From Synechococcus sp. MU1617 (GTDB taxonomy: Bacteria > Cyanobacteriota > Cyanobacteriia > PCC-6307 > Cyanobiaceae), in NCBI RefSeq assembly GCF_020514235.1, contig NZ_VTLB01000002.1, forward strand, positions 310,001-374,000: a stretch of 64,000 nt of DNA. Reading direction: 5' to 3'. The notes beneath the pieces were generated by a model that did not search any database, was not told the DNA's origin, and saw only the letters and a list, made by a program, of their open reading frames with translations. The position numbers were made by a program, and so were the translations under genes. Positions 1-64,000 of this stretch are shown here, one piece after another. Position 1 is the stretch's first letter; each line of letters starts with the position of its first letter.

Positions 1-542
1 CGGAGCGGATGCAGCAACTCGAGCAGGAGTTGAGCTCGCTCAAGCAAGAGCACGAGACGCTCAACAGCCAATACATGCGCATTGCGGCGGATTTCGACAA
101 CTTCCGCAAGCGCCAGAGCCGCGATCAGGACGATATGCGTCAGCAGCTGGTCTGCTCGACCCTCACGGAGATTCTCCCCGTCGTTGACAACTTCGAGCGG
201 GCCCGTCAGCAGCTGAATCCTGAAGGGGAAGAAGCTCAGGCGCTGCACCGCAGTTACCAGGGTTTGTACAAGCAACTGGTGGAGGTGCTGAAGCAGCAGG
301 GGGTGGCCCGGATGGAAGTGGTTGGCCAGGAGTTCGACCCGAATCTGCATGAGGCCGTGCTGCGGGAGGAAAGCAGCGAGTTCTCCGAGGACGTGGTGTG
401 TGAGGAGCTCCAGCGCGGTTACCACCGCGACGGGCGTGTGCTGCGCCACGCCATGGTGAAGGTGTCGATGGGTCCAGGACCATCCGATCCAGCGTCTGCG
501 CCTGCTGAGGCGGCACCGGATCAGACGGCGGAGGAGGCCTGA
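1..542 (+). CDS. grpE: GrpE nucleotide exchange factor (5' partial)
   Basis: GrpE releases ADP from DnaK and works with DnaJ in the cytosolic Hsp70 cycle. The frame is open from the window edge (phase from base 3), so the N-terminus is missing; the first ATG, at base 9, lies inside the predicted coiled coil and is probably not the true start. The visible part has the end of the long helix, then the typical [15 protein letters not shown] core, then the beta-domain ending in [12 protein letters not shown] short Ala/Pro-rich acidic tail follows. Its TGA overlaps the dnaJ ATG (TGATG), indicating coupled translation. Family assignment is secure. Confidence 0.95.
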
Positions 543-1678
543 TGGCCGACTTCTACGACCTGCTCGGCGTCAGCCGAGATGTGGATCCCGACAGCCTCAA
601 GCAGGCTTATCGGCGGATGGCGCGTCAGTACCACCCCGATATCAATAAGGATCCCGGCGCTGAAGACCGTTTCAAGGAAATCGGCCGCGCCTACGAGGTG
701 CTCAGTGATCCCCAGACCCGAGCCCGTTACGACCAGTTCGGTGAAGCCGGTCTTGGTGGTGCGGCTGGCGCTCCGGACATGGGGGACATGGGCGGATTCG
801 CGGATCTGTTCGAGACGTTTTTCCAGGGCTTCGGTGGACCCGGTGGTGCTGGAGCTGGTCGGTCGCGGCGGCAGGGCCCCCAGCAGGGGGATGATCTTCG
901 ATACGACCTGACGATTGATTTCGAGCAGGCGGTGTTCGGTCAGGAGCAGGAGATCAAGATCCCGCATCTGGAGACATGCGACACCTGCGGCGGCAGCGGT
1001 GCCAAAGCGGGAAGTGGGCCCACCACCTGCGGCACCTGTGGCGGCGCCGGGCAGGTGCGCCGTGCTACCCGGACGCCCTTCGGCAGCTTCACTCAGGTCG
1101 CCGAGTGCCCCAACTGTGGGGGCACTGGCCAGGTGATTTCGGATCCTTGCGGGTCCTGTGGAGGCCAGGGTGTCAAACAGGTGCGCAAGAAGCTGCGGAT
1201 CAACATCCCTGCCGGGGTGGACACCGGGACACGGCTTCGCGTGACTGGCGAAGGCAACGCGGGACCCCGGGGAGGCCCGTCCGGTGACCTTTACGTCTTC
1301 CTCACTGTTCGCAATCACCCGCGCTTGCAGCGGGATGGTCTGAACATCTTTTCGGAGGTCAAGGTCAGCTATCTCCAGGCGATTCTTGGCGACACCATCG
1401 AGGTGGAAACGGTGGACGGCAGCAAGGAGCTGGACATCCCCGCCGGCACCCAACCCGGCACGGTGCTCACCCTGCCGAACCTGGGCATTCCCAAGCTCGG
1501 GAATCCGGTGGCACGGGGTGATCAGCGCGTGACGGTCACTGTGGACTTGCCGAAGCGGATCAGCGATGTGGAGCGTGAGCTGCTGGAGCAGTTGGCGGGT
1601 CACCATTCCGCCCGCGGCAAGCAACACCACCACCACAACAGTGGTTTGTTCGCGCGCTTGTTTGGTCAGAAGGGATGA
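542..1678 (+). CDS. dnaJ: Chaperone protein DnaJ (type I Hsp40)
   Basis: DnaJ delivers unfolded clients to DnaK and stimulates its ATPase. The 378-residue protein has an N-terminal J domain with HPD (in Q-Y-H-P-D-I-N), a Gly/Phe-rich linker (about residues 75-115) and four zinc-binding CxxCxGxG repeats ([32 protein letters not shown]). The usual C-terminal substrate-binding domains follow. The last 25 residues are unusually His-rich, with four consecutive histidines near the end. It starts on the grpE stop and its own stop overlaps the next gene by 4 bases, so grpE-dnaJ-tusA-rsgA is read as one operon. Confidence 0.97.
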
Positions 1679-1902
1679 ACAGGTGTTCCCTGGATCTGCG
1701 GGGAACGCCCTGTCCAGTGAATTTCATTCGCTGCAAGCTCAGCCTCGAGCAGATGAGCAGTGGTGACTGTCTGGAGGTCTGTCTCGATCGGGGTGAGCCT
1801 GAGGCCATGGTGCTTCCAGGCCTGAGGGATGCAGGCCACCGTGTTGAGTGCATTGATCAAACGTCGGATTCCGTCACCATTGAGGTGATCTGCGGTGGCT
1901 GA
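1675..1902 (+). CDS. TusA/SirA-family sulfur carrier-like protein
   Basis: A 75-residue protein with the TusA/SirA fold signature: [12 protein letters not shown] near the N-terminus, where the Cys would carry a persulfide. In classical TusA the motif is CPxP; here the last Pro is Asn (C-P-V-N). TusA proteins relay sulfur for tRNA thiolation or other sulfur transfers, but the partner here is unknown. The ATG overlaps the dnaJ stop by 4 bases and the 3' end overlaps the rsgA start by 8 bases, so it is embedded in a chaperone/ribosome-assembly operon. Family call is good; function is inferred only. Confidence 0.85.
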
Positions 1903-2809
1903 CACCGGCAGTTCCGTGGCTTCCGGGATGGTGGTGGCGCTCCAGGCCAACTACGTGGAGGTTGAGCTGGATGCAGCACCTGACGGATGTCCAGGTCGGC
2001 TGCTCTGCACGCGCCGCACTCGGCTCAGCCATCGGGGCGAAGCCGTTTACGTGGGCGATCGGGTTTGCGTCGAGGCGATTGATCCAGGCCAAGGGCGGGC
2101 TGTGGTGGCCGACGTTGAGCCACGCCACAGCTTTCTCACGCGCCCACCGGTGGCCAATGTCTCCTTGGTGGCTGTGGTGTTGGCGGTGGAACAGCCCAGC
2201 TTTGACCCTGATCAGGCCAGTCGCTTCCTGTTGACGGCGGAACGGACAGGGCTCGAGGTAATCCTTCTGCTCACCAAGACAGACCTCATCTCAGCCGAAG
2301 CGCTCGAGAGGCTTGTGGCCCGGTTGCAGGGGTGGGGGTATGACCCGCTGGCGCTTTCGAGTGAAGCTGGAACAGGCATCGACGCCCTAAGGCAGCGCTT
2401 GGCTGGTGCGCAGCTTTCGGTGCTGTGTGGACCTTCCGGGGTGGGCAAGAGCAGCCTGCTGAACCAGCTGCGTCCTGATCTTCAACTGCGCACTTCTGCG
2501 GTGTCCGGTCGACTGCAGCGCGGGCGCCACACCACCCGCCACGTGGAGCTGTTTCCCCTGGGTCCGAGCGCGAGGGTGGCGGACACCCCTGGCTTCAACC
2601 GTCCAGATCTGCCAGATGACCCCCAGGAATTGGGGGTGCTTTTTCCGGAGCTCCGACAGCAGCTTGATCCCTGGCCCTGTCGGTTCCGCGACTGCCTGCA
2701 TCGCGGTGAGCCTGGCTGCGGTGTGTCCAGTGACTGGGAACGCTATGCCCTTTATAAGGCTGCGTTGATCGAGCAGAGCGGCCTCAGCCGCCCATCCCGG
2801 GGAGGTTGA
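1895..2809 (+). CDS. rsgA: Ribosome small-subunit-dependent GTPase RsgA
   Basis: RsgA (YjeQ) is a circularly permuted GTPase that helps mature the 30S subunit. The 304-residue protein has an N-terminal OB-fold (about residues 10-75), the G4 motif T-K-T-D at 127-130, the G1 P-loop G-P-S-G-V-G-K-S-S at 179-187, G3 D-T-P-G at 230-233, and a C-terminal zinc site made of C262, C267, H269 and C275. The order G4-G1-G3 is the family's hallmark. It starts with GTG overlapping the tusA-like gene by 8 bases. Its 3' end overlaps the convergent ybaB gene by 26 bases. Confidence 0.95.
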
Positions 2810-3125
2810 GGTTCAGGCCACCGGTGAGTTCTTCCATGCGGCCCTTCATCGTGGCGGTGGATTGCTCATAGGCCGCTTGCAGGGCTTCGAGAGTGGCCGC
2901 TTCGCTGGCCTGTTGGCCCTCTTGCAGCAGGGCTGGGTCCAGCCGCACCCGCAGGGGTTGCTGGTTGCCCGACAGCCAAACGCTGGCCCGGCCATCGCTG
3001 CTCTGGCCCTCGATCTCCATCCCATCCAGTTCGTCCTGCAGTGCCTGGGCGTTCTGCTGAATCTCCTGGGCCTTCTTGAAGGCTTCCGTGAGCTGGCCGA
3101 AATTAGGGAGTCCGAACCCTGCCAT
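2784..3125 (-). CDS. YbaB/EbfC family nucleoid-associated protein
   Basis: A 113-residue protein of the YbaB/EbfC family, small dimeric DNA-binding proteins often found with recombination genes. Visible traits are the opening [20 protein letters not shown], the central helix with Q-x-x-A-Q-x-L-Q, a short beta region and a final Gly/Met-rich tail. It lies on the minus strand upstream of nothing obvious and downstream of murB with about 24 bases between them, and it overlaps the end of rsgA convergently. The family call is firm; the role here (DNA binding, expression control) is from the family only. Confidence 0.88.
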
Positions 3126-3149
3126 GGCGATCCTGTGGGAGCCGGAAGG

Positions 3150-4052
3150 TTAAGCCGCCGAAGCGAATCCCAGCCGCTTTACTTCGGGGTGCAGACGGAT
3201 TCCGTGCTCGGCTTCGACGCGGTCCTGCACCAGGTGGATCAGCTGGGCGATGTCCTTCGCCTGGGCATGACCGGTGTTGACGATGAAATTGGCATGCACG
3301 GTTGAGATTTCAGCGCCGCCGATGCGGGTTCCCTTCAGCCCCTGCTCTTCGATCAGCCGTCCGGCCTTAAGCGGTTCGGGATTGCGGAAGACACTGCCGC
3401 AGCTGGGTTGTTGATAGGGCTGCGTGGTGGTGCGGTGGCTGAGGTTCGCGCTGGTCACCCGCTTCAGTTCATCCGGATCGTGACCGGCCTCTAAGCGGAA
3501 CCGTGCGGACAACACCACGAGGTTGCCCTCTTGGAGACGGCTATGCCGGTAGCCGAAGTCCAGTTGATCCCGTTGCAGCTCAAAGCACTCGCCCCCCTCC
3601 AGGGGCATGACCCGCACCGACTCCAACCATTCCGCTGTGCAGCCTCCCTGGGCTCCTGCATTCATCACAGCTGCACCGCCAGCGGTTCCCGGGATGCCAA
3701 CCGACCACTCCAGACCATGCAAACCAGCGCGTGCAACGCGTCTTGCCAGTGATGGGATCGGTTCGCCCGCGAGCACTTCCACGGTCCCAGTGGTTGCATC
3801 AAGCTTCAGCCCCTGAAGTTTGCGCAGACAGAGCGAAAGCCCGGGCAGGCCGTCATCGTGAATCAGCAGATTCGACCCAGCGCCGATGACGCGGCAGGGC
3901 ATGCCCTGATGAGCGGCCCATTCGATCCAAGCCTGGGTTTCCTCAAGGCTGGCGGGTTCCGCAAGCCATTCGGCGGCTCCTCCCACACGCCAGGTGGTGT
4001 AGTCCGCCAGGTTGACTCCGGCCTGGGGGAGGCGGGCATCGCACTGCGTCAT
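3150..4052 (-). CDS. murB: UDP-N-acetylmuramate dehydrogenase MurB
   Basis: MurB reduces UDP-GlcNAc-enolpyruvate to UDP-MurNAc with FAD and NADPH in peptidoglycan synthesis. Recognisable parts are T-T-W-R-V-G-G near the N-terminus, the FAD-binding V-I-G-A-G-S-N-L-L, and S-C-G-S-V-F-R-N-P carrying the general-acid serine. The shorter loop and length (300 residues) suggest a type II MurB. I prefer the ATG at 4052 because it gives a 4-base ATGA overlap with the murC stop; a GTG at 4070 would add six residues. murC-murB is a common cyanobacterial pair. Confidence 0.95.
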
Positions 4053-5458
4053 GAGGTCAGCCTTGACCACAGTCCATTCACATCGCCAGCACCCATGGCC
4101 AGAACAAGATCGTTCTCGCGGCTGTGCTGGATCACTAGGTCGGTGAGTTGATCGAGGCTCTCTGCGACGGCGATCTCAAGATCCGGTTTCAGGCTGCGCA
4201 CCCGATCCGCCAGAGCGTTGCTGCAGATGCCCTGCAGCGGTTGCTCTCCTGCGGAATAGACGGGAGCCAGCAGCAGCAGATCACAGTTCTGCAGGGCCTG
4301 GGCGAAGTCATCGAGGAACTGCCGGGTGCGGCTGTAGCGGTGCGGCTGGAACACCGCCAGGAGCCGTTCTGGTGCTGTGGGGAGCGGGCTGCGACCACTG
4401 CTCACCATCAGGCGTGCCATGTCCAGGGTTGCCTTCACCTCACTGGGATGGTGGGCGTAGTCATCAACGATGTGACGGCCCTTCCAGGTGCCCCGAAGAT
4501 CAAAGCGGCGTCCCGGTGCCTTCAGGCCAGCGAGGCCTTCCACCAACTGGTCAAAGGGGAGACCTTCCATCCGGCAGGCGGCCAAGGCGCCTGTTGCATT
4601 GCTGAGGTTGTGCAGCCCGGCCATCGGCAGGGTGAAGTCACCGACGGGGTGGCCAGCTTCGTAGAAACGGGCCAAGCAGCGATCGCCCTCAAGGCTCAGG
4701 GGCAGGGCGGCGAAGTCAACGGATTCGGCGCTTTGGTTGGACCACCAGGCCGTTGGCTGGAAGTGTTCCTGCAGGATCGGGTCGTCGTGATTGGCCAGCA
4801 CGCGGTCGCAACCCCTTGCGAAGCGTTGCAGGGTGGAGATCAGGTCGTCGAGGCTTGAGTAGTGATCGGTGTGATCCAGCTCCAGGTTGGTGATCACCCC
4901 CAGGCTTGGACGGAACTTCACCAGGGACCCGTCGGATTCATCCGCCTCGGCCACGAGCAGCTTTCCCTGGCCAGCGTGACCATTGCTGCCGAGGCTGGGA
5001 ACGATGCCTCCAATTACAGCGGTTGGGTCTTGATCGGCCTCTAGCAGCAAGGTGGTGATCAAGGTGCTGGTGGTGGTCTTGCCGTGGCTGCCGGCGACTG
5101 CAATGGAAGGTTGTTGCTCGATTAGAGCCGCCAGAAGATCGGAGCGATGCCAGATCTCCAGCCCCCGCTGTCGGGCCCGCTGCAGTTCTGGATTGCTCTC
5201 GGGGATGGCTGTGCTGATCACCACCACCGGTGAACAAGCGTCTTTCGCTCCCGTGACAACGTCAATGCAGGTGGCGTCCTGCTGGCGGAAGACCTTCACT
5301 CCGAGGGTCTTCAGTTGTTGTGTTGTCGCATTGTCACGCGGGTCCGAGCCGCTGACCGGGTGACCGCGGTCAACGAGAATCCGAGCCAAAGCCGACATGC
5401 CAATTCCGCCGACACCGATGAAGTGGACTGGTGTCTGACGGTCGAGCAGGCGCGGCAA
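4049..5458 (-). CDS. murC: UDP-N-acetylmuramate--L-alanine ligase MurC
   Basis: MurC adds L-Ala to UDP-MurNAc using ATP, the first step of the peptide stem in the cytoplasm. The 469-residue protein shows the N-terminal UDP-binding [13 protein letters not shown], the ATP loop [10 protein letters not shown], the D-D-Y-A-H-H-P-S-E motif of Mur ligases and the C-terminal F-Q-P-H-R-Y-S-R-T. The start appears to be TTG. It is translationally coupled to murB downstream and is divergent from gap2, with about 160 bases between them holding promoters for both directions. Confidence 0.96.
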
Positions 5459-5573
5459 CGGAGGGCTTCAGTCTGGGGAAAGATAAGTCAGTTGCCTCTG
5501 CTTGTCTGCCGTGCTGAGGGCCGGATCGAGCTGATTGATTCGGGGTGGAACAAGGTATTTCTGCTGATTTCTG

Positions 5574-5579
5574 TATGAT
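5574..5579 (+). promoter_or_regulatory. Probable -10 element of the gap2 promoter
   Basis: TATGAT, a near-perfect sigma70-type -10 hexamer, lies 39 bases before the gap2 ATG in the murC-gap2 divergent spacer. No convincing -35 is seen at the ideal distance, which is common in cyanobacteria. Assignment is by position and sequence only. Confidence 0.5.
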
Positions 5580-5618
5580 CGGCGGCCAAAACCCCTGCGC
5601 GGCTTTGCCGCTTCTTCC

Positions 5619-6644
5619 ATGACCCTGCGCGTTGCGATCAATGGATTCGGCCGGATCGGTCGCAATGTTTTGCGGGGATGGATCAGCCGGGGCGCTGACA
5701 CCGGCCTGGAAATCGTGGGGATGAACTCCACCTCCGACCCCGCCACCAGCGCTCACCTGCTCACCTACGACTCCATCCTTGGGCGTCTGGATCCTTCCGT
5801 GGACATCAAGACCACGGACAGCTCGATGTTCGTCAACGGCAAGGAGATCAAGTTCTTCGCCGACCGCAACCCCCTCAACTGCCCTTGGAAGGAGTGGGGC
5901 GTTGACCTGGTGATCGAGTCCACCGGTGTGTTCAACACCGATGAGAAGGCCAGCATGCACATCCAGGCTGGTGCCAAGAAGGTGATCCTCACCGCTCCTG
6001 GCAAGGGTGACGGCGTCGGCACATTCGTGGTGGGCGTCAACGACGACCAGTACCGCCACGAAGACTGGGACATCCTCAGCAACGCCAGCTGCACCACCAA
6101 CTGCCTGGCTCCGATCGTCAAAGTTCTGGACCAGAACTTTGGCCTCGACTGGGGTCTGATGACCACCATTCACAGCTACACCGGCGACCAGCGGATCCTG
6201 GACAACAGCCACCGCGATCTGCGCCGTGCCCGTGCCGCGGCTCTGAATATGGTTCCCACCACCACCGGTGCTGCCAAGGCTGTTGCTCTGGTTTACCCCG
6301 AGGTGAAGGGCAAACTCACCGGCTTCGCCATGCGCGTTCCCACCCCGAACGTCTCTGCTGTTGACCTGACCTTCGGCCCGTCCCGCGGCGCCAGCGTTGA
6401 CGACATCAAGGCAGCGATCAAGTCGGCTTCCGAGAACGGCATGAAGGGGATCATCAAGTACAGCGACCTGCCCCTGGTGTCCACCGACTACGCCGGCACC
6501 AACGAGTCCACCATCTTCGACGCCGACCTCACCTACGCCATGGGTGACAAGGCTGTGAAGATCCTGGCCTGGTACGACAACGAGTGGGGCTACAGCCAGC
6601 GTGTTGTTGACCTTGCCGAGGTGGTGGCCAAGAACTGGAAGTGA
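5619..6644 (+). CDS. gap2: NADP-type glyceraldehyde-3-phosphate dehydrogenase
   Basis: The photosynthetic GAPDH reduces 1,3-bisphosphoglycerate in the Calvin cycle and can use NADPH and NADH. The 341-residue protein has the Rossmann start [12 protein letters not shown], the catalytic A-S-C-T-T-N-C with C158, and the conserved W-Y-D-N-E-W-G-Y-S near the C-terminus. The N-terminal N-S-T-S-D stretch, where strictly NAD-dependent enzymes have an Asp at the strand end, fits the cyanobacterial Gap2 type. It is a single-gene unit with its own promoter-like -10 and a strong terminator. Confidence 0.96.
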
Positions 6645-6666
6645 TCGTCAGCTGATCGCTCTTTTG

Positions 6667-6695
6667 ATCCCTCCCGGCCTGGGGGGGATTTTTTT
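6667..6695 (+). terminator. Rho-independent terminator after gap2
   Basis: A 9-base-pair stem (ATCCCTCCC pairing with GGGGGGGAT, one T-G wobble) with the loop GGCCT is followed by a run of seven T. It starts 23 bases after the gap2 stop. It is the clearest intrinsic terminator in the window, as expected for a highly expressed gene next to a convergent neighbour (thiL). Confidence 0.88.
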
Positions 6696-6721
6696 GGTCA
6701 GGCTCCGTCGCGTTGGGCTGC

Positions 6722-7708
6722 TCAGGGCTGGCCGAAGTGATCAAATCCGCTTGTGTCCACTGGCTTCTGGTTGTGGCCCCAGCGGATGACGCCCGCTTCA
6801 GCATTGATCTGGCCGATGCGCTGGCTTTCGGGGACGCATTCCTGCCAGACATCGGCCCAGGCTTCGGGAAGGCTCAGCACCAACTCAAAGTCCTCTCCTC
6901 CGGCGAGGCACCAATCCATCCATGGAGCTCCATCAGGCCAGCCTTCGGCCGTTGGAAGATGATCGTTTTGCAGCACCGCCCCACAGCCGCTGCTGCAGCA
7001 GAGGCCTGCGACGGCAGCGAGCAATCCGTCGCTGCTGTCGGTTCCCCCGGCTCGCCAGGGCAGATGCTTCGGTTTGCAGGCCAGCAGCTGCTGGACTTCT
7101 TTCAGCCGAGGCGTCGGTCGTTGGTGGCGTGCGATCGCTTGGTCCCGCAAGGTTGAGTGCAAATTGATGTCACGCGCGCTTGGCTCGTCCTGCAGCAGGG
7201 CGAGGCCCAGTCGGCTGAGCCCATGGGGCCCACTGGTGACCAGCACATCGCCAGGGCGGGCTGCATTGCGATGCAGACGCAGGGGGCCGAGACGGCCGAG
7301 CGCGGTGATCGAGAGCAGTCTCTGCTCTCCTCTGGAGCAGTCACCCCCCAGCAGAACGCCGCCGTACTGGCCCAAGGCGGCACTGATGCCTTGATACACC
7401 CCGTCCACCCAGTCCCAACTGGTGTGACCAGGGGCAACCAGGGCCACGGTGATCCCATCGATGTCGACAGCACCACTGGCGGCCAAGTCGGAGAGGTTGG
7501 CGGCAACAGCGCGCCAGCCCACATCCATGGACGTTGTGGTGGCATCGCTGAAATGAACGCCATCCACGAGAACGTCGGTGTTGATCAGCAGCGGCCTGGC
7601 GTCGGCGGCCAGGGCTGCGGTGTCGTCACTGAGCTGATTGGGCGGAGCGAAGCGAGCCAGCCGCCTGAGCAGCTCCGCTTCAGTTAGCTCCGCCAGGGTT
7701 GGGCTCAT
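6722..7708 (-). CDS. thiL: Thiamine-monophosphate kinase ThiL
   Basis: ThiL phosphorylates thiamine monophosphate to the active pyrophosphate. The 328-residue protein has the PurM/ThiL-family features: an N-terminal acidic metal site L-S-D-D-T-A-A-L, I-N-T-D-V-L-V-D-G-V-H-F, the loop L-L-G-G-D-C-S-R-G, then T-D-S-S-D-G-L-L and G-G-E-D-F-E-L-V-L. Its ATG overlaps the stop of the upstream cyclophilin gene by 4 bases, so the two are co-transcribed. It converges on gap2. Confidence 0.94.
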   Translation of the reverse strand: MSPTLAELTEAELLRRLARFAPPNQLSDDTAALAADARPLLINTDVLVDGVHFSDATTTSMDVGWRAVAANLSDLAASGAVDIDGITVALVAPGHTSWDWVDGVYQGISAALGQYGGVLLGGDCSRGEQRLLSITALGRLGPLRLHRNAARPGDVLVTSGPHGLSRLGLALLQDEPSARDINLHSTLRDQAIARHQRPTPRLKEVQQLLACKPKHLPWRAGGTDSSDGLLAAVAGLCCSSGCGAVLQNDHLPTAEGWPDGAPWMDWCLAGGEDFELVLSLPEAWADVWQECVPESQRIGQINAEAGVIRWGHNQKPVDTSGFDHFGQP

Positions 7709-8814
7709 GCGTGGGCTTTGAGTTGTTCCGCTCCCTCGATCACCTTCACGGCGGTGATCCGGTCATCGACGCCCAGTTCCTCCAGAACATCGAATCCATC
7801 CACCACGTAGCCGAAGGCTGCATTGCGGCCATCCACGAGGTTCAGACCAGCCGGGGTGAGCTCCGCCTCGTACAGGAACATGAAGAACTGCGAGGATCCG
7901 TCGTCGAGGGCCTGGTCTGAATGGGCCCAGCCAAGGGTGCCCAGGGTTGCGAACGGAAGGGTTGGTGTGGCCATGAACAGGCCCACGTCTTCAAAGGTTT
8001 GGTTGTAGATCGTGTCGTCTTCTTCGGGCACGCGGATCTCTAGGGGGACGTGGCGCTCCTGCTTGGTCTTCGGATCCACGTAGCCGATCTCAGGCCCTTC
8101 AGGATCACCGCTCTGGAGCACGTAGAAGTCCTCGGCTCGGATGAAGGGCAGTCCGTCGTAGAAACCCTGGAGAGCGAGATCGACGAAGGCACCTGCGGTG
8201 AGTGGGGCGTTGAAGCCATCCACCACGGTGGTCAGTTCCCCCTGGGTGGTGCTCACGCTGAGGGTGGCTCTTCCCTGCAGCCGTGGCAGGGCATCGAATT
8301 CTGCGGGGATCTCCCGTTCAAAGCCGTCGGGCACCAGCAGGGCTTCCACATCACCGATGGAGCGCAGCGTCCGGCGTCGATCGGCGATGAAGCCTGGTTT
8401 GTCAGTGGCTTTGACCTTCTCCTTGAGGTCTTCAAGACCCTGACCCACGCTCTCAAACAGCGCTTCAGCCGTACCGCGCTTGGCTTCAGGGACCGCGTTC
8501 AGGATGGTGTCGCGGCGGGTGTTGAGCAGCGCTTCAGTGCGTGACACCGTCTTGCCGAGAGCTGTCCAACGTTTGGCCCGCAGATCGTCACTGGTGAGTT
8601 CCAGCCGATGCTGCAGTTCCCGGATGTCGTCCTGATCGAAGGGAAGCGCGTCCCGAAGAATCGCGGCAGGGTCCTTCACAGCATTGCCCTGGGGCAAGGA
8701 GGCCCAAGCAGGGGCGGCGATTGTGATCAGAGCAAAGCTGATCAGAGCAGCAAGGACGGCGTTCAAACGCTGATGAACCAAGGGGGAACCCCAGTGCTGA
8801 CGGGACTTTGGCAC
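7705..8814 (-). CDS. Lumenal cyclophilin-type peptidyl-prolyl isomerase (TLP40-like)
   Basis: A 369-residue exported cyclophilin. Residues 15-39 form a hydrophobic signal peptide ending A-P-A-W-A. Residues about 45-180 are helical with several Lys/Arg/Glu runs and resemble the N-terminal domain of plant TLP40/TLP38. The C-terminal half is a divergent cyclophilin domain, with Q-S-G-D-P-E-G and S-Q-F-F-M-F-L recognisable. In plants TLP40 is a thylakoid-lumen isomerase linked to control of PSII protein dephosphorylation; activity here is inferred. The start is GTG; it is divergent from efp and overlaps thiL by 4 bases. Confidence 0.85.
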
Positions 8815-8819
8815 AGCCG

Positions 8820-8825
8820 TATAGT
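8820..8825 (+). promoter_or_regulatory. Probable -10 element for efp
   Basis: TATAGT sits 22 bases before the efp ATG, inside a spacer of only 32 bases between the divergent cyclophilin GTG (8814) and efp. This implies a very short leader. No good -35 is seen. Position-based call. Confidence 0.4.
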
Positions 8826-8846
8826 CCGGTGAACCGTTCGGTGGGA

Positions 8847-9410
8847 ATGATCTCCAGTAACGACTTCCGCACCGGCACCACGATTGAGATCGATGGGGCC
8901 GTTTGGCGCGTTGTCGAGTTCTTGCACGTCAAGCCCGGCAAGGGATCTGCCTTCGTGCGCACCAAGCTCAAGGCCGTGAAGTCCGGCAACGTGGTGGAGA
9001 AAACCTTCCGCGCTGGGGAAATGCTTCCCCAGGCGATGTTGGAGAAATCCTCTCTTCAGCACACCTACATGGAAGGTGAGGACTATGTCTTCATGGACAT
9101 GGCCACCTACGAGGAGACCCGCCTCAGTGCTGCCCAGATTGGAGAGAGCCGCAAGTACCTCAAGGAAGGCATGGAGGTGAATGTGGTGTCCTGGAACGAC
9201 AATCCCCTCGAGGTTGAACTGCCCAACTCCGTTGTTCTGGAGATCAAAGAAACCGACCCTGGCGTCAAAGGCGACACCGCCACGGGTGGCACCAAGCCCG
9301 CCATTCTTGAGACCGGTGCACAAGTGATGGTTCCGCTCTTTCTTTCTGTGGGAGAAAAGATCAAAGTGGACACCCGCAACGACAGTTACCTCGGGCGCGA
9401 AAACGGATGA
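8847..9410 (+). CDS. efp: Translation elongation factor P
   Basis: EF-P binds the ribosome between the P and E sites and relieves stalling at polyproline. The 187-residue protein starts [10 protein letters not shown] and has the tip loop V-K-P-G-K-G with the unmodified or modifiable Lys at position 32, followed by the two OB domains and the C-terminal [10 protein letters not shown]. The ATG at 8847 is chosen because it matches the family start exactly; an upstream in-frame extension is less likely. It overlaps accB by 4 bases, a conserved efp-accB pairing. Confidence 0.97.
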
Positions 9411-9883
9411 CCATGCAGCTGGATCACGAACAACTGCACCGCTTGCTGGAGGCGCTCGGTGAGAGCGACATCCAGGAGTTCCGGTTGGAAGGAGATGATT
9501 TCCGTCTGGAAATCCGTCGCAACTTGCCTGGCCAGGCCGTCATGGCTCCGGTCATGCCCGCTCCCGTTGCTGCTGCACCAGCTCCTGTTGCGCCCGCCGA
9601 GCCTGCATCTGCGCCGCCTGCATCCACCGCAACGCGCAGCGACCTGCTCGAAGTCACAGCCCCCATGGTGGGCACCTTCTACCGTGCCCCTGCGCCAGGC
9701 GAACCTTCTTTTGTTGAAGTGGGCAGTCGGATCAATGTCGGCCAGACCGTCTGCATCCTCGAGGCAATGAAGCTGATGAACGAGCTGGAGTCTGAGGTTG
9801 GCGGTGAAGTGGTGGAGATCCTGGTGGACAACGGCACGCCCGTTGAATTCGGTCAGGTGCTGATGCGGGTCAAGCCGGCCTGA
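9407..9883 (+). CDS. accB: Biotin carboxyl carrier protein of acetyl-CoA carboxylase
   Basis: AccB carries biotin between biotin carboxylase and carboxyltransferase in the first step of fatty acid synthesis. The 158-residue protein has a short helical N-terminus, an Ala/Pro-rich flexible linker (about residues 45-78) and a biotinyl domain with E-A-M-K-L-M-N, biotinylated on K122. The start overlaps the efp stop as ATGA. Its 3' end is one base from the convergent pdxA gene. Confidence 0.96.
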
Positions 9884-9884
9884 G

Positions 9885-10901
9885 TTAGCTCAGGTCCCAG
9901 GCGGCTTGAATCGCTGCCGTCGTGCTCTCAGGGCTGGCGACACCTTCAGCTGCGATGTCGAAGGCGGTGCCGTGGTCGGGGGAGGTGCGTAGGAACGGCA
10001 GTTCCAAGGTGGTGTTCACCGCAGCGTCGAAGGCCAGCAGCTTCACAGGAATGAGCCCCTGGTCGTGATACAGGGCCAAAATCCCGTCAGGACCTGGCTG
10101 GTTTGGGGTCTGCCAAGCGCGAGCAGCGCTGATCCAGCAGGTGTCGGGAGGAACGGGACCCTCCAGCTGCGCCTGAGGATGGTCCTTTCTCCATTGATCC
10201 AGTAGCGGCAGCAGCCATTCGGCTTCTTCATGGCCCAGCTGACCGGCTTCGCCGGCATGGGGATTGAGCCCGGCGATACGCAGATGTGGTTTGGTGGTGA
10301 AGCGTCGACAGAAGCCTTCCAGCACGTTCAGTTTGTGGTGCACCAGGTCTGGGGTCAGCGCATCAGGGATCTGGCTCAGGGGGATGTGGGTGGTGGCCAG
10401 CAAGGTGTTCAGGCGCCAACCGCTGGTTGGAGAGACGGCGGTGAACAGCATTGAGGAGCGCTGTCGTCCAGCCAACTCAGCCAGCCGTTCGGTCTGCCCG
10501 GGATAGCGATGGCCGGCCGCATGCCAGAGATGTTTGGCGATGGGGGCGGTGACCAAGGCGCGGGACCCCCGTTCCTGCAGCAGTTCGACGGCGCGGGTGA
10601 GCCAGCGAAACCCCGCATCGGCTCCGCAGGTGGTGGGTTGTCCTGGCTGAACACTGGCCTCGAGCGGTTGGTCGTCGATCCTGAGTGCTGCAGGGTCGGC
10701 AAGGGGGTGGTTTGTTTGCCGCCGCAGTCGCGCGTGGGTGCTGATCAGCGTGCGTCGGCAACCCACCAGCAGGGGTTGGAGCTCTGGGGACAGCGTGGGT
10801 GAGGCGAGGGCCTTCAGCACCACTTCCATGCCGATACCCGCGGGATCGCCGAGAGCGATCACAAGCTCATGCCTAGGGTTCGTGGAATCGTGGGGGGCCA
10901 T
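9885..10901 (-). CDS. pdxA: 4-hydroxythreonine-4-phosphate dehydrogenase PdxA
   Basis: PdxA oxidises 4-phosphohydroxy-L-threonine in the DXP-dependent pyridoxal-phosphate pathway. The protein (338 residues from the ATG at 10901) begins A-L-G-D-P-A-G-I-G, shows A-P-I-A-K-H-L-W, the metal-site G-L-N-P-H-A-G-E, and Y-H-D-Q-G-L-I-P-V-K followed by T-S-P-D-H-G-T-A-F-D. An in-frame upstream extension to 11048 would overlap the opposite-strand small gene and is rejected. The start is divergent from the 61-residue gene, only 4 bases away. Confidence 0.94.
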   Translation of the reverse strand: MAPHDSTNPRHELVIALGDPAGIGMEVVLKALASPTLSPELQPLLVGCRRTLISTHARLRRQTNHPLADPAALRIDDQPLEASVQPGQPTTCGADAGFRWLTRAVELLQERGSRALVTAPIAKHLWHAAGHRYPGQTERLAELAGRQRSSMLFTAVSPTSGWRLNTLLATTHIPLSQIPDALTPDLVHHKLNVLEGFCRRFTTKPHLRIAGLNPHAGEAGQLGHEEAEWLLPLLDQWRKDHPQAQLEGPVPPDTCWISAARAWQTPNQPGPDGILALYHDQGLIPVKLLAFDAAVNTTLELPFLRTSPDHGTAFDIAAEGVASPESTTAAIQAAWDLS

Positions 10902-10905
10902 CGCT

Positions 10906-11091
10906 GTGCTGCGCTTGCTGCTGCTGGGGTGTCTGTTGGTGGGATTGGCCTCTGGCTTGAGCAATGGCTGGATCGAACTGAACCTCTCCCGTTTCCTTGA
11001 GGATGTCGGGCTTTCACCGCCTGAGGAAGGTGAGGACTTCGATTTCAACCGTTGGCTGATCGAGGGGGAGAACGCAGGTCAGACGGAGTGA
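10906..11091 (+). CDS. Small hydrophobic-N-terminus protein of unknown function
   Basis: A 61-residue reading frame starting with GTG just 4 bases from the divergent pdxA ATG. Residues 2-17 are strongly hydrophobic (L-R-L-L-L-L-G-C-L-L-V-G-L), forming a signal or anchor; the remainder is acidic and ends in an extended tail. The encoded sequence looks like a real small protein rather than a shadow because it fills the only gap between pdxA and the SDR gene and has a sharp domain structure. The 3' end overlaps the convergent SDR gene by 47 bases. The family was not recognised. Confidence 0.6.
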   Translation: MLRLLLLGCLLVGLASGLSNGWIELNLSRFLEDVGLSPPEEGEDFDFNRWLIEGENAGQTE

Positions 11092-12013
11092 GTTTGTCCT
11101 GGTTCAGGCAATCCTGCAGCCCGACGCGGTAGTTCGGATGCAGCAACGTGTAACCGAGCTCGTGGCAGAGCTTGTGGTTGCTGACGCGGCGGTTCTCGCT
11201 CCAGAACGACTGAGCCATCGGGCTCATGCTGTCCACGATCTGGGCGAACGGCTCCAGTGGTGGAAGGGCACAACCCAACAGGGCTGCCGCATGTCGCATC
11301 AGTTCGGCTGTGGGAGCCGGGAGGTCATCCACCACATTCACGACGGCTTTGTTCAACACAGTCCCGTCGCCCATGGTTGCTGGAGCTCCCTGCTCAGCGC
11401 GATGCATGAGGTGCCAGCAGGCCCCGGCGATGTCCTCCACGTGGATGCGGCAGAACACCTGGCCGGGCTTGTCGATCAAGCGCGCACGACCTTGCTCCAA
11501 GCCGTTGAGCACCGATCGTCCTGGGCCATAAATGCCTGGCAAACGCAGAATCTGGATCGGCAGACCGGAGCGCAACCAAGCTTTTTCGCAGTTGAGGCGG
11601 CGCATGCTGCGGTCCAGCGCAGGCGCCGGGTCGTCCTGCTCCGACACCCAACCGCCCTGGCGATCGCCGTAAACCCCTGTGGTGGAGAGGTAGCCCGCCC
11701 AACGCAGCGGCAGGCTTCTGAGCGTTGGCAGCAGCTTCGACAAGACCGGATCGTTGCCTTCGCGATCCGGGGGGATGGTGGACAGCAGATGGGTCACGCC
11801 CTCCAGGGCAGCTGGGTCGAGCTGGTCCTGACCGTTGCTGTCGAAGAGCAGGTCAGCTTCGGCAGAGTCGAGGGAGCGGCGGGTGCAGAGCACCGGTGTT
11901 CCCAGGGCTCGGGCCAGGTTGGCCAGACAACGTCCGCTGTATCCGCCGCCCAGCACCAGCAGCTTGGTGTCAGCCGCCAGAGGCTGCGACCGCTTGACAA
12001 GATCAGCAAGCAT
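11045..12013 (-). CDS. SDR-family NAD(P)-dependent epimerase/dehydratase-like protein
   Basis: A 322-residue protein with an N-terminal Rossmann fold (L-V-L-G-G-G-Y-S-G-R, residues 19-28) and the atypical SDR core related to YeeZ-like proteins: L-S-T-T-G-V-Y-G-D-R and L-R-L-P-G-I-Y-G-P-G-R, then V-H-V-E-D-like I-H-V-E-D-I-A. The classical catalytic YxxxK is not obvious, so it may bind a nucleotide-sugar or act as a structural or redox sensor rather than an epimerase. It is monocistronic, with an inverted repeat immediately upstream (12014-12043). Confidence 0.8.
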   Translation of the reverse strand: MLADLVKRSQPLAADTKLLVLGGGYSGRCLANLARALGTPVLCTRRSLDSAEADLLFDSNGQDQLDPAALEGVTHLLSTIPPDREGNDPVLSKLLPTLRSLPLRWAGYLSTTGVYGDRQGGWVSEQDDPAPALDRSMRRLNCEKAWLRSGLPIQILRLPGIYGPGRSVLNGLEQGRARLIDKPGQVFCRIHVEDIAGACWHLMHRAEQGAPATMGDGTVLNKAVVNVVDDLPAPTAELMRHAAALLGCALPPLEPFAQIVDSMSPMAQSFWSENRRVSNHKLCHELGYTLLHPNYRVGLQDCLNQDKLTPSDLRSPPRSANG

Positions 12014-12043
12014 CAGTACACCTGTATTAGATCAAATGTACTG
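12014..12043. promoter_or_regulatory. Inverted repeat in the divergent spacer (operator candidate)
   Basis: Perfect 7-base arms CAGTACA (12014-12020) and TGTACTG (12037-12043) flank 16 bases. A second smaller symmetric pair, TACA-CC-TGTA, overlaps the left arm at 12017-12026. The stretch AGTACACCTGTATT at 12015-12028 is one base away from the cyanobacterial LexA box as usually given (RGTACNNNDGTWCB). It fills the 32-base gap between the SDR ATG and the small plus-strand GTG, so it could act on either gene. Function is inferred. Confidence 0.4.
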
Positions 12044-12045
12044 TC

Positions 12046-12213
12046 GTGACGACGTCGTCTCTCCATCGCTCCCGCTCCGGGGCCATTGTGCTCCGGGCCA
12101 TCCTGACGGCTGCCCTGCTTGCCAGTGCCATGGTGCTGGCACCTGAAGACCCTGGTGTTCAGGCCTCCATTTGTCAGCGGCACCACTCCACGGATGTCTG
12201 CCGAGTTTGGTGA
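12046..12213 (+). CDS. Small conserved-looking protein with hydrophobic segment and C-terminal Cys pair
   Basis: A 55-residue frame starting GTG at 12046. It has a basic N-terminus (H-R-S-R-S), a hydrophobic stretch from about residue 13 to 32 with small residues before A-P-E-D-P (signal peptide or membrane anchor), and a short tail I-C-Q-R-H-H-S-T-D-V-C-R-V-W with two cysteines. The pattern of signal plus a compact Cys-x9-Cys tail suggests an exported mini-protein. It is convergent with the HNH gene (3 bases between stops) and follows an inverted repeat. I recall similar tails in picocyanobacterial small proteins, but no function is known to me. Confidence 0.6.
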   Translation: MTTSSLHRSRSGAIVLRAILTAALLASAMVLAPEDPGVQASICQRHHSTDVCRVW

Positions 12214-12216
12214 GCC

Positions 12217-12612
12217 TTAGGCGGCCTGAGCAGCGATCGGGAAGTCGTCGGGATCGTTGATGGGGTGATCCGGTTGGGCCCACTGCAGTAAGCGAAGGGC
12301 GAGTCGTAGGTCGCCATCCATCCAGGCTCGAATCGCCATGGCACGACGTGGGTCATAGAAGCGCTGTCGCCGGTACCAGTCGAAAACGTCGGCGTCAGAT
12401 TTTCGGCCGTTGCAGGACAAACAGGCCGGTACGCAGTTTTCAGTAACGCTTGACCCCCCTTTGGCCTGGGGGTGAATGTGATCAATTGATTCAGAAGGTT
12501 TGCCGCAATAAATACAACTTTGGCCGGTAAATGTATGAAGGGACTGTCGCCATCTTCGGACACGCAATTTGGGGCAGAGTTCGTCGAGAAAAACCGCGTC
12601 CCTGCTATGCAT
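12217..12612 (-). CDS. HNH endonuclease
   Basis: A 131-residue stand-alone HNH nuclease. The zinc ribbon is C33-x2-C36 and C64-x2-C67; the catalytic motif is D44-H45 (S-I-D-H-I-H-P), with N59 (T-E-N-C) and N68-x2-K71 completing the beta-beta-alpha-metal fold. No DNA-specificity domain is attached; the C-terminus has an Arg-rich helix (R-R-A-M-A-I-R-A-W-M). Such HNH proteins cut DNA non-specifically or with a partner. It is divergent from a SNF2 helicase, which may be the partner (inference). A possible 46-codon frame overlaps its start by 8 bases. Confidence 0.88.
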   Translation of the reverse strand: MHSRDAVFLDELCPKLRVRRWRQSLHTFTGQSCIYCGKPSESIDHIHPQAKGGSSVTENCVPACLSCNGRKSDADVFDWYRRQRFYDPRRAMAIRAWMDGDLRLALRLLQWAQPDHPINDPDDFPIAAQAA

Positions 12613-12749
12613 CCGAATGCATCGGTTGAGGTAATTCTGCCTTGAACGAAAAGCCAGTCAATGTGTCGAGCGCTGCATTTTCGACAATTTTTTGGTCTGA
12701 GATGTGAATCTTGATCTCAGTGCTTGCACGCTGATCTGAGTTCACTAAA

Positions 12750-14378
12750 GTGATTGTTTGTGGGGGGCTGTTGGTGCCGTCAAATCCCACATTGACCTGT
12801 TGCCTGGATCTCTCTCCAGCAGGACTGATCCGCGTGGTCAGCCCGTTTGATGCGGTGACCCAGTCCCAGTTGCGTCGGATCAAGCCCAGGGGGCGTTGGA
12901 TCGGCCCCGGCCATGGCTGGGATTTTCCCTTGGCCGCAGCCGATGCACTTCAGCAGGCCCTCGGGCGCCGTTTCCCTGTCACCTCTGCTTTGCAGCAGTG
13001 GCTTGATTGGTGCCAGCACCCCCTGCCCCCGCTGCCCCCGCACCGGACCCTTGTGGCGGCAGCAGATCTTGACGAAGCCCTGCAAGATGGTCGTCGCCCT
13101 CTGCGCCATCAACGCTCCGGTGTCCGTTGGCTCTTGGCCCGTCGCGGCGCCGTTCTGGCCGATGAGATGGGGCTGGGAAAGACCCTTACAGCTTTGTTGG
13201 CGGCCCGTGCCCTGATGCGCTGCGCTGAGGTGCGGTTGCTTGTGGTGGCTCCCGTCGGTCTGCATCCCCACTGGCGCCGGGAATCAGAGGCCCTTGGGGT
13301 TGAGATTGAGTTGGTGAGCTGGGCTCGCCTGCCCGACACCCTGCCGCCAGCGGGAACGCTTCTGGTGGTGGATGAAGCGCATTACGCCCAGTCACTGCAG
13401 GCGCAGCGCACGGCTGCTTTGCTGCGTCTGGCCCGTCATCCCCGTCTGCGGGCGATTTGGATGCTCACGGGGACCCCAATGAAGAACGGTCGTCCGTCCC
13501 AGCTGTATCCCCTGCTTGCGGCCATGGACCATCCAATTGCGCGGGATCAACGCCAGTTCGAGGAGCGGTATTGCCAGGGGCACTGGCGGGAGGGTCGAAC
13601 CGGCAAACGCTGGCAGGCTTCCGGGGCCAGTCAGCTGGAGGAGCTGCGTCGCCTGAGTCGACCGTTGATCCTTCATCGCCGCAAGCAGCAGGTGGTGGAC
13701 CTCCCTCCCAAGCAGCGACGTCTTCACCCTGTGGTGCTGTCGGAGGCTGAGTTCACAGGCTTCGACCATCGTGTTGAGCTGGTGCTGGATGACTACCGGC
13801 GTCGGGCTCGTCTCGGAGAGGTGCGACGGGATGCTGAGCACCTGGCTCTGCTCACCTCCATGCGTCAGATCGCAGCGGAATTCAAATTGCCGGCGGCCCA
13901 GCAGCTGGTGGAGTCACTGCGCCGGCAAGGGGAGGCGGTGGTTCTGTTCAGTGGCTTTGTGGCCCCATTGCAGTTGTTGCAGCAAACCCTCGGCGGCGAG
14001 TTGTTGACCGGTCGTCAGCGCCCTGCTGAACGTCAGGAGAGTGTGGATCGGTTTCAGCAAGGTCAGAACGATTGTCTGCTGGCCACCTTTGGCACCGGTG
14101 CCCTTGGGTTCACCCTGCACCGGGCCCGTCATGTGGTGTTGTTGGAACGACCCTGGACGCCAGGCGACCTCGACCAAGCCGAAGATCGCTGTCATCGTTT
14201 GGGGATGGGGGATGGCTTGACCTGCCATTGGCTGCAGCTCGGTGCAGCGGATCAGCTGGTGGATGGTTTGTTGGCGAGCAAGGCGGAACGGATCGAGGTG
14301 TTGCTGGGGCCTCGGCGCTTGTCGCTGCAACGTCAATCACTCTCCGCCATGGTGCGGGATTGTTTGCAGGTGCTCTGA
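12750..14378 (+). CDS. SNF2-family DNA translocase with HARP-like N-terminal domain
   Basis: A 542-residue SF2/SNF2 ATPase. Residues about 30-75 (S-P-F-D then I-K-P-R-G-R-W-I and W-D-F-P-L) resemble a HARP domain as in SMARCAL1. Motif I is D-E-M-G-L-G-K-T at 138-145, motif II D-E-A-H at 208-211, motif III L-T-G-T-P, motif V G-A-L-G-F-T-L, motif VI Q-A-E-D-R-C-H-R-L-G. The family performs fork reversal or annealing rather than unwinding. GTG at 12750 is the longest start; later GTG or TTG starts are possible. The 3' end overlaps the convergent lipoprotein gene by 46 bases. Confidence 0.9.
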   Translation: MIVCGGLLVPSNPTLTCCLDLSPAGLIRVVSPFDAVTQSQLRRIKPRGRWIGPGHGWDFPLAAADALQQALGRRFPVTSALQQWLDWCQHPLPPLPPHRTLVAAADLDEALQDGRRPLRHQRSGVRWLLARRGAVLADEMGLGKTLTALLAARALMRCAEVRLLVVAPVGLHPHWRRESEALGVEIELVSWARLPDTLPPAGTLLVVDEAHYAQSLQAQRTAALLRLARHPRLRAIWMLTGTPMKNGRPSQLYPLLAAMDHPIARDQRQFEERYCQGHWREGRTGKRWQASGASQLEELRRLSRPLILHRRKQQVVDLPPKQRRLHPVVLSEAEFTGFDHRVELVLDDYRRRARLGEVRRDAEHLALLTSMRQIAAEFKLPAAQQLVESLRRQGEAVVLFSGFVAPLQLLQQTLGGELLTGRQRPAERQESVDRFQQGQNDCLLATFGTGALGFTLHRARHVVLLERPWTPGDLDQAEDRCHRLGMGDGLTCHWLQLGAADQLVDGLLASKAERIEVLLGPRRLSLQRQSLSAMVRDCLQVL

Positions 14379-14701
14379 CGCACCTGGAGTTCGTGCTGCA
14401 GCATCGGGTCGACTGGCTGGCTCGACTGCTTCAGCAGCGACAGTGCCAATTCGACGTCGTCGCAGGCTTTGGCTTGATTGCTAAGCAGGGTCCAGACAAG
14501 GGCACGGTCCCGATGCAGATCGGCCTGATCCGGTGTCTGCTCGATGGCCTCATCACAGCGTTTAACCATCAGCTTCAGGTCATCCATCCGGAAGTTGCCG
14601 AGGCAACTGGAGACGAGTGGCATCGGTGTGTTGGCAGGCGTCGAGGGTTGCTTGCTTTGGCAGCCAGCCATCAACACAGCAGCCAGGAGAGTCAGACCCA
14701 A
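14333..14701 (-). CDS. Putative lipoprotein of unknown function
   Basis: About 122 residues starting from a TTG 14 bases after the upstream gene's stop. The N-terminus L-T-L-L-A-A-V-L-M-A-G-C is a lipobox with the lipidated Cys 13 residues from the start; the mature part is helical with two Cys (S-S-C-L-G-N and V-K-R-C-D-E), then K-A-C-D-D-V and S-T-C-K. The helix-turn spacing suggests two TPR-like repeats. A longer frame to 14875 exists but lies inside the preceding gene and is low-complexity, so it is rejected. The start codon is uncertain. Probably co-transcribed with the secreted protein upstream. Confidence 0.65.
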   Translation of the reverse strand: MGLTLLAAVLMAGCQSKQPSTPANTPMPLVSSCLGNFRMDDLKLMVKRCDEAIEQTPDQADLHRDRALVWTLLSNQAKACDDVELALSLLKQSSQPVDPMLQHELQVRQSTCKQSRTMAESD

Positions 14702-14714
14702 AAGCCCTGAGGGA

Positions 14715-15125
14715 TCAGTAGCTGTAGCGCGTGGTGTCTTCGGTGCTCTCGATGGTGCTTTCGGTGACGGATGTGGAGTTTGCAAGGGCGGCAGCGGTGG
14801 CTGGTTGGGTGTTTCCGCCGAACAGATCACCAAGGAACTGGCCACAGTCGGGGAAATTGCCGGGGTCCTGGACAACGGCTTCCGTAATCATCACCGAGGC
14901 ATGCTCCGGGGATGTTTTGAACACGCCGCTGCGCTGCCGTTTGATCACGGCGTAGGCGGCTTTCCAGCTCACCTCGTGCTCGTTTCCGCTGGAACGCATG
15001 TAGCAATAGATCTTGGCGCCCTTCTCTTCAGTGGCTTCGGCCGCTTGCAGGGGGTGGGTCACGCTGCTGAGAGCGCCGATCAGGGCCGCGGCGGACAGAA
15101 CCAGCGATGACCTGATTGGACCCAT
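14715..15125 (-). CDS. Secreted protein of unknown function (DUF6554-like)
   Basis: A 136-residue exported protein: signal peptide at residues 1-29 (S-L-V-L-S-A-A-A-L-I-G-A-L, cleavage after L-Q-A-A), then a compact domain with K-I-Y-C-Y-M-R-S-S-G-N-E-H-E-V-S-W and F-P-D-C-G, giving two conserved-looking cysteines. The last 30 residues are a Ser/Thr-rich tail. The domain resembles a small cyanobacterial family I know as DUF6554; the number is from memory. No catalytic motif is visible. A likely lipoprotein gene follows 14 bases downstream. Confidence 0.75.
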   Translation of the reverse strand: MGPIRSSLVLSAAALIGALSSVTHPLQAAEATEEKGAKIYCYMRSSGNEHEVSWKAAYAVIKRQRSGVFKTSPEHASVMITEAVVQDPGNFPDCGQFLGDLFGGNTQPATAAALANSTSVTESTIESTEDTTRYSY

Positions 15126-15158
15126 GACGTTAGTAGTGGATTGGCCCCAAGGTATCGA

Positions 15159-15689
15159 TCAGCTTCCAGCTGTCGAGGGGATGATCAGTCGCACCACCAA
15201 AGGCAGCACCAGCAGCACGGTGATCAACCGAACGGCATGGAGAGCGGCCACCGCGGCACCGACTCCGAATTCTGCGCCCACAAGGCTCATGCCACTGATG
15301 CCACCTGGGGCAGCGCCAAGCAAGGCCACGATGGGATCAATACCGAGCAAGCGGCTGGTCCACAGGCCTACAACCAGTCCTGTCAGCACCAGCGCCAGGG
15401 TGATCAGCACTGCTGGTTTCCAGAGGAGTTGCAGTTGTTCCAAGGACGCTCGCGTCAGGCCGGTTCCGATCACGGTGCCGATGCCGATCTCAAGAACGGT
15501 GCGCGTTCCCGGTGGCCATGTGGCTGGTTCCAGCTGGCCGCTCATGCTGACAATGCCAGCACCCAGAAGGGCTCCCGCCAGAGGTGCAGCGGGAATGCCG
15601 CTGAACAGAGCCAGCAGTCCGATGGCGCTTCCAGCCACCAGGTAGAGCGCCAGCGTTGCCAAGGAAGGCATCGGTCTCGATCGCGTCAT
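15159..15689 (-). CDS. AbrB-type integral membrane protein, half-size
   Basis: A 176-residue hydrophobic protein with five or six predicted membrane segments separated by short loops. Motifs G-I-P-A-A-P-L-A-G-A-L-L-G-A near the start and G-A-A-P-G-G-I-S-G-M in the second half match one repeat of the AbrB-duplication membrane family (unrelated to the AbrB transcription factor). Typical members have two repeats in about 350 residues; this one has one. The ATG at 15689 is preferred because the upstream in-frame extension is hydrophilic, His-rich and unlike the family. Transport substrate unknown. Confidence 0.78.
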   Translation of the reverse strand: MTRSRPMPSLATLALYLVAGSAIGLLALFSGIPAAPLAGALLGAGIVSMSGQLEPATWPPGTRTVLEIGIGTVIGTGLTRASLEQLQLLWKPAVLITLALVLTGLVVGLWTSRLLGIDPIVALLGAAPGGISGMSLVGAEFGVGAAVAALHAVRLITVLLVLPLVVRLIIPSTAGS

Positions 15690-15755
15690 GTCAGCTTGAT
15701 CTTGAGACAGCGGCGCTCCTGTGTTGTCATCAGCGCAACCATCAGCTTTTCGGTG

Positions 15756-16079
15756 ATGACGTCCTCCGTGTCCTTTCGGATCACCCGCACTGCGGAAGAT
15801 CTCGCTCAAACCATCACGGCTCTATCGCAGCGCTTGGTGAAACTGGAACAGCGTCAGGAAGCGCTTGAGCTCCAACTGCGCCAGCAGCAGAAGGATCTGA
15901 ATGCTGTCCCGGACGAAGAGATCTCCACTCTCGAGGGCGTTGAAGCTCTGTTGCGGGAAACGCGTGAACTGTTGGAGAGCACAGCTCCGATGCCAGAGGC
16001 TGAAATGACTGAAGAGTCCTCCCAGAACCATGCCTGGGGTCAGGAGGACGAAACAGAAGCGAGTCGCGATGTCGCGTAG
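15756..16079 (+). CDS. Coiled-coil protein of unknown function
   Basis: A 107-residue acidic protein. Residues 13-55 are heptad-rich (L-A-Q-T-I-T-A-L-S-Q-R-L-V-K-L-E then Q-R-Q-E-A-L-E-L-Q-L-R-Q-Q), giving a coiled coil; a second helix with L-L-R-E-T-R-E-L-L-E follows, then a Glu/Ser-rich disordered tail. The ATG at 15756 (preceded directly by a possible GTG) gives a complete-looking start. It is divergent from the AbrB-type gene. No enzymatic motif; possibly a scaffold or regulator. Confidence 0.65.
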   Translation: MTSSVSFRITRTAEDLAQTITALSQRLVKLEQRQEALELQLRQQQKDLNAVPDEEISTLEGVEALLRETRELLESTAPMPEAEMTEESSQNHAWGQEDETEASRDVA

Positions 16080-16117
16080 GGGTGGCGCGCGGTGCCAAAA
16101 TAAAAAGAAAGGCAACT

Positions 16118-16336
16118 ATGGCGATCACCATCCCTGCCTCTAGTGCTTGCGCTTCACGCACTTTGCACGGCATGACCATCTGGACCCGTTCAGGTTTCCT
16201 TGAAGGTGGGCATCAGCTCGAGAAGCTGGAGTTCGCGCTCGCCCTCGCTGAAGCCAAAGGCGATCAACGCCGCTGCTCTCAGTTGCGGGATCGGATTGCT
16301 GATCTGGGGGGCAATGCTGAAGAACCTGGTACCTGA
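16118..16336 (+). CDS. Small conserved-type hypothetical protein
   Basis: A 72-residue frame with a good ribosome-binding site (GAAAGG, about six bases before the ATG), which decides this start over one at 16082. The second half is a helical hairpin (Q-L-E-K-L-E-F-A-L-A-L-A-E-A-K-G-D, then R-R-C-S-Q-L-R-D-R-I-A-D-L-G) of the kind seen in UVR-like or TPR-like two-helix proteins. An alternative start at the internal Met 19 would give 54 residues. Function unknown. Confidence 0.55.
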   Translation: MAITIPASSACASRTLHGMTIWTRSGFLEGGHQLEKLEFALALAEAKGDQRRCSQLRDRIADLGGNAEEPGT

Positions 16337-16445
16337 GCTGAACCCGAGGAATTGAACAGTTGTTGTTCGGCAACTCCGCAGATCGCGTGTGAGATGGTCT
16401 AAATATCAATTAGAGCTACTCTTTTGTTGATAAGGGAATTCGAAG

Positions 16446-16667
16446 TTGATCCTGACGCTTACGAAAACAAAACAATTTGAGACGGCTGCTCAACAACGTC
16501 AGGATCACGAATCAGTTGCGCAAGACTTGTTCGCTAAGGCTCGACAGTGTGCTGAGGATGGCCGAATTAATGAGGCAGGTTCGTTGATCTTGCAGGCCTT
16601 GGGTCATGAACGCCGTGCTGGATCTGCCGGCCCCCAGGTTCTTCAGCTCATCAAGCCTCGCACTTGA
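16446..16667 (+). CDS. Small helical protein of unknown function
   Basis: A 73-residue frame starting TTG with AAGGGA about ten bases upstream. It is almost entirely helical: Q-D-L-F-A-K-A-R-Q-C-A-E-D-G-R-I-N-E-A-G-S-L-I-L-Q-A-L has the spacing of a single TPR hairpin. It lies between another small protein gene and tRNA-Gly on the opposite strand. It is plausible as a real gene from its composition and RBS, but the family is not recognised. Confidence 0.5.
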   Translation: MILTLTKTKQFETAAQQRQDHESVAQDLFAKARQCAEDGRINEAGSLILQALGHERRAGSAGPQVLQLIKPRT

Positions 16668-16688
16668 TAAGCGTTTGAAATTTGTTCA

Positions 16689-16760
16689 AGCGGGTGACCG
16701 GACTCGAACCGGCGACGTTCAGCTTGGGAAGCTGACATTCTACCACTGAATTACACCCGC
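16689..16760 (-). tRNA. tRNA-Gly, anticodon CCC
   Basis: The minus strand folds as a 72-base tRNA: acceptor GCGGGTG with CACCCGC, D arm around AGTGGTAGAAT, anticodon stem TCAGC/GCTGA with loop TTCCCAA (anticodon CCC, reads GGG), and T arm GCCGG-TTCGAGT-CCGGT. The discriminator is T and CCA is not encoded. The identity is Gly by anticodon. A second Gly tRNA, with GCC, lies at 62899. Confidence 0.95.
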
Positions 16761-16792
16761 AAAGGGGCGAGATCGCTCTCGCCACCTGTGTT

Positions 16793-17941
16793 TTAGCCAA
16801 GAGCAGCGGAGGCTGCAGCGACCCCTGTTCCCATGCTGCCTTTGTGCAGGCCAAGGGACTGAAGGGTGGATTCAATCGCAGCGACGGCGGTCAGAACATC
16901 CCGGTCGCAGACATAGCCGAGATGGCCGATGCGGAACACCTGACCTTTCAGGTGGTCTTGTCCTCCAGCCAGAAGAATGTCGAATTTCTCTTTGACGGCT
17001 TTGCGCAACTGTTCTGCATCGATGCCTTCGGGAGCCACGGCGGTGATCGCCGGGCTGCCACAACCCTCGGCAGCAAACAGGCGCAGGCCCATTGCCTTCA
17101 TGCCCGCCTGGGCGGCGGCGCGATGGCGGGCGTGGCGGGCAAAAATCGCCTCCAGGCCTTCCTTCTGCATCATCTCCAGAGCAGCTTCCAGGCCGAAGTA
17201 GAGGTTCACTGCCGGGGTGAAGGGGTTGCTGTCCTTCGCAGCTGTTTTCCGGTAGGGGCCCAGATCCAGATAGAACTTGGGTAGATCTGAGCTCTCGTAG
17301 GCCTCCCAGGCCCGTGCGCTCATGGCCACAAAACTCAGGCCTGGAGGAAGCATGTAGCCCTTCTGTGCGCCTGAAGCCACCACATCCAGTCCCCACTCGT
17401 CCATCGGCACGTTGGTGGCACCAAGGCTGGTGACGCAGTCCGCCAGGGTCAGCGCGGTGCCGTGGGCCTTCACGTGACGGGCAATGCTCTCCAGGTCATT
17501 GATCACCCCTGTCGAGGTTTCCGAGTGGGTGAGGATCACGGCCTTGATCGCTTTGGCGCTGTCGGCTTCCAATGCCGAGCGGAAGGCCTCCGGATCGAGG
17601 GGCTGGCCCCACTCCGCCTTGATCACCTCAACATCCAGTCCGTAGGCGCGGGCCACCTTGACCCAGCGTTCGCCGAACTTGCCGTTGTCACCGCAAAGCA
17701 CCTTGTCGCCGCGGCTGAGGGTGTTGATGATTCCCGCTTCCATGGCAGCGGTTCCGCTGCCGGTGATCACCAGCACGTCGCTCGTCGTCTGGTGCAACCA
17801 CTTCAGTTGTTCGGTGGTGCGCCGCACGATGGCCTGGAACTCCCCGCTGCGGTGGCCGATGGGGTGACGACCCATGGCCTTCAGCACCGTTTCCGGCACC
17901 GGGGTGGGGCCCGGAATCATCAGGGTGAGCTTGTCCTGCAT
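16793..17941 (-). CDS. Class V aminotransferase (alanine/serine--glyoxylate aminotransferase type)
   Basis: A 382-residue PLP enzyme of the alanine-glyoxylate/serine-glyoxylate aminotransferase group, which cyanobacteria use in the photorespiratory glycolate route. The start reads L-M-I-P-G-P-T-P-V-P, then G-S-G-T-A-A-M-E-A at the cofactor phosphate site, H-S-E-T-S-T-G and A-D-C-V-T-S-L-G, with the Schiff-base lysine K194 in S-G-A-Q-K-G-Y. In older annotation this family is called 'soluble hydrogenase 42 kDa subunit', a misnomer. The amino donor cannot be settled from sequence. It is divergent from cbiD. Confidence 0.88.
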   Translation of the reverse strand: MQDKLTLMIPGPTPVPETVLKAMGRHPIGHRSGEFQAIVRRTTEQLKWLHQTTSDVLVITGSGTAAMEAGIINTLSRGDKVLCGDNGKFGERWVKVARAYGLDVEVIKAEWGQPLDPEAFRSALEADSAKAIKAVILTHSETSTGVINDLESIARHVKAHGTALTLADCVTSLGATNVPMDEWGLDVVASGAQKGYMLPPGLSFVAMSARAWEAYESSDLPKFYLDLGPYRKTAAKDSNPFTPAVNLYFGLEAALEMMQKEGLEAIFARHARHRAAAQAGMKAMGLRLFAAEGCGSPAITAVAPEGIDAEQLRKAVKEKFDILLAGGQDHLKGQVFRIGHLGYVCDRDVLTAVAAIESTLQSLGLHKGSMGTGVAAASAALG

Positions 17942-17979
17942 GGCGCGGGGGATGCCAATCGGCGACTCTAGAAAACAGC

Positions 17980-19086
17980 TTGTCCGGTTCCATCGCCCCC
18001 TCCAGCTCTGGATTGACCCTGCCGGTGTGGGTGGCGGCGGCGGCCAAGGCGGCCCTGGAGGTGTTGCTTGGCGAGCCGTTCAACGCTGAGCAGCAGTTAG
18101 ATCACGGGTCGGACCAACCGTCGTTGCAGGTGCCGGTTTGTTCGGCAGCACCCTTGGCGGATGGTCAGGCCCTGGGGATCAGCCGTTGTGATCCAGGGCA
18201 AGGCCTTGATCTGACGCGGGATCTTGAGGTCTGGGTTCGGGTGGCCTGGATCCCTGCATCACAGCCGGTGCTCGAGCTGCAGGCTGGAGAAGGGGTGGGC
18301 CGTTTTGGGCCTGAGGGCGACGTTTGCCTTTCCGGTTTTGCCCGTGAGCTGTTGGAGCGGAATCTGCTGCCTCTCTTGCCGCTCGGTCGGGGCTTGCTGG
18401 TGCAGCCGATTCTTCCGCGGGGCCGCACCCTGGCCGAACGCACCAGCAACGCTGCCTTCGGCGTTGTGGATGGTTTGGCCTTGATCGGCACCCAGGCCGA
18501 GGTGCAGCGCAGCGCTGCACCGGATCAATTGCAACAGGTGTTGGCAGACCTGAGGGCGCTCGCTGCGGATCCGGCGTTTCAGGGACGCCTCGTACTGGTG
18601 ATTGGCGAGAACGGCTTGGCTCTGGCCCGCCAGCAGGGTCTCGGCCCCGTGCTGAAGGTGGGGAACTGGGTGGGGCCGGTGTTAGTGGCCGCGGCGGAGG
18701 CTGGTGTTCGTGATCTGCTGTTGCTGGGCTACCACGGCAAATTGATCAAGCTGGCCGGCGGCATTTTTCACACCCATCACCATTTGGCTGATGGCCGTCT
18801 GGAGGTGTTGGTGGCCCTGGGACTGGATGCCGGCTTGTCGGCGGCTCAGATGCTGCAACTGCGCGGCGCCGCCTCCGTTGAGGAGGCCTTTCAGGAACTG
18901 GATGCCGATCAAGCCAGGGCCATCGGTCAGCATCTGGCCGCGATGGTGGAGCAGCGCAGCCAGTCCTATGTGGCCCGCTACGGCGCGTGGTCGATGTGGA
19001 TTGGTGCTGCCCTGTTCGACCGCAGCCGCACCCTGCGTTGGTGGGGACCGGAAGGGGAGAAGCGCTTCTTTACATTGAGGGATTGA
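17980..19086 (+). CDS. cbiD: Cobalt-precorrin-5B C1-methyltransferase CbiD
   Basis: CbiD methylates C1 of cobalt-precorrin-5B in anaerobic-type corrin synthesis, using SAM. The 368-residue protein has the family pattern [12 protein letters not shown] near the N-terminus, V-C-S-A-A-P-like and the Gly-rich [18 protein letters not shown] near residue 250. TTG at 17980 is the longest start; a shorter one is possible because the family's first helix begins about 12 residues later. It is 32 bases upstream of guaA; cobH lies elsewhere in this window, so the corrin genes are scattered. Confidence 0.9.
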
Positions 19087-19118
19087 CGCTCGTCAGCGAG
19101 CGATACCTCCCAGGATCG

Positions 19119-20705
19119 ATGTCCCAGCCCTCGTCCGACACTCAGCGTCAGCCGGCCATCGTCATTCTTGATTTCGGCTCCCAGTATTCGGAGCTGATTG
19201 CTCGGCGCGTGCGCGAGACCGAGGTGTTTTCGGTGGTGCTCGGCTACAGCACTTCGGCGGAGGAGCTGCGACGCATGGCTCCGAAGGGAATCATCCTCAG
19301 CGGTGGCCCCAGTTCCGTGTATGCCGAACATGCGCCCTTGTGCGATCCCGGCATCTGGGATCTGGGCATTCCCGTGCTGGGGGTTTGCTACGGGATGCAG
19401 CTGATGGTGCAACAGCTCGGTGGAGTTGTTGAGGCCGCCACGGGTAAGGCCGAATACGGCAAGGCGCCTCTCGAAGTGGATGACCCGACGGATCTGCTCA
19501 CCAATGTCGACAACGGTTCGACGATGTGGATGAGCCATGGCGACTCGGTGAAAGCGCTGCCGGAGGGGTTTGTGCGTTTGGCCCACACCGCCAACACACC
19601 GGAGGCGGCGGTGGCGCACCTTCAGCGCAAGCTCTACGGCGTGCAATTCCACCCCGAGGTGGTGCATTCCACCTGCGGCATGGCTTTGATCCGCAATTTC
19701 GTTTATCACGTTTGCGGCTGTGATCCCGATTGGACCACCGCGGCGTTCATCGATGAGGCCGTAGGCCTGGTTCGGGAGCAGGTGGGCGACAAACGTGTCC
19801 TGTTGGCTCTATCCGGAGGAGTTGACTCCTCCACCCTCGCCTTCCTGCTCAAGAAGGCGATCGGTGATCAGCTCACCTGCATGTTCATCGACCAGGGCTT
19901 CATGCGGAAGGGTGAGCCCGAGTTCCTCATGGACTTCTTCGATCGGAAGTTCAACATCCATGTGGAGTACATCAATGCTCGCCAGAGGTTCATCGGCAAG
20001 CTGAACGGCATCACCGATCCGGAAGAGAAGCGCAAGATCATCGGCACCGAGTTCATCCGGGTCTTCGAAGAGGAGAGCAAGCGGCTCGGACCTTTCGATT
20101 ACCTGGCCCAGGGCACGCTTTACCCCGATGTGATCGAAAGCGCTGGCACCAACGTTGACCCTAAGACGGGCGAACGGGTTGCTGTGAAGATCAAGAGCCA
20201 CCACAACGTGGGTGGTCTTCCCAAGGATCTTCAGTTCAAGCTTGTGGAGCCCCTGCGCAAGCTGTTTAAGGATGAAGTGCGCAAGGTGGGTCGCAGCCTC
20301 GGCCTGCCCGAGGAGATCGTGCGCCGCCATCCTTTCCCGGGTCCTGGTCTGGCCATCCGCATCTTGGGTGAAGTCACCGACGAGAAGCTGGATTGCCTGC
20401 GTGATGCTGACTTGATTGTTCGCCAGGAAATCAAGGAAGCAGGGCTGTATCACGACATCTGGCAGGCTTTTGCTGTGCTGCTGCCGGTGCGTTCCGTCGG
20501 TGTGATGGGGGACAAACGCACCTATGCCTGGCCGATCGTGCTGCGATGCGTGTCTAGTGAGGACGGCATGACCGCCGATTGGTCTCGCCTTCCCTACGAC
20601 CTGATGGAGACCATCTCCAATCGGATCGTGAATGAGGTGAAGGGGGTGAATCGGGTGGTGCTCGACATCACCAGCAAGCCCCCCGGCACGATCGAGTGGG
20701 AGTGA
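19119..20705 (+). CDS. guaA: GMP synthase (glutamine-hydrolysing)
   Basis: GuaA converts XMP to GMP with ATP and glutamine. The 528-residue protein has an N-terminal class I amidotransferase domain (I-L-D-F-G-S-Q-Y, nucleophile C90 in G-V-C-Y-G-M-Q-L, and Q-F-H-P-E-V carrying the catalytic His), the ATP-pyrophosphatase P-loop S-G-G-V-D-S-S from residue 232, and a C-terminal dimerisation domain ending K-P-P-G-T-I-E-W-E. The ATG at 19119 is chosen because the upstream extension reads into cbiD. The sulfotransferase-like gene begins on its stop (TGATG). Confidence 0.97.
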
Positions 20706-21328
20706 TGGCGTGGGATTGGTTGCGGCCCAAACCGGGCCGCATCTTTTTGATCGGTCACAACAAGTGCGGCACCCGGTCGTTCCACAAGCTGTTGCGGAAG
20801 AACGGCTACAGCTCGATCCACTACGACAAAGGTCGCCTGGCCCGCCGGATTCAGGCCAACTTCACCTTTTCCAAGCCGCTGCTGGATGGTGTGGATGGCT
20901 ATTGCGGCTACACGGACATGGAACTCTGCGGCGAGTTCTATGCCTACCGCCTCTTCCCTCTGTTGGATCTGCAGTATCCAGGCTCCTGCTTCATCTACAA
21001 CACGCGCGACGTGAGCCGCTGGGTCGACTCACGCATGAATCATCGCAAGGGCAAGTACGCCCGTGCCTACTTGGATCGGATGCGTCGGGCCTATGACGAT
21101 CCCTCATTGACGCTGGAGGACCTGCGTCAGCACTGGGAGGAGGCCTGGCAGCGCCATGACCTCGATCTGAAGCGCTATTTCGCAGGACGCAGCAATTTCT
21201 TTGCGTTCAACATCAGCGTGCCGTCTGAGCAGGCCGCTCTTTGCCGTTTTCTCAGGCGTCGGGGTTACCGGATCCGCGGCAAGGTGTTGCCCCATGCCGG
21301 CGCGCGATCTGCGCAGGCCGCAAGCTGA
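20705..21328 (+). CDS. Sulfotransferase-like protein
   Basis: A 207-residue protein with a sulfotransferase-type P-loop G-H-N-K-C-G-T-R-S-F-H-K-L-L (residues about 17-30), matching the 5'-phosphosulfate loop of PAPS-dependent enzymes, and a later T-R-D-V-S-R-W motif matching the 3'-phosphate site. The acceptor is unknown; a surface glycan, glycolipid or tyrosine would be typical. It begins on the guaA stop (TGATG) so is co-translated with a purine gene, an unusual partner. It is one of three sulfotransferase-like genes in the window (also 49931 and 55501). Confidence 0.75.
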   Translation: MAWDWLRPKPGRIFLIGHNKCGTRSFHKLLRKNGYSSIHYDKGRLARRIQANFTFSKPLLDGVDGYCGYTDMELCGEFYAYRLFPLLDLQYPGSCFIYNTRDVSRWVDSRMNHRKGKYARAYLDRMRRAYDDPSLTLEDLRQHWEEAWQRHDLDLKRYFAGRSNFFAFNISVPSEQAALCRFLRRRGYRIRGKVLPHAGARSAQAAS

Positions 21329-21385
21329 TTCACGGCTGGCGACGACCCTGCATCACCGATACCTTGGGCCACCGGCCTTTGGGAT

Positions 21386-21997
21386 ATGACGGCGACACAA
21401 CAGCAGGAAGTTCAGCTGCAGCGCCGGTTGCAGCAGGACAGCATTCAGCTGGGTGGCCGCACGATCTATCTGAACCCCTTCCTCTATTGGCGGCGGTTTG
21501 ACAGCAACACCGATCGCTGGCTGCGGGAGCCCGGACAGCTGACGGAGGATCAGATCACCGCCAATCGCAGCCGGTTTTACCCCGAACTCGACTGGGGTCA
21601 GCTGGATGATCACGCCACCGCAGTCCACGATGGTGCTGTGGAGATGTTCCTCAAGAGCCTTGAGCTGATCAGCACCTTTCATCCCGAGCTGGGTTCCGGG
21701 CAGATGCTCGAGGTGGAACGCAAGATGACGATCACTAAGAAACGGGCCTTCGAGCGTTGGGTGGACAAGGCGATCCGGCGGCGTCAGCGCGATGAAACCC
21801 GTGAGAATCGGCGCTTTGAGCGCAGCCGCTTCTGGCGTGCCTGGCGAGAGTGGATTCTGCTGGACACCACCCAGAAAGCCTTGGTGCCTGTGGCGATGTT
21901 GATGGTGCTCAGTGGGGTGATGGGCTGGTCCCTGGCTGCGGACCGCTCAGCTTGTCCGACATTGGCGCTTCCTTCGGGACAGACTGGGGTTCGTTGA
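21386..21997 (+). CDS. Conserved-type hypothetical protein with C-terminal membrane segment
   Basis: A 203-residue protein. The N-terminal two thirds are hydrophilic, with aromatic stretches (I-Y-L-N-P-F-L-Y-W-R-R-F) and a very basic section R-R-R-Q-R-D-E-T-R-E-N-R-R-F-E-R. A hydrophobic helix (L-V-P-V-A-M-L-M-V-L-S-G-V-M-G-W) sits at about residues 168-183 and is followed by a short tail, so it is likely tail-anchored. No known domain is recognised. It sits in a plus-strand run that continues into a penicillin-binding protein, which suggests an envelope-related role (weak inference). Confidence 0.7.
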   Translation: MTATQQQEVQLQRRLQQDSIQLGGRTIYLNPFLYWRRFDSNTDRWLREPGQLTEDQITANRSRFYPELDWGQLDDHATAVHDGAVEMFLKSLELISTFHPELGSGQMLEVERKMTITKKRAFERWVDKAIRRRQRDETRENRRFERSRFWRAWREWILLDTTQKALVPVAMLMVLSGVMGWSLAADRSACPTLALPSGQTGVR

Positions 21998-22006
21998 TCT
22001 GGCCCC

Positions 22007-22390
22007 ATGGCCGCTGATTCCACCTCCGACAACCCGCTCGACCAGTTGCGTCTGTCGCTGATGCAGGACGTGCTTCCTGTTGGGCTGGCCGTACTTGAGA
22101 GGGCCCGGCAGGGGGGTCCCGGAAAAGTGGTAGAGGTGTTCACGGCGGGGTCGGAGGACCCCATCGCAGATTTGCGTCAGGAGGGTGAGCCCGTGGCGCG
22201 CGATGTGCGAGAACAGCTGGACACCGTGAGCCCGGGACTGGGCAATCCGGTGATGCCGGTTTCGATCTCTGTTGACGAACCGGCAACGGTTGAACAGGAC
22301 GGCCCCGACGACCTGCTGCCAACCCTGCGGCGGATTGAAGAGCGCCTTGAGGAGTTGCGCCGCCGTTTGCCAGCGCAGCAACAGGAATGA
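22007..22390 (+). CDS. Hypothetical protein upstream of a class B PBP
   Basis: A 127-residue acidic protein with an N-terminal helix (D-Q-L-R-L-S-L-M-Q-D-V-L-P-V-G-L-A-V-L-E-R), a disordered middle and a C-terminal Arg/Glu helix R-R-I-E-E-R-L-E-E-L-R-R-R. Its stop overlaps the PBP start by 4 bases and it begins 9 bases after the previous gene. This three-gene unit (21386, 22007, 22387) looks like an operon. Function unknown; the tight coupling hints at a cell-wall elongation accessory role. Confidence 0.68.
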   Translation: MAADSTSDNPLDQLRLSLMQDVLPVGLAVLERARQGGPGKVVEVFTAGSEDPIADLRQEGEPVARDVREQLDTVSPGLGNPVMPVSISVDEPATVEQDGPDDLLPTLRRIEERLEELRRRLPAQQQE

Positions 22391-24174
22391 CCCGTTCCGC
22401 CCAGCAGCGTCAGACCGGTCTGCGTCAGCAACCCCTTGTTCTGCTGCTGTTGGTGCTGATGTTTTGCAGTGCCATGGTCAGCCGCCTGGTCTGGATGCAG
22501 CTGCTGGAGGGGTCGCGCTTTCGCGAACTAGCGGACGAAAACCGCATCCGTCTGGTGCCCCGCTCGCCGATCCGCGGTCGGTTGCTCGATCGCAAAGGCC
22601 GGGTGCTGGCCACCAGCAAGCTCACCTACTCCCTGTATCTCGAGCCGCGTCTGGTCAGCGATGACGACTGGCCTGATCTGCGGGATCGCCTGGCACGGCT
22701 GCTGAATTTGAAGCCTGATCTGCTCGACCAGCGCCGGCAGAAGGGCCTGGATCGGGATGGTTACCGCACCACGTTGGCCCTGGATCTCAAGCCCGAACAG
22801 GTGCTGCGTTTCCGTGAACAGGCTCTTGGGTTGCGGGGCGCCCAGGTGGATGTCGACATCCTGCGCTTCTATCCCAATGGAACCTTGGCGGCCCACGCCC
22901 TGGGTTACACCCAGCCCATCACGGAAAACGAATACGAAATCCTGTCGGAGAAGGGCTACAAGATCCGCGACCGGATTGGTCGCACGGGTGTGGAAGCCGC
23001 CTATGAGCGCCATCTGCGCGGCAAATGGGGCGGCCAGATGCTCGAGGTGAATGCCATGGGCGAAGTGCAGCGCAACCTGGGCGATCGACCTTCCCAAGCA
23101 GGAAAGGATCTGGTGCTCACCCTCGATCTGGATTTGCAGCGGGTGGCGGAGCAGGCGCTGGCGGACAAGCCCGGTGGCGCTGTTGTGGCGTTGGAGGCGG
23201 CCACGGGTGCCGTGTTGGCTTTGGCCAGCCGTCCCAGCTTTGATCCGAATTTCTTCTCCAAGCTGATCATCACCCAGAAGGAGTACGACGCCCTCTTCTC
23301 CAATCCGAAGAAACCGTTGCTGTCCCGGGCCATGAATCCCTATGACCCCGGGAGCACCTGGAAGCCGGTGACGGCGATGGCCGGCATGGAGTCCGGAAAA
23401 TTTCCGCCCAACACCAAGCTGCACACCAAGGCCTGCATCACCTATGGCGGCCACTGCTTCCCGGATCACAACGGGGCTGGTTTCGGTCACATCGGCTATG
23501 CCGATGCCCTGCGCTTTTCCAGCAACACCTTTTTCTACCAAGTGGGAGTGGGAGTCGGCTCCAAAGCGCTGAAACAGGCCGCTGATCAGTTGGGCTTTCA
23601 GCAGAAAACCGGCATTGAGATCGGCTGGGAAGAGAGCGTCGGGCTGGTGGGGGATGAAGATTGGGCCGCCCGTGGCCGCGGCTGGACCGATCCCGGTACC
23701 AGCCCCTGGATTCCAGAGGACATGGCCAGTGCCTCCATCGGGCAGTCCGTGGTGCAGATCACCCCCCTGCAGCTGGCTCGCGCCTATGCGGTGTTCGCCA
23801 ATGACGGTTGGTTGGTGACGCCGCATCTCGCCGCCGGTGACATCGACTGGCTGAGCCCCGAGCACCGCACCAAGGTGGCGATGAAGCCATCAACGTTGCA
23901 GACGATCCGGGAGGGCCTGCGCAAAGTGGTGGAGGCCGGCACTGGTGCTGGCCTCAATGGGCCTGGTATTCCTCCGGCAGCTGGCAAAACGGGAACGGCA
24001 GAGGACAGCACGGGAGGTCCGGATCACGCCTGGTTCGGTTGTTATGCCCCCTATCCGGACGGCAAGATCGTGGTGGTGGCCTTTGCCCAAAACACCCCTG
24101 GAGGTGGATCGGTGCATGCTCTGCCGATGGCGAAGAAGGTTCTGGCGGAGTGGGAGAGGACCCGGCAGCGCTAG
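22387..24174 (+). CDS. Class B penicillin-binding protein (PBP2 / FtsI type)
   Basis: A 595-residue peptidoglycan transpeptidase with an N-terminal membrane anchor (about residues 14-36), the PBP dimerisation region (R-L-V-P-R-S-P-I-R-G-R-L-L-D-R-K-G), and the transpeptidase domain: S-T-W-K at 323-326, S-N-T at 379-381 and K-T-G-T-A from 534. The overall layout is that of the PBP2 (MrdA) elongation group, although FtsI cannot be fully excluded without comparison. Its TAG and the TAG of the convergent sqdX overlap in the palindrome CTAG. Confidence 0.9.
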   Translation: MTRSAQQRQTGLRQQPLVLLLLVLMFCSAMVSRLVWMQLLEGSRFRELADENRIRLVPRSPIRGRLLDRKGRVLATSKLTYSLYLEPRLVSDDDWPDLRDRLARLLNLKPDLLDQRRQKGLDRDGYRTTLALDLKPEQVLRFREQALGLRGAQVDVDILRFYPNGTLAAHALGYTQPITENEYEILSEKGYKIRDRIGRTGVEAAYERHLRGKWGGQMLEVNAMGEVQRNLGDRPSQAGKDLVLTLDLDLQRVAEQALADKPGGAVVALEAATGAVLALASRPSFDPNFFSKLIITQKEYDALFSNPKKPLLSRAMNPYDPGSTWKPVTAMAGMESGKFPPNTKLHTKACITYGGHCFPDHNGAGFGHIGYADALRFSSNTFFYQVGVGVGSKALKQAADQLGFQQKTGIEIGWEESVGLVGDEDWAARGRGWTDPGTSPWIPEDMASASIGQSVVQITPLQLARAYAVFANDGWLVTPHLAAGDIDWLSPEHRTKVAMKPSTLQTIREGLRKVVEAGTGAGLNGPGIPPAAGKTGTAEDSTGGPDHAWFGCYAPYPDGKIVVVAFAQNTPGGGSVHALPMAKKVLAEWERTRQR

Positions 24175-25316
24175 GCGGCCGTGAGTTGAGGCGTTGACAG
24201 CACCGTGCGGTAGTAGGTCCGCAGTTGTTCGGTGGCACCCGCCCAGCCCCAGCGCTCGGCTTCGGCACGGGCTGCAGTGCGCAGAGCTTGTCGTTCCAGG
24301 TCGTTCCCCAGCAAACGGCGGGTGGCCTCGATCAGGCTTGCAGCGCCGCCATCCGCGCCATCGGGTTCATAAAGGCAGCCGTTAACGCCGTCGCTGATGA
24401 TGTCTGGAATGCCGCCACGGTTGGCACCGACCACGGGACAACCTGCCGCCATGGCTTCCAAGAGCACCAGCCCCAGCGTTTCTGTGCTGGAGGGGAAGAG
24501 GAAGGCATCGCCGCTGGCGTAGGCCCCTGCCAAGTCTTCCCCGGCGAGATAACCGACGAAGGTGGTGGCGGTTCCTTCGAAGTGCTTCTCCAGTTGTTGG
24601 CGGTGGGGACCATCCCCCACAAGGGCCAGCCGTGCATCGGGTAGGGCCTCCAGAACGGGGCGGATCCGTTCGATCTGCTTCTCTGCGGAAAGGCGACCGA
24701 CGTAGAGCAGCAGGGCACCGCGGTCGTCATACCCCCCGAGAAGCCTCTGGCGAAGTTCCGCGCTGCGCAGTTCGGGACGGAACAACTCCGTGTCGACGCC
24801 CCGCTGCCACAGATCGGTGTGCTGAATGCCCTTGTCGCTGAGCTCCTTCACCATGGCAGTGGAGGTGCACAGATTCAGCAGGGCCTGGTTGTGGGCGGCC
24901 TTGAGCATTTCCCACAGGAGCGGCTCCAGCATTCCCAAGCCGTAATGCTCGAGGTATTTGGGCAGATGGGTGTGATAGCTGGCGACCAGAGGAATGCCCT
25001 TGTTCTTCGCGAGCCAGATGCCGCCGAGACCCAGCACCGCCGGGTTCACCACGTGGATTAGATCCGGCTGAAACGCATCGATCGCCTCCGACACCGCTGG
25101 GCGCGGCAAGGCCAGTTTGAGCTCGGGATAGAGCGGCAGTGGCATCGCTGGCACGCCGATCAGGCGTGCACCCATGTACTCATCCGGACAGCCTTCAGGA
25201 CAGAAGACCACCACCTCATCGCCGGCGTCCACCAGATGCTTCACCGTCTTGGTCAGACGGGTGACGATGCCATCGACCTTCGGCAGGAAGGTTTCGGTGA
25301 AGAAGGCGACTTTCAA
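24171..25316 (-). CDS. sqdX: Sulfolipid synthase SqdX (GT4 glycosyltransferase)
   Basis: SqdX transfers sulfoquinovose from UDP-sulfoquinovose to diacylglycerol, the last step of sulfolipid synthesis in thylakoids. It has the GT4 traits: F-F-T-E-T-F-L-P-K-V-D-G-I at the start, Y-V-G-R-L-S-A-E-K, and the donor-site F-P-S-S-T-E-T-L-G-L-V-L-L-E-A-M. The family start corresponds to a TTG at 25316 (L-K-V-A-F-F-T-E), 14 bases after the sqdB stop; an upstream in-frame extension is Pro/Ala-rich and overlaps sqdB, so it is rejected. sqdB-sqdX is the expected operon. Confidence 0.9.
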   Translation of the reverse strand: MKVAFFTETFLPKVDGIVTRLTKTVKHLVDAGDEVVVFCPEGCPDEYMGARLIGVPAMPLPLYPELKLALPRPAVSEAIDAFQPDLIHVVNPAVLGLGGIWLAKNKGIPLVASYHTHLPKYLEHYGLGMLEPLLWEMLKAAHNQALLNLCTSTAMVKELSDKGIQHTDLWQRGVDTELFRPELRSAELRQRLLGGYDDRGALLLYVGRLSAEKQIERIRPVLEALPDARLALVGDGPHRQQLEKHFEGTATTFVGYLAGEDLAGAYASGDAFLFPSSTETLGLVLLEAMAAGCPVVGANRGGIPDIISDGVNGCLYEPDGADGGAASLIEATRRLLGNDLERQALRTAARAEAERWGWAGATEQLRTYYRTVLSTPQLTAA

Positions 25317-25329
25317 GGATGAAGTCCGA

Positions 25330-26526
25330 TCAGGATGCGTTGCCGATGGCCTGGGCCTGGGTTTTGGTCCAGGCGGAGGTGCAGAGGATGCGGTTGCGGT
25401 CGCAACGGTCGGCATAGCGGGTGGCAATCTCCACCACCTCCTTCAGCAGGCCGTCATCGAGTGTGGTGGGGTTGAGGCCCAGTTCGATGAAGCAGCGGTT
25501 GTCCACGATCAGATCGTTCTCAACGGCCTCGTTACGGGGGTTGGGCAAGTTGTTGACCTGAGCGCCGGTGATAGCGGCCACCTTCTTGGCCAGTTCGCCC
25601 ACTTGATGGCTTTCGGTCATCTGGTTGAAGATCTTCACCCGCTCCCCTTGTTCCGGAGGGTTCTCCAGCGCCAGCTGGACGCAGCGCACGGAATCGCGGA
25701 TGTGGATGAAGGCGCGGGTCTGGCCACCGGTGCCATGCACGGTGAGCGGGTAGCCGATCGCAGCCTGCATCAGGAAGCGATTCAGCACTGTGCCGTAATC
25801 GCCGTCGTAATCGAAGCGATTGGTGAGCCGCGGGTCACGGTCGGTGGCATCGGTGTTGGTTCCCCAGACGATGCCCTGGTGCAGGTCGGTGATGCGGACC
25901 TTGTCGTTCTTGTTGTAGTAAAGGAAGAGCAGCTGATCGAGTGTCTTCGTCATGTGATAGACACTGCCGGGGCTTGCCGGGTGGAGGATTTCCTCCTCGA
26001 AGCGGCTGCCGTCGGGCTGGGGCACTTCCACCTTCAGGTAACCCTCGGGGATGGTGGCGCCGCGGTGGGAGCCATAGCCGTAGACGCCCATGGTGCCGAG
26101 ATGCACCACGTGGATGTCCTGACTGCTTTCAACGATGGCGGCCAGCAGATTGTGGGTGCCGTTGACGTTGTTGTCGACGGTGTAGCGCTTGGTGGCGCTG
26201 CTCTTCATCGAATAGGGCGCGGCCCGCTGTTCCGCGAAGTGGACCACCGAATCCGGGCGTTCCTCCAGCAGCAGATCCAGCAACCTTTGGTACTCATGGG
26301 CGATGTCCATGTGGACAAACCGCATCGGCTTCCCGCCGGTCTCCTCCCAGGCCTTGAGGCGCTCGCCGATGCTCACGATCGGAGTCAGCGACTCAACTTC
26401 AAGGTCGATATCGATCTTGCGACGGCTGAGGTTATCCACGATCAGAACATCGTGGCCCTGATCCGCCAGGTTCACCGCACAGGGCCAGCCACAGAAGCCG
26501 TCACCGCCGAGAACGAGAACTTTCAC
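25330..26526 (-). CDS. sqdB: UDP-sulfoquinovose synthase SqdB
   Basis: SqdB makes UDP-sulfoquinovose from UDP-glucose and sulfite. The 398-residue extended SDR shows the N-terminal G-G-D-G-F-C-G-W-P-C-A (NAD site), the catalytic T in L-G-T-M-G-V-Y-G, and the Y-H-M-T-K pair. GTG start with TAGGAG about eight bases before it. It is upstream of sqdX, and with psb34 and thiG further upstream on the same strand. Product feeds sulfolipid in photosynthetic membranes, especially useful for low-phosphate growth (known for marine picocyanobacteria). Confidence 0.96.
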   Translation of the reverse strand: MKVLVLGGDGFCGWPCAVNLADQGHDVLIVDNLSRRKIDIDLEVESLTPIVSIGERLKAWEETGGKPMRFVHMDIAHEYQRLLDLLLEERPDSVVHFAEQRAAPYSMKSSATKRYTVDNNVNGTHNLLAAIVESSQDIHVVHLGTMGVYGYGSHRGATIPEGYLKVEVPQPDGSRFEEEILHPASPGSVYHMTKTLDQLLFLYYNKNDKVRITDLHQGIVWGTNTDATDRDPRLTNRFDYDGDYGTVLNRFLMQAAIGYPLTVHGTGGQTRAFIHIRDSVRCVQLALENPPEQGERVKIFNQMTESHQVGELAKKVAAITGAQVNNLPNPRNEAVENDLIVDNRCFIELGLNPTTLDDGLLKEVVEIATRYADRCDRNRILCTSAWTKTQAQAIGNAS

Positions 26527-26600
26527 CCCAAACTCCTACTGGAACGAGCGTGATGCTCACTCCGGGCAAGCTACTACAGGGATTTTCAGTGTGAACTGTC

Positions 26601-26774
26601 TCAGCTGATGGCGACGGTCACCGCCACCATGGCGGCCACCAGCAATCCACCGGTCACCAGCATCATCATTGAGCTCCGGTTGCGGCTTTGGCTGGAGGCG
26701 ATGTCCATTACCTCCATTCGTGGCTCCTTGGCGAAGGCGTTGAGACGACCGCCGTCTTCCGTGGTGACCGACAT
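26601..26774 (-). CDS. psb34: Psb34 (ssl1498-family, Hlip-like PSII assembly protein)
   Basis: A 57-residue membrane protein. The N-terminus carries T-T-E-D-G-G-R-L-N-A-F-A-K-E-P, the signature of the ssl1498/Psb34 family; one hydrophobic helix covers about residues 37-56 (M-M-M-L-V-T-G-G-L-L-V-A-A-M-V-A-V-T). Psb34 attaches to PSII assembly intermediates in cyanobacteria and is proposed to act during CP47/RC47 maturation. It is short and is easily missed. It lies between thiG and sqdB on the same strand, with 74 bases to sqdB. Confidence 0.85.
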   Translation of the reverse strand: MSVTTEDGGRLNAFAKEPRMEVMDIASSQSRNRSSMMMLVTGGLLVAAMVAVTVAIS

Positions 26775-26866
26775 GGGTCCAATGCGACTGGTCGGACCTT
26801 ATGAGTCCAAATGCTTATTGCCTGCCTTTGTGAAGCAGGCTTCACCTCACTTCATCTCTCTTCACT

Positions 26867-27685
26867 TCATCGGGGTGACTGCACTAGGCCCGTGGTCGGT
26901 GAGCTGGCAGAGGCCTGATCCTTTCGCGGCAAGCGCCCAGAGAGGTGAGCGGTCCGTCCGGCCATCACCGCCTGGCCCATGGCCTCGGCCATGGCTGCGG
27001 GGTCGCCAGCCATGGCGATGGCGCTGTTGACCAGGACGGCATCGGCGCCCATTTCGAGGGCTTGTGCCGCCTCGCTCGGAACACCAATGCCGGCATCCAC
27101 CACCACCGGCACCTCGGCGTTTTCGATGATCAAACCGATGTTGGCGGCATTGTTGAGCCCCTGGCCCGAGCCGATCGGAGAGCCCAAAGGCATCACCGTG
27201 GCGCACCCGACTTCTTCCAGCCGTTTGGCCAGCAGGGGATCTGCATTGATGTAAGGCAGCACCGTGAACCCTTCTCTCACCAGTTGTTCTGCCGCGTTCA
27301 AGGTGCCAATCGGATCGGGCAGAAGATGTCGGGAGTCAGGAATCACCTCCAGCTTTACGAAGGTGTTGTCCTCCTGCCCCGCCAGCTTGGCGAGCTCCCG
27401 TCCAAGCCTGGCGACGCGCACCGCTTCTTCGGCATTGGTGCATCCCGCCGTGTTGGGCAGCATCCAGATTCGCTGCCAATCAATCGCTTCCATCAGGCCC
27501 TCATGGCCTGCCGCAACGGTCTGCACCCGGCGCACAGCCACGGTGACCATGTCGCAGCCGGATCGCTCGATGCTCTGCTGCATCGATTCCATGGATGGAT
27601 ATTTGCCTGTTCCGGTGAACAGGCGGCTGTTGAACTGGCGCCCGCCAATGGTTAGGGGGTCGGAGTAGGGGGAGGGCGAATCCAT
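26867..27685 (-). CDS. thiG: Thiazole synthase ThiG
   Basis: ThiG forms the thiazole phosphate of thiamine from DXP, dehydroglycine and ThiS-thiocarboxylate. The 272-residue TIM barrel has L-F-T-G-T-G-K-Y at the start, [15 protein letters not shown] with the Schiff-base lysine, [19 protein letters not shown] and [11 protein letters not shown] at 27685 is preferred over a TTG five codons upstream. No thiamine riboswitch-like element is seen nearby. It is divergent from the 27737 gene. Confidence 0.94.
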
Positions 27686-27736
27686 GACGCGTCTGAGCAA
27701 AAGGGCCTACCGTTCCTTCATCATCCATCGTCATCC

Positions 27737-28282
27737 ATGCCGTTCCTGCTTGCCATGGATCTCCCGGCTGGCAGCCAGGTGCCGTTTCAGACCAATCCCC
27801 AGTTGCCCCTGGATCCGATTCAGTTGGCGGTTCCTCTGGAGCTCGATGAAATCGAAGTGGAGAGCTTCGACCCGGTTGCACGCGCTGCTGAACTGGCGGC
27901 ATCTCTGCCCCGCCAATGGTGCGGCACGTTTGAGCCCTTTGATGGCAATCCCACCGTTGATGTCACGTTGGACATCACTCAGATGACGGCCATGGGCCAG
28001 ATGGTGGATCTCCGGGGGACCATGACCCTTGGCTCCGTCATCACACCGGTTCAAGGCAATCTCCATGCCAAGTCGGATCAGCTTGATCTCCTCCCCTTGG
28101 CGGATCCTTTGATTGCGGGTCTTGAGCCGGGCGGCGTCTTCCTCGGACTGCAAATGTTCAGTCCCACCAGCTGGCAGGCGCCTCGTCTGGTCAACGTGGC
28201 CAACCCCAGCACTGGAGTGGGCGGACGTCTGGCCCTGACCAGCGGCTGTCAAGAGGAGCCTCCTGTTCAGCCTCTCTGGTGA
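27737..28282 (+). CDS. Conserved-type hypothetical protein
   Basis: A 181-residue beta-rich protein. After a short hydrophobic lead (P-F-L-L-A-M-D-L-P-A-G) it has an Asp/Pro-rich segment, then repeating beta strands with W-C-G-T-F-E-P-F and V-D-V-T-L-D-I-T. Composition and alternating hydrophobic pattern suggest a lipocalin-like or beta-sandwich fold, possibly exported or peripheral. No motif of known enzymes. It stands alone between divergent thiG and a convergent Ycf37-like gene. Confidence 0.7.
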   Translation: MPFLLAMDLPAGSQVPFQTNPQLPLDPIQLAVPLELDEIEVESFDPVARAAELAASLPRQWCGTFEPFDGNPTVDVTLDITQMTAMGQMVDLRGTMTLGSVITPVQGNLHAKSDQLDLLPLADPLIAGLEPGGVFLGLQMFSPTSWQAPRLVNVANPSTGVGGRLALTSGCQEEPPVQPLW

Positions 28283-28320
28283 CCATATCTTTTTGAGGCA
28301 CCAAATGTTTTTAAAAGAAC

Positions 28321-28839
28321 TCAGCTGTTCCGACGTTTGAGTTTCTTCAGGCCTTTTTTCGCTGTGGCGTTGTCGGGTTCTAGTTGAAGTGTCTGCTCGT
28401 AGAGGGAGATCGCTTCAGAGTCCTTCAGCAGCTTTTCCTGGGCAAAAGCCAGGTTATTGAGGGCGACGGGGTAATCCGCTTTTGCCTTCAGAGCCAGCTT
28501 GTAATGCTTTATGGCACCGGAGTAATCCTTCTGTGCGGCCAGGGCAAAGCCGAGCGCATTTTCGATTAGCGCACGGGCTTCATCAGGTTCACCACTCAAG
28601 CGTTTCAGTGCCTGCTTCAAGGTGGCAGCTGCCTGCGGATACAGCCGCTTGCGCAGTTGAACTGATCCGAGCTCGTAGAGATCAGATGCCTGTCGCGAAG
28701 AGGCCTTTTCGGATTTCTCGAGTTCAATCAGCCGTGCTTCATCACGGCGCACACGAAAAAATTGTCGGCCAACCACCACCGCAACGATGGCAAGCAGGCC
28801 GACCAGGCCCAGCAGGTAGGTCTGGGGCAGCAGGTTCAC
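28321..28839 (-). CDS. Membrane-anchored TPR protein, Ycf37-like
   Basis: A 172-residue protein with one N-terminal membrane helix (L-L-G-L-V-G-L-L-A-I-V-A-V-V-V, residues 10-24), a basic linker and three tandem TPR hairpins from about residue 55 to 160 (for example A-L-N-N-L-A-F-A-Q-E-K-L and Y-E-Q-T-L-Q-L-E-P-D). This layout matches Ycf37, a thylakoid factor that supports photosystem I assembly and stability. Start is GTG. The rplT gene lies immediately upstream on the same strand. Other TPR membrane proteins share the layout, so Ycf37 is a likely rather than certain label. Confidence 0.72.
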   Translation of the reverse strand: MNLLPQTYLLGLVGLLAIVAVVVGRQFFRVRRDEARLIELEKSEKASSRQASDLYELGSVQLRKRLYPQAAATLKQALKRLSGEPDEARALIENALGFALAAQKDYSGAIKHYKLALKAKADYPVALNNLAFAQEKLLKDSEAISLYEQTLQLEPDNATAKKGLKKLKRRNS

Positions 28840-28850
28840 GGTTTGAAAAT

Positions 28851-29198
28851 TCAGCTCTTGGCTGCAGCCACGACGTTGGTGAAGCTGCCGGGGTCAACGA
28901 CCGCCAGTTGAGCCAGCATCTTGCGATTCAGGCGCACATCTGCCTTTTTAAGGCCGCCCATCAGACGGCTGTAGCTCACACCATTCAGGCGAGCAGCGGC
29001 GTTGATGCGTGCAATCCAAAGGCGACGGAAATCGCGCTTGCGACGACGACGATCGCGGTAGGCATTGCAGAGGGCTTTCATCACCCGCTGGTTTGCTGTA
29101 CGGAACAGGGTTCCGTTGCCACCACGGAAGCCACGGGCCAGCCGCAGGATCTTGTTACGGCGTTTACGGGCGACGTTGCCTCTCTTGACGCGGGCCAT
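28851..29198 (-). CDS. rplT: 50S ribosomal protein L20
   Basis: L20 binds 23S rRNA early in large-subunit assembly. The 115-residue, very basic protein begins [15 protein letters not shown] and has the conserved G-F-R-G-G-N and [15 protein letters not shown] stretches. It follows rpmI by 56 bases on the same strand, the normal order, but infC is not adjacent. Confidence 0.97.
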
Positions 29199-29254
29199 GA
29201 GGTTGGAAGGGTTAGATCAGGTCTTGTTGAACGGTCTCGTCTGAGCAGCTGTGC

Positions 29255-29452
29255 TCAGGCGTAGGGCATCATCAGGGTCACGCGCTCCTCATCGGTGCGG
29301 TCCACCACGGCCTTGGTGGCCAGATGACGCTTCTGCTTGGGGGTTTTGTGGTCCAGCAGGTGGTTCCGGAATGCGCGACGACGCAGAAATTTGCCGGTGC
29401 CGGTTGCTTTGAACCGCTTCGCGGCAGCTTTGCGGGTCTTCAGCTTGGGCAT
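29255..29452 (-). CDS. rpmI: 50S ribosomal protein L35
   Basis: A 65-residue basic protein starting [14 protein letters not shown] and containing [11 protein letters not shown]. It is a late-binding large-subunit protein. The ATG at 29452 is fixed by homology of the N-terminus. It lies upstream of rplT and is divergent from the SpoIID-like gene, 57 bases away. Confidence 0.97.
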
Positions 29453-29509
29453 TGGTCTGCTCGTTCGGACACAAACGACAACAATACGTCCCGACGTGCC
29501 CCCCGCTGA

Positions 29510-31069
29510 ATGATTCGGCTCCTGACGCTCACATTGCTGCTTTGCATGGGTCTGGGCTGTCGCGCCCGCGAGCGTGGTGATGTTCTCCAACCCCCTGTGA
29601 CTGAGCCCCCTGTAGTGGAGCCGGTTCAACGGGCGACGCACCGTTCCGTCGCTGACCCACCGCCGGTTGATGGTCTTGAGCCTGTGCTCTGGGTGGCCTT
29701 GGAGGATCACCTCGGTGCTACGGCAACCGCCGCTCCCTTGAATCTGCGTGCCTTTGCTGGATCGCTCAGCCTTCGCGACGCCACCGGGGAGCACGGAAGT
29801 GGTTCGGGTTTCGTGATCAGCTGGCGAAGCGTTGCTTTGGACCGTCCGCTGACGTTGGCTCGCCGGATCGCAGGCCCCTACGCCAGTTTTGAGTCGGCGG
29901 ACCGCGTTGCCTCCCGTTGGCGTGATTTGGGGGTTGCGGCCGAGGTGGCCCATCCCAAGGAATGGGAGGTGTGGGCGCCGGAAGGTTCCCCTGTGCCAGA
30001 GGGTCTAGCCGTGCGTGATTGGCAAGGCAGCCTTGCCAACACCATCGAACCGGTGTTGGAGACGTCGGAGGGGGAACGTCCTCTGCAGGGTCCTGTCTTG
30101 ATCGAAGCTTCGGATGGGTTGCTCTGGGCTGGTGGACGCTTTGAGGGGCCCTTCCGTTTGCAACGGGATGCCTATGGCAGTTGGACCCTTGTTGAGCAGG
30201 TGCCGGTGGAGCGCTACCTCGAGGGGGTGGTGCCCCATGAGATCGGTGCTGGTTCACCGATGGCGGCGTTGCAGGCTCAGACTGTTCTGGCGCGCACTTG
30301 GGCTTTGGCCAATAGCCATCGCTTCAGCATCGATGGCTATCACCTCTGCAGCGACACCCAGTGTCAGGTCTATAGCGACCCTCGCCATGCGGGAGCTGCT
30401 GTGCGGGAGGCGATTGCAGCCACGCAGGGCAAATTGCTCAGCCTGAACAACCAGCCGATCAGCGCTGTGTATCACGCCACCAATGGCGGGGTCATGGCTG
30501 CCGGGCCGGAAGCCTGGGCCATGCAGCCCACCATCTATTTGCGCCCAAGAGCGGATGGGGATGAGGGTTGGAGTAACCGTCATCAATTGCCCCTGCAGCA
30601 GCGCCAGGCGGTGCAAGCGTTGCTGGCGGATCGTTCCGGGGCCTATGGCGAGCAGCATCCCCGCTTCCGCTGGACCCGAATTCTCTCTAGTGCAGATTTG
30701 CGTCAGGCCCTGGGAGCAGCGGCAGGGCCGCTGGTTTCCCCCTTGCGCTTGCAGGTTCTGGAGCGGGGCGTTAGCGGCCGGGTGCTGGCTCTGCAGATTT
30801 CAGGCAGCGGTGCCGCCGCTCCAGTCATCCTCAAGTTGGATGCCATCCGGCGCACCCTTCGCACACTGCCAAGCACTCTTTTCATGTTGGAGCCTCAGGG
30901 GGTTGAACGCTGGCTGGTGCGGGGTGGTGGCTTCGGCCATGGGGCCGGTTTGTCGCAGGCTGGAGCCATCGATCTGGCCTGGCGTGGCTGGCCGGTGGAG
31001 CGGATCCTCAGCCATTACTACCCAGGGACTGTCTACGGCCCACTCTCAACACCAATGCAGTCCCCTTAA
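29510..31069 (+). CDS. SpoIID/LytB-domain lipoprotein
   Basis: A 519-residue exported protein. The N-terminus ([11 protein letters not shown], Cys 17) is a lipobox. The core SpoIID domain includes [11 protein letters not shown], the helix [13 protein letters not shown] and C-S-D-T-Q-C-Q-V-Y, followed later by [15 protein letters not shown]. In Bacillus, SpoIID is a lytic transglycosylase acting on denuded glycan; cyanobacteria carry it widely without sporulation, probably in cell-wall remodelling. It starts an operon with a glycosyltransferase and a sialidase-like gene. Confidence 0.88.
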
Positions 31070-31093
31070 AGTCCTTCCCACCTGGGCAGCTGG

Positions 31094-32413
31094 ATGAGCT
31101 CGAACGCCACATCGAGTGATCACCGTCGGGTGAAATCGGCAGCGTTCCTGTTCGCCTGCGGATGTGCTGGCGCTGCTCCCCACTGGCTGGACTCAGCCCG
31201 TTCGCTCTGGCCAGCCATCAGCCTTGCCTTGATGCTGGGGGGATATGGGCTGCGTTCCGTTATGCGCGGGCAGCTGACACGTGGGTCAGCGGAGTCCATG
31301 CCGGCGATGGATCCGACGAAGCTTCCCAGCCTTGATGTGGTGGTGGCCGCCCGCGATGAAGAGGCGGTGGTGCCGCGTCTGGTGGAACGGCTCACTTCGC
31401 TGCGTTATCCATCCGGTCAGCTCACCACCTGGGTGATCGACGACGGCAGTCTTGACCGGACTTCTGAGTTGCTGGACGATCTGGCCACCCAGCACCCTGG
31501 GCTGAATGTCATCCATCGCCAGCGCAATGCCGGTGGTGGCAAGTCGGGTGCGCTCAACACCGCCTTGGATCGCCTTAAGGGCGAGTGGCTGTTGGTACTT
31601 GATGCAGATGCCCAGTTACAGGACGACCTGCTTGAGCGTCTCGTCCCCTACGCCCTGGAGGGTGGCTGGTCGGCAGTGCAGCTGCGTAAGGCTGTGATTG
31701 ATGCCGATTGCAATTGGTTGACTCGATCCCAAGCGATGGAGATGGCTTTGGATGCGGTGATCCAGTCGGGGCGACTGGCGAATGGAGGGGTGGCGGAGCT
31801 GCGGGGGAACGGACAGCTGATCAAGCGTTCTGTGCTCGAGTCCAGCGGAGGTTTCAATGAAGACACCGTCACCGATGACCTTGATCTCAGCTTCCGCCTG
31901 CTGACCCACGGCGCCTTGGTCGGAGTGTTGTGGGATCCTCCGGTTCAGGAAGAGGCGGTCCCAGGTCTCCCAGCCTTGTGGAAACAACGACAGCGCTGGG
32001 CCGAAGGTGGATTGCAGCGCTTCTTTGATTACTGGTCGGTGCTCACGTCAGCCCAGCTCAGTCTGCGCAAACGTTGGGATTTGACGGCCTTTTTTCTGCT
32101 CCAGTACGCCCTGCCTGTGGTGTCCTTCGCTGATCTCACCACGGCCCTGATCACCCGAAGTGTGCCGGTGTACTGGCCCTTGTCTCTGGTGGCTTTCAGT
32201 GTGTCGGGTCTCGCCTATTGGCGCGGTTGTCGCAGCGGTAGTGAGGGGCCGGAGATCCCTTCTGCGAGCCTGCCCAATCTTGTGGTGGGGATTGCCTACC
32301 TAGGCCACTGGTTTGTGGTGATTCCCTGGGTAACGCTGCGGATGTCACTGTTCCCCAAACGCCTGGTCTGGGCCAAAACCAGCCATGGTCAGGACCATCC
32401 GGTCCAGGTTTGA
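31094..32413 (+). CDS. Family 2 glycosyltransferase, membrane-bound
   Basis: A 439-residue GT2. After an N-terminal hydrophobic segment (about residues 20-50) the catalytic domain begins L-D-V-V-V-A-A-R-D-E-E, with V-I-D-D-G-S, then D-A-D-A (metal) and T-D-D-L-D-L-S; the Q-R-x-R-W motif is Q-R-Q-R-W-A-E-G-G. Two or more membrane helices follow at the C-terminus. This is the processive or exopolysaccharide type (BcsA/HAS-like), without a PilZ domain. Start 25 bases after the SpoIID-like gene. Confidence 0.88.
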   Translation: MSSNATSSDHRRVKSAAFLFACGCAGAAPHWLDSARSLWPAISLALMLGGYGLRSVMRGQLTRGSAESMPAMDPTKLPSLDVVVAARDEEAVVPRLVERLTSLRYPSGQLTTWVIDDGSLDRTSELLDDLATQHPGLNVIHRQRNAGGGKSGALNTALDRLKGEWLLVLDADAQLQDDLLERLVPYALEGGWSAVQLRKAVIDADCNWLTRSQAMEMALDAVIQSGRLANGGVAELRGNGQLIKRSVLESSGGFNEDTVTDDLDLSFRLLTHGALVGVLWDPPVQEEAVPGLPALWKQRQRWAEGGLQRFFDYWSVLTSAQLSLRKRWDLTAFFLLQYALPVVSFADLTTALITRSVPVYWPLSLVAFSVSGLAYWRGCRSGSEGPEIPSASLPNLVVGIAYLGHWFVVIPWVTLRMSLFPKRLVWAKTSHGQDHPVQV

Positions 32414-33678
32414 TGGTTCCCCCTTTTTCGTCGTTCGATCAGGCGCAGGATCGCTTTGAGGATCTGGCTTGGGGACAGGTTCTTGTCACCCCCTTTGAGC
32501 TGGGGGCTTGGGCGTTGCTGGAGCCGATGGGGGAACAAAACCATGCACCTCAGTTGTGTTGGATCCGTCCCGATCTGTTGGGTTGTGTCTGGATGGCGGG
32601 CAGCGGAGAGGGCACCGCTGGGATGTCGGTGTTTCTATCTCTTTTGGGTGCTGAAGGGGGAGGTTGGTCTGAACCGCAGCGGATTTCCCGGGATGTGGAG
32701 CGCTCGGAGCAGAACCCCCTGCTGTTCGTCTCCGAAGGGTGTTTGCACCTGATCCATTCCGCCCAAGTGGTGCGCGATCCAGAGGATCGCTCTGCTCTCG
32801 AGACATCCAGCAGCTTTTCCATGCAGTGGACAGCTGTCCTCCGGCATCAGCGGCTGGCGTTGGAGGGCCTTGATCCTTCCGATCCTGAGACCTGGTCGGC
32901 CGAGGCATGGTCCACTCCCCTTGACCTGTTGGACGATCCCGCCTTCTGCCGCCATCCCCCCCATCCCTTGGAGAACGGCCACTGGTTGTTGCCGATCTAC
33001 CGCAGCCTGGAAGCGGGCGGGGCCTTTGGTCACGACCACAGCGAGATGGTGGGTCTGGATCCGGTAGGTCAGTGCCTGGGCCAGCCGGTCAGCATTCCAG
33101 ACAGCACCGGCAGGGTGCATGGCTCCGTCGTTGCCTCGCGGGATGGAGCTCAACTGCTCCAGTTCTTTCGCAGTCGTCTCGCGGATCAGATTTATCGAAG
33201 TGTGAGTACAGATGACGGCCAAACCTGGTCAGCTCCTGAGCCCACCCAGCTGCCGAACAACAACAGCTCGATCCAGGCCTGCCGGCTGGCGAGTGGGCGA
33301 TTGGCGATGATTTTCAACCGCTTTGGCTTTGCGCCGGATCCGGTTTCGTCGGAGGAGCAGCTGGAGTGGGGAGAGGCCCGTTGGCCGCGAACCCGATGGC
33401 CGTTGTCGATCGCCATCAGCGATGACGATGGCCTTCATTGGCCATGGATCCGCGACATCGACACGGGTTTCGGTTTCTGTGGTCCGATGAATTGGGACCT
33501 CAATGGACAACTGGCCTACCCAACCCTGATCGAGGGGAAGCCTGGGGAACTGCATGCGGCCTATTCCTGGGCCGGACGTCAGGCCATTCGTTACGTCACT
33601 TTGCGCGAACTGGAGGTGATCGGGTACGACCCTGACGCCTCAGCCTTTGGTTTTTCTGACGTCAGTTCATCCCGTTAA
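32413..33678 (+). CDS. Sialidase-like (BNR/Asp-box) glycosidase
   Basis: A 421-residue six-bladed propeller. Two Asp-box repeats are seen, S-T-D-D-G-Q-T-W (about residues 268-275) and S-D-D-D-G-L-H-W (about 337-344), and the catalytic-region motif N-R-F-G-F is present; it resembles exo-alpha-sialidase/neuraminidase proteins. No signal peptide is evident, so it may act in the cytoplasm or be exported with the GT. Start ATG 32413 overlaps the GT2 stop (TGATG). Its TAA overlaps the dnaX TAA on the other strand in TTAA. True substrate unknown. Confidence 0.8.
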   Translation: MVPPFSSFDQAQDRFEDLAWGQVLVTPFELGAWALLEPMGEQNHAPQLCWIRPDLLGCVWMAGSGEGTAGMSVFLSLLGAEGGGWSEPQRISRDVERSEQNPLLFVSEGCLHLIHSAQVVRDPEDRSALETSSSFSMQWTAVLRHQRLALEGLDPSDPETWSAEAWSTPLDLLDDPAFCRHPPHPLENGHWLLPIYRSLEAGGAFGHDHSEMVGLDPVGQCLGQPVSIPDSTGRVHGSVVASRDGAQLLQFFRSRLADQIYRSVSTDDGQTWSAPEPTQLPNNNSSIQACRLASGRLAMIFNRFGFAPDPVSSEEQLEWGEARWPRTRWPLSIAISDDDGLHWPWIRDIDTGFGFCGPMNWDLNGQLAYPTLIEGKPGELHAAYSWAGRQAIRYVTLRELEVIGYDPDASAFGFSDVSSSR

Positions 33679-35501
33679 TTGATCTCGTCAACGTCGAGCA
33701 CCTGACCGTTGAAGAAGTCCGCCAGATTGCGGGCCTGACGGTCCAGGCCTGAGGGCGGGTTGGGTTGAGTGCTGGTTTCCGGCGGGGCTGGGGCTGGGGC
33801 TGGTTTCGGGTCCATCGGTTTGGCTTGAGTGCGCGGCAGTTCTGGAGCTGGAGCTGGCGCTGGTGTTGCTGCGGGTGCCGCGATCGGAGCTGATGTGGGT
33901 GCCGGAGTTGGTGTTGGTGCGGGGGGCTCGACCGCGGCTGGCGGAGTGATCGATGGTGTTGTGATCGGGGCTGTTGCAAGCGGAGGTGGCATGGCGTTGT
34001 TGCTGGCCTCCAGCACCAGCTGCCTTGAGCCGCCCAGAGCTTTGGCCACCGCCTGTTCCAGCAGAGACGCCCGGCTCTGCACCATGCCCATCCAGTTGCC
34101 AGCCACCTGCACAACAGCGCGGTTGGCATCCAGGCGCACCAGTTGGGCCTGTTGCGACAGCAACATCCGGGTTGAGGGCAGTTCGAGGCTGCCCAGGATC
34201 TGTTGCCACAGCTCGGGCAGGTTCGTGCTGGGTGCCGGCGCAGGAGTGGAGACCGTCGGCAGTTCTGGTGATGTTGCCAGTGCAGGTTTTGGACTGGGCG
34301 CGGGTGCCTCGGATGTGGGGGCTGCGGCCGAAGGAGCTGGAGCAGGAGGGGCGACTGGGGTTGTCGGCGGGGTTGCTGCTGCCGTTGTGGGTTGAGCCGC
34401 TACTACCGGTTCCGCCAGCAAGCCCAAGAGCAGCACTTCCAGCCACAAGCGCGGCTGCACGCTTTGGCGCAGTTGTTGCTCGCTGCCGCGCAGTTGGGCC
34501 TGCCATTGCAGCAAGCGGGCCCTGCCGATCGCTTTCGCGAGGGCGGGCAGCTGATCGCGGAACTGGGGTGAAACGCTGGTGAGCTCCAGTCGGTCTGGAG
34601 CGGCGGCCATCAACACCAGATCCCGCAGCATCCCGGCCAGGCCCTGCAGCACGGCTCCGGGATCCCGACCTCGGTCCAGCAGGTTGCGTGTGGCTTCCAG
34701 CAGTTGCACCGGTTCGGCGCTGCTCATGGCCCCTACAAGCTCCAGCAGCTCCTGTTCGGGCACGGCCCCCAGCAGATCCCACACCGCAGCGGCTTCGATC
34801 GGTGGTGGCAGCAGACTCAGTTGATCCAGCAGGCTTTCCGCGTCCCGCAGGCCTCCCTGCGACCGCTGGGCCACCACATGAATGGCTTCAGGCTTGATGT
34901 TGATCGCTTCCTGTTCGGCGATCCAACTCAGATGAGTGTTGAGGGCATCGAGCGGAATGCGCCGGAAATCAAAGCGTTGGCAACGGCTGAGGATCGTCGG
35001 CAGCACCCTTTGCGGGTCGGTGGTGGCCAGGACGAACACCACCTGCGGTGGTGGTTCCTCCAGGGTTTTCAGCAGGGCGTTGAACGCTGCGGTGGACAGC
35101 ATGTGGCATTCGTCCACCACGTACACCTTCCAGCGGGCCTGTACCGGAGCGAAGCGAGAGCGTTCGATCAGTTCGCGGATGTTGTCAACACCGGTGTTGG
35201 AGGCGGCGTCGATCTCGATTACATCGAGCGCTGTTCCGGCGGCAATTGTTGTGCACAGCTCGCAGGTGCCGCAGGGCTCTGGCGTCGGCCCCTCGCTGTT
35301 CAGGCAGTTGAGCGAGCGGGCCAGGATGCGGGCGCTGGAGGTTTTGCCGGTGCCTCGGGGGCCACTGAACAGGTAGGCCGGGGCAATCCGATTACTAGTG
35401 AGGGCGTGGCCCAGGGTGGCGGCGATCGCCTCCTGCCCCACCAGCTGATCAAAGCGCTGGGGCCGGTATTTGTGATGCAGCGGCTGGTAAGCCGAACTCA
35501 T
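33675..35501 (-). CDS. dnaX: DNA polymerase III subunit gamma/tau
   Basis: DnaX is the clamp-loader ATPase and links polymerase cores. The 608-residue protein has Walker A G-P-R-G-T-G-K-T-S-S, the zinc module C-L-N-S-E-G-P-T-P-E-P-C-G-T-C-E-L-C, D-E-C-H Walker B with the sensor S-R-C-Q-R-F-D-F. After domain III comes a long, low-complexity Pro/Ala-rich linker (about residues 370-430), a C-terminal domain, then a second Pro/Ala-rich tail. No intein is visible. The gene converges on the sialidase-like gene. Confidence 0.95.
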   Translation of the reverse strand: MSSAYQPLHHKYRPQRFDQLVGQEAIAATLGHALTSNRIAPAYLFSGPRGTGKTSSARILARSLNCLNSEGPTPEPCGTCELCTTIAAGTALDVIEIDAASNTGVDNIRELIERSRFAPVQARWKVYVVDECHMLSTAAFNALLKTLEEPPPQVVFVLATTDPQRVLPTILSRCQRFDFRRIPLDALNTHLSWIAEQEAINIKPEAIHVVAQRSQGGLRDAESLLDQLSLLPPPIEAAAVWDLLGAVPEQELLELVGAMSSAEPVQLLEATRNLLDRGRDPGAVLQGLAGMLRDLVLMAAAPDRLELTSVSPQFRDQLPALAKAIGRARLLQWQAQLRGSEQQLRQSVQPRLWLEVLLLGLLAEPVVAAQPTTAAATPPTTPVAPPAPAPSAAAPTSEAPAPSPKPALATSPELPTVSTPAPAPSTNLPELWQQILGSLELPSTRMLLSQQAQLVRLDANRAVVQVAGNWMGMVQSRASLLEQAVAKALGGSRQLVLEASNNAMPPPLATAPITTPSITPPAAVEPPAPTPTPAPTSAPIAAPAATPAPAPAPELPRTQAKPMDPKPAPAPAPPETSTQPNPPSGLDRQARNLADFFNGQVLDVDEIN

Positions 35502-35524
35502 GCGCCGCGAGCGTTGAAAGGAGA

Positions 35525-36163
35525 TTACTCAGAGGATTCCGAGCCTGGAAGGGCAGGGCGCTGCTCGAGCAGGGAATCAATCCGTTGTTTCAGGTCTTCC
35601 ACGGCCGCCAGTTCATCGGCAAGGCTTTGCCCCGTGAGCAGCAGGCTGCGATCCGTGCCGTCCCCCGCCCGTTCCAGCAGACCCTCCAACTTGTGCAGCA
35701 GTGAGAGGCGCAGACGTTCCAGCTTCTCCACCCCCCGTTTGGCCATCGTGCGCGCATCGTCATCGAGAAGGCCCCGTTGCACCAGGAGTTCCAGTCCCTT
35801 GATCAGGGCCGATGGCATCAGGCCACTCCAGTTGCGGGCCCGATCCAGGAATGAGTCCACCTGCTCGCTGCGATGGCGCCCGGTTTTGCACCATGTGGCG
35901 AAGTGCTCGCAGTTGTTGAACAGCAGGTTGTAGTCCTGTTCCCCCAGGCGTCCCATGGCCCGGCGCAAGGTCACACCCACCGGAGAAGCCTCGGCATGGC
36001 TGATCACCCGCAGCGGTTGCCCCTGACTGAACTCTTCCAATGGGCTGCGCAGAATTTCACGCCCTTCCAAGTAGTGGGCGACGGTTCCGTCGCCGAGGTC
36101 GATGCCGTGGTGGTTGAACAGGCCGTGCTGACGCGGCACCTCAAGGTGGTCAGCGGCAGCCAA
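35525..36163 (-). CDS. LRAT/NlpC-P60-type thiol acyltransferase-like protein
   Basis: A 212-residue protein. The N-terminal third has the LRAT-type triad: H19 in N-H-H-G-I-D-L-G-D-G, H30 in V-A-H-Y, and the nucleophile C85 in N-N-C-E-H-F. This matches the permuted papain fold of LRAT/H-REV107 enzymes, which make acyl-thioester intermediates. The rest (about 100-205) is helical and acidic, with Arg-Leu rich stretches, and no membrane helix is evident. The TTG start lies 4 bases after clpX, so it is co-expressed with clpX. Substrate unknown; it could also be a hydrolase. Confidence 0.72.
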   Translation of the reverse strand: MAAADHLEVPRQHGLFNHHGIDLGDGTVAHYLEGREILRSPLEEFSQGQPLRVISHAEASPVGVTLRRAMGRLGEQDYNLLFNNCEHFATWCKTGRHRSEQVDSFLDRARNWSGLMPSALIKGLELLVQRGLLDDDARTMAKRGVEKLERLRLSLLHKLEGLLERAGDGTDRSLLLTGQSLADELAAVEDLKQRIDSLLEQRPALPGSESSE

Positions 36164-36167
36164 GACC

Positions 36168-37517
36168 TCAGGCGGTTTTTTGTTGTTCCGTTCCAGGCAG
36201 GGGAAGCACCTTGCCGCCCGTGTGTTCTTCCACCATCGCCCGGGTGACGGTGAATTCCTTCACCGACGTCTGCGATGGCAGGTCGTACATCAGATCCAGC
36301 ATCAGTTCCTCAACGATGCCGCGCAAAGCGCGGGCACCGGTCTTGCGCCGGTGGGCTTCCTGGGCGATCGCTTCGATGGCGTCATCGGCGAACTGCAGTT
36401 GCACGTTGTCCATGCTCAGCAGGGTGCGGAACTGCTTCACCAGGGCATCGCGGGGTTCGGTGAGGATCGACTGCAAGGCACTTTCGTCCAGGGGCTCCAG
36501 CACGGCACTCACCGGCATCCGTCCGATGAATTCCGGGATCAGGCCGTAGCGCACCAGATCATCCGGCTCCAGGTGCCGCAGCACTTGGGCGGCCTGAAGG
36601 TCGCGGTTGGTGCGATTGCGTCCACGGCCGTCGCTGGGCATGAAGCCGATGGCGTTGCGGCCCATCCGCTTCTGCACCACGTCTTCCAATCCGACGAAGG
36701 CACCACCGCAGATGAACAGGATCTGGCTGGTGTCGATCTGGATGCAGTCCTGATAGGGGTGCTTACGCCCTCCCTGGGGTGGCACATTGGCCACCGTGCC
36801 CTCAAGCATTTTCAGCAGGGCCTGCTGCACACCTTCGCCGGACACATCCCTTGTGATCGAGGGGTTTTCGCTCTTGCGGGCGATTTTGTCGATCTCATCG
36901 ATGTAGATGATGCCCCTCTGGGCCTGGTCCACATCCATATCGGCCTTCTGCATTAGCCGCAGCAGGATGTTTTCAACGTCCTCACCCACATAGCCCGCTT
37001 CGGTGAGGGTTGTGGCATCGGCCACGGCGAAGGGCACGTCCAGCATCTCAGCCAGGGTCTGCGCCAACAGCGTTTTGCCGCAGCCGGTTGGTCCGATCAG
37101 CAGGATGTTGCTCTTGTGCAGGCGGGTTGCCGTTTCTTCGGTTTCGCCCTGGCCGTCCCCTTGCCAGGCCAGACGTTTGTAGTGGTTGTAGACCGCCACC
37201 GACATCACCTTTTTGGCCGCGTCCTGGCCAACCACCTGCTGATCCAGAAAGCTCTTGATCTCTTGAGGCCGGGGAATCGAGGCCAGGGTCGGGGCCGGTT
37301 TGCTGCTCTTCCTGGCGGCTGGCGTGGCCTTGCGGTTTGGCTCGTGGCTTTGGCGTGGGTTGCCCTGACCATCCACCAGCTCTTCATCCAGGATCTCGTT
37401 GCAGAGATCGATGCATTCGTCGCAGATGTAAACGCCAGGTCCGGCGATCAGCTTGCGCACCTGGTCCTGGGATTTCCCACAGAACGAACATTTCAGATGG
37501 GCGTCGAACTTGGCCAT
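36168..37517 (-). CDS. clpX: ATP-dependent Clp protease ATP-binding subunit ClpX
   Basis: ClpX unfolds substrates for ClpP degradation. The 449-residue protein has the N-terminal zinc-binding domain with C10, C13, C32 and C35, a Pro/Lys-rich linker, Walker A G-P-T-G-C-G-K-T at 142-149, Walker [10 protein letters not shown], and the pore loop and sensor motifs G-R-M-P-V and R-K-T-G-A-R-A-L-R. It lies downstream of clpP and tig in one unit. Its stop is 4 bases from the next gene (LRAT-like). Confidence 0.97.
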
Positions 37518-37606
37518 CGAACGCTGGGCACCACTCAGGAGAACAATTCAGGAATCAACCGATGGGGTCTCCTGAACACACAGGATCGAGAACAGAAAGG
37601 CGTCTG

Positions 37607-38281
37607 TCAGCCTTCCGTAATGATTCCTCCGTCCCCGGAACTGTCCACCACTCGATCGATCAGGCCGTATTCAACCGCTTCTGCTGGAGAAAGGAAGTAG
37701 TCGCGGTCGGTGTCTTCCGAGATTTTGTCGAGCGGCTGGCCGGTGTGGTCCGCCATCAGCCCGTTCAGGGTTTCCTTGAGATAGAGGATCTCCTTCGCCT
37801 GGATCTCGATGTCCACCGCCTGACCCTGGGCACCACCAAGGGGTTGGTGAATCATGATCCGGGCGTTGGGCAAGGCGAGACGCTTGCCTTTGGTGCCTCC
37901 GGAGAGCAGAAAGGCACCCATGCTGGCGGCGAGGCCGTAGCAGATGGTCACCACGTCAGGGGCGACCTGCTGCATCGTGTCGTAGATCGCCAGGCCAGCT
38001 GTGACGGACCCTCCCGGTGAGTTGATATAGATCTGAATGTCCTTCTCAGGATCCTCGGCTTCGAGGAACAGCATCTGCGCCACCAGGGCATCGGCAACGG
38101 CGTCATCCACCCCCGTGCCGAGGAAGATGATTCGCTCCCGCAGCAGGCGCGAGTAGATGTCGAAGGCGCGGTCTCCGCGACCGGACTGTTCCACAACCGT
38201 GGGCAGTGGCCCCGGTGCCGAGACGGGCATGGCGGCCCGCCAGCGGTTCTGGATGGGGTGGTGACTGCGGGCGTCGATCAC
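37607..38281 (-). CDS. clpP: ATP-dependent Clp protease proteolytic subunit ClpP
   Basis: A serine peptidase forming the Clp chamber. The 224-residue protein shows [16 protein letters not shown], catalytic S120 in G-L-A-A-S-M-G-A-F and H145 in M-I-H-Q-P, with D-R-D-Y-F-L-S near residue 194. The start may be GTG at 38281 or ATG at 38230; the processed N-terminus would be downstream of either. Cyanobacteria have several ClpP paralogues; this is one paired with tig and clpX. Confidence 0.93.
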
Positions 38282-38324
38282 GCGATCGGTATGCGGTGAA
38301 GTTCGCTCAATCTATGGGCGTTGC

Positions 38325-39734
38325 TCAGTCCTTGGCGTCCGCCTTGGACTTGCTCTTGGCTGAGGTCTTCTTGGCGGCGGCCTTTTTCTTGGCTTCAGCC
38401 TTGCTGTCGTCAGTGGATGGGGCCTTTTCGGTGAGGGTGCTGTTCTCCTCGAGCCAGCCCATCAGACGATCCTGCATGAGGTCATCCATCACGGCTTGAC
38501 GCAGGCGCTCGGGATCGATCTTGGCGTCGGCGGAGAGCTCTTTTTTCACCTCCTTGATCTTGGCGTCCACGTCCTTGTCGTCGAGCTTGATGTCCTCCGC
38601 TTCGGCCAGGGCGGTGAGGGCAAAACTGCGGCGCAGGCGCTCCTCAGCCTCGGGGCGCGAGTTCTGCATCAGGTTGCGCACTAGGTCGGGGGTGAACAGC
38701 GACTTCACATCCATGCCCTGCTGGGCGAACTGGGCTGCGGTTTGCTCCAGCAGGTTGCGGCTTTCCTGTTGAATCAGGGCTTCTGGCAATTCCACCTCGA
38801 GCTGCTCCACCAGTGCGGCGACGAGGGCATCGCGGCGGTTGCTGGTCTGACGCCGCTCTGCGTCGTCCTTGAGCCGCTGCTCCAAGTCTTTGCGCAGGTC
38901 CGCCAGGGTGTCCTGTTCGCTGGCCTGCTTGGCGAAGGCGTCGTCCAGCTCGGGCAGTTCGCGGGTCTTGAGATCTTTCAGTTCGATCTCAAAGGCGGCC
39001 TTGCGTCCTCGGGCGTCCTCCTTCGGATAGTCGTCGGGGAACTGGCAATCCACGGTTTTGGTCTCGCCGACCTTCATGCCGATGACCCCTTCGATGAAGC
39101 CGGGGATCATCCGGCCGTTTTCCAGGTCCACATCCATGGAATCGGCACTGCCGCCCTCGATTTCGCTGCCGTCATCGCTGTAGGTGCCCTTGAAGCCCAG
39201 CACCGCGATGTCGCCGTTTTGGGCGGCGCGACCTTCCACGGGAACGACTGTGGCCATCTGCTTGCGGGAGTCCTCGAGCATCGCGTCGACCCGGGAGGCG
39301 TCGTAAGCGACGGTTTCGAATTCCGCTTCCAGCCCCTTGGTGCTCTTCAGTTTCGGCGTCGGAGCGACGTCGGCTTCCAGGGTGAACGTGAGCTCCTTGC
39401 CAGGCTCAAAGCTCTCCAGCAGGCCGTCGAAGCCACTGCTCAGATCAGGCTGGCTGATCGGTTCCAGTGATTCCTGCTTGATGGCGTCGCGCCAGGCGTT
39501 GTCGATCAGCTTTTCCAGCGCTGTGGCCTTGATTCGCACGCCACCCAGCTGCTGCACCAGCACCGTGCGCGGCACCTTGCCCTTGCGGAAGCCCGGCAGG
39601 TTGATGCTGCGGCTGAGGCTGGTGATCGCGTCTTCGTAACTCGTCTTGCAGCGCTCCCCAGGAACGGTGACCGTCACCGACAGGCGGCTGCTGGGGCGGG
39701 CTTCGGTGGTCACCTTCAGGGCTGCAGCGCTCAT
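38325..39734 (-). CDS. tig: Trigger factor
   Basis: A ribosome-associated chaperone with prolyl isomerase domain. The 469-residue protein has the signature ribosome-docking G-F-R-K-G-K-V-P in the N-domain, an FKBP-type middle domain, then a helical C-domain rich in Q-L-E and A-x-x-F-A. The C-terminus carries a run of Lys/Ala (A-K-K-K-A-A-A-K-K) that is low complexity. The ATG at 39734 is preferred; a longer GTG-type extension is Pro-rich. Order tig-clpP-clpX on one strand is the bacterial standard. Confidence 0.95.
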
Positions 39735-39890
39735 GGGGGAAGGGAAAGGGCAGCCCAGCACTTTATGCAACGGGTGAATTGGGGCTGGATCGGTAAGCTG
39801 AGCCGGTCGCATCGCGGCATCACGATCTCTACGCAGTGATGTCGATTTCGAGAAACGACAGGTTTTCGTTCAGATCGTTCACTCCACCGC

Positions 39891-40913
39891 TTGTCTTCGA
39901 CTCTTCCCAACCGTCCTCTCAATGTTGCTGTTCTGGGTGCCAGCGGTGCTGTTGGCCAGGAACTGCTGCTGCTGCTTGAGGAGCGCCATTTCCCCGTTGG
40001 CGAGTTGAAGCTGCTGGCGTCGGCCCGTTCGGCCGGTCAGACCCAAGCCTGGAATGGCCGCACCCTCACGGTGGAAGAGGTCTCGGCCCGATCCTTTGAA
40101 GGGGTCGATCTGGTGCTGGCGTCGGCCGGTGGTTCTGTTTCGAAGCAGTGGCGAGAGGCCATCACCGCTGCAGGAGCGGTGATGGTGGATAACTCCAGTG
40201 CCTTCCGGATGGAGGAAGGTGTGCCGCTGGTGGTGCCCGAGGTCAATCCCGATGCGGCTTTCGCCCACAAGGGAGTGATCGCTAACCCGAATTGCACCAC
40301 GATCCTGCTCACCCTGGCTTTGGCTCCTCTGGCAGCGAAGCGGGCGATGCGCCGGGTGGTGGTGAGCACCTACCAATCCGCCAGTGGTGCTGGTGCCCGC
40401 GCCATGGAAGAGCTGAAAAATCTTTCGCAGACGGTGCTGGACGGCGGAACTCCCAAGGGAGAGGTGCTGCCCTATTCCCTGGCTTTCAACCTCTTTTTGC
40501 ACAACTCACCACTGCAGGCCAACAGCTATTGCGAAGAGGAGATGAAGATGGTGAACGAGACCCGCAAGATCATGGGTCTTCCGGATCTGCGTTTCACCGC
40601 CACTTGCGTGCGGGTGCCCGTGCTGCGGGCTCATTCAGAAGCAGTGAATATCGAGTTCGAGACCCCCTTCCCAGTCGGTGAAGCGCGCGAGCTGCTCTTG
40701 GCTGCCCCCGGTGTTGAGTTGATTGATGATCCGACTGCGAACCGCTTTCCGATGCCGACGGATGTGACCGGTCGAGACCCGGTGGCGATCGGACGGATCC
40801 GTCAGGACATCAGTGATCCGAATGCCCTGGAGCTCTGGCTGTGTGGGGACCAGATCCGCAAGGGAGCGGCGCTCAACGCCGTTCAGATCGCTGAACTGTT
40901 GATCGAGAAGTGA
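39891..40913 (+). CDS. asd: Aspartate-semialdehyde dehydrogenase
   Basis: Asd reduces aspartyl phosphate for lysine, methionine and threonine synthesis. The 340-residue protein starts near [13 protein letters not shown], has the catalytic Cys in N-P-N-C-T-T, and the later Q-S-A-S-G-A-G motif. The chosen start is a TTG at 39891, which gives a family-like N-terminus. It is divergent from tig with about 157 bases between, which must hold promoters. Its stop overlaps dapA as TGATG. Confidence 0.95.
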
Positions 40914-41821
40914 TGACCCAGACCGCCACCCTCTCGCCAACGCCCTTCGGCCGTGTCGTCACCGCGATGGTGACTCCCTTTGATGCCAGCGGTGCTGTGG
41001 ATCTCACCGTCGCCGCACAGCTTGCCCGGCATCTGGTGGATCAGGGATCAGATGGACTGCTGGTGTGCGGCACCACCGGCGAATCGCCAACCCTCAGCTG
41101 GGATGAGCAGTTGCAACTGCTTCAGGCAGTTCGAGAGGCGGTGGGCAGCGACGTCAAGGTGTTGGCGGGCACCGGCAGCAATTCCACGGCCGAAGCGGTG
41201 GAGGCCACCAAGGCAGCGGCGGTGGCTGGCGCTGATGGGGCTCTCGTGGTCGTGCCCTACTACAACAAGCCTCCCCAGGAGGGCTTGGAGGTCCATTTCC
41301 GGGCCATCGCCGAGGCAGCTCCTGAGCTGCCGTTGATGCTCTACAACATTCCTGGCCGCACCGGCTGCAGCATCGCTCCGGCCACGGTGGCGCGGTTGAT
41401 GGACTGCCCCAACGTGGTGAGTTTCAAGGCCGCCAGCGGCACCACCGAAGAGGTCACGGCGTTGCGCCTGGCCTGCGGACCCCAGTTGGCGATTTACAGC
41501 GGTGACGACGGGCTCACCCTGCCGATGCTTGCTGTCGGTGCCGTTGGTGTGGTGAGTGTGGGCAGCCATGTGGCGGGCCCTGAGATCCGCGCCATGATCG
41601 AGGCCTATCTGAACGGCGATGGTGCCTCCGCACTCGCCCTACACGACGCTCTGATTCCCCTGTTTAAGGCCCTGTTCGCCACCACCAATCCAATTCCCGT
41701 CAAGGCTGCCCTGGAACTCAATGGCTGGTCTGTCGGTGCACCCCGTCCGCCCCTGTGCTCCCTTTCTGACGACATGAAACGTTCGCTTTCCACCGCCATG
41801 GCCGCCCTCCGTCAGACCTAG
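40913..41821 (+). CDS. dapA: 4-hydroxy-tetrahydrodipicolinate synthase DapA
   Basis: DapA condenses pyruvate with aspartate semialdehyde, the committed lysine/diaminopimelate step. The 302-residue TIM barrel has [11 protein letters not shown], the Schiff-base Lys in V-S-F-K-A-A-S-G, and [11 protein letters not shown] at 40913 overlaps asd (TGATG); a GTG one codon earlier is possible. Coupled translation with asd fits a linear pathway. The gene ends about 50 bases before rnj. Confidence 0.96.
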
Positions 41822-41873
41822 CCCGGTCCGGCTTATCGGCTTACGCAACCCGTTCTTTTACACATCGTTTTTC

Positions 41874-43913
41874 ATGGTCAACAACGCGCGATCCAGCAAG
41901 GGGCAGGAGCCCTGTCTTCGGGTGATCCCCCTGGGTGGTCTGCACGAAATCGGCAAGAACACCTGCGTGTTCGAGTACGGCGATGACCTGATGCTGGTGG
42001 ATGCCGGTCTGGCCTTCCCGAGCGATGGCATGCACGGGGTGAATGTGGTGCTGCCCGACACCAGCTTTCTGCGCGAGAACCAGAAGCGGATTCGCGGAAT
42101 GATCGTCACCCATGGTCATGAAGATCACATCGGTGGCATCGCTCACCACCTCAAGCACTTCAACATTCCTGTGATCTACGGGCCGCGGCTGGCCCTTTCG
42201 ATGCTTACCGGCAAGATGGATGAGGCCGGGGTCCGCGACCGCACCACCCTGCAGACCGTTGGTCCGCGTGATGTGGTGAAAGTGGGTCAGCACTTCTCGG
42301 TGGAGTTCATCCGCAACACCCACTCGATGGCCGACAGCTTCACGCTGGCCATCTCCACACCGGTGGGAACCGTCATCTTCACGGGCGACTTCAAGTTCGA
42401 CCACACCCCGGTCGATGGCGAAAACTTCGACATGGCCCGCCTCGCCCACCACGGTGAGAAAGGTGTCTTGTGCCTGTTTAGTGACTCCACCAACTCGGAA
42501 GTCCCTGGGTTCTGCCCGCCGGAGCGCTCGGTGTTCCCCAACTTGGATCGCCACATCGCCAATGCCGAAGGGCGGGTGATCGTTACCACCTTCGCCAGCT
42601 CGATTCATCGGGTGTCGATGATTCTGGAGCTGGCCCTGAAGAACGGCCGCAAGGTGGGGCTGCTGGGCCGCTCCATGCTCAACGTGATTGCCAAGGCCCG
42701 GGAACTGGGCTACATGCGCGCGCCGGATGAACTGTTTGTGCCGATCAAGCAGATCAACGATGTGCCCGATCGCGAAACGCTGCTGCTGATGACCGGCAGC
42801 CAGGGAGAGCCACTGGCCGCTTTAAGCCGCATCTCTCGCGGTGAGCATCCCCAAGTGAAGGTCAAGACCACCGACACAATTATTTTCTCGGCCAGCCCGA
42901 TCCCTGGAAACACGATTTCCGTGGTCAACACCATCGACAAGCTGATGATGTTGGGCGCCAAGGTGGTCTACGGCAAGGGCGAAGGCATTCACGTCTCTGG
43001 CCATGGTTTCCAGGAAGACCAGAAACTGATGCTGGCCCTCACCCGTCCCAAGTTCTTCGTGCCGGTGCATGGTGAACACCGGATGCTGGTGCAGCACTCC
43101 CGCACCGGCCATTCGATGGGGGTTCCGGTCGACAACACCTTGATCATCGACAACGGTGATGTGGTGGAGCTCACCCCGGATTCGCTCCGTAAAGGCAGTG
43201 CGGTGAAGGCGGGCATCGAGCTGCTGGATCAATCCCGCAACGGCATCGTTGATGCCCGGGTGCTCAAGGAACGCCAGCAGCTGGCGGAAGATGGCGTGGT
43301 GACGATCTTGGCCGCCATCAGCACCGATGGCGCCATGGTGGCTCCGCCGCGGGTGAATCTTCGCGGTGTGGTCACCACAGCCGATGCTCGCAAGATGTCG
43401 TTGTGGGTTGAGCGTGAAATCAAGTGGGTGCTCGAAAACCGCTGGAAGCAGCTCTGCCGCAACACCGGTGACAAGGCACCGGAGGTGGACTGGATGGGTG
43501 TGCAGCGTGAAGTGGAGGTCGGCCTTGGCCGCCGGATGCGTCGTGAACTGCAGGTGGAGCCGCTGATCCTCTGTCTGGTGCAGCCGGCTCCTGGCGGCAC
43601 ACCGGTTTATAAGGGCCGTGCCGATGCAGAGCCCGATGACCGTCCGGCTCCCCGCGGTCGCGGTGGTCGTGGCGGTGGCTCTCCCTATGGGCGTCGCAAC
43701 GGTGGTGGAGGTGGAACCCCCGCTCCGGTGCGGAACGCTCAGGGCAACGGTCGTTCTGGCTCAGCAACCCCTGCCCCCGTTCGTGCGGCGGCGGCAACGG
43801 CAGTGGTGGAGAAAGTGGCTCCTCAACCGGTTGCTGAAAAGCCAGCCCCTGCTTCTCAGGAGCCGGAGATGCCTGCAGGCCGTACCCGTCGTCGTCGTTC
43901 AGCGGCCAGCTGA
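41874..43913 (+). CDS. rnj: Ribonuclease J
   Basis: RNase J is a metallo-beta-lactamase/beta-CASP nuclease used for 5' processing and decay of mRNA in cyanobacteria. The 679-residue protein has T-H-G-H-E-D-H-I-G-G, the conserved F-T-G-D-F-K, D-S-T-N-S and the later F-V-P-V-H-G-E-H-R-M. Residues beyond about 580 form a low-complexity tail rich in Gly/Arg and Pro/Ala, ending in a basic R-T-R-R-R-R cluster, which probably binds RNA or partners. It sits next to, but is independent of, dapA. Confidence 0.93.
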   Translation: MVNNARSSKGQEPCLRVIPLGGLHEIGKNTCVFEYGDDLMLVDAGLAFPSDGMHGVNVVLPDTSFLRENQKRIRGMIVTHGHEDHIGGIAHHLKHFNIPVIYGPRLALSMLTGKMDEAGVRDRTTLQTVGPRDVVKVGQHFSVEFIRNTHSMADSFTLAISTPVGTVIFTGDFKFDHTPVDGENFDMARLAHHGEKGVLCLFSDSTNSEVPGFCPPERSVFPNLDRHIANAEGRVIVTTFASSIHRVSMILELALKNGRKVGLLGRSMLNVIAKARELGYMRAPDELFVPIKQINDVPDRETLLLMTGSQGEPLAALSRISRGEHPQVKVKTTDTIIFSASPIPGNTISVVNTIDKLMMLGAKVVYGKGEGIHVSGHGFQEDQKLMLALTRPKFFVPVHGEHRMLVQHSRTGHSMGVPVDNTLIIDNGDVVELTPDSLRKGSAVKAGIELLDQSRNGIVDARVLKERQQLAEDGVVTILAAISTDGAMVAPPRVNLRGVVTTADARKMSLWVEREIKWVLENRWKQLCRNTGDKAPEVDWMGVQREVEVGLGRRMRRELQVEPLILCLVQPAPGGTPVYKGRADAEPDDRPAPRGRGGRGGGSPYGRRNGGGGGTPAPVRNAQGNGRSGSATPAPVRAAAATAVVEKVAPQPVAEKPAPASQEPEMPAGRTRRRRSAAS

Positions 43914-44666
43914 GCGGGCGATCGCTTCTTTAATCCTGTTGATCAGCCCCATCGGCTCATTGGAGTCGGTGGGGCTTTTGATTGCAGGCTGGAGTTGGAC
44001 TCGCAGCCATGATTTCTCTAGGAGATCCGTGGCTGCAGGCTCCTGGGGTGTGGGCTCGACGGCGTCGAGGGGGGGCTCTTCGATGGTGGGTTCTGGTTCC
44101 TGGTTCGCCATCTCAACGTCTGAATTGGCTCCAGGGGTGAGCGTTGGCTCTGGGCTTGGAAAAGGGGCCGAAGTGGGAGTGGTATTGGGAGTTGGCATGG
44201 CCCGGGGTTTATCGGCACTGGACAACCACGGCATTGCGGTGACCACATCAGCCAGTGCTGGCTTCGCTTGATCGGAATTCGTGCTCAGGAAGGGATCCTT
44301 CAGCAGGTCAGGGATGGCGCCATCGGTTGCGAGCGTCCTACCTGCTTCGCTGGAGATCTGTCCTGATCTGCAGCGCTCTAGCCCTTGTTCAGCCAGGGCT
44401 GCGATGGTGGCGTCAGGTTCACCCTCCAGAACTTGTTGGTAGGAGAAAGAAGCCTCCTCTGGTTGCTGGAGACCATGCAGCTGGATGTGACCCAGGAGCA
44501 ATGACACCACCGCCCGCCAGCCCAAGACCAGGCTTGGGTCGTGCTCGTCTGTTGCGCTTTGGAGTTGATCCCACAACGCTGAAGTGAGGGCATGGGCTTC
44601 GGCGTACTCCCCCAGGCCATAGGCCCGTTCCGCGGCTTGGTAGTGCTGCTCGAAATCGGCGTCCAC
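43899..44666 (-). CDS. Hypothetical TPR-like protein with Pro/Glu-rich tail
   Basis: A 255-residue protein. The first 100 residues form TPR-like helix pairs (Y-Q-A-A-E-R-A-Y-G-L-G-E-Y-A-E-A-H-A-L, then F-S-Y-Q-Q-V-L-E-G-E-P-D). The second half is disordered and rich in Pro and Glu with Thr/Ser. Start is GTG. It is convergent with rnj (15-base overlap) and 33 bases before lysC's 3' end, so it probably shares nothing functionally with either. No recognised family. Confidence 0.65.
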   Translation of the reverse strand: MDADFEQHYQAAERAYGLGEYAEAHALTSALWDQLQSATDEHDPSLVLGWRAVVSLLLGHIQLHGLQQPEEASFSYQQVLEGEPDATIAALAEQGLERCRSGQISSEAGRTLATDGAIPDLLKDPFLSTNSDQAKPALADVVTAMPWLSSADKPRAMPTPNTTPTSAPFPSPEPTLTPGANSDVEMANQEPEPTIEEPPLDAVEPTPQEPAATDLLEKSWLRVQLQPAIKSPTDSNEPMGLINRIKEAIARSAGR

Positions 44667-44699
44667 GCGTTGGGGGGCCAGTCTCCCCGTTGTAGACCG

Positions 44700-46505
44700 T
44701 TAGTCGGGGTCGTGCGGTGAAGCGGTGCCTTGGGCGGTGTGACGCTCTTCTCCTCCCAGCCCGAACCCGGTGTGCACCACCTGGAGGGCCTGGACGCCGG
44801 CGTCTTCTGCTACCACACAGCTGGTTCTGATTTCGCTGGTGGCGATTAGGCCGATGTTGATGCCTGCATCCGCCAGCGCTCGAAACATGCGACCCGCTGT
44901 CCCTGCTGTTGCCGGCATCCCAGCCCCCACAGCACTCACCCGGGCAATGGCCTCACCATCTTCCAGAGCGGCTCCGGGCCACTGGGCCAGCAGGGGTGCC
45001 AGGGCCACATCGGCGCGGGCGCGGTCGTCCTTGCGCAGGATGAAGGTGATGTCGCGCGATCCGTCGTTGTGTTGCCGTTCCGATTGAACGATCGCATCGA
45101 GGCTGATGCTGTTGTCCGCCAGGGCTGAACAGAGAGCTGCTGCGGTGCCGGGTCGATCGGGCACGTGACGAACACTCAGTTGCACCTGGTCGCGGTCGAG
45201 GGCGACGCCACGCACTTCCGGTTCCCCGCTGCCGTTGTCGGTGGGATTGATGCGGATTTGTGAGTCCTCCAGGTCGAAGGCCTCCTGCACCGCCTGAACT
45301 GCCTTGCTGCCGGCGCCGGAGTCAATCACGCAGCTCACCTTCACCTCACTGGTGGCGATCAGGCGAAGGTTGATGCCTTGCTGACACAGGCAGTTGAACA
45401 GCCCGGCGGCAATGCCAGGGCGCCCCATGATTCCGGCACCGCTGATGCTGAGCTTCGTCAGCCCTGCTTCGGATGCCAGATCGCCGCCCAGTTGATCCAG
45501 AACCTTCTGGCTCACAGTGCGGGCCAGCGCGAGATCCGCTTCGGCCACCGTGAAGGTGATGTCGTTGCTGCTGCCCTCGTGGGTGGCCTGAATGATGAGG
45601 TCCACATTGATTCCCGCATCGGAGAGGGTTTCAAACAGTCGTGCGGCAATACCGGGCTGATCGGGAATGTGGGAGAGGGCGACCACAGCCTGTCCGCCCA
45701 CTTCCTCCATCCCATCCACAGGACTGCCGAGCTCCAGGCCGCTGCTGCTGATCGGACGGGCTGAACGGCTGGTGATCCGGGTGCCGGGTGCGTCGCTCCA
45801 ACTGGAGCGCACCACAAGGTTCACGCCGTAGTTGCGGGCGATCTCAACGGCCCTGGGATGCAGCACGGAGGCCCCAAGGCTGGCAAGTTCCAGCATTTCG
45901 TCGCAGCTGATCGTGTCCATCAGCTGGGCATCGGACACCTTGCGCGGATCGGTGCTGAGAACACCCGGAACGTCGGTGTAGATCTCGCAGGCATCGGCAC
46001 CCAGGGCCGCCGCCAGGGCGACAGCGGAGGTGTCGGAGCCCCCGCGCCCAAGGGTGGTGATTTCGTTGAGTCCATCACTGCTGGTGCTGGTGCCCTGGAA
46101 ACCGGCGACCACCACCACCTGGCCAGCATCCAGGCGGTTGCGGAGTCGGTCGGTGCGAATCCCAAGGATCCTGGCCCGGCCATGGGTGGATTCCGTGGCG
46201 ATGCCCACCTGCGGACCAGTCATGGATGTTGCACTGACCCCTTGGGCGTTCAAGGCCATCGCCAGCAAGGCGATCGACACCTGTTCGCCACTGGCCAGGA
46301 GCATGTCCATCTCCCGCTGGGTGGGGGCAGAGGTGATGGCGTTGGCCAGACCCGTCAATTCATCGGTGGTGTGGCCCATGGCGGAGACCACCACGACTAC
46401 GTCGTGCCCCTCCTCACGGCAACGTCCGATCCGATCGGCCACTGCCTTGATGCGTTCCACGCTGCCGACGGAGGTGCCCCCGAATTTCTGCACCAGGAGG
46501 GCCAT
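44700..46505 (-). CDS. lysC: Aspartate kinase
   Basis: LysC phosphorylates aspartate at the head of the lysine/threonine pathway. The 601-residue protein has K-F-G-G-T-S-V-G, G-R-G-G-S-D-T-S-A, then a C-terminal half with repeated ACT-type regulatory units: I-S-G-A-G-I-M-G-R-P-G-I-A, and twice the I-A-T-S-E-V/I-K/R-V/T-S-C. This is the four-ACT cyanobacterial form that responds to Lys and Thr. ATG at 46505 is preferred to an upstream extension with no family match. It is the first gene upstream of nothing obvious on the minus strand. Confidence 0.94.
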   Translation of the reverse strand: MALLVQKFGGTSVGSVERIKAVADRIGRCREEGHDVVVVVSAMGHTTDELTGLANAITSAPTQREMDMLLASGEQVSIALLAMALNAQGVSATSMTGPQVGIATESTHGRARILGIRTDRLRNRLDAGQVVVVAGFQGTSTSSDGLNEITTLGRGGSDTSAVALAAALGADACEIYTDVPGVLSTDPRKVSDAQLMDTISCDEMLELASLGASVLHPRAVEIARNYGVNLVVRSSWSDAPGTRITSRSARPISSSGLELGSPVDGMEEVGGQAVVALSHIPDQPGIAARLFETLSDAGINVDLIIQATHEGSSNDITFTVAEADLALARTVSQKVLDQLGGDLASEAGLTKLSISGAGIMGRPGIAAGLFNCLCQQGINLRLIATSEVKVSCVIDSGAGSKAVQAVQEAFDLEDSQIRINPTDNGSGEPEVRGVALDRDQVQLSVRHVPDRPGTAAALCSALADNSISLDAIVQSERQHNDGSRDITFILRKDDRARADVALAPLLAQWPGAALEDGEAIARVSAVGAGMPATAGTAGRMFRALADAGINIGLIATSEIRTSCVVAEDAGVQALQVVHTGFGLGGEERHTAQGTASPHDPD

Positions 46506-46552
46506 GGGCCGGGCTTCAGCAACGCTGGATTTTCTCACCTGGCGGGCAGCGA

Positions 46553-47518
46553 TCAGCCCAGCAGTCCGTCGCGGAAGGCATCGCCAGGCTGGGCGCCGCG
46601 TTTGAGCCGCGCCTCCACGTCCAGCAGTCGGCCTAGCAAGGAGAGGAAACGTTTGGCTGGCCGACCCTGCAGTTGCTTGCGCATCACGTAGATGCGTTTG
46701 GGGTTGCCGATCCCAGCGGCCTTGGCGATCACCGCCACATCCCGTTCCCCTTGCTGTTCCAGCATGCTCACCCAGAGCCAGCCGCGGATCTGACCGGTGA
46801 GGGTGGCCACGATGCGCAGGGCTGGTTCCCCCGCTTCGATCAGGGCATCCCAGCGGGCAATCGCTTCGCCAGGGTTGCCCTCCAGCAGCGCATCGCCCAC
46901 GGCCAGGGCGTTGGTGGAGCGTCCCCCCACCAGCTCATGCACCCGTGCAGCCGAAATGGTGGAGCCGCGCAGGGATAGCTTGCGCAGTTCAGATTCAAGC
47001 CGGGCGCTGTCGGTGCCGATGGCCTCCACCAGGGCATCGATGGCATCCGGCTCAACCTTCAGACCCAGGGCCTCGGCCGTGCGTTGCACTAATTGGCGCT
47101 GACCACTGCCATCCCAGGCCGCTGGCAGCGGGAAGCTCTGTTCCTGATCGAGCCCGCTTTTGATCCGCTTCTGCAGGGCTTTGGTGGTGCGCAGGCGACC
47201 ATCCGGTTTGGCCGGGTTCACCAGCACCAGGTGGCTGCTGTCGGGGATCAGCTCGAGGGCGGCTTCAAACCGGTCGGCCAGTTCACTGGGGCAGCCATTG
47301 CAGAACGGACTGCGTTGCAGCAACACCAGTCGTTCGCCTGTGGCGAAGGGAGGGGTTCGGGCCTCCTCAAGGGCCTGCAGGGCTTGCCCAACGTCTGCTC
47401 CATCGAGGCGGCTGAGGTTGAGGCTGCTCCAGCTGGGGTCGACAACCTGCCCGATCAGAGCATCGATAGCCCGGTCCCGCGCAGCGGCGTCATCACCCCA
47501 GAGCAGATGGATCGGCAT
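46553..47518 (-). CDS. holA: DNA polymerase III subunit delta
   Basis: HolA opens the beta clamp in the clamp loader together with DnaX. The 321-residue protein begins M-P-I-H-L-L-W-G-D-D and has the AAA+-like fold pieces L-S-R-L-D-G and L-V-L-V-N-P-A-K-P-D-G-R. A conserved-looking helical C-terminus ends R-L-K-R-G-A-Q-P-G-D-A-F. The ATG at 47518 is fixed by the family start; an in-frame extension to 47812 overlaps cobH and is rejected. The start is 6 bases from the divergent cobH start. Confidence 0.88.
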   Translation of the reverse strand: MPIHLLWGDDAAARDRAIDALIGQVVDPSWSSLNLSRLDGADVGQALQALEEARTPPFATGERLVLLQRSPFCNGCPSELADRFEAALELIPDSSHLVLVNPAKPDGRLRTTKALQKRIKSGLDQEQSFPLPAAWDGSGQRQLVQRTAEALGLKVEPDAIDALVEAIGTDSARLESELRKLSLRGSTISAARVHELVGGRSTNALAVGDALLEGNPGEAIARWDALIEAGEPALRIVATLTGQIRGWLWVSMLEQQGERDVAVIAKAAGIGNPKRIYVMRKQLQGRPAKRFLSLLGRLLDVEARLKRGAQPGDAFRDGLLG

Positions 47519-47524
47519 GGGTCG

Positions 47525-48175
47525 ATGATGGCGTGGATGGCCCAAGACCACCCGATCTTCACCGAAAGCATCCGGCGGATCCGTGCGGCTCTGGGGGACA
47601 CGGGCCTGCTGCCTTTGCAACAGCAGGTGCTGGAACGGTTGGTGCACAGCAGTGGTGATCTCTCCCTGGGGGCACTGCTGCGGTTCAGCGAGGGGGCTTG
47701 TGACCAGGGTTTGGAAGCGTTGAAGCAGGGGGCATCGATCCTGACGGATACCGCGATGGCGGCGGCTGCGGTGGCCCCGATGGCCCAACGCACCCTTGGC
47801 AGCACCGTGCACACGGTGCTGGAGTGGGCACCTGAGGCGGCGCCGTCGGGTTCAACGCGCACGGCGGCTGGCATGGAGCAGGCTTGGCGCTCGCTCGCGG
47901 TGGCGTCACCGGCTCCGGTGGTGCTGATCGGCAGTGCGCCGACCGCTCTTGAGGTGCTGTTGCAGCAGGTGGCCGCCGGTGCTCCAGCCCCCAGCCTGGT
48001 GATCGGCATGCCGGTGGGTTTTGTGGGGGTGGAGGAAAGCAAGAAGCATCTGGCGGCCAGCGGTCTGGCCCAGATCCGTTTGGAGAGCAGCAGGGGTGGA
48101 GCCGGTCTGGTGGCTGCGGCGGTCAATGCTCTGCTTCGCGCTGCAGCAGCACCAGCTCCCCCCCTTTCCAGCTGA
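47525..48175 (+). CDS. cobH: Precorrin-8X methylmutase (CobH/CbiC)
   Basis: CobH moves a methyl group from C11 to C12 in corrin synthesis to give hydrogenobyrinate (or the cobalt form). The 216-residue protein shows the active-site R-L-V-H-S-S-G-D, then T-D-T-A-M-A and G-M-P-V-G-F-V-G-V-E-E-S-K. ATG at 47525, with later Met choices at 47528 and 47537; earlier ones overlap holA. Its 3' end overlaps tilS by 53 bases. With cbiD in this window it supports an early-insertion cobalamin pathway; marine Synechococcus make pseudocobalamin. Confidence 0.93.
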   Translation: MMAWMAQDHPIFTESIRRIRAALGDTGLLPLQQQVLERLVHSSGDLSLGALLRFSEGACDQGLEALKQGASILTDTAMAAAAVAPMAQRTLGSTVHTVLEWAPEAAPSGSTRTAAGMEQAWRSLAVASPAPVVLIGSAPTALEVLLQQVAAGAPAPSLVIGMPVGFVGVEESKKHLAASGLAQIRLESSRGGAGLVAAAVNALLRAAAAPAPPLSS

Positions 48176-49127
48176 GCTGCCAGCCCCCGGCTAGATCGGC
48201 TGCACCACCGGGAGCACCCTTGTCCAGTCGTCGGCTGAGCTCGTCCAGTTGGGTGGCCGGAAGGGGTGGCAGCCCCTGCTGCTGCAGCCACTGCGCCAGC
48301 AGCAGGCGACGGGTGGCTGGGCTCAAGGCCCCCAGGCCGCGGCGGTTCAGGCCATCTGGAGTTTGCAGAACCTCCAGGGCCATCTGGCTGAGTTCCGTCT
48401 GACTGTCCCGCACGTGGGACACCCGTTCGGCCAGCTCGCTCATCCGCTGAGTGCTGCCTGGATGCAACTCCTCCATCACCGGAAGAACCTCCTGGCGGAT
48501 CCGGTTGCGGGCGAAATCAGGGGATTGGTTGCTCGGGTCCTCCCAGATCGGCAGGGCGAGGTCCCGGCAGATCTGGAGGGTGTCATCGCGCTGCAGGTGC
48601 AGCAGCGGCCGGCGCAGCTGGGGTCCTTCTGGGCTGAGGGGGCGGATGCTGGGCAGGGCCGCTAGGCCGGCCAGGTCGCTGCCGCGGGCCAGCTGCAGCA
48701 GCATCGTTTCGGCCCGGTCGCTGGCGGTGTGGCCTGTCACCACATCGGCGCCTACTTCGCGGCCCCGTTGTGCCAGCCGTTCGTAACGCCACTGACGGGC
48801 TTTGGCTTCGCTGGGCACTTGTCCCGGCGCTGCCTGGTCCACCTGGAGGAGGAGTTCCCGCTGTTGGCACCAGGCCCCGAGCTCCGCGGCGATCTGGCTG
48901 GAGCCGTTGTGCCAGCGGTGGTCGCCGTGCCAAAGGCGCAGCTCCCAGCCATGCAAGGGCATCAGATCCTGCAGCAACGCCAGCAGAGCCATGGAGTCTT
49001 GTCCGCCCGACACCGCCAGCAGCAGTGAGCTGCCTTGCGGCAGCAGCTGCGGCTGCTGCCGCAGGCGCCGGTGCAGTCGGTCATGCCAGGACGTCCAGCC
49101 CAAGGAGGTGGGATGCGTTTCCCCCAC
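48123..49127 (-). CDS. tilS: tRNA(Ile)-lysidine synthase TilS
   Basis: TilS attaches lysine to C34 of the Ile2 tRNA so that it reads AUA. The 334-residue protein starts after a short lead with L-L-A-V-S-G-G-Q-D-S-M-A-L, the PP-loop. It continues with W-H-G-D-H-R-W-H and V-V-T-G-H-T-A-S-D-R-A-E-T. The usual second C-terminal domain is reduced, as in many cyanobacteria. GTG start. Large overlap with cobH at the 3' end indicates no spacer. Confidence 0.92.
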   Translation of the reverse strand: MGETHPTSLGWTSWHDRLHRRLRQQPQLLPQGSSLLLAVSGGQDSMALLALLQDLMPLHGWELRLWHGDHRWHNGSSQIAAELGAWCQQRELLLQVDQAAPGQVPSEAKARQWRYERLAQRGREVGADVVTGHTASDRAETMLLQLARGSDLAGLAALPSIRPLSPEGPQLRRPLLHLQRDDTLQICRDLALPIWEDPSNQSPDFARNRIRQEVLPVMEELHPGSTQRMSELAERVSHVRDSQTELSQMALEVLQTPDGLNRRGLGALSPATRRLLLAQWLQQQGLPPLPATQLDELSRRLDKGAPGGAADLAGGWQLSWKGGELVLLQREAEH

Positions 49128-49162
49128 GGTGTGAGAATCAGGGCATCGCTGTCCAGTCCCCC

Positions 49163-49921
49163 ATGACCCGTCTTCAGCAGCTGCCCGTTTCTTTGCAGCG
49201 CAGCCTCGAGCAGCGCTCTGCGCTCAAGGTGATCGCTGGCCTGATGAATTTCGATGCCGCCAGCGTGGAGCGGGTCGCCCGTGCAGCAGGGCGTGGCGGT
49301 GCTGATCTGATCGACGTGGCCTGCGACCCCGGCCTGGTGCGTCTGGCGATCGAGGCCTCCGGTGGCGTGCCCGTGTGTGTGTCGTCGGTGGAGCCCGAGC
49401 AGTTCCCTGCGGCGGTGGAAGCCGGTGCGCTGATGGTGGAGATCGGCAACTACGACGCCTTCTATCCCCAGGGCCGGATCTTTGACGCGGCTGAGGTGCT
49501 GGACCTCACCCGCCGCACCCGCCAACTGCTGCCCAACGTGGTGTTGAGCGTCACGGTGCCCCATGTGTTGCCGATGGATGAGCAGGAGCAGCTGGCCATC
49601 GATCTGGTGGGGGCCGGTGCTGATCTGATCCAGACCGAGGGAGGCACCAGTGCCAAGCCCTTCAGCGCTGGCCACCTGGGCTTGATCGAGAAGGCTGCCC
49701 CCACCCTTGCGGCGGCCCACAGCATCAGTCGCGCCGTCGATGTGCCCGTTCTTTGTGCGTCTGGTCTTTCTGCGGTGACGCTGCCGATGGCGATTGCCGC
49801 TGGTGCGGCCGGTGTGGGTGTTGGTTCTGCTGTGAATCGCCTCCAGGATGAGCTGGCGATGGTGGCGGTTGTGCGCGGTCTGCGTGATGCCCTCGGCAGC
49901 GCTGTCGCGGCCCGCGTCTGA
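49163..49921 (+). CDS. DUF561/Ycf23 family protein
   Basis: A 252-residue alpha/beta-barrel protein. The pattern L-K-V-I-A-G-L-M-N-F-D, G-G-A-D-L-I-D-V-A-C-D, V-C-V-S-S-V-E-P and V-E-I-G-N-Y-D-A-F-Y-P-Q-G is typical of DUF561 (Ycf23 in algal plastids). It looks like a TIM barrel related to phosphate-binding enzymes, but the reaction is unknown. ATG at 49163 chosen as the upstream frame overlaps tilS. It stands divergent from tilS with about 35 bases in between. Confidence 0.88.
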   Translation: MTRLQQLPVSLQRSLEQRSALKVIAGLMNFDAASVERVARAAGRGGADLIDVACDPGLVRLAIEASGGVPVCVSSVEPEQFPAAVEAGALMVEIGNYDAFYPQGRIFDAAEVLDLTRRTRQLLPNVVLSVTVPHVLPMDEQEQLAIDLVGAGADLIQTEGGTSAKPFSAGHLGLIEKAAPTLAAAHSISRAVDVPVLCASGLSAVTLPMAIAAGAAGVGVGSAVNRLQDELAMVAVVRGLRDALGSAVAARV

Positions 49922-49930
49922 GGCCTCGCC

Positions 49931-50662
49931 TTAGGTCCACTCCCATTCGATGCCATAGCGGCTCCGGACGCCGGCAACGGTCTCTGCCAGTTGCTGCCTG
50001 AGTTGTTGGCGTAGGGCTGGGTCGATACGGTCACCCAGCCCATCACCGGCATTGGCGCGTGGCAACGCCCCGGGCCAATCGATGGGAGTGAGCTGGAGAA
50101 AGTGCAGTATCTGCTGCCAGATGTTCTCCGGCGTGGAGAACAGGTCTTCACTGCGCAGGATCAGCAGTTGCTCTCGGGGGAAGAGGACTTCGTAGCGGTC
50201 CAGCTGTTCCAGGTAGCGGCTACGGCTGAGGTAGCTGTGTTTTTGCAGGCTGACGGGATCGCCGCTCTGCAGGCGTCGTGGTTCAGCGGCTAAAGCATCG
50301 GCAGGCTCCAAGGTTTCAAAGCCCCGTTTGCGGGCGTGAAACAGCTGAGAGATCGTGCGTTCCACTGGATCCCTCAGCAGCACCACCATGCGGGCCTTGG
50401 GGAGGAGGTTGTGGATGCGGCCAGGCACGTCGGGATGGAACAGATAAAAGGGCGTGATCTCCCCGCACACCTGGTCGGGCTGGGCGTTGGCGAAGTGGTT
50501 CCGGTACCAGCCGTCCCCTGCGTCGTGGTTCTGATCAAAGAAATGAACTTCCTTGCAGGCTGGTAGATAAACGTCCGGGTGCTGCTCCAGCAAGCGATGC
50601 AGTGTTGTGGTGCCACCTTTCTGGGTGCCGAGACCGAGGAACTCAGGTAAGGGGGGTGCCAT
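49931..50662 (-). CDS. Sulfotransferase (heparan sulfate-type fold)
   Basis: A 243-residue PAPS-dependent sulfotransferase. The 5'-phosphosulfate loop is T-Q-K-G-G-T-T-T-L-H-R-L-L (from about residue 13); the 3'-phosphate site is V-V-L-L-R-D-P-V-E-R-T-I-S-Q; the heparan-sulfate NST-like G-E-I-T-P-F-Y-L-F sits between them. The acceptor is probably a glycan. It is convergent with the Ycf23-like gene. No signal peptide, so it acts on cytosolic or lipid-linked acceptors. Confidence 0.85.
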   Translation of the reverse strand: MAPPLPEFLGLGTQKGGTTTLHRLLEQHPDVYLPACKEVHFFDQNHDAGDGWYRNHFANAQPDQVCGEITPFYLFHPDVPGRIHNLLPKARMVVLLRDPVERTISQLFHARKRGFETLEPADALAAEPRRLQSGDPVSLQKHSYLSRSRYLEQLDRYEVLFPREQLLILRSEDLFSTPENIWQQILHFLQLTPIDWPGALPRANAGDGLGDRIDPALRQQLRQQLAETVAGVRSRYGIEWEWT

Positions 50663-50796
50663 TCAGCTGGTGTGGCCGATTGGCAGCATTTTGCTGGGGC
50701 TGTAAGGACAGAACGCCTTCATGGTGTGAAGAGTGGCGCTCGTAGCCTCGGAGCTATCTGTTCGCATGTGAAAATCAACCCCTGTCATCCAGACCC

Positions 50797-50985
50797 ATGC
50801 AGTTCATCAACACGCTGACCGTTCTGGCCCTGGTGGTGGCGTCCTTTGCCTTGATCGTTGCGGTGCCGGTTCTGTATGCCTCCAGCGAGGACAGCGGCCG
50901 TTCCAATCGACTGATCCTGCTGGGCAGTGCTGTTTGGGTCGCCTTGGTGCTGCTGAACTGGGGTGTGAGCTTCTTCGTCGTCTGA
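50797..50985 (+). CDS. psbZ: Photosystem II protein PsbZ
   Basis: PsbZ (Ycf9) is a two-helix PSII subunit that stabilises PSII-antenna contacts. The 62-residue protein has two hydrophobic helices (L-T-V-L-A-L-V-V-A-S-F-A-L-I-V-A-V-P-V and L-L-G-S-A-V-W-V-A-L-V-L-L-N-W-G-V) joined by the S-S-E-D-S-G-R-S-N-R loop, a close match to the family. It is followed 64 bases later by ribH on the same strand. Confidence 0.95.
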   Translation: MQFINTLTVLALVVASFALIVAVPVLYASSEDSGRSNRLILLGSAVWVALVLLNWGVSFFVV

Positions 50986-51049
50986 GTTCAGCCCTCAGCG
51001 GAAACCTGGCGGGTGCCACGATGGCTGAGATTCAGTCGGCACCTTCCCA

Positions 51050-51532
51050 ATGGCCACGTTCGAAGGACGTTTTTCTGACGCAGCTGGGCTGCGCGTCGGC
51101 ATCGTTGTGGCTCGTTTCAATGATCTGGTCACCGCCAAGCTGCTGAGCGGCTGCCTTGACTGCCTCAAGCGCCACGGCGTGGATGTGTCGGAGACCAGCT
51201 CCCAGCTCGATGTGGCCTGGGTGCCGGGTTCGTTCGAACTGCCGATCGTGGCCCAGCAGATGGCCCGCTCCGGCCAGTACCAGGTGCTGATCACCCTGGG
51301 GGCGGTGATTCGCGGCGACACACCCCACTTCGATGTGGTGGTGGCGGAGGCCAGCAAGGGTGTTGCTGCAGTGGCGCGCGACACGTCCGTGCCGGTGATC
51401 TTCGGGGTGTTGACCACCGACACGATGCAGCAGGCCCTCGAGCGTGCGGGCATCAAGAGCAATCTCGGCTGGAGCTACGGCCTGGAAGCCCTGGAGATGG
51501 GCAGCCTGATGCGCGCGTTGCCATCGGCTTGA
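51050..51532 (+). CDS. ribH: 6,7-dimethyl-8-ribityllumazine synthase
   Basis: RibH makes the riboflavin precursor from the pyrimidinedione and 3,4-dihydroxy-2-butanone phosphate. The 160-residue protein has V-A-R-F-N-D-L-V-T near the start, [20 protein letters not shown] (catalytic His) and F-G-V-L-T-T-D-T. It forms an icosahedral or decameric shell in the family. The gene follows psbZ and converges on mutS, 4 bases apart. Confidence 0.96.
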
Positions 51533-51536
51533 TGCT

Positions 51537-54281
51537 TCAGGCCGCCAACTGATCCAGCACCTGCCGGGCCCGTTGCACCACAGGCTTGGGAACGCCGGCT
51601 AACCGCGCCGCTTCAATGCCGTAGCTGCGGCTGGCGCCGCCGGACTGCACTTGGTGGAGGAACACCAGGTCGTCACCGGTTTCCTCCACCAGCACCTGGA
51701 AGTTGGCGACGTTGTCGCGTTCGGCGGCCAGGTTGTTGAGCTCGTGATAGTGGGTGGCGAACACCGTGCGGCTGCCCAGGTCGCCGGCCAGGTGCTCGCT
51801 CACTGCCCAGGCGATCGAAAGGCCATCGAAGGTGGCGGTGCCCCGCCCGATCTCATCGAGCAGCACCAGGGAACGATCGCTGGCGTGGTGAAGGATGTTG
51901 GCGGTTTCGGCCATCTCCACCATGAAGGTGGACTGGCCGGCGGCCAGATCATCCACAGCCCCCACCCGGGTGAAGATCCGATCAGCAATACCGACGGTGG
52001 CGGAGCGGGCCGGTACCCAGCTGCCGATCTGGGCCATCAACTGGATCAATCCGATCTGGCGCAGATAGCAGCTCTTGCCACTGGCGTTTGGGCCCGTGAG
52101 CACCACCAAATCGGTGCCATCACCGAGTTGCACATCATTGGGGGTGAAGGCGGTTTCCACCAGCCGTTGCTCCACCACTGGATGGCGGCTGGCCTCCAGC
52201 TTCAGCCCCCGGCCTTCGGTGATGGTCGGTAGGCAGTAGCCACCGCTGGCGGCCACATCGGCGAGGCCGGTGAGGGCATCCAGAGCGGCAACGGCGCGGG
52301 CGGCCTGACGGATCGGGGCCGCCATGGTCCCCACCTGCTCGCGCAATTGGCAGAACAGTTCGTATTCCCGCTGGCAGGCCCGGGCCCGCAGCTGGAAGAT
52401 CTTGCCTTCCCGCTCCTTGAGGTCGGGGGTGATGAAGCGTTCCTCGTTGGCCAGGGTCTGGCGCCGGATCCAGTGGTCTGGAACCGTGGTGGCCTTGGCT
52501 TTGCTCACCGCCAGGAAGTAGCCGAAGGTGCGGTGGTGCTGCAGCTTCAGGGTGCTGATGCCACTGCGTTGGCGCTCCTGCTGCTCCTGATGGCTGAGCC
52601 ATGCGTCTTGATCGTCCAGTTGGTTGCGCAGCCCATCCAAAAGCGGGTCGACGCCGTCGTGGATGAGATCGCCCTCTGAGAGCGATAGGGGTGGTGTCTC
52701 CACCAGGTTGTGGCGAATCGTCTGGGCCAGTTCCGCCAGGGCCGGATCTGGGTTGAGCAGCTGCTGTAACCAGTCGGGTCCCGTGCTGATGGCAGCCTCC
52801 AGCCGTGCGGTGAGTTGGGGCAACCGTTCCAGGCCATCGGCGATGGCCACCAGATCGCGGGCACCGGCATGGCCTGCCCCGGCCCTGCCGGCCAGTCGTT
52901 CCAGGTCGCCCATCGGCCGCAGCAGCTGGCGGATGGCTAGACGCAGGCTGCGTTCGTTCACCAGGCTGCTCACCAGATCCTGGCGCTGTTGAATGGCATG
53001 GCGGTCCATCAACGGTGCTTCCAGCCAACGGCGCAAGCAACGGCCGCCCATGGCGGTGAGGGTGCGATCGATGGCCCAGAGCAAGGACCCCCGCAACTGG
53101 TTGTCGCGCTGGGTGGCGGTGAGCTCGAGGTTGCGACGGGTCTGGGAATCAAGCACCAGGGCATCGCCGCGGTGCACGATCGCCGGCACCTCCAGGGGAA
53201 TGCGGCTGTTGTCTTCCAGGGGCTGGGTCTCCTGCAGGTAGTGCAGCAGGCCGCCGAGGGCCTGTAGGGCCAGGGGATGTTCCGGCAGGCCCAGGCCATC
53301 GAGGCTGCTAAGGCTGTAGTGCTGCTGCAGGGTGCGCTCCGCTTCTACTGGGCTGAAGGGGGTGCTGGCCATCGGTGTCAGCCGCAGCCGCTCCGGGCAC
53401 CAGGCCGGCCGACCTGCGTCGTGGTCGGCGCTCCAGAGCAGTTCGGAGGCCTCCTGTTGGGCCAGCTGCTGGTGCAGGGCGCTGCTCTCTTCCCGTTGCA
53501 TCACCTGCACCTCGCCAGTGCTCACATCGGCGCTGGCCAGGCCCCAGCGCAGCGGTTGCTGGCCCTGGGCCGGCTCCACCACCACCGCCGCCAGCCAGTT
53601 GTTGCGGCGGGCGCTGAGCATGCCTTCCTCCAGCACGGTGCCGGGGGTCAACACCCGTGTGATGTCTCGCTTGAGCAGGGCGCCCTTGGTGGGGGTGGTT
53701 TCGAGCTGATCACAGAGGGCCACGCTGTAGCCCTGCTTGATCAGTTCGGTGCAGTAGCGCTCGGCGGCGTGGTGGGGGATGCCTGCCATCGGCACTCGGC
53801 CGATGGCTTTGCCGCCCTCCTTGCCGGTGAGGGTGAGTTCCAGCACCCGGGAGATCTCGATCGCGTCTTCGAAGAAGCACTCGAAGAAGTCGCCCAGGCG
53901 GTAGAGCAGCACCCGTTCGGGATGGGCCGCTTTGAGCTCCACGTAGTGGCGCAGCATCGGCGTGAGCTGCAAGGGATCCAGCTGACTGTGGTGGGCCCAG
54001 GCCGGTTCGTCGCTGCTGGGGTCGGAATCTCTTGCAGCCGGGGATTCGCTGGTGGTTGCGCTTGATGCGGCCTGGCGCTGGCGGGGCCGGGCGGCGGCAT
54101 CGGCGCCCAGCTCTGCATCGCTCAGCTCTCCTGCGGCCGGCCTAGCCGGCACGGGTTCTGATGTTGTAGCGGTTTCGGGCTCGCCAAATAGGCTTCCCTG
54201 CAGGGCCAGTTCCGGCTGGGTTTCAGCGGATCGTGCCACGAGCCCGAGAGTTGGAAGCCCGATCGTAGGGGTATCAGTCAC
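51537..54281 (-). CDS. mutS: DNA mismatch repair protein MutS with long N-terminal extension
   Basis: MutS recognises mismatches. The 914-residue protein has a variable N-terminus of about 107 residues, then the mismatch-binding domain with the conserved D-F-F-E-C-F-F-E at about 128-135, the middle domains, Walker A G-P-N-A-S-G-K-S and [12 protein letters not shown]. It ends soon after the ATPase with [11 protein letters not shown], so the C-terminal clamp-binding and tetramerisation tail of E. coli MutS is missing. Q-G-S-L-F at 28-32 in the extension resembles a beta-clamp motif. GTG start. Confidence 0.93.
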
Positions 54282-54295
54282 TGCACAATTAGTCC

Positions 54296-55504
54296 ATGCC
54301 GAATCCTCCCTCGCAAAACTGGCTCCTTATCAGTTTTGATCAGTGGCGGGGAGACTGGTTGCATCAGTCCTGGCTCCGTCTGCCTTATCTGCAATCGATC
54401 GCGGCTGAAGGGTGGGATCTACGTCGTTGCTACACATCAAGCCCCCAGTGCGTCCCCGCTCGAGTGAGTTGGTTGACGGGACAAAGACCTGCGGACATTG
54501 GGTTGACCACTAACAGGCCTTACACGGTGCCGGCGGACGCAAGATCTTTTGTGCGCAACCTCCGGCAGGATTTCGGCTACAACACGGCTCTGGTTGGCAA
54601 GACCCACTGGACTCCTCACAAAGGTCAAGGCGATTTGAGGGACAACATCCCGTTGTTGAACGACTTGGGATTTGATCGAGCCCGAGAGATTGCAGGACCG
54701 CGTGCGTTGACTCGTCTTGAGTGCGAGCTGACGGATCTTTGGCGCGACTCTGGCGTTTTTGATCTCTATCGGGAGGATCTTAAGGATCGATATCGCAACG
54801 GTCGGGTTCACTGCGTCAGGCCCACTGTTCTGCCGGACGAGCTTTATCCCGATCTCTGGCTAACCGGGATCGCTCTGGAGGAACTTGCTCGATTGCCGAT
54901 GGATCAACCATGGCTGCTTTGGGTGAGTTTCCCTGGCCCCCATGAGCCCTTTGATGTTCCCTTGTCCTGGAGTCGTCGACGGCCGATCCCCAAGCCCCAG
55001 CCCAGGCCTCCATTGGGTTCAGCCAAGGGTGTTCATGTTCCTGATGGAAGCGTTCTTGCCGGCAAGCTCCGGCGTTGGCCTCATGGGCTGCCAGAAGAGG
55101 CAGTTGACGCTCTACGCCAGGACTATGCGAATCATTTGGAGTTGTTGGATGCTCAGCTTGGCCAGATTTTGCAGGCTCTGGAGCGTCGAAGTGATGCCAA
55201 TCGAACAGCTATCTCCGTCTGCAGTGATCACGGAGAGCTTCTGGGGGACTGGGGTTTAATGCTGAAAGGTTGTTTTCTTGAGGGAGCAATTCGATCGTTG
55301 TTTCTGCATCGTCCACCTGGCGGTCGTGCCGGTTGGAGGCGGCTTTGGAGGTACAACCGGCGGCCATTTGGATTGACTTCTGCACTCTGGGCAGCAATGG
55401 GAGCGGTTTCCAATCCTTTGGAGGGTAGTTTCGGTTCAAGGCTTCGCCGCATGAAAGGTCCTGTAACTGTCGACTACGCCGATGAGGTGATGACGGTCAT
55501 ATGA
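54296..55504 (+). CDS. Sulfatase-family alkaline phosphatase-superfamily enzyme
   Basis: A 402-residue member of the sulfatase family. Metal/active-site residues appear as F-D-Q-W-R-G-D (15-20), the formylglycine-type C52-V-P-A-R56, K-T-H-W with the conserved Lys and His, and S-D-H-G-E at about 305-309. The C-x-P-x-R form means it needs oxidation of Cys to formylglycine to be a hydrolase. No signal peptide is seen, so activity on intracellular or lipid-linked sulfate esters is possible. ATG lies 14 bases from the divergent mutS; the stop overlaps the next gene by 4 bases. Confidence 0.85.
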
Positions 55505-56514
55505 GACTGCTTTTGCATATCGGTCATGGCAAGACTGGAAGTTCTTACCTGCAGAGCTGGCTTGCGACCAATACGAATTCACTGGCGCTTCAGAGTGGGC
55601 TTCTCTATCCAACGAAGTCTTCAGATAATTTTTTCCTGGAGGACCGTGCTTCGCAAGGGCGCTTCAGCATGGGCAACGGCCACGTTCTTCAGGCTTTGCT
55701 TGATTCCTCAATTAGGCCGCGCCGCTGGCGGCGCAAGCTGTTGGACAAAGAGGGGGTTTCTCGCCGCCAACTGAATGGTTTGGTGTTCAGTTTTGAAGGC
55801 TGGGCCAAGCAGTTGGATCAACTGCTTCCACCTTTATTGCCAGTTGCAGATCGTTGGGGAGTTAAGCGAATCGAGTTGCTTTTGATGGTTCGCGATCCGC
55901 TGGAGCATGCCTGCTCCGTTTATAGCCAGATGGTTAAACGTCACGGTTATACAGCCGATTTCGAGCAGTGGCTCTTCGATTATGGATTTATGGCGCGATT
56001 GCTGAAATCATTGGAGTTGATCGAGAAATATCAGGAGCGAATTAAACTTACGATTGTTCATTATGGCCGCCGAAAGAAGGCATTGCTTCAAGAATTGCAG
56101 AGCTGGTTGGAGCTTGATCCATGGTTGTGTTGGCAGCCGCCGCCATCTTTGCCGGTCAATCGTTCGCTCACTGATGATGAGCTTCTCCTAATGCGTTGTC
56201 TCAATGGTCGTCTTGGAGATGCTGCAGCACCAGTAGGGGAGGCGTTGGTAGACCGGCTTCCAATGCTGCAGCCTGCGTGTTTGCATGCATCTTTGGCTGC
56301 AATTCAAGCATTTAATTCCCGTTGGGCGGGCGTCATTGAGCGTATCAATACTTTTTTGCCCGAATCTGCTGCTTTGAATTTAACTGAAGGCCTAAGTTTT
56401 GATCAAATTTTCAGTGACAATCTTGGAAGCTGTTCTGACAGCATTTCTCTGTCTTCTGAGCAGATTAGTTGCTTGGTTGATGGCTTGCTCGAAGTCGTTA
56501 ATTTTCGCTCTTGA
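55501..56514 (+). CDS. Sulfotransferase-like protein
   Basis: A 337-residue protein with an N-terminal PAPS-type loop L-H-I-G-H-G-K-T-G-S-S-Y-L-Q (residues 5-18) and a 3'-phosphate-like M-V-R-D-P-L-E-H-A-C-S near residue 125-135. The rest is helical, with no membrane segment. It is translationally coupled to the sulfatase (ATGA overlap), suggesting linked action on the same sulfated product. Its last 17 bases overlap the convergent nucleotidyltransferase gene. Base composition is AT-richer than the core. Confidence 0.75.
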   Translation: MRLLLHIGHGKTGSSYLQSWLATNTNSLALQSGLLYPTKSSDNFFLEDRASQGRFSMGNGHVLQALLDSSIRPRRWRRKLLDKEGVSRRQLNGLVFSFEGWAKQLDQLLPPLLPVADRWGVKRIELLLMVRDPLEHACSVYSQMVKRHGYTADFEQWLFDYGFMARLLKSLELIEKYQERIKLTIVHYGRRKKALLQELQSWLELDPWLCWQPPPSLPVNRSLTDDELLLMRCLNGRLGDAAAPVGEALVDRLPMLQPACLHASLAAIQAFNSRWAGVIERINTFLPESAALNLTEGLSFDQIFSDNLGSCSDSISLSSEQISCLVDGLLEVVNFRS

Positions 56515-57256
56515 GGGTCTCCAGGCTAAGTTTAAAGCATTCACAAAGTTCCCCAGGTGTTCCATAGATTTTGACTTTGTCAACTCTCGGTAGGCTCACT
56601 TCCATTCCTTTTGTTATTGCTTTATGAAGCATAGGTGCTATGTAATATTCGCCTTCAATAGTGTCTTGGCTGTAGAGAACGGCCTTCGCTTCTTTTAAAA
56701 AAATTTTGGTTGACGAGAATCCATATAATCCGATAGATGCGAGATCAGAGATCCTTTTTTTTTCGGCAATAGCGATGGCTCTGTGTGAATCCTTTGGATC
56801 TGGCTGTCCGAACGACCAGTGAGTTCCCTTAGCAGGAAATACGGCCATAGATGCGAATCCCTGTATGGATTCGAATTCGGGTTTCCATTGGAAGCCAGTA
56901 TCGCAATTATGGATAAGAAGTGGAAGGGATTCATCGAGATCGGACGTTTGAAGTATTGATTCAAGTGCGGCTACTGATGTTGCCAGCTGGCCGGGTAAAA
57001 GTTGTTCCAATTCGAACCAGTGAATATTTACTTTTGGTAGTCGTCTTTTTAGCTTTTTTTCGAGGGCTTTGCGTACCTCATGCTTATGTTGTACTGCCAA
57101 TATGAGATGGTCTTCATTTGCAAACTCAAAACAATCTAGAGTGTGCTCCAGGAGCGTTCGTCCTTTTGCGATAATGAGGGGTTTGGCTACATTTATCCCT
57201 GCATTTTTGAACCGACTGCCGGCGCCGGCTGCAGGGATTAATACTGTTTTTGCCAT
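56498..57256 (-). CDS. Sugar-nucleotidyltransferase-like protein
   Basis: A 252-residue NTP-transferase: the signature P-A-A-G-A-G-S-R-F (residues 8-16) with K-P-L-I, and the later L-L-I-H-N-C-D-T-G-F metal-site equivalent. The family activates sugar-1-phosphates with NTPs for surface polysaccharides; which sugar is not clear. It ends the minus-strand group 59990-56498; its ATG overlaps the preceding gene's TAA by one base (TAATG). The coding DNA is AT-rich relative to the window. Confidence 0.82.
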   Translation of the reverse strand: MAKTVLIPAAGAGSRFKNAGINVAKPLIIAKGRTLLEHTLDCFEFANEDHLILAVQHKHEVRKALEKKLKRRLPKVNIHWFELEQLLPGQLATSVAALESILQTSDLDESLPLLIHNCDTGFQWKPEFESIQGFASMAVFPAKGTHWSFGQPDPKDSHRAIAIAEKKRISDLASIGLYGFSSTKIFLKEAKAVLYSQDTIEGEYYIAPMLHKAITKGMEVSLPRVDKVKIYGTPGELCECFKLSLETLKSEN

Positions 57257-58983
57257 TAGATGCTCAAGCTCGCTTTCAACACGTTGTCAAAGCGATTTTC
57301 CAGGATCAGAACTGCAATGCAGCTGAACATGACGCAGTGCAAGGGCTCTTGACGGTGAAGGGGGAGCATCGAAAGAAACAGGCTGGCTGTTAAAAAGCGC
57401 TCCTCGTAGGGATTTAGTTCATCTTTGATTACTTCCTCTTGGATGGCATTGTTGACGATATCGTAGTGCTGTGGCACGTCAATCTGTAGCGTTAGTACGT
57501 TATCATTTAACTTCAGATGGAACATGCTGTTGCAAACAATATCGTAAAGGTATCGGCATGAATGCAATAATTTTACTAGATCATAGCGGGGGTCGCCATA
57601 TCCACTAGGCCATTGCGAATGCGGTGCCGCTTCGCCCCTTGGATCAATCATACGGATTGAGCCGCTGTAGGGATCAGCCAGGATGTTGTTGAAGCAGAGG
57701 TCTCCATGCGTGCGTCTCAGCTGTTGTGGCTTTTCAAGGGGAGGCAGTGCCTTCAGTGCTGCTTGGCTGGCAGCATGCGGGCTTGTTAATTTCATGACTT
57801 TTGTAGTTTCTCGTCCCTGAGGATTCACAAGTTGTAGATGAAGTGGGCTTTCCCAGAACTTTTCCCATTTCAAACCAAGATTAGATGTTAAGTCGGGAGG
57901 TTGTTTTCGCAGCAAGCTAAGCCTTTTGGCCAGTTTTTGACTGTAAAGCCACTTTGTTGATACCGGCTGAGGTGTGGGTTCTGGTGCATCGCTATCCAGC
58001 ATGATTTTTCGGGCTGTGGCTAGACGACGAGCGATTTGTCTCCATCCATTGCTTCCTAACTGCCAGTGCAGGAATAGTTCTGCCAAGTTGGGGAAGGGAA
58101 TATATTCTAGTTCTAGGCAGGAAGGTTCCTGGTTGGAAGTACTCATGTTTTGAGAAGCTAGTGCTGGAAAAAATCGTTGTAGTGGTAATGGCAGGTTGCG
58201 CAAATAGTTGTATTCCTGAACCAGTCGTTCTTGATCGCTGGAGCATTTGCGTATCAGGTCGGCTCGAGGGTCATAGGAAACTTTGTTGAAGCTGCGGCTT
58301 TTAAGTCTGTTTAGACGGCTGTAGCTGTAAGTAGCCCGATGGCCGAGGTCCATCCATGGGGCCATCCGAAATCGGACCTTCCCAGTCTTCCAAAGCCGTT
58401 CCGCGAGTAGCAGCAAATCGCTCCCTGCGGCTGGCAACAGCTGTTCGATCAGCTCCGTAGGTGCGCATATCACGCCGGTGAAAGGATGCGAGGGTTTTTC
58501 GTCTGTGCTGACCGATTGATCTCTGCTGAGAAAACGAGGCTTATTGGTTTCGGGTGCTTCTACAGCGGACCAGTTCTCCCGGGGGATGGGCCGTTCGCCT
58601 AGCTCGATGCTGTAGCAGAGCTCCACGTCCAGGGTTGGAAGGCTAGTGATCGGTTGCAGCAGTAGCCAAGGTGTCTCGATCTTTGGTAGCGCTTTCTTGA
58701 TGCTTGCGATCACGTCGGATTGTGGTTCGATCAGCAGCTTTTCCAAACCGCTGTCACAAAGGTGGGGTCGGATGGGTGTGTTTGATTGATCCGATAGAAG
58801 GCACTGCTTAACACCATCTAATTTACGAAAATGTTGGTTAATTTGGTCTCGTGCGAGGCCAGATCCATCAGCTAGGTCGGCCGGATTGTTGCTCAAGCTT
58901 GGGAGTGGGCCAATCTGTTTATTGTTCAGGGACCCGCCAGCCAGTATTAGGACGGTCAGCCATGGATCAGGTAGTTGGCTCAT
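57256..58983 (-). CDS. Fused nucleotidyltransferase-like and LicA-type kinase-like protein
   Basis: A 575-residue two-part protein. The first part (about 1-250) resembles a nucleotidyltransferase fold with L-I-L-A-G-G at 13-18 and the later W-M-D-L-G-H-R-A-T-Y-S-Y-S-R with S-F-N-K, features of capsule nucleotidyltransferases; the P-loop is not intact. The second part (about 260-575) is an aminoglycoside phosphotransferase/choline-kinase domain with H426-G-D-L-C-F-N-N and I-D-P-R-G. Similar fusions occur in capsule phospho-sugar pathways. Start overlaps the upstream gene by 4 bases. Confidence 0.75.
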   Translation of the reverse strand: MSQLPDPWLTVLILAGGSLNNKQIGPLPSLSNNPADLADGSGLARDQINQHFRKLDGVKQCLLSDQSNTPIRPHLCDSGLEKLLIEPQSDVIASIKKALPKIETPWLLLQPITSLPTLDVELCYSIELGERPIPRENWSAVEAPETNKPRFLSRDQSVSTDEKPSHPFTGVICAPTELIEQLLPAAGSDLLLLAERLWKTGKVRFRMAPWMDLGHRATYSYSRLNRLKSRSFNKVSYDPRADLIRKCSSDQERLVQEYNYLRNLPLPLQRFFPALASQNMSTSNQEPSCLELEYIPFPNLAELFLHWQLGSNGWRQIARRLATARKIMLDSDAPEPTPQPVSTKWLYSQKLAKRLSLLRKQPPDLTSNLGLKWEKFWESPLHLQLVNPQGRETTKVMKLTSPHAASQAALKALPPLEKPQQLRRTHGDLCFNNILADPYSGSIRMIDPRGEAAPHSQWPSGYGDPRYDLVKLLHSCRYLYDIVCNSMFHLKLNDNVLTLQIDVPQHYDIVNNAIQEEVIKDELNPYEERFLTASLFLSMLPLHRQEPLHCVMFSCIAVLILENRFDNVLKASLSI

Positions 58984-59990
58984 GGCTGCATCAGCCTGTC
59001 GCTGTAGAGAAAGCCTCGCAGACCCTTGCAGTCCCTAAAGGGGATGCCGCAGAAGTTGAGAAAGCGGCTGAAGCAGATCTCAGATGCAAAGCGTGGGTGG
59101 CCCCTCAACAATCTATGGAAGTGTTCTGGTCCTTGATTTCGTCGGTTGCCGAGAGCTTGGACCAGGCTTGGATCAATTTTTTCCAGCTTTCGTCGCCAGA
59201 GGCTTGGGGTTGGAGGTCTGCCGATCAGTTCGGCTGGCCAATTCATCCCATACCACTTGACTGAGTCATCGGATGCGAGCACTTGTTTCAGATTTATCGG
59301 CCAGTAATCCTTTTCCCGTTGATCGAACCAGCCTGGAATTGCGTCAAAGAAACCCTCGAGCATTTGCATGCTCTGGCGCCTTCCACCAAAAACTTTGTCA
59401 GAGGCACCAACCAAGCCCGAATCGGGATGACGGCAAGCCCTGCGTACTGATTTCAGCACTGCTTTGGGATGAACGATGTGGTAATCCGATCGGAGCTTGA
59501 TCACATAGCGATATGTAGCCCCGCGTTGATTTTCTTCCTTGCGCAATAGCCGCCATGCCAGTTCGAGTTTGTGCCATTGCTTCATAGCGTTCACAGGCAC
59601 AGCTTGATCCCGTTTGGTCTCAAGAGGATGATCCTCCACAATTAGAGTTCGTTCAGGAGAAGTGAGTTGCAGGGCGCGATCGCGAAATTCCGCCGTGGTC
59701 ACGACGAACAAATCTGCACGCTTCTTGAGGGCTCTAAACAGCTGGCCGGAGCGGTTAAGGCAGCGCAGTTCCCCCGTGATCAGCACGGCAAAACGTGGAT
59801 GTTTGTGGGGGGTTGTCCAAGTTGGTGCCTGCTGAACCAGTGATTGCGGACGGAGCCGATTGATTCGTCTGGCCTCTATTAGAGCAATGTCCTCAAGGAT
59901 GGGGTGTTGGTCTGAAGGATCTGGCTCACAGGGTCTGCGATCTGCAGAGGCTGACAGCAGCACCCAGGCAGGTTGGTGCGGGGCTGTCAT
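58980..59990 (-). CDS. Glycosyltransferase-like protein (WavE-type) of unknown substrate
   Basis: A 336-residue protein. A core around residues 88-180 reads F-A-V-L-I-T-G-E-L-R and Y-V-I-K-L-R-S-D-Y-H-I, which recalls WavE-like and related polysaccharide glycosyltransferases with an R-x-D metal/nucleotide motif. The N-terminal 60 residues are unlike the family and probably disordered. No membrane helix. It heads the minus-strand group with the kinase fusion and the nucleotidyltransferase, so it is likely to act on the same glycan. Moderate confidence; it may be a non-GT domain. Confidence 0.6.
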   Translation of the reverse strand: MTAPHQPAWVLLSASADRRPCEPDPSDQHPILEDIALIEARRINRLRPQSLVQQAPTWTTPHKHPRFAVLITGELRCLNRSGQLFRALKKRADLFVVTTAEFRDRALQLTSPERTLIVEDHPLETKRDQAVPVNAMKQWHKLELAWRLLRKEENQRGATYRYVIKLRSDYHIVHPKAVLKSVRRACRHPDSGLVGASDKVFGGRRQSMQMLEGFFDAIPGWFDQREKDYWPINLKQVLASDDSVKWYGMNWPAELIGRPPTPSLWRRKLEKIDPSLVQALGNRRNQGPEHFHRLLRGHPRFASEICFSRFLNFCGIPFRDCKGLRGFLYSDRLMQP

Positions 59991-60242
59991 GACCAGGCAG
60001 TTCTTTGGATGAATCGAACGCTACTGCCTACACCTATTCAATTCACTGTTTTTTGAGCCCCACTTGGCTGTTCTTTCGGTGTTTGGGAGTGGTCAGTCAT
60101 CAGCTGAGGAGGCACTGGCCTAGATGCTTGATGTTGGAGCGCTAGACAATTTGAAACTCATTCCTTACTCCTTGACTTGAGCACACAATCATCTTTGGAC
60201 TCCTTATCAGATCTGGGCCTTAAAGGCTGAAATGGTTTGGCT
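59991..60242. other. Intergenic region (252 bases) without recognised gene
   Basis: The largest gap in the window, between the start of the 58980 gene and the end of the GNAT gene, both on the minus strand. It is AT-richer than average. It should contain the promoter for the minus-strand polysaccharide group, but no clear hexamers, repeat or small ORF with an RBS was seen. Confidence 0.6.
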
Positions 60243-60698
60243 CTAATGGCGCAGCACCATCAACTGCTGGGGGTTCGCATCCTGGAAGCCCAGTTGCCGG
60301 TAGAAGCCTGCACTCTTTGTGGTCATCAGATAAACCCGTTCCACACCCACCACCGGTGGGGTGTGGAGTAGTTCTTCGATCACCCGGCGGCCCAGGCCGT
60401 GGCCCTGCAGATCGCCGGCTACGACGATGTCCCAGAGTACGGCTCGGCTGCAGCCATCAGAGGTGGCCCTGCCGAAGCCCACCAGCCGCTTGCCCCGCCA
60501 GAGGCTCACAACGGCGTCGCTACCGGCCAGCAACCGCCGCAGCTGACCAAAGCTGCGGCCCCGGGCCCAGAAGGCGTGGCGATCGAACAGCCGTTGCAGC
60601 TTGAGCAGCGACCGGCTGGGTCGCAGATCCGGCCCAAGCCCCAGCCAGCGCAGGCCGGGGGCACCGGGGGCATGGTGAACCAGCCGGATCGGGGTCAC
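60243..60698 (-). CDS. GNAT-family acetyltransferase
   Basis: A 151-residue GNAT protein: [10 protein letters not shown], the acetyl-CoA loop G-H-G-L-G-R-R-V (the Q/R-x-x-G-x-G/A form), and [16 protein letters not shown] at the end. This matches the Rimi/YhhY-like group that acetylates an amine or protein N-terminus; the substrate cannot be told. GTG start. It is divergent from uvrB by 71 bases. Confidence 0.85.
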
Positions 60699-60769
60699 GG
60701 GTCTGGAAGCCGCTGCACTTCATCTTGCTCCCCGGCGATAATCACCGTCCGCCGTTTGGCACTGCACCC

Positions 60770-62809
60770 ATGCCCGCCTACGACCTCACGGCTCCTTATT
60801 CGCCGAAGGGCGATCAGCCCGCGGCGATCAAGCAGCTTGTGCAGGGGGTGAACGGCGGTGAGCGCTATCAGACCCTGCTGGGGGCAACGGGCACGGGTAA
60901 GACCTTCACGATGGCCAATGTCATTGCCCAGACCGGCCGGCCAGCCCTGGTGCTGGCCCACAACAAAACCCTGGCGGCCCAGCTCTGCAACGAATTGCGG
61001 GAGTTCTTCCCCAAGAACGCCGTTGAGTACTTCATCTCCTATTACGACTATTACCAACCTGAGGCCTACGTTCCGGTCAGTGACACTTACATCGCCAAGA
61101 CGGCGTCGATCAACGAGGAGATCGACATGCTGCGCCACTCGGCGACGCGCTCGCTGTTTGAGCGGCGCGACGTGATCGTGGTGGCCTCGATCAGCTGCAT
61201 CTACGGCTTGGGCATTCCCAGTGAATACCTCAAGGCGGCGGTGAAGTTTGAGGTGGGCGAGACCCTCAACATCCGCGGTCAGCTGCGGGAGCTTGTAGAC
61301 AACCAGTACACCCGCAACGACACCGAAATCGCCCGCGGCCGTTTTCGGATGAAAGGGGATGTGCTGGAGATCGGCCCAGCCTACGAAGACCGGTTGGTGC
61401 GGATCGAGCTGTTCGGCGACGAGGTGGAGGCGATCCGTTATGTCGACCCCATCACCGGCGAGATCCTCCAGAGCTTGGAGGAGGTGAACATCTATCCGGC
61501 CAAGCACTTTGTGACGCCCAAAGACAGGCTTGACTCCGCCATCAGTGCCATCCGCTCGGAGTTGCGGGAGCGCTTGGATGTGCTCAACAGCGAAGGCAAG
61601 TTGCTGGAGGCTCAGAGACTGGAGCAGCGCACCAAGTACGACCTGGAGATGCTGGGGCAGGTGGGTTATTGCAACGGGGTGGAGAACTACGCCCGTCACT
61701 TGGCCGGCCGTGAGGAGGGCACACCGCCGGAGTGCCTTATTGATTACTTCCCGGACGACTGGTTGTTGATCGTGGACGAGAGCCACGTCACCTGCTCGCA
61801 GCTACAGGCGATGTACAACGGCGACCAGGCCCGTAAGAAGGTGCTGATCGAGCATGGTTTTCGCCTGCCCAGCGCAGCCGACAACCGGCCGCTCAAGGGC
61901 GAAGAGTTCTGGGAGAAGGCGCAGCAGACGGTATTTGTCTCGGCCACGCCGGGCAACTGGGAGATGGAGGTGAGCGGAGGTGAGGTGGCCGAGCAGGTGA
62001 TCCGCCCCACGGGAGTGCTCGATCCGGTAGTAGAGGTTCGGCCTACCACGGGGCAGGTGGACGATTTGCTGGGGGAGATCCGCGATCGGGCGGCCAAGAA
62101 CCAGCGGGTCCTGGTCACCACCCTCACCAAGCGGATGGCGGAAGACCTCACCGATTACTTGGCGGAGAACGAGGTGCGGGTGCGTTACCTGCACTCGGAG
62201 ATCCACTCCATCGAGCGGATTGAGATCATCCAGGACCTGCGTTTAGGCGAATACGACGTGCTAGTGGGGGTGAATCTGCTGCGAGAGGGCCTAGACCTGC
62301 CGGAGGTGAGCCTGGTGGCGATCCTCGATGCCGACAAGGAAGGCTTCCTGCGAGCGGAGCGCTCCTTGATTCAGACCATTGGCCGGGCCGCCCGCCATGT
62401 TGAGGGGGTGGCGCTGCTCTATGCCGACAACATGACCGACTCGATGGCCAAGGCCATCTCCGAAACCGAGCGGCGCCGTGCGGTCCAGCAGACTTACAAC
62501 AAGAAGCACGGCGTGGTGCCCACGGCGGCAGGTAAGAAGGCCAGCAACTCGATCCTCAGCTTCCTGGAACTGAGCCGCAAGCTGAAGCAGGACGGCCCTG
62601 ATGCCGATCTAGTTGAGGTGGTGGGAAAGGCCGCAAAGGCCTTGGAGGACAGTCTTGATGCCAGCATGGCTTTGGAGGCATTGCCGGAATTGATCCATCA
62701 GCTTGAGGCCAAGATGAAGGAGGCCGCCAAAAAGCTGGACTTCGAAGAGGCTGCGAACCTTCGGGATCGGGTCAAGCAGTTACGCCAGAAGATGGCGGGT
62801 CCTTCCTGA
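60770..62809 (+). CDS. uvrB: UvrABC system protein B
   Basis: UvrB verifies damage and loads UvrC in nucleotide-excision repair. The 679-residue protein has Walker A G-A-T-G-T-G-K-T at 38-45, the beta-hairpin [10 protein letters not shown], helicase motif D-E-S-H, and the C-terminal UVR motif with [15 protein letters not shown] at 60770 is set by the usual start; the upstream extension lacks similarity. No LexA-like box is obvious just upstream. Confidence 0.97.
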
Positions 62810-62898
62810 GCTGGTGCTTCACAGCGGGATTGATTGACCAAGGGCCCCTCTGTGGTGCATCATCATCAAGTCGAACGGATGATTCCAATCGATAACCT

Positions 62899-62970
62899 GC
62901 GGATGTAGCTCAGTGGTAGAGCATCTCCTTGCCAAGGAGAGGGTCGAGAGTTCGAATCTCTTCATCCGCT
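62899..62970 (+). tRNA. tRNA-Gly, anticodon GCC
   Basis: 72 bases fold as a cloverleaf: acceptor GCGGATG/CATCCGC, D arm GCTC-AGTGGTA-GAGC, anticodon stem TCTCC/GGAGA with loop TTGCCAA (anticodon GCC), T arm GAGAG-TTCGAAT-CTCTT. Discriminator is T; CCA is not encoded. It directly precedes a drastic drop in GC content and a type I secretion gene, so its 3' end is a candidate integration site. Confidence 0.96.
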
Positions 62971-63132
62971 TGCAATATTTCTTCAACACCTTTAAGGTTG
63001 CCCTAGGATCAGATAAAATCAATGTCTGTTATTTTTTATAACGTCATTTACCTCAATTCTTTTTATGATAGCTGATTTGAGTTGTTGTGTACGAGTAATT
63101 ATTTTAAAAATTTGCTTTGCTAGATATTCAAA
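62971..63132. other. AT-rich spacer at the island edge
   Basis: About 160 bases of strongly AT-rich sequence between the tRNA and the HlyD-like gene. No repeat of the tRNA 3' end is visible within the window. A weak TAAAAT-like -10 at 63014-63019 could serve the downstream gene; a -35 is not apparent. No other gene is supported. Confidence 0.5.
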
Positions 63133-64000
63133 ATGAGTAAAAATACAGAAAATCTTTCCTCTGAGAGCAATGATGCTTCTGCTGAGGTTGTAGATATAAC
63201 TTCGTCTGGGTCTAAGCTAACTCTAAAAGAAAAATCTAGGGATATTGCAAATAATTGGCTTGCTAAAAACAGATCACTTGTACTAAGGCAGACTCCATTT
63301 TGGGCTCAATCTTTATTGTTATTGTTAATAAGTCTTGGAGCAGTGTCGCTTGTAGGCTCAATTATTTTTCGTATTGATGAAGTCGTAACAGCTACCGGTC
63401 AATTGAAATCGTTGGGAGGAACTGTCGAAGTAAAAACACCAGCTGGTGGAAAGATTCAAAAGGTGTATTTCAAAGAAGGTGATTCTGTAAAAGCAGGAGA
63501 TTTGCTTCTCAAGTATGACACTCGTCAAGTTCAAGAAAAGAAGAATACTCTAATGATACTTATCAAAAATGAAAAAAATAGTCTAAAAACAAGATTAAGT
63601 AGCTTAGATAGCCAAAAAAGAACCCTATCACTACGCAAAAAGCTTTATGAAAGTATTTTGGATACAAAAAATATAGTATTAGGTGAAATGAAAATCTTGG
63701 TTTCTCAGGGTGCGTATCAAAAAATTCAATATTTGGCCAAGAAAGATGAAGTTCTTCAAATACAAACTCAGATCACTGAGATTGATGAGCAGCTTAATCG
63801 GATCGATATTGAAAAAAATGCTAATACATTGTCGTCTGAAAAGTCCCTAAATCAACTCAATAATGAATTAAAAAATTCTGAACTACAGCTTCAATATCAA
63901 AATGTTCTCGCCCCCACCGACGGTATTCTTTTTGATCTGCGCGCTGTTGAGTCTAGTGTCCTTCAACCAGGTGAAAAAATTGCATCCATAGTTCCACAAA
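63133..64000 (+). CDS. HlyD-family type I secretion membrane fusion protein (3' partial)
   Basis: Type I exporters send large Ca-binding or glycine-rich proteins straight to the outside; HlyD bridges the inner-membrane ABC transporter and outer-membrane TolC. The first 289 residues are in the window: a Ser/Asp-rich cytosolic start, a membrane helix at about 59-80, a lipoyl half at about 97-130 (V-E-V-K-T-P-A-G-G-K-I-Q), a long coiled coil to about 260, then the second lipoyl half L-A-P-T-D-G-I-L-F-D-L. Very AT-rich compared with uvrB (63541-63600 has 12 G+C of 60), so probably acquired. Confidence 0.88.
   Translation, partial: MSKNTENLSSESNDASAEVVDITSSGSKLTLKEKSRDIANNWLAKNRSLVLRQTPFWAQSLLLLLISLGAVSLVGSIIFRIDEVVTATGQLKSLGGTVEVKTPAGGKIQKVYFKEGDSVKAGDLLLKYDTRQVQEKKNTLMILIKNEKNSLKTRLSSLDSQKRTLSLRKKLYESILDTKNIVLGEMKILVSQGAYQKIQYLAKKDEVLQIQTQITEIDEQLNRIDIEKNANTLSSEKSLNQLNNELKNSELQLQYQNVLAPTDGILFDLRAVESSVLQPGEKIASIVPQ

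What the first reader, a model, noticed from the sequence alone, without database searches (positions are those of the whole stretch)
62899..64000. Island edge: tRNA-Gly followed by very AT-rich type I secretion gene
Composition drops abruptly after tRNA-Gly(GCC): 63541-63600 has 12 G+C of 60 against 40 of 60 in nearby uvrB. The first gene past the tRNA is a HlyD-like fusion protein, typically followed by an ABC exporter and a giant secreted protein. tRNA genes are classic integration sites, and marine Synechococcus islands often carry giant secreted or S-layer-type proteins.
Basis: partly seen in the sequence, partly recalled or inferred. Interest (0 to 1): 0.6.

Follow-up and report, generated by a model that had tools for sequence, protein, structure and literature searches.

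The report
Exchangeable surface-secretion cassette beside secA
A marine picocyanobacterium carries, between a glycine tRNA gene and secA, a 13.7-kb AT-rich block of genes that probably builds and exports a sugar-decorated surface protein, at a spot where some close relatives have nothing and others have different versions of similar machinery.

Summary
In detail: tRNA-Gly(GCC) at 62899-62970, a sharp fall in G+C after it, and an HlyD-like first gene. Reading on gives a 13.7-kb AT-rich block ending at secA: HlyD, a parvulin-like protein, an HlyB-like ABC exporter, a small (467 aa) RTX protein, glycosyltransferase-like and TPR proteins. Three relatives of the genus have 78 bp and no gene between tRNA-Gly and secA; five others have the same kind of cassette there; two have another exporter type. 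'Island edge with type I secretion' is supported. tRNA integration is not: no tRNA repeat, no tyrosine recombinase and no giant protein in the block. Slot exporters are 59-66% identical in 15 pairs while SecA is 88-96%, and five of six are 38-40% G+C. Repeated replacement by recombination in the flanks fits best, but an AU test does not reject local descent. Most likely function (inferred): a Ca2+-dependent RTX coat protein with its own exporter, glycosylated by its neighbours. A known kind of locus; this slot was not found described in the papers searched.

The parts
60243..60698 (-). GNAT acetyltransferase-like gene (named by eye), neighbour of the slot
60770..62809 (+). uvrB, left conserved flank
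62899..62970 (+). tRNA-Gly(GCC), left edge of the slot
63133..64000 (+). HlyD-type adaptor gene (408 aa; continues to 64359 beyond the window)
62971..64000 (.). part of the 13.7-kb block that lies in the window. Beyond the window's end (window-frame coordinates; contig C2 = coordinate + 310000) follow: parvulin-like protein 64378-65121 +; ABC exporter 65144-68119 +; RTX protein 69064-70467 -; GT4 glycosyltransferase 70527-71726 -; TPR proteins 71765-73507 + and 73529-74590 + (157 of 353 aa of the latter scanned); glycosyltransferase-like 74587-75600 + (below cut-off); GT25-like 75609-76547 - (just below cut-off); secA 76706-79519 + (right flank)

Best explanation
The block between tRNA-Gly(GCC) and secA is an exchangeable surface-coat cassette. 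Shown by sequence: an exporter set (HlyD adaptor, parvulin-like protein, HlyB-like ABC exporter), an acidic cysteine-free RTX protein, glycosyltransferase-like and TPR proteins, in a slot that is empty in three relatives and filled differently in others. Inferred: the exporter, with a TolC encoded elsewhere, moves the unfolded RTX protein out in one step; it folds on Ca2+ outside and lies on the surface as a coat; GT4 and its neighbours put sugar on it or on the surface glycan; the PPIase-like protein helps before export. Inferred: cassettes come and go by homologous recombination in the conserved flanking genes, largely from AT-rich picocyanobacteria, without an integrase.
For: Gene content and domains. 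Best solved relative of the exporter is E. coli HlyB, E 5e-148. A TolC-type (PF02321) protein is encoded at C7:43.8-45.1 kb. The shared cassette genes stand in the same order, with a few extra genes, in five genomes of the genus: G089, G116, G104, G120 and G106 (no GT337 match in G106). Empty slot of 78 bp in G102, G121, G107. In the 13 single-contig genomes of the genus 10 of 22 exporter hits lie within 16 kb upstream of secA, 0.145 expected. Slot exporters are 59-66% identical in all 15 pairs of six genomes while SecA (399-934 aligned residues) is 88-96%; the second exporter locus of G000 and G004 differs by about 0.16 per site and SecA of the same pair by about 0.17. Slot exporters of G000, G116, G089, G104, G120 are 38-40% G+C, that of G106 62%.
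Against: No experiment. The exporter tree does not reject G104+G106 as sisters (p-AU 0.132), and the six genus exporters already fall on one side of a branch, with support of only 41/50, so fast divergence in place is not excluded. A GC3 gradient into secA, expected if recombination ends there, was read by eye in G116 and G120 but not in G000, G089, G104 or G106. HlyD and ABC score below the NCBIfam subfamily cut-offs, the PPIase below Pfam's. Nothing but neighbourhood links this RTX protein to this exporter, and that the glycosyltransferases act on the RTX protein is a guess. The binomial count treats related genomes as independent.
Confidence: 0.58

Rival explanations
1. A tRNA-integrated mobile island (integrative element or tycheposon-like) that entered at tRNA-Gly and has since lost its integrase and right repeat.
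For: Sharp start at the tRNA 3' end in G000 and in G116, G089, G104, G120; foreign composition. Two serine recombinases lie further on, 20 and 29 kb beyond the end of secA.
Against: No tRNA fragment beyond chance in 71 kb downstream in G000 (11 nt), and in the other regions the longest shared pieces (8-12 nt) do not reach the tRNA 3' end; no PF00589 hit between tRNA-Gly and secA in any of 13 genomes; no integrase family among eight slot proteins and part of the ninth in G000. Serine recombinases and transposases were not searched for in the relatives.
Confidence: 0.1
2. Old resident locus: the genus ancestor had the cassette, it diverged very fast in place, some lineages lost it, and AT-richness is kept by selection.
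For: The exporters of the six genus members are on one side of a branch (support 41/50) and G104+G106 are not rejected as sisters (p-AU 0.132); gene order is nearly constant.
Against: Uniform 59-66% identity whatever the host distance; the other exporter locus evolves at about the SecA rate in the one pair compared; the same cassette is 62% G+C in G106 but 38-40% in five relatives; in the six genomes closest by SecA (95%) no exporter above 50% identity was found.
Confidence: 0.25
3. The exporter ships another substrate (for example peptides or a different large protein), and the RTX gene and sugar genes are unrelated neighbours.
For: Exporter and HlyD without an RTX match in the fetched stretches of G028, G079 and G043.
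Against: An RTX gene near the exporter in the six genus cassettes and in G004, G020, G099; no peptidase motif that I recognise in the C39-like region, as expected for RTX exporters rather than double-glycine peptides (motif recalled).
Confidence: 0.15

Closest known systems
Genomic islands of marine Synechococcus (Dufresne 2008, PMC2441476, passages read)
   Same: Deviant composition, borders set by tRNA, mobility or core genes, glycosyltransferases and ABC transport among the main known content
   Different: Here one slot is followed across relatives with its empty form and its alternative occupants
Synechocystis S-layer export, Sll1180/Sll1181/Slr1270 with Sll1951 (statement read in passages of PMC11594277; the primary paper not read)
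   Same: HlyB/HlyD-type exporter with an RTX surface protein and a TolC
   Different: Cargo here is 467 aa against 1741 (PMC3034196 passage); sugar and TPR genes travel with it
SwmA of Synechococcus WH8102 (PMC3034196 and PMC7522525, passages read)
   Same: RTX surface protein that appears glycosylated, in a clade-specific island with a glycosyltransferase
   Different: 130 kDa against 45 kDa; homology not tested
E. coli HlyB/HlyD type I secretion
   Same: HlyB is the best solved relative of the exporter
   Different: Extra N-terminal cNMP-binding domain; PPIase-like gene between HlyD and exporter
Tycheposons of Prochlorococcus (features recalled; only a search listing seen)
   Same: Start at a tRNA gene
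   Different: No tyrosine recombinase and no tRNA repeat here

Membership tests
Type I secretion system for RTX proteins | HlyB-like ABC exporter | tested here: met
   Best NCBIfam TIGR01846, 658.9 bits, but below its strict cut-off 725.55; best PDB relative HlyB; Walker A, LSGGQ, Walker B present
Type I secretion system for RTX proteins | HlyD adaptor | tested here: met
   PF13437 73.6 bits over cut-off 22.2; TIGR01843 145 bits, below its cut-off 208.65
Type I secretion system for RTX proteins | TolC outer-membrane channel in the genome | tested here: met
   PF02321 at C7:43799-45124 over cut-off; not linked to the cassette
Type I secretion system for RTX proteins | Cargo with GGxGxD-type repeats, no cysteine, acidic | tested here: met
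   PF00353 over cut-off; 5 strict GGxGxD and 8 looser repeats, 0 Cys, pI 4.05
Type I secretion system for RTX proteins | Export of the cargo by this exporter | not testable with these tools
   needs a deletion and a secretion assay
tRNA-integrated mobile element / tycheposon | Repeat of the tRNA 3' end at the far edge | tested here: not met
   longest exact piece 11 nt in 71 kb, 10 nt inside the block; 50 shuffles of the block give 9-13
tRNA-integrated mobile element / tycheposon | Tyrosine recombinase in the element | tested here: not met
   no PF00589 hit between tRNA-Gly and secA in 13 of 13 genomes searched
Flexible genomic island at a fixed site | Empty and differently filled site in close relatives | tested here: met
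   78-bp slot in G102, G121, G107; another exporter type in G112, G103
S-layer protein | Abundant protein forming the outer surface lattice | not testable with these tools
   needs microscopy or proteomics

The most novel reading that the evidence does not exclude
The tRNA-Gly/secA slot is a coat-type switch of picocyanobacteria: a surface RTX protein, its private exporter, a dedicated PPIase-like helper and its own glycosylation genes are swapped as one package between cells by recombination in the flanks, so that coat identity (seen by phages and grazers) is inherited independently of the rest of the genome.
Probability: 0.35. Interest if true: 0.65.

Novelty: new member of a known kind. Interest (0 to 1): 0.45.

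Why it matters
Surface variation in marine picocyanobacteria is thought to govern escape from phages and grazers, but is usually described as broad islands. Here one slot has a known empty form, occupants from at least three exporter clades and a recurrent gene set, so coat exchange can be followed and tested strain by strain.

Tried and rejected
tRNA-end repeat and tyrosine recombinase: looked for and not found. A giant secreted protein: not in this block; a 3144-aa frame follows tRNA-Gly in relative G067. Structure models of the TPR and RTX proteins of L121: mean pLDDT 42.8 and 52.5, too poor, not used, and no fold search was run. TPR580 as a known glycosyltransferase: its C-terminal half gave no convincing Pfam family (best E 0.1 in one of six members), nothing better than E 0.3 in the PDB and no GT9 (PF01075) hit at its place in 8 genomes; a likeness to GT9 motifs is recalled only. 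The best stretches of the hits to O-GlcNAc transferase fall on the TPR repeats and say little. Recombination end inside secA: no clear sign in G000. The uvrB half was misaligned for at least four genomes (G121, G107, G112, G103) and is dropped. In one search, 38 of 67 regions gave a tRNA-Gly to secA gap; the other 29 (secA cut off, or tRNA not upstream in the stretch) were dropped. In one search, 10 of 16 gave one. In one search the TPR353 figures for G000 rest on a fragment and are not used.

Papers: searches were run. Judged by titles and starts of abstracts, none listed a paper on a tRNA-Gly/secA or uvrB/secA slot (76 listed 10 of 11 papers, 91 listed 10 of 17); the library lacks most subscription journals. 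I read only passages of PMC2441476, PMC7522525, PMC4949707, PMC11594277 and PMC3034196.

Full report
Check. tRNA-Gly(GCC) lies at 62899-62970. G+C falls right after it: 12 of 60 at 63541-63600, while none of 62,900 60-mers starting at 1-62900 is that low. The 408-aa frame from 63133 is an HlyD-type adaptor.

Beyond the window. The window is contig C2:310001-374000 of a 2.32-Mb genome; I read on in C2. Between tRNA-Gly and secA lie 13,735 bp; the 1-kb bins of 63-76 kb have mean G+C 0.402 against 0.605 outside. Genes in window-frame coordinates: HlyD 63133-64359; a 247-aa parvulin-like protein 64378-65121 (Pfam scores below cut-off); a 991-aa ABC exporter 65144-68119 with an N-terminal cNMP-binding domain; a 467-aa RTX protein 69064-70467 on the other strand; a GT4 glycosyltransferase 70527-71726; TPR proteins 71765-73507 and 73529-74590; a glycosyltransferase-like gene 74587-75600; a GT25-like gene 75609-76547; then secA 76706-79519.

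The exporter's nearest solved relative is E. coli HlyB (E 5e-148). The region that corresponds to the C39-like domain of HlyB (inferred from that match; no Pfam C39 hit) shows no peptidase motif that I recognise (motif recalled). The RTX protein has no cysteine, pI 4.05 and 5 strict or 8 looser repeats; the profile of its family matches the solved 'antifreeze protein' 3p4g (E 8e-15), an RTX adhesin as I recall. A TolC-type protein is encoded on C7. A type I system with its own RTX cargo is the simplest reading; that they belong together is inferred from neighbourhood.

The slot in relatives. Compact relatives such as G010 and G016 have uvrB, five genes (lysC, holA, cobH, mutS, ribH; names given by eye), tRNA-Gly, GNAT, secA. 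Of 67 regions, 38 gave a tRNA-Gly to secA gap: 25 under 3 kb, 13 from 4.9 to 66 kb. In the window's own genus G102, G121 and G107 have mutS, uvrB, tRNA-Gly, 78 bp, secA in this order; between mutS and uvrB G102 has the GNAT gene as in the window, while in G121 and G107 a 195-aa frame on the other strand was called there. This is the empty form of the window's slot. G116, G089, G104 and G120 hold HlyD, PPI, ABC, RTX, GT4, TPR580, TPR353, GT337 in the same order, the last three of these genomes with two extra genes before GT337; G106 has the first seven, with a GNAT gene and one more gene between, and no GT337 match. G112 and G103 hold an exporter of a second clade in the slot, and G061 one of a third. 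G122, G101 and G105 also have one that is not of the first clade upstream of secA, but their tRNA-Gly was not in the fetched stretch.

How often. In 34 genomes of the genus, 7 including G000 have an exporter of at least 61% identity to this one; in all 6 of these with secA on the same contig it lies upstream of secA. Over the 13 single-contig genomes 10 of 22 exporter hits are within 16 kb upstream of secA against 0.145 expected; this treats genomes as independent, which they are not. Seven of the 13 have another exporter 100-140 kb downstream of secA; G000 has one at about 142 kb with G+C 0.60.

Exchange or descent. Among six cassette-bearing genus genomes exporters are 59-66% identical in all 15 pairs while SecA is 88-96%. 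The G000 and G004 copies of the other exporter are about 0.16 changes apart and their SecA about 0.17. Slot exporters are 38-40% G+C in five genomes and 62% in G106. In the six genomes nearest by SecA (95%) no exporter above 50% identity was found. Six single-cell Prochlorococcus genomes carry exporters of the same clade with G+C 36-39%. This favours repeated gain or replacement, perhaps from AT-rich picocyanobacteria. Against it: the AU test does not reject G104 with G106 (p 0.132), and the six genus exporters already fall on one side of a branch, with support 41/50 only.

No sign of integration at the tRNA. No piece of the tRNA longer than chance recurs in 71 kb downstream, and none of 13 genomes has a PF00589 match between tRNA-Gly and secA. 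The spacers on both edges of the filled slots share no clear sequence with the empty ones (by eye). Homologous recombination in the flanks is the best guess; a GC3 gradient into secA was read in G116 and G120 only.

Known and new. Glycan- and ABC-rich islands in marine Synechococcus are known (PMC2441476, passages). RTX surface proteins and type I export of an S-layer protein are known in cyanobacteria (PMC3034196 and PMC11594277, passages); SwmA sits in a clade-specific island with a glycosyltransferase (PMC7522525, passages). So this is a new member of a known kind. The exact slot was not found in the searches listed under Tried and rejected.

Noticed in passing
68929-69043 in window frame (L004:14929-15043): A 25-bp unit repeated 4.6 times just downstream of the RTX gene; each unit holds a terminator-like hairpin followed by a run of T on the RTX strand. 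G116 (89 bp x 2.2) and G120 (173 bp x 3.2) also have tandem duplications with a terminator-like hairpin at the RTX 3' end; G089, G104 and G106 gave no tandem array.
   Followed up: partly
54296-59990: A second patch of lower G+C (0.45-0.54 in 55-60 kb) between mutS and the GNAT gene, with a sulfatase and a nucleotidyltransferase over the Pfam cut-off; in G102 mutS and GNAT are neighbours.
   Followed up: partly
L092 (G000:C2:527784-534004): A second PPI-ABC-HlyD-GT4 set with native G+C (0.56-0.60) and an exporter 43% identical to the first.
   Followed up: partly
99817-101676 and 108352-109125 in window frame (L006:5817-7676 and 14352-15125): Two serine recombinases (PF00239, the first also PF07508), 20 and 29 kb beyond the end of secA; a possible separate mobile element.
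   Followed up: partly
L064 (G067): A 3144-aa frame directly after tRNA-Gly in a 10.8-kb gap before secA.
   Followed up: no
L008 (G089), 9263-10993: The TPR580 gene is split into 461-aa and 89-aa frames, a frameshift, an error or decay.
   Followed up: no
L120: A contig filed under a gammaproteobacterial MAG carries an HlyD 51% identical to this one, the best hit of the scan; perhaps a misbinned picocyanobacterial contig.
   Followed up: no
L016, L018, L019: In three Prochlorococcus single-cell genomes (G028, G079, G043) the same exporter type lies just after secA instead of before it.
   Followed up: partly
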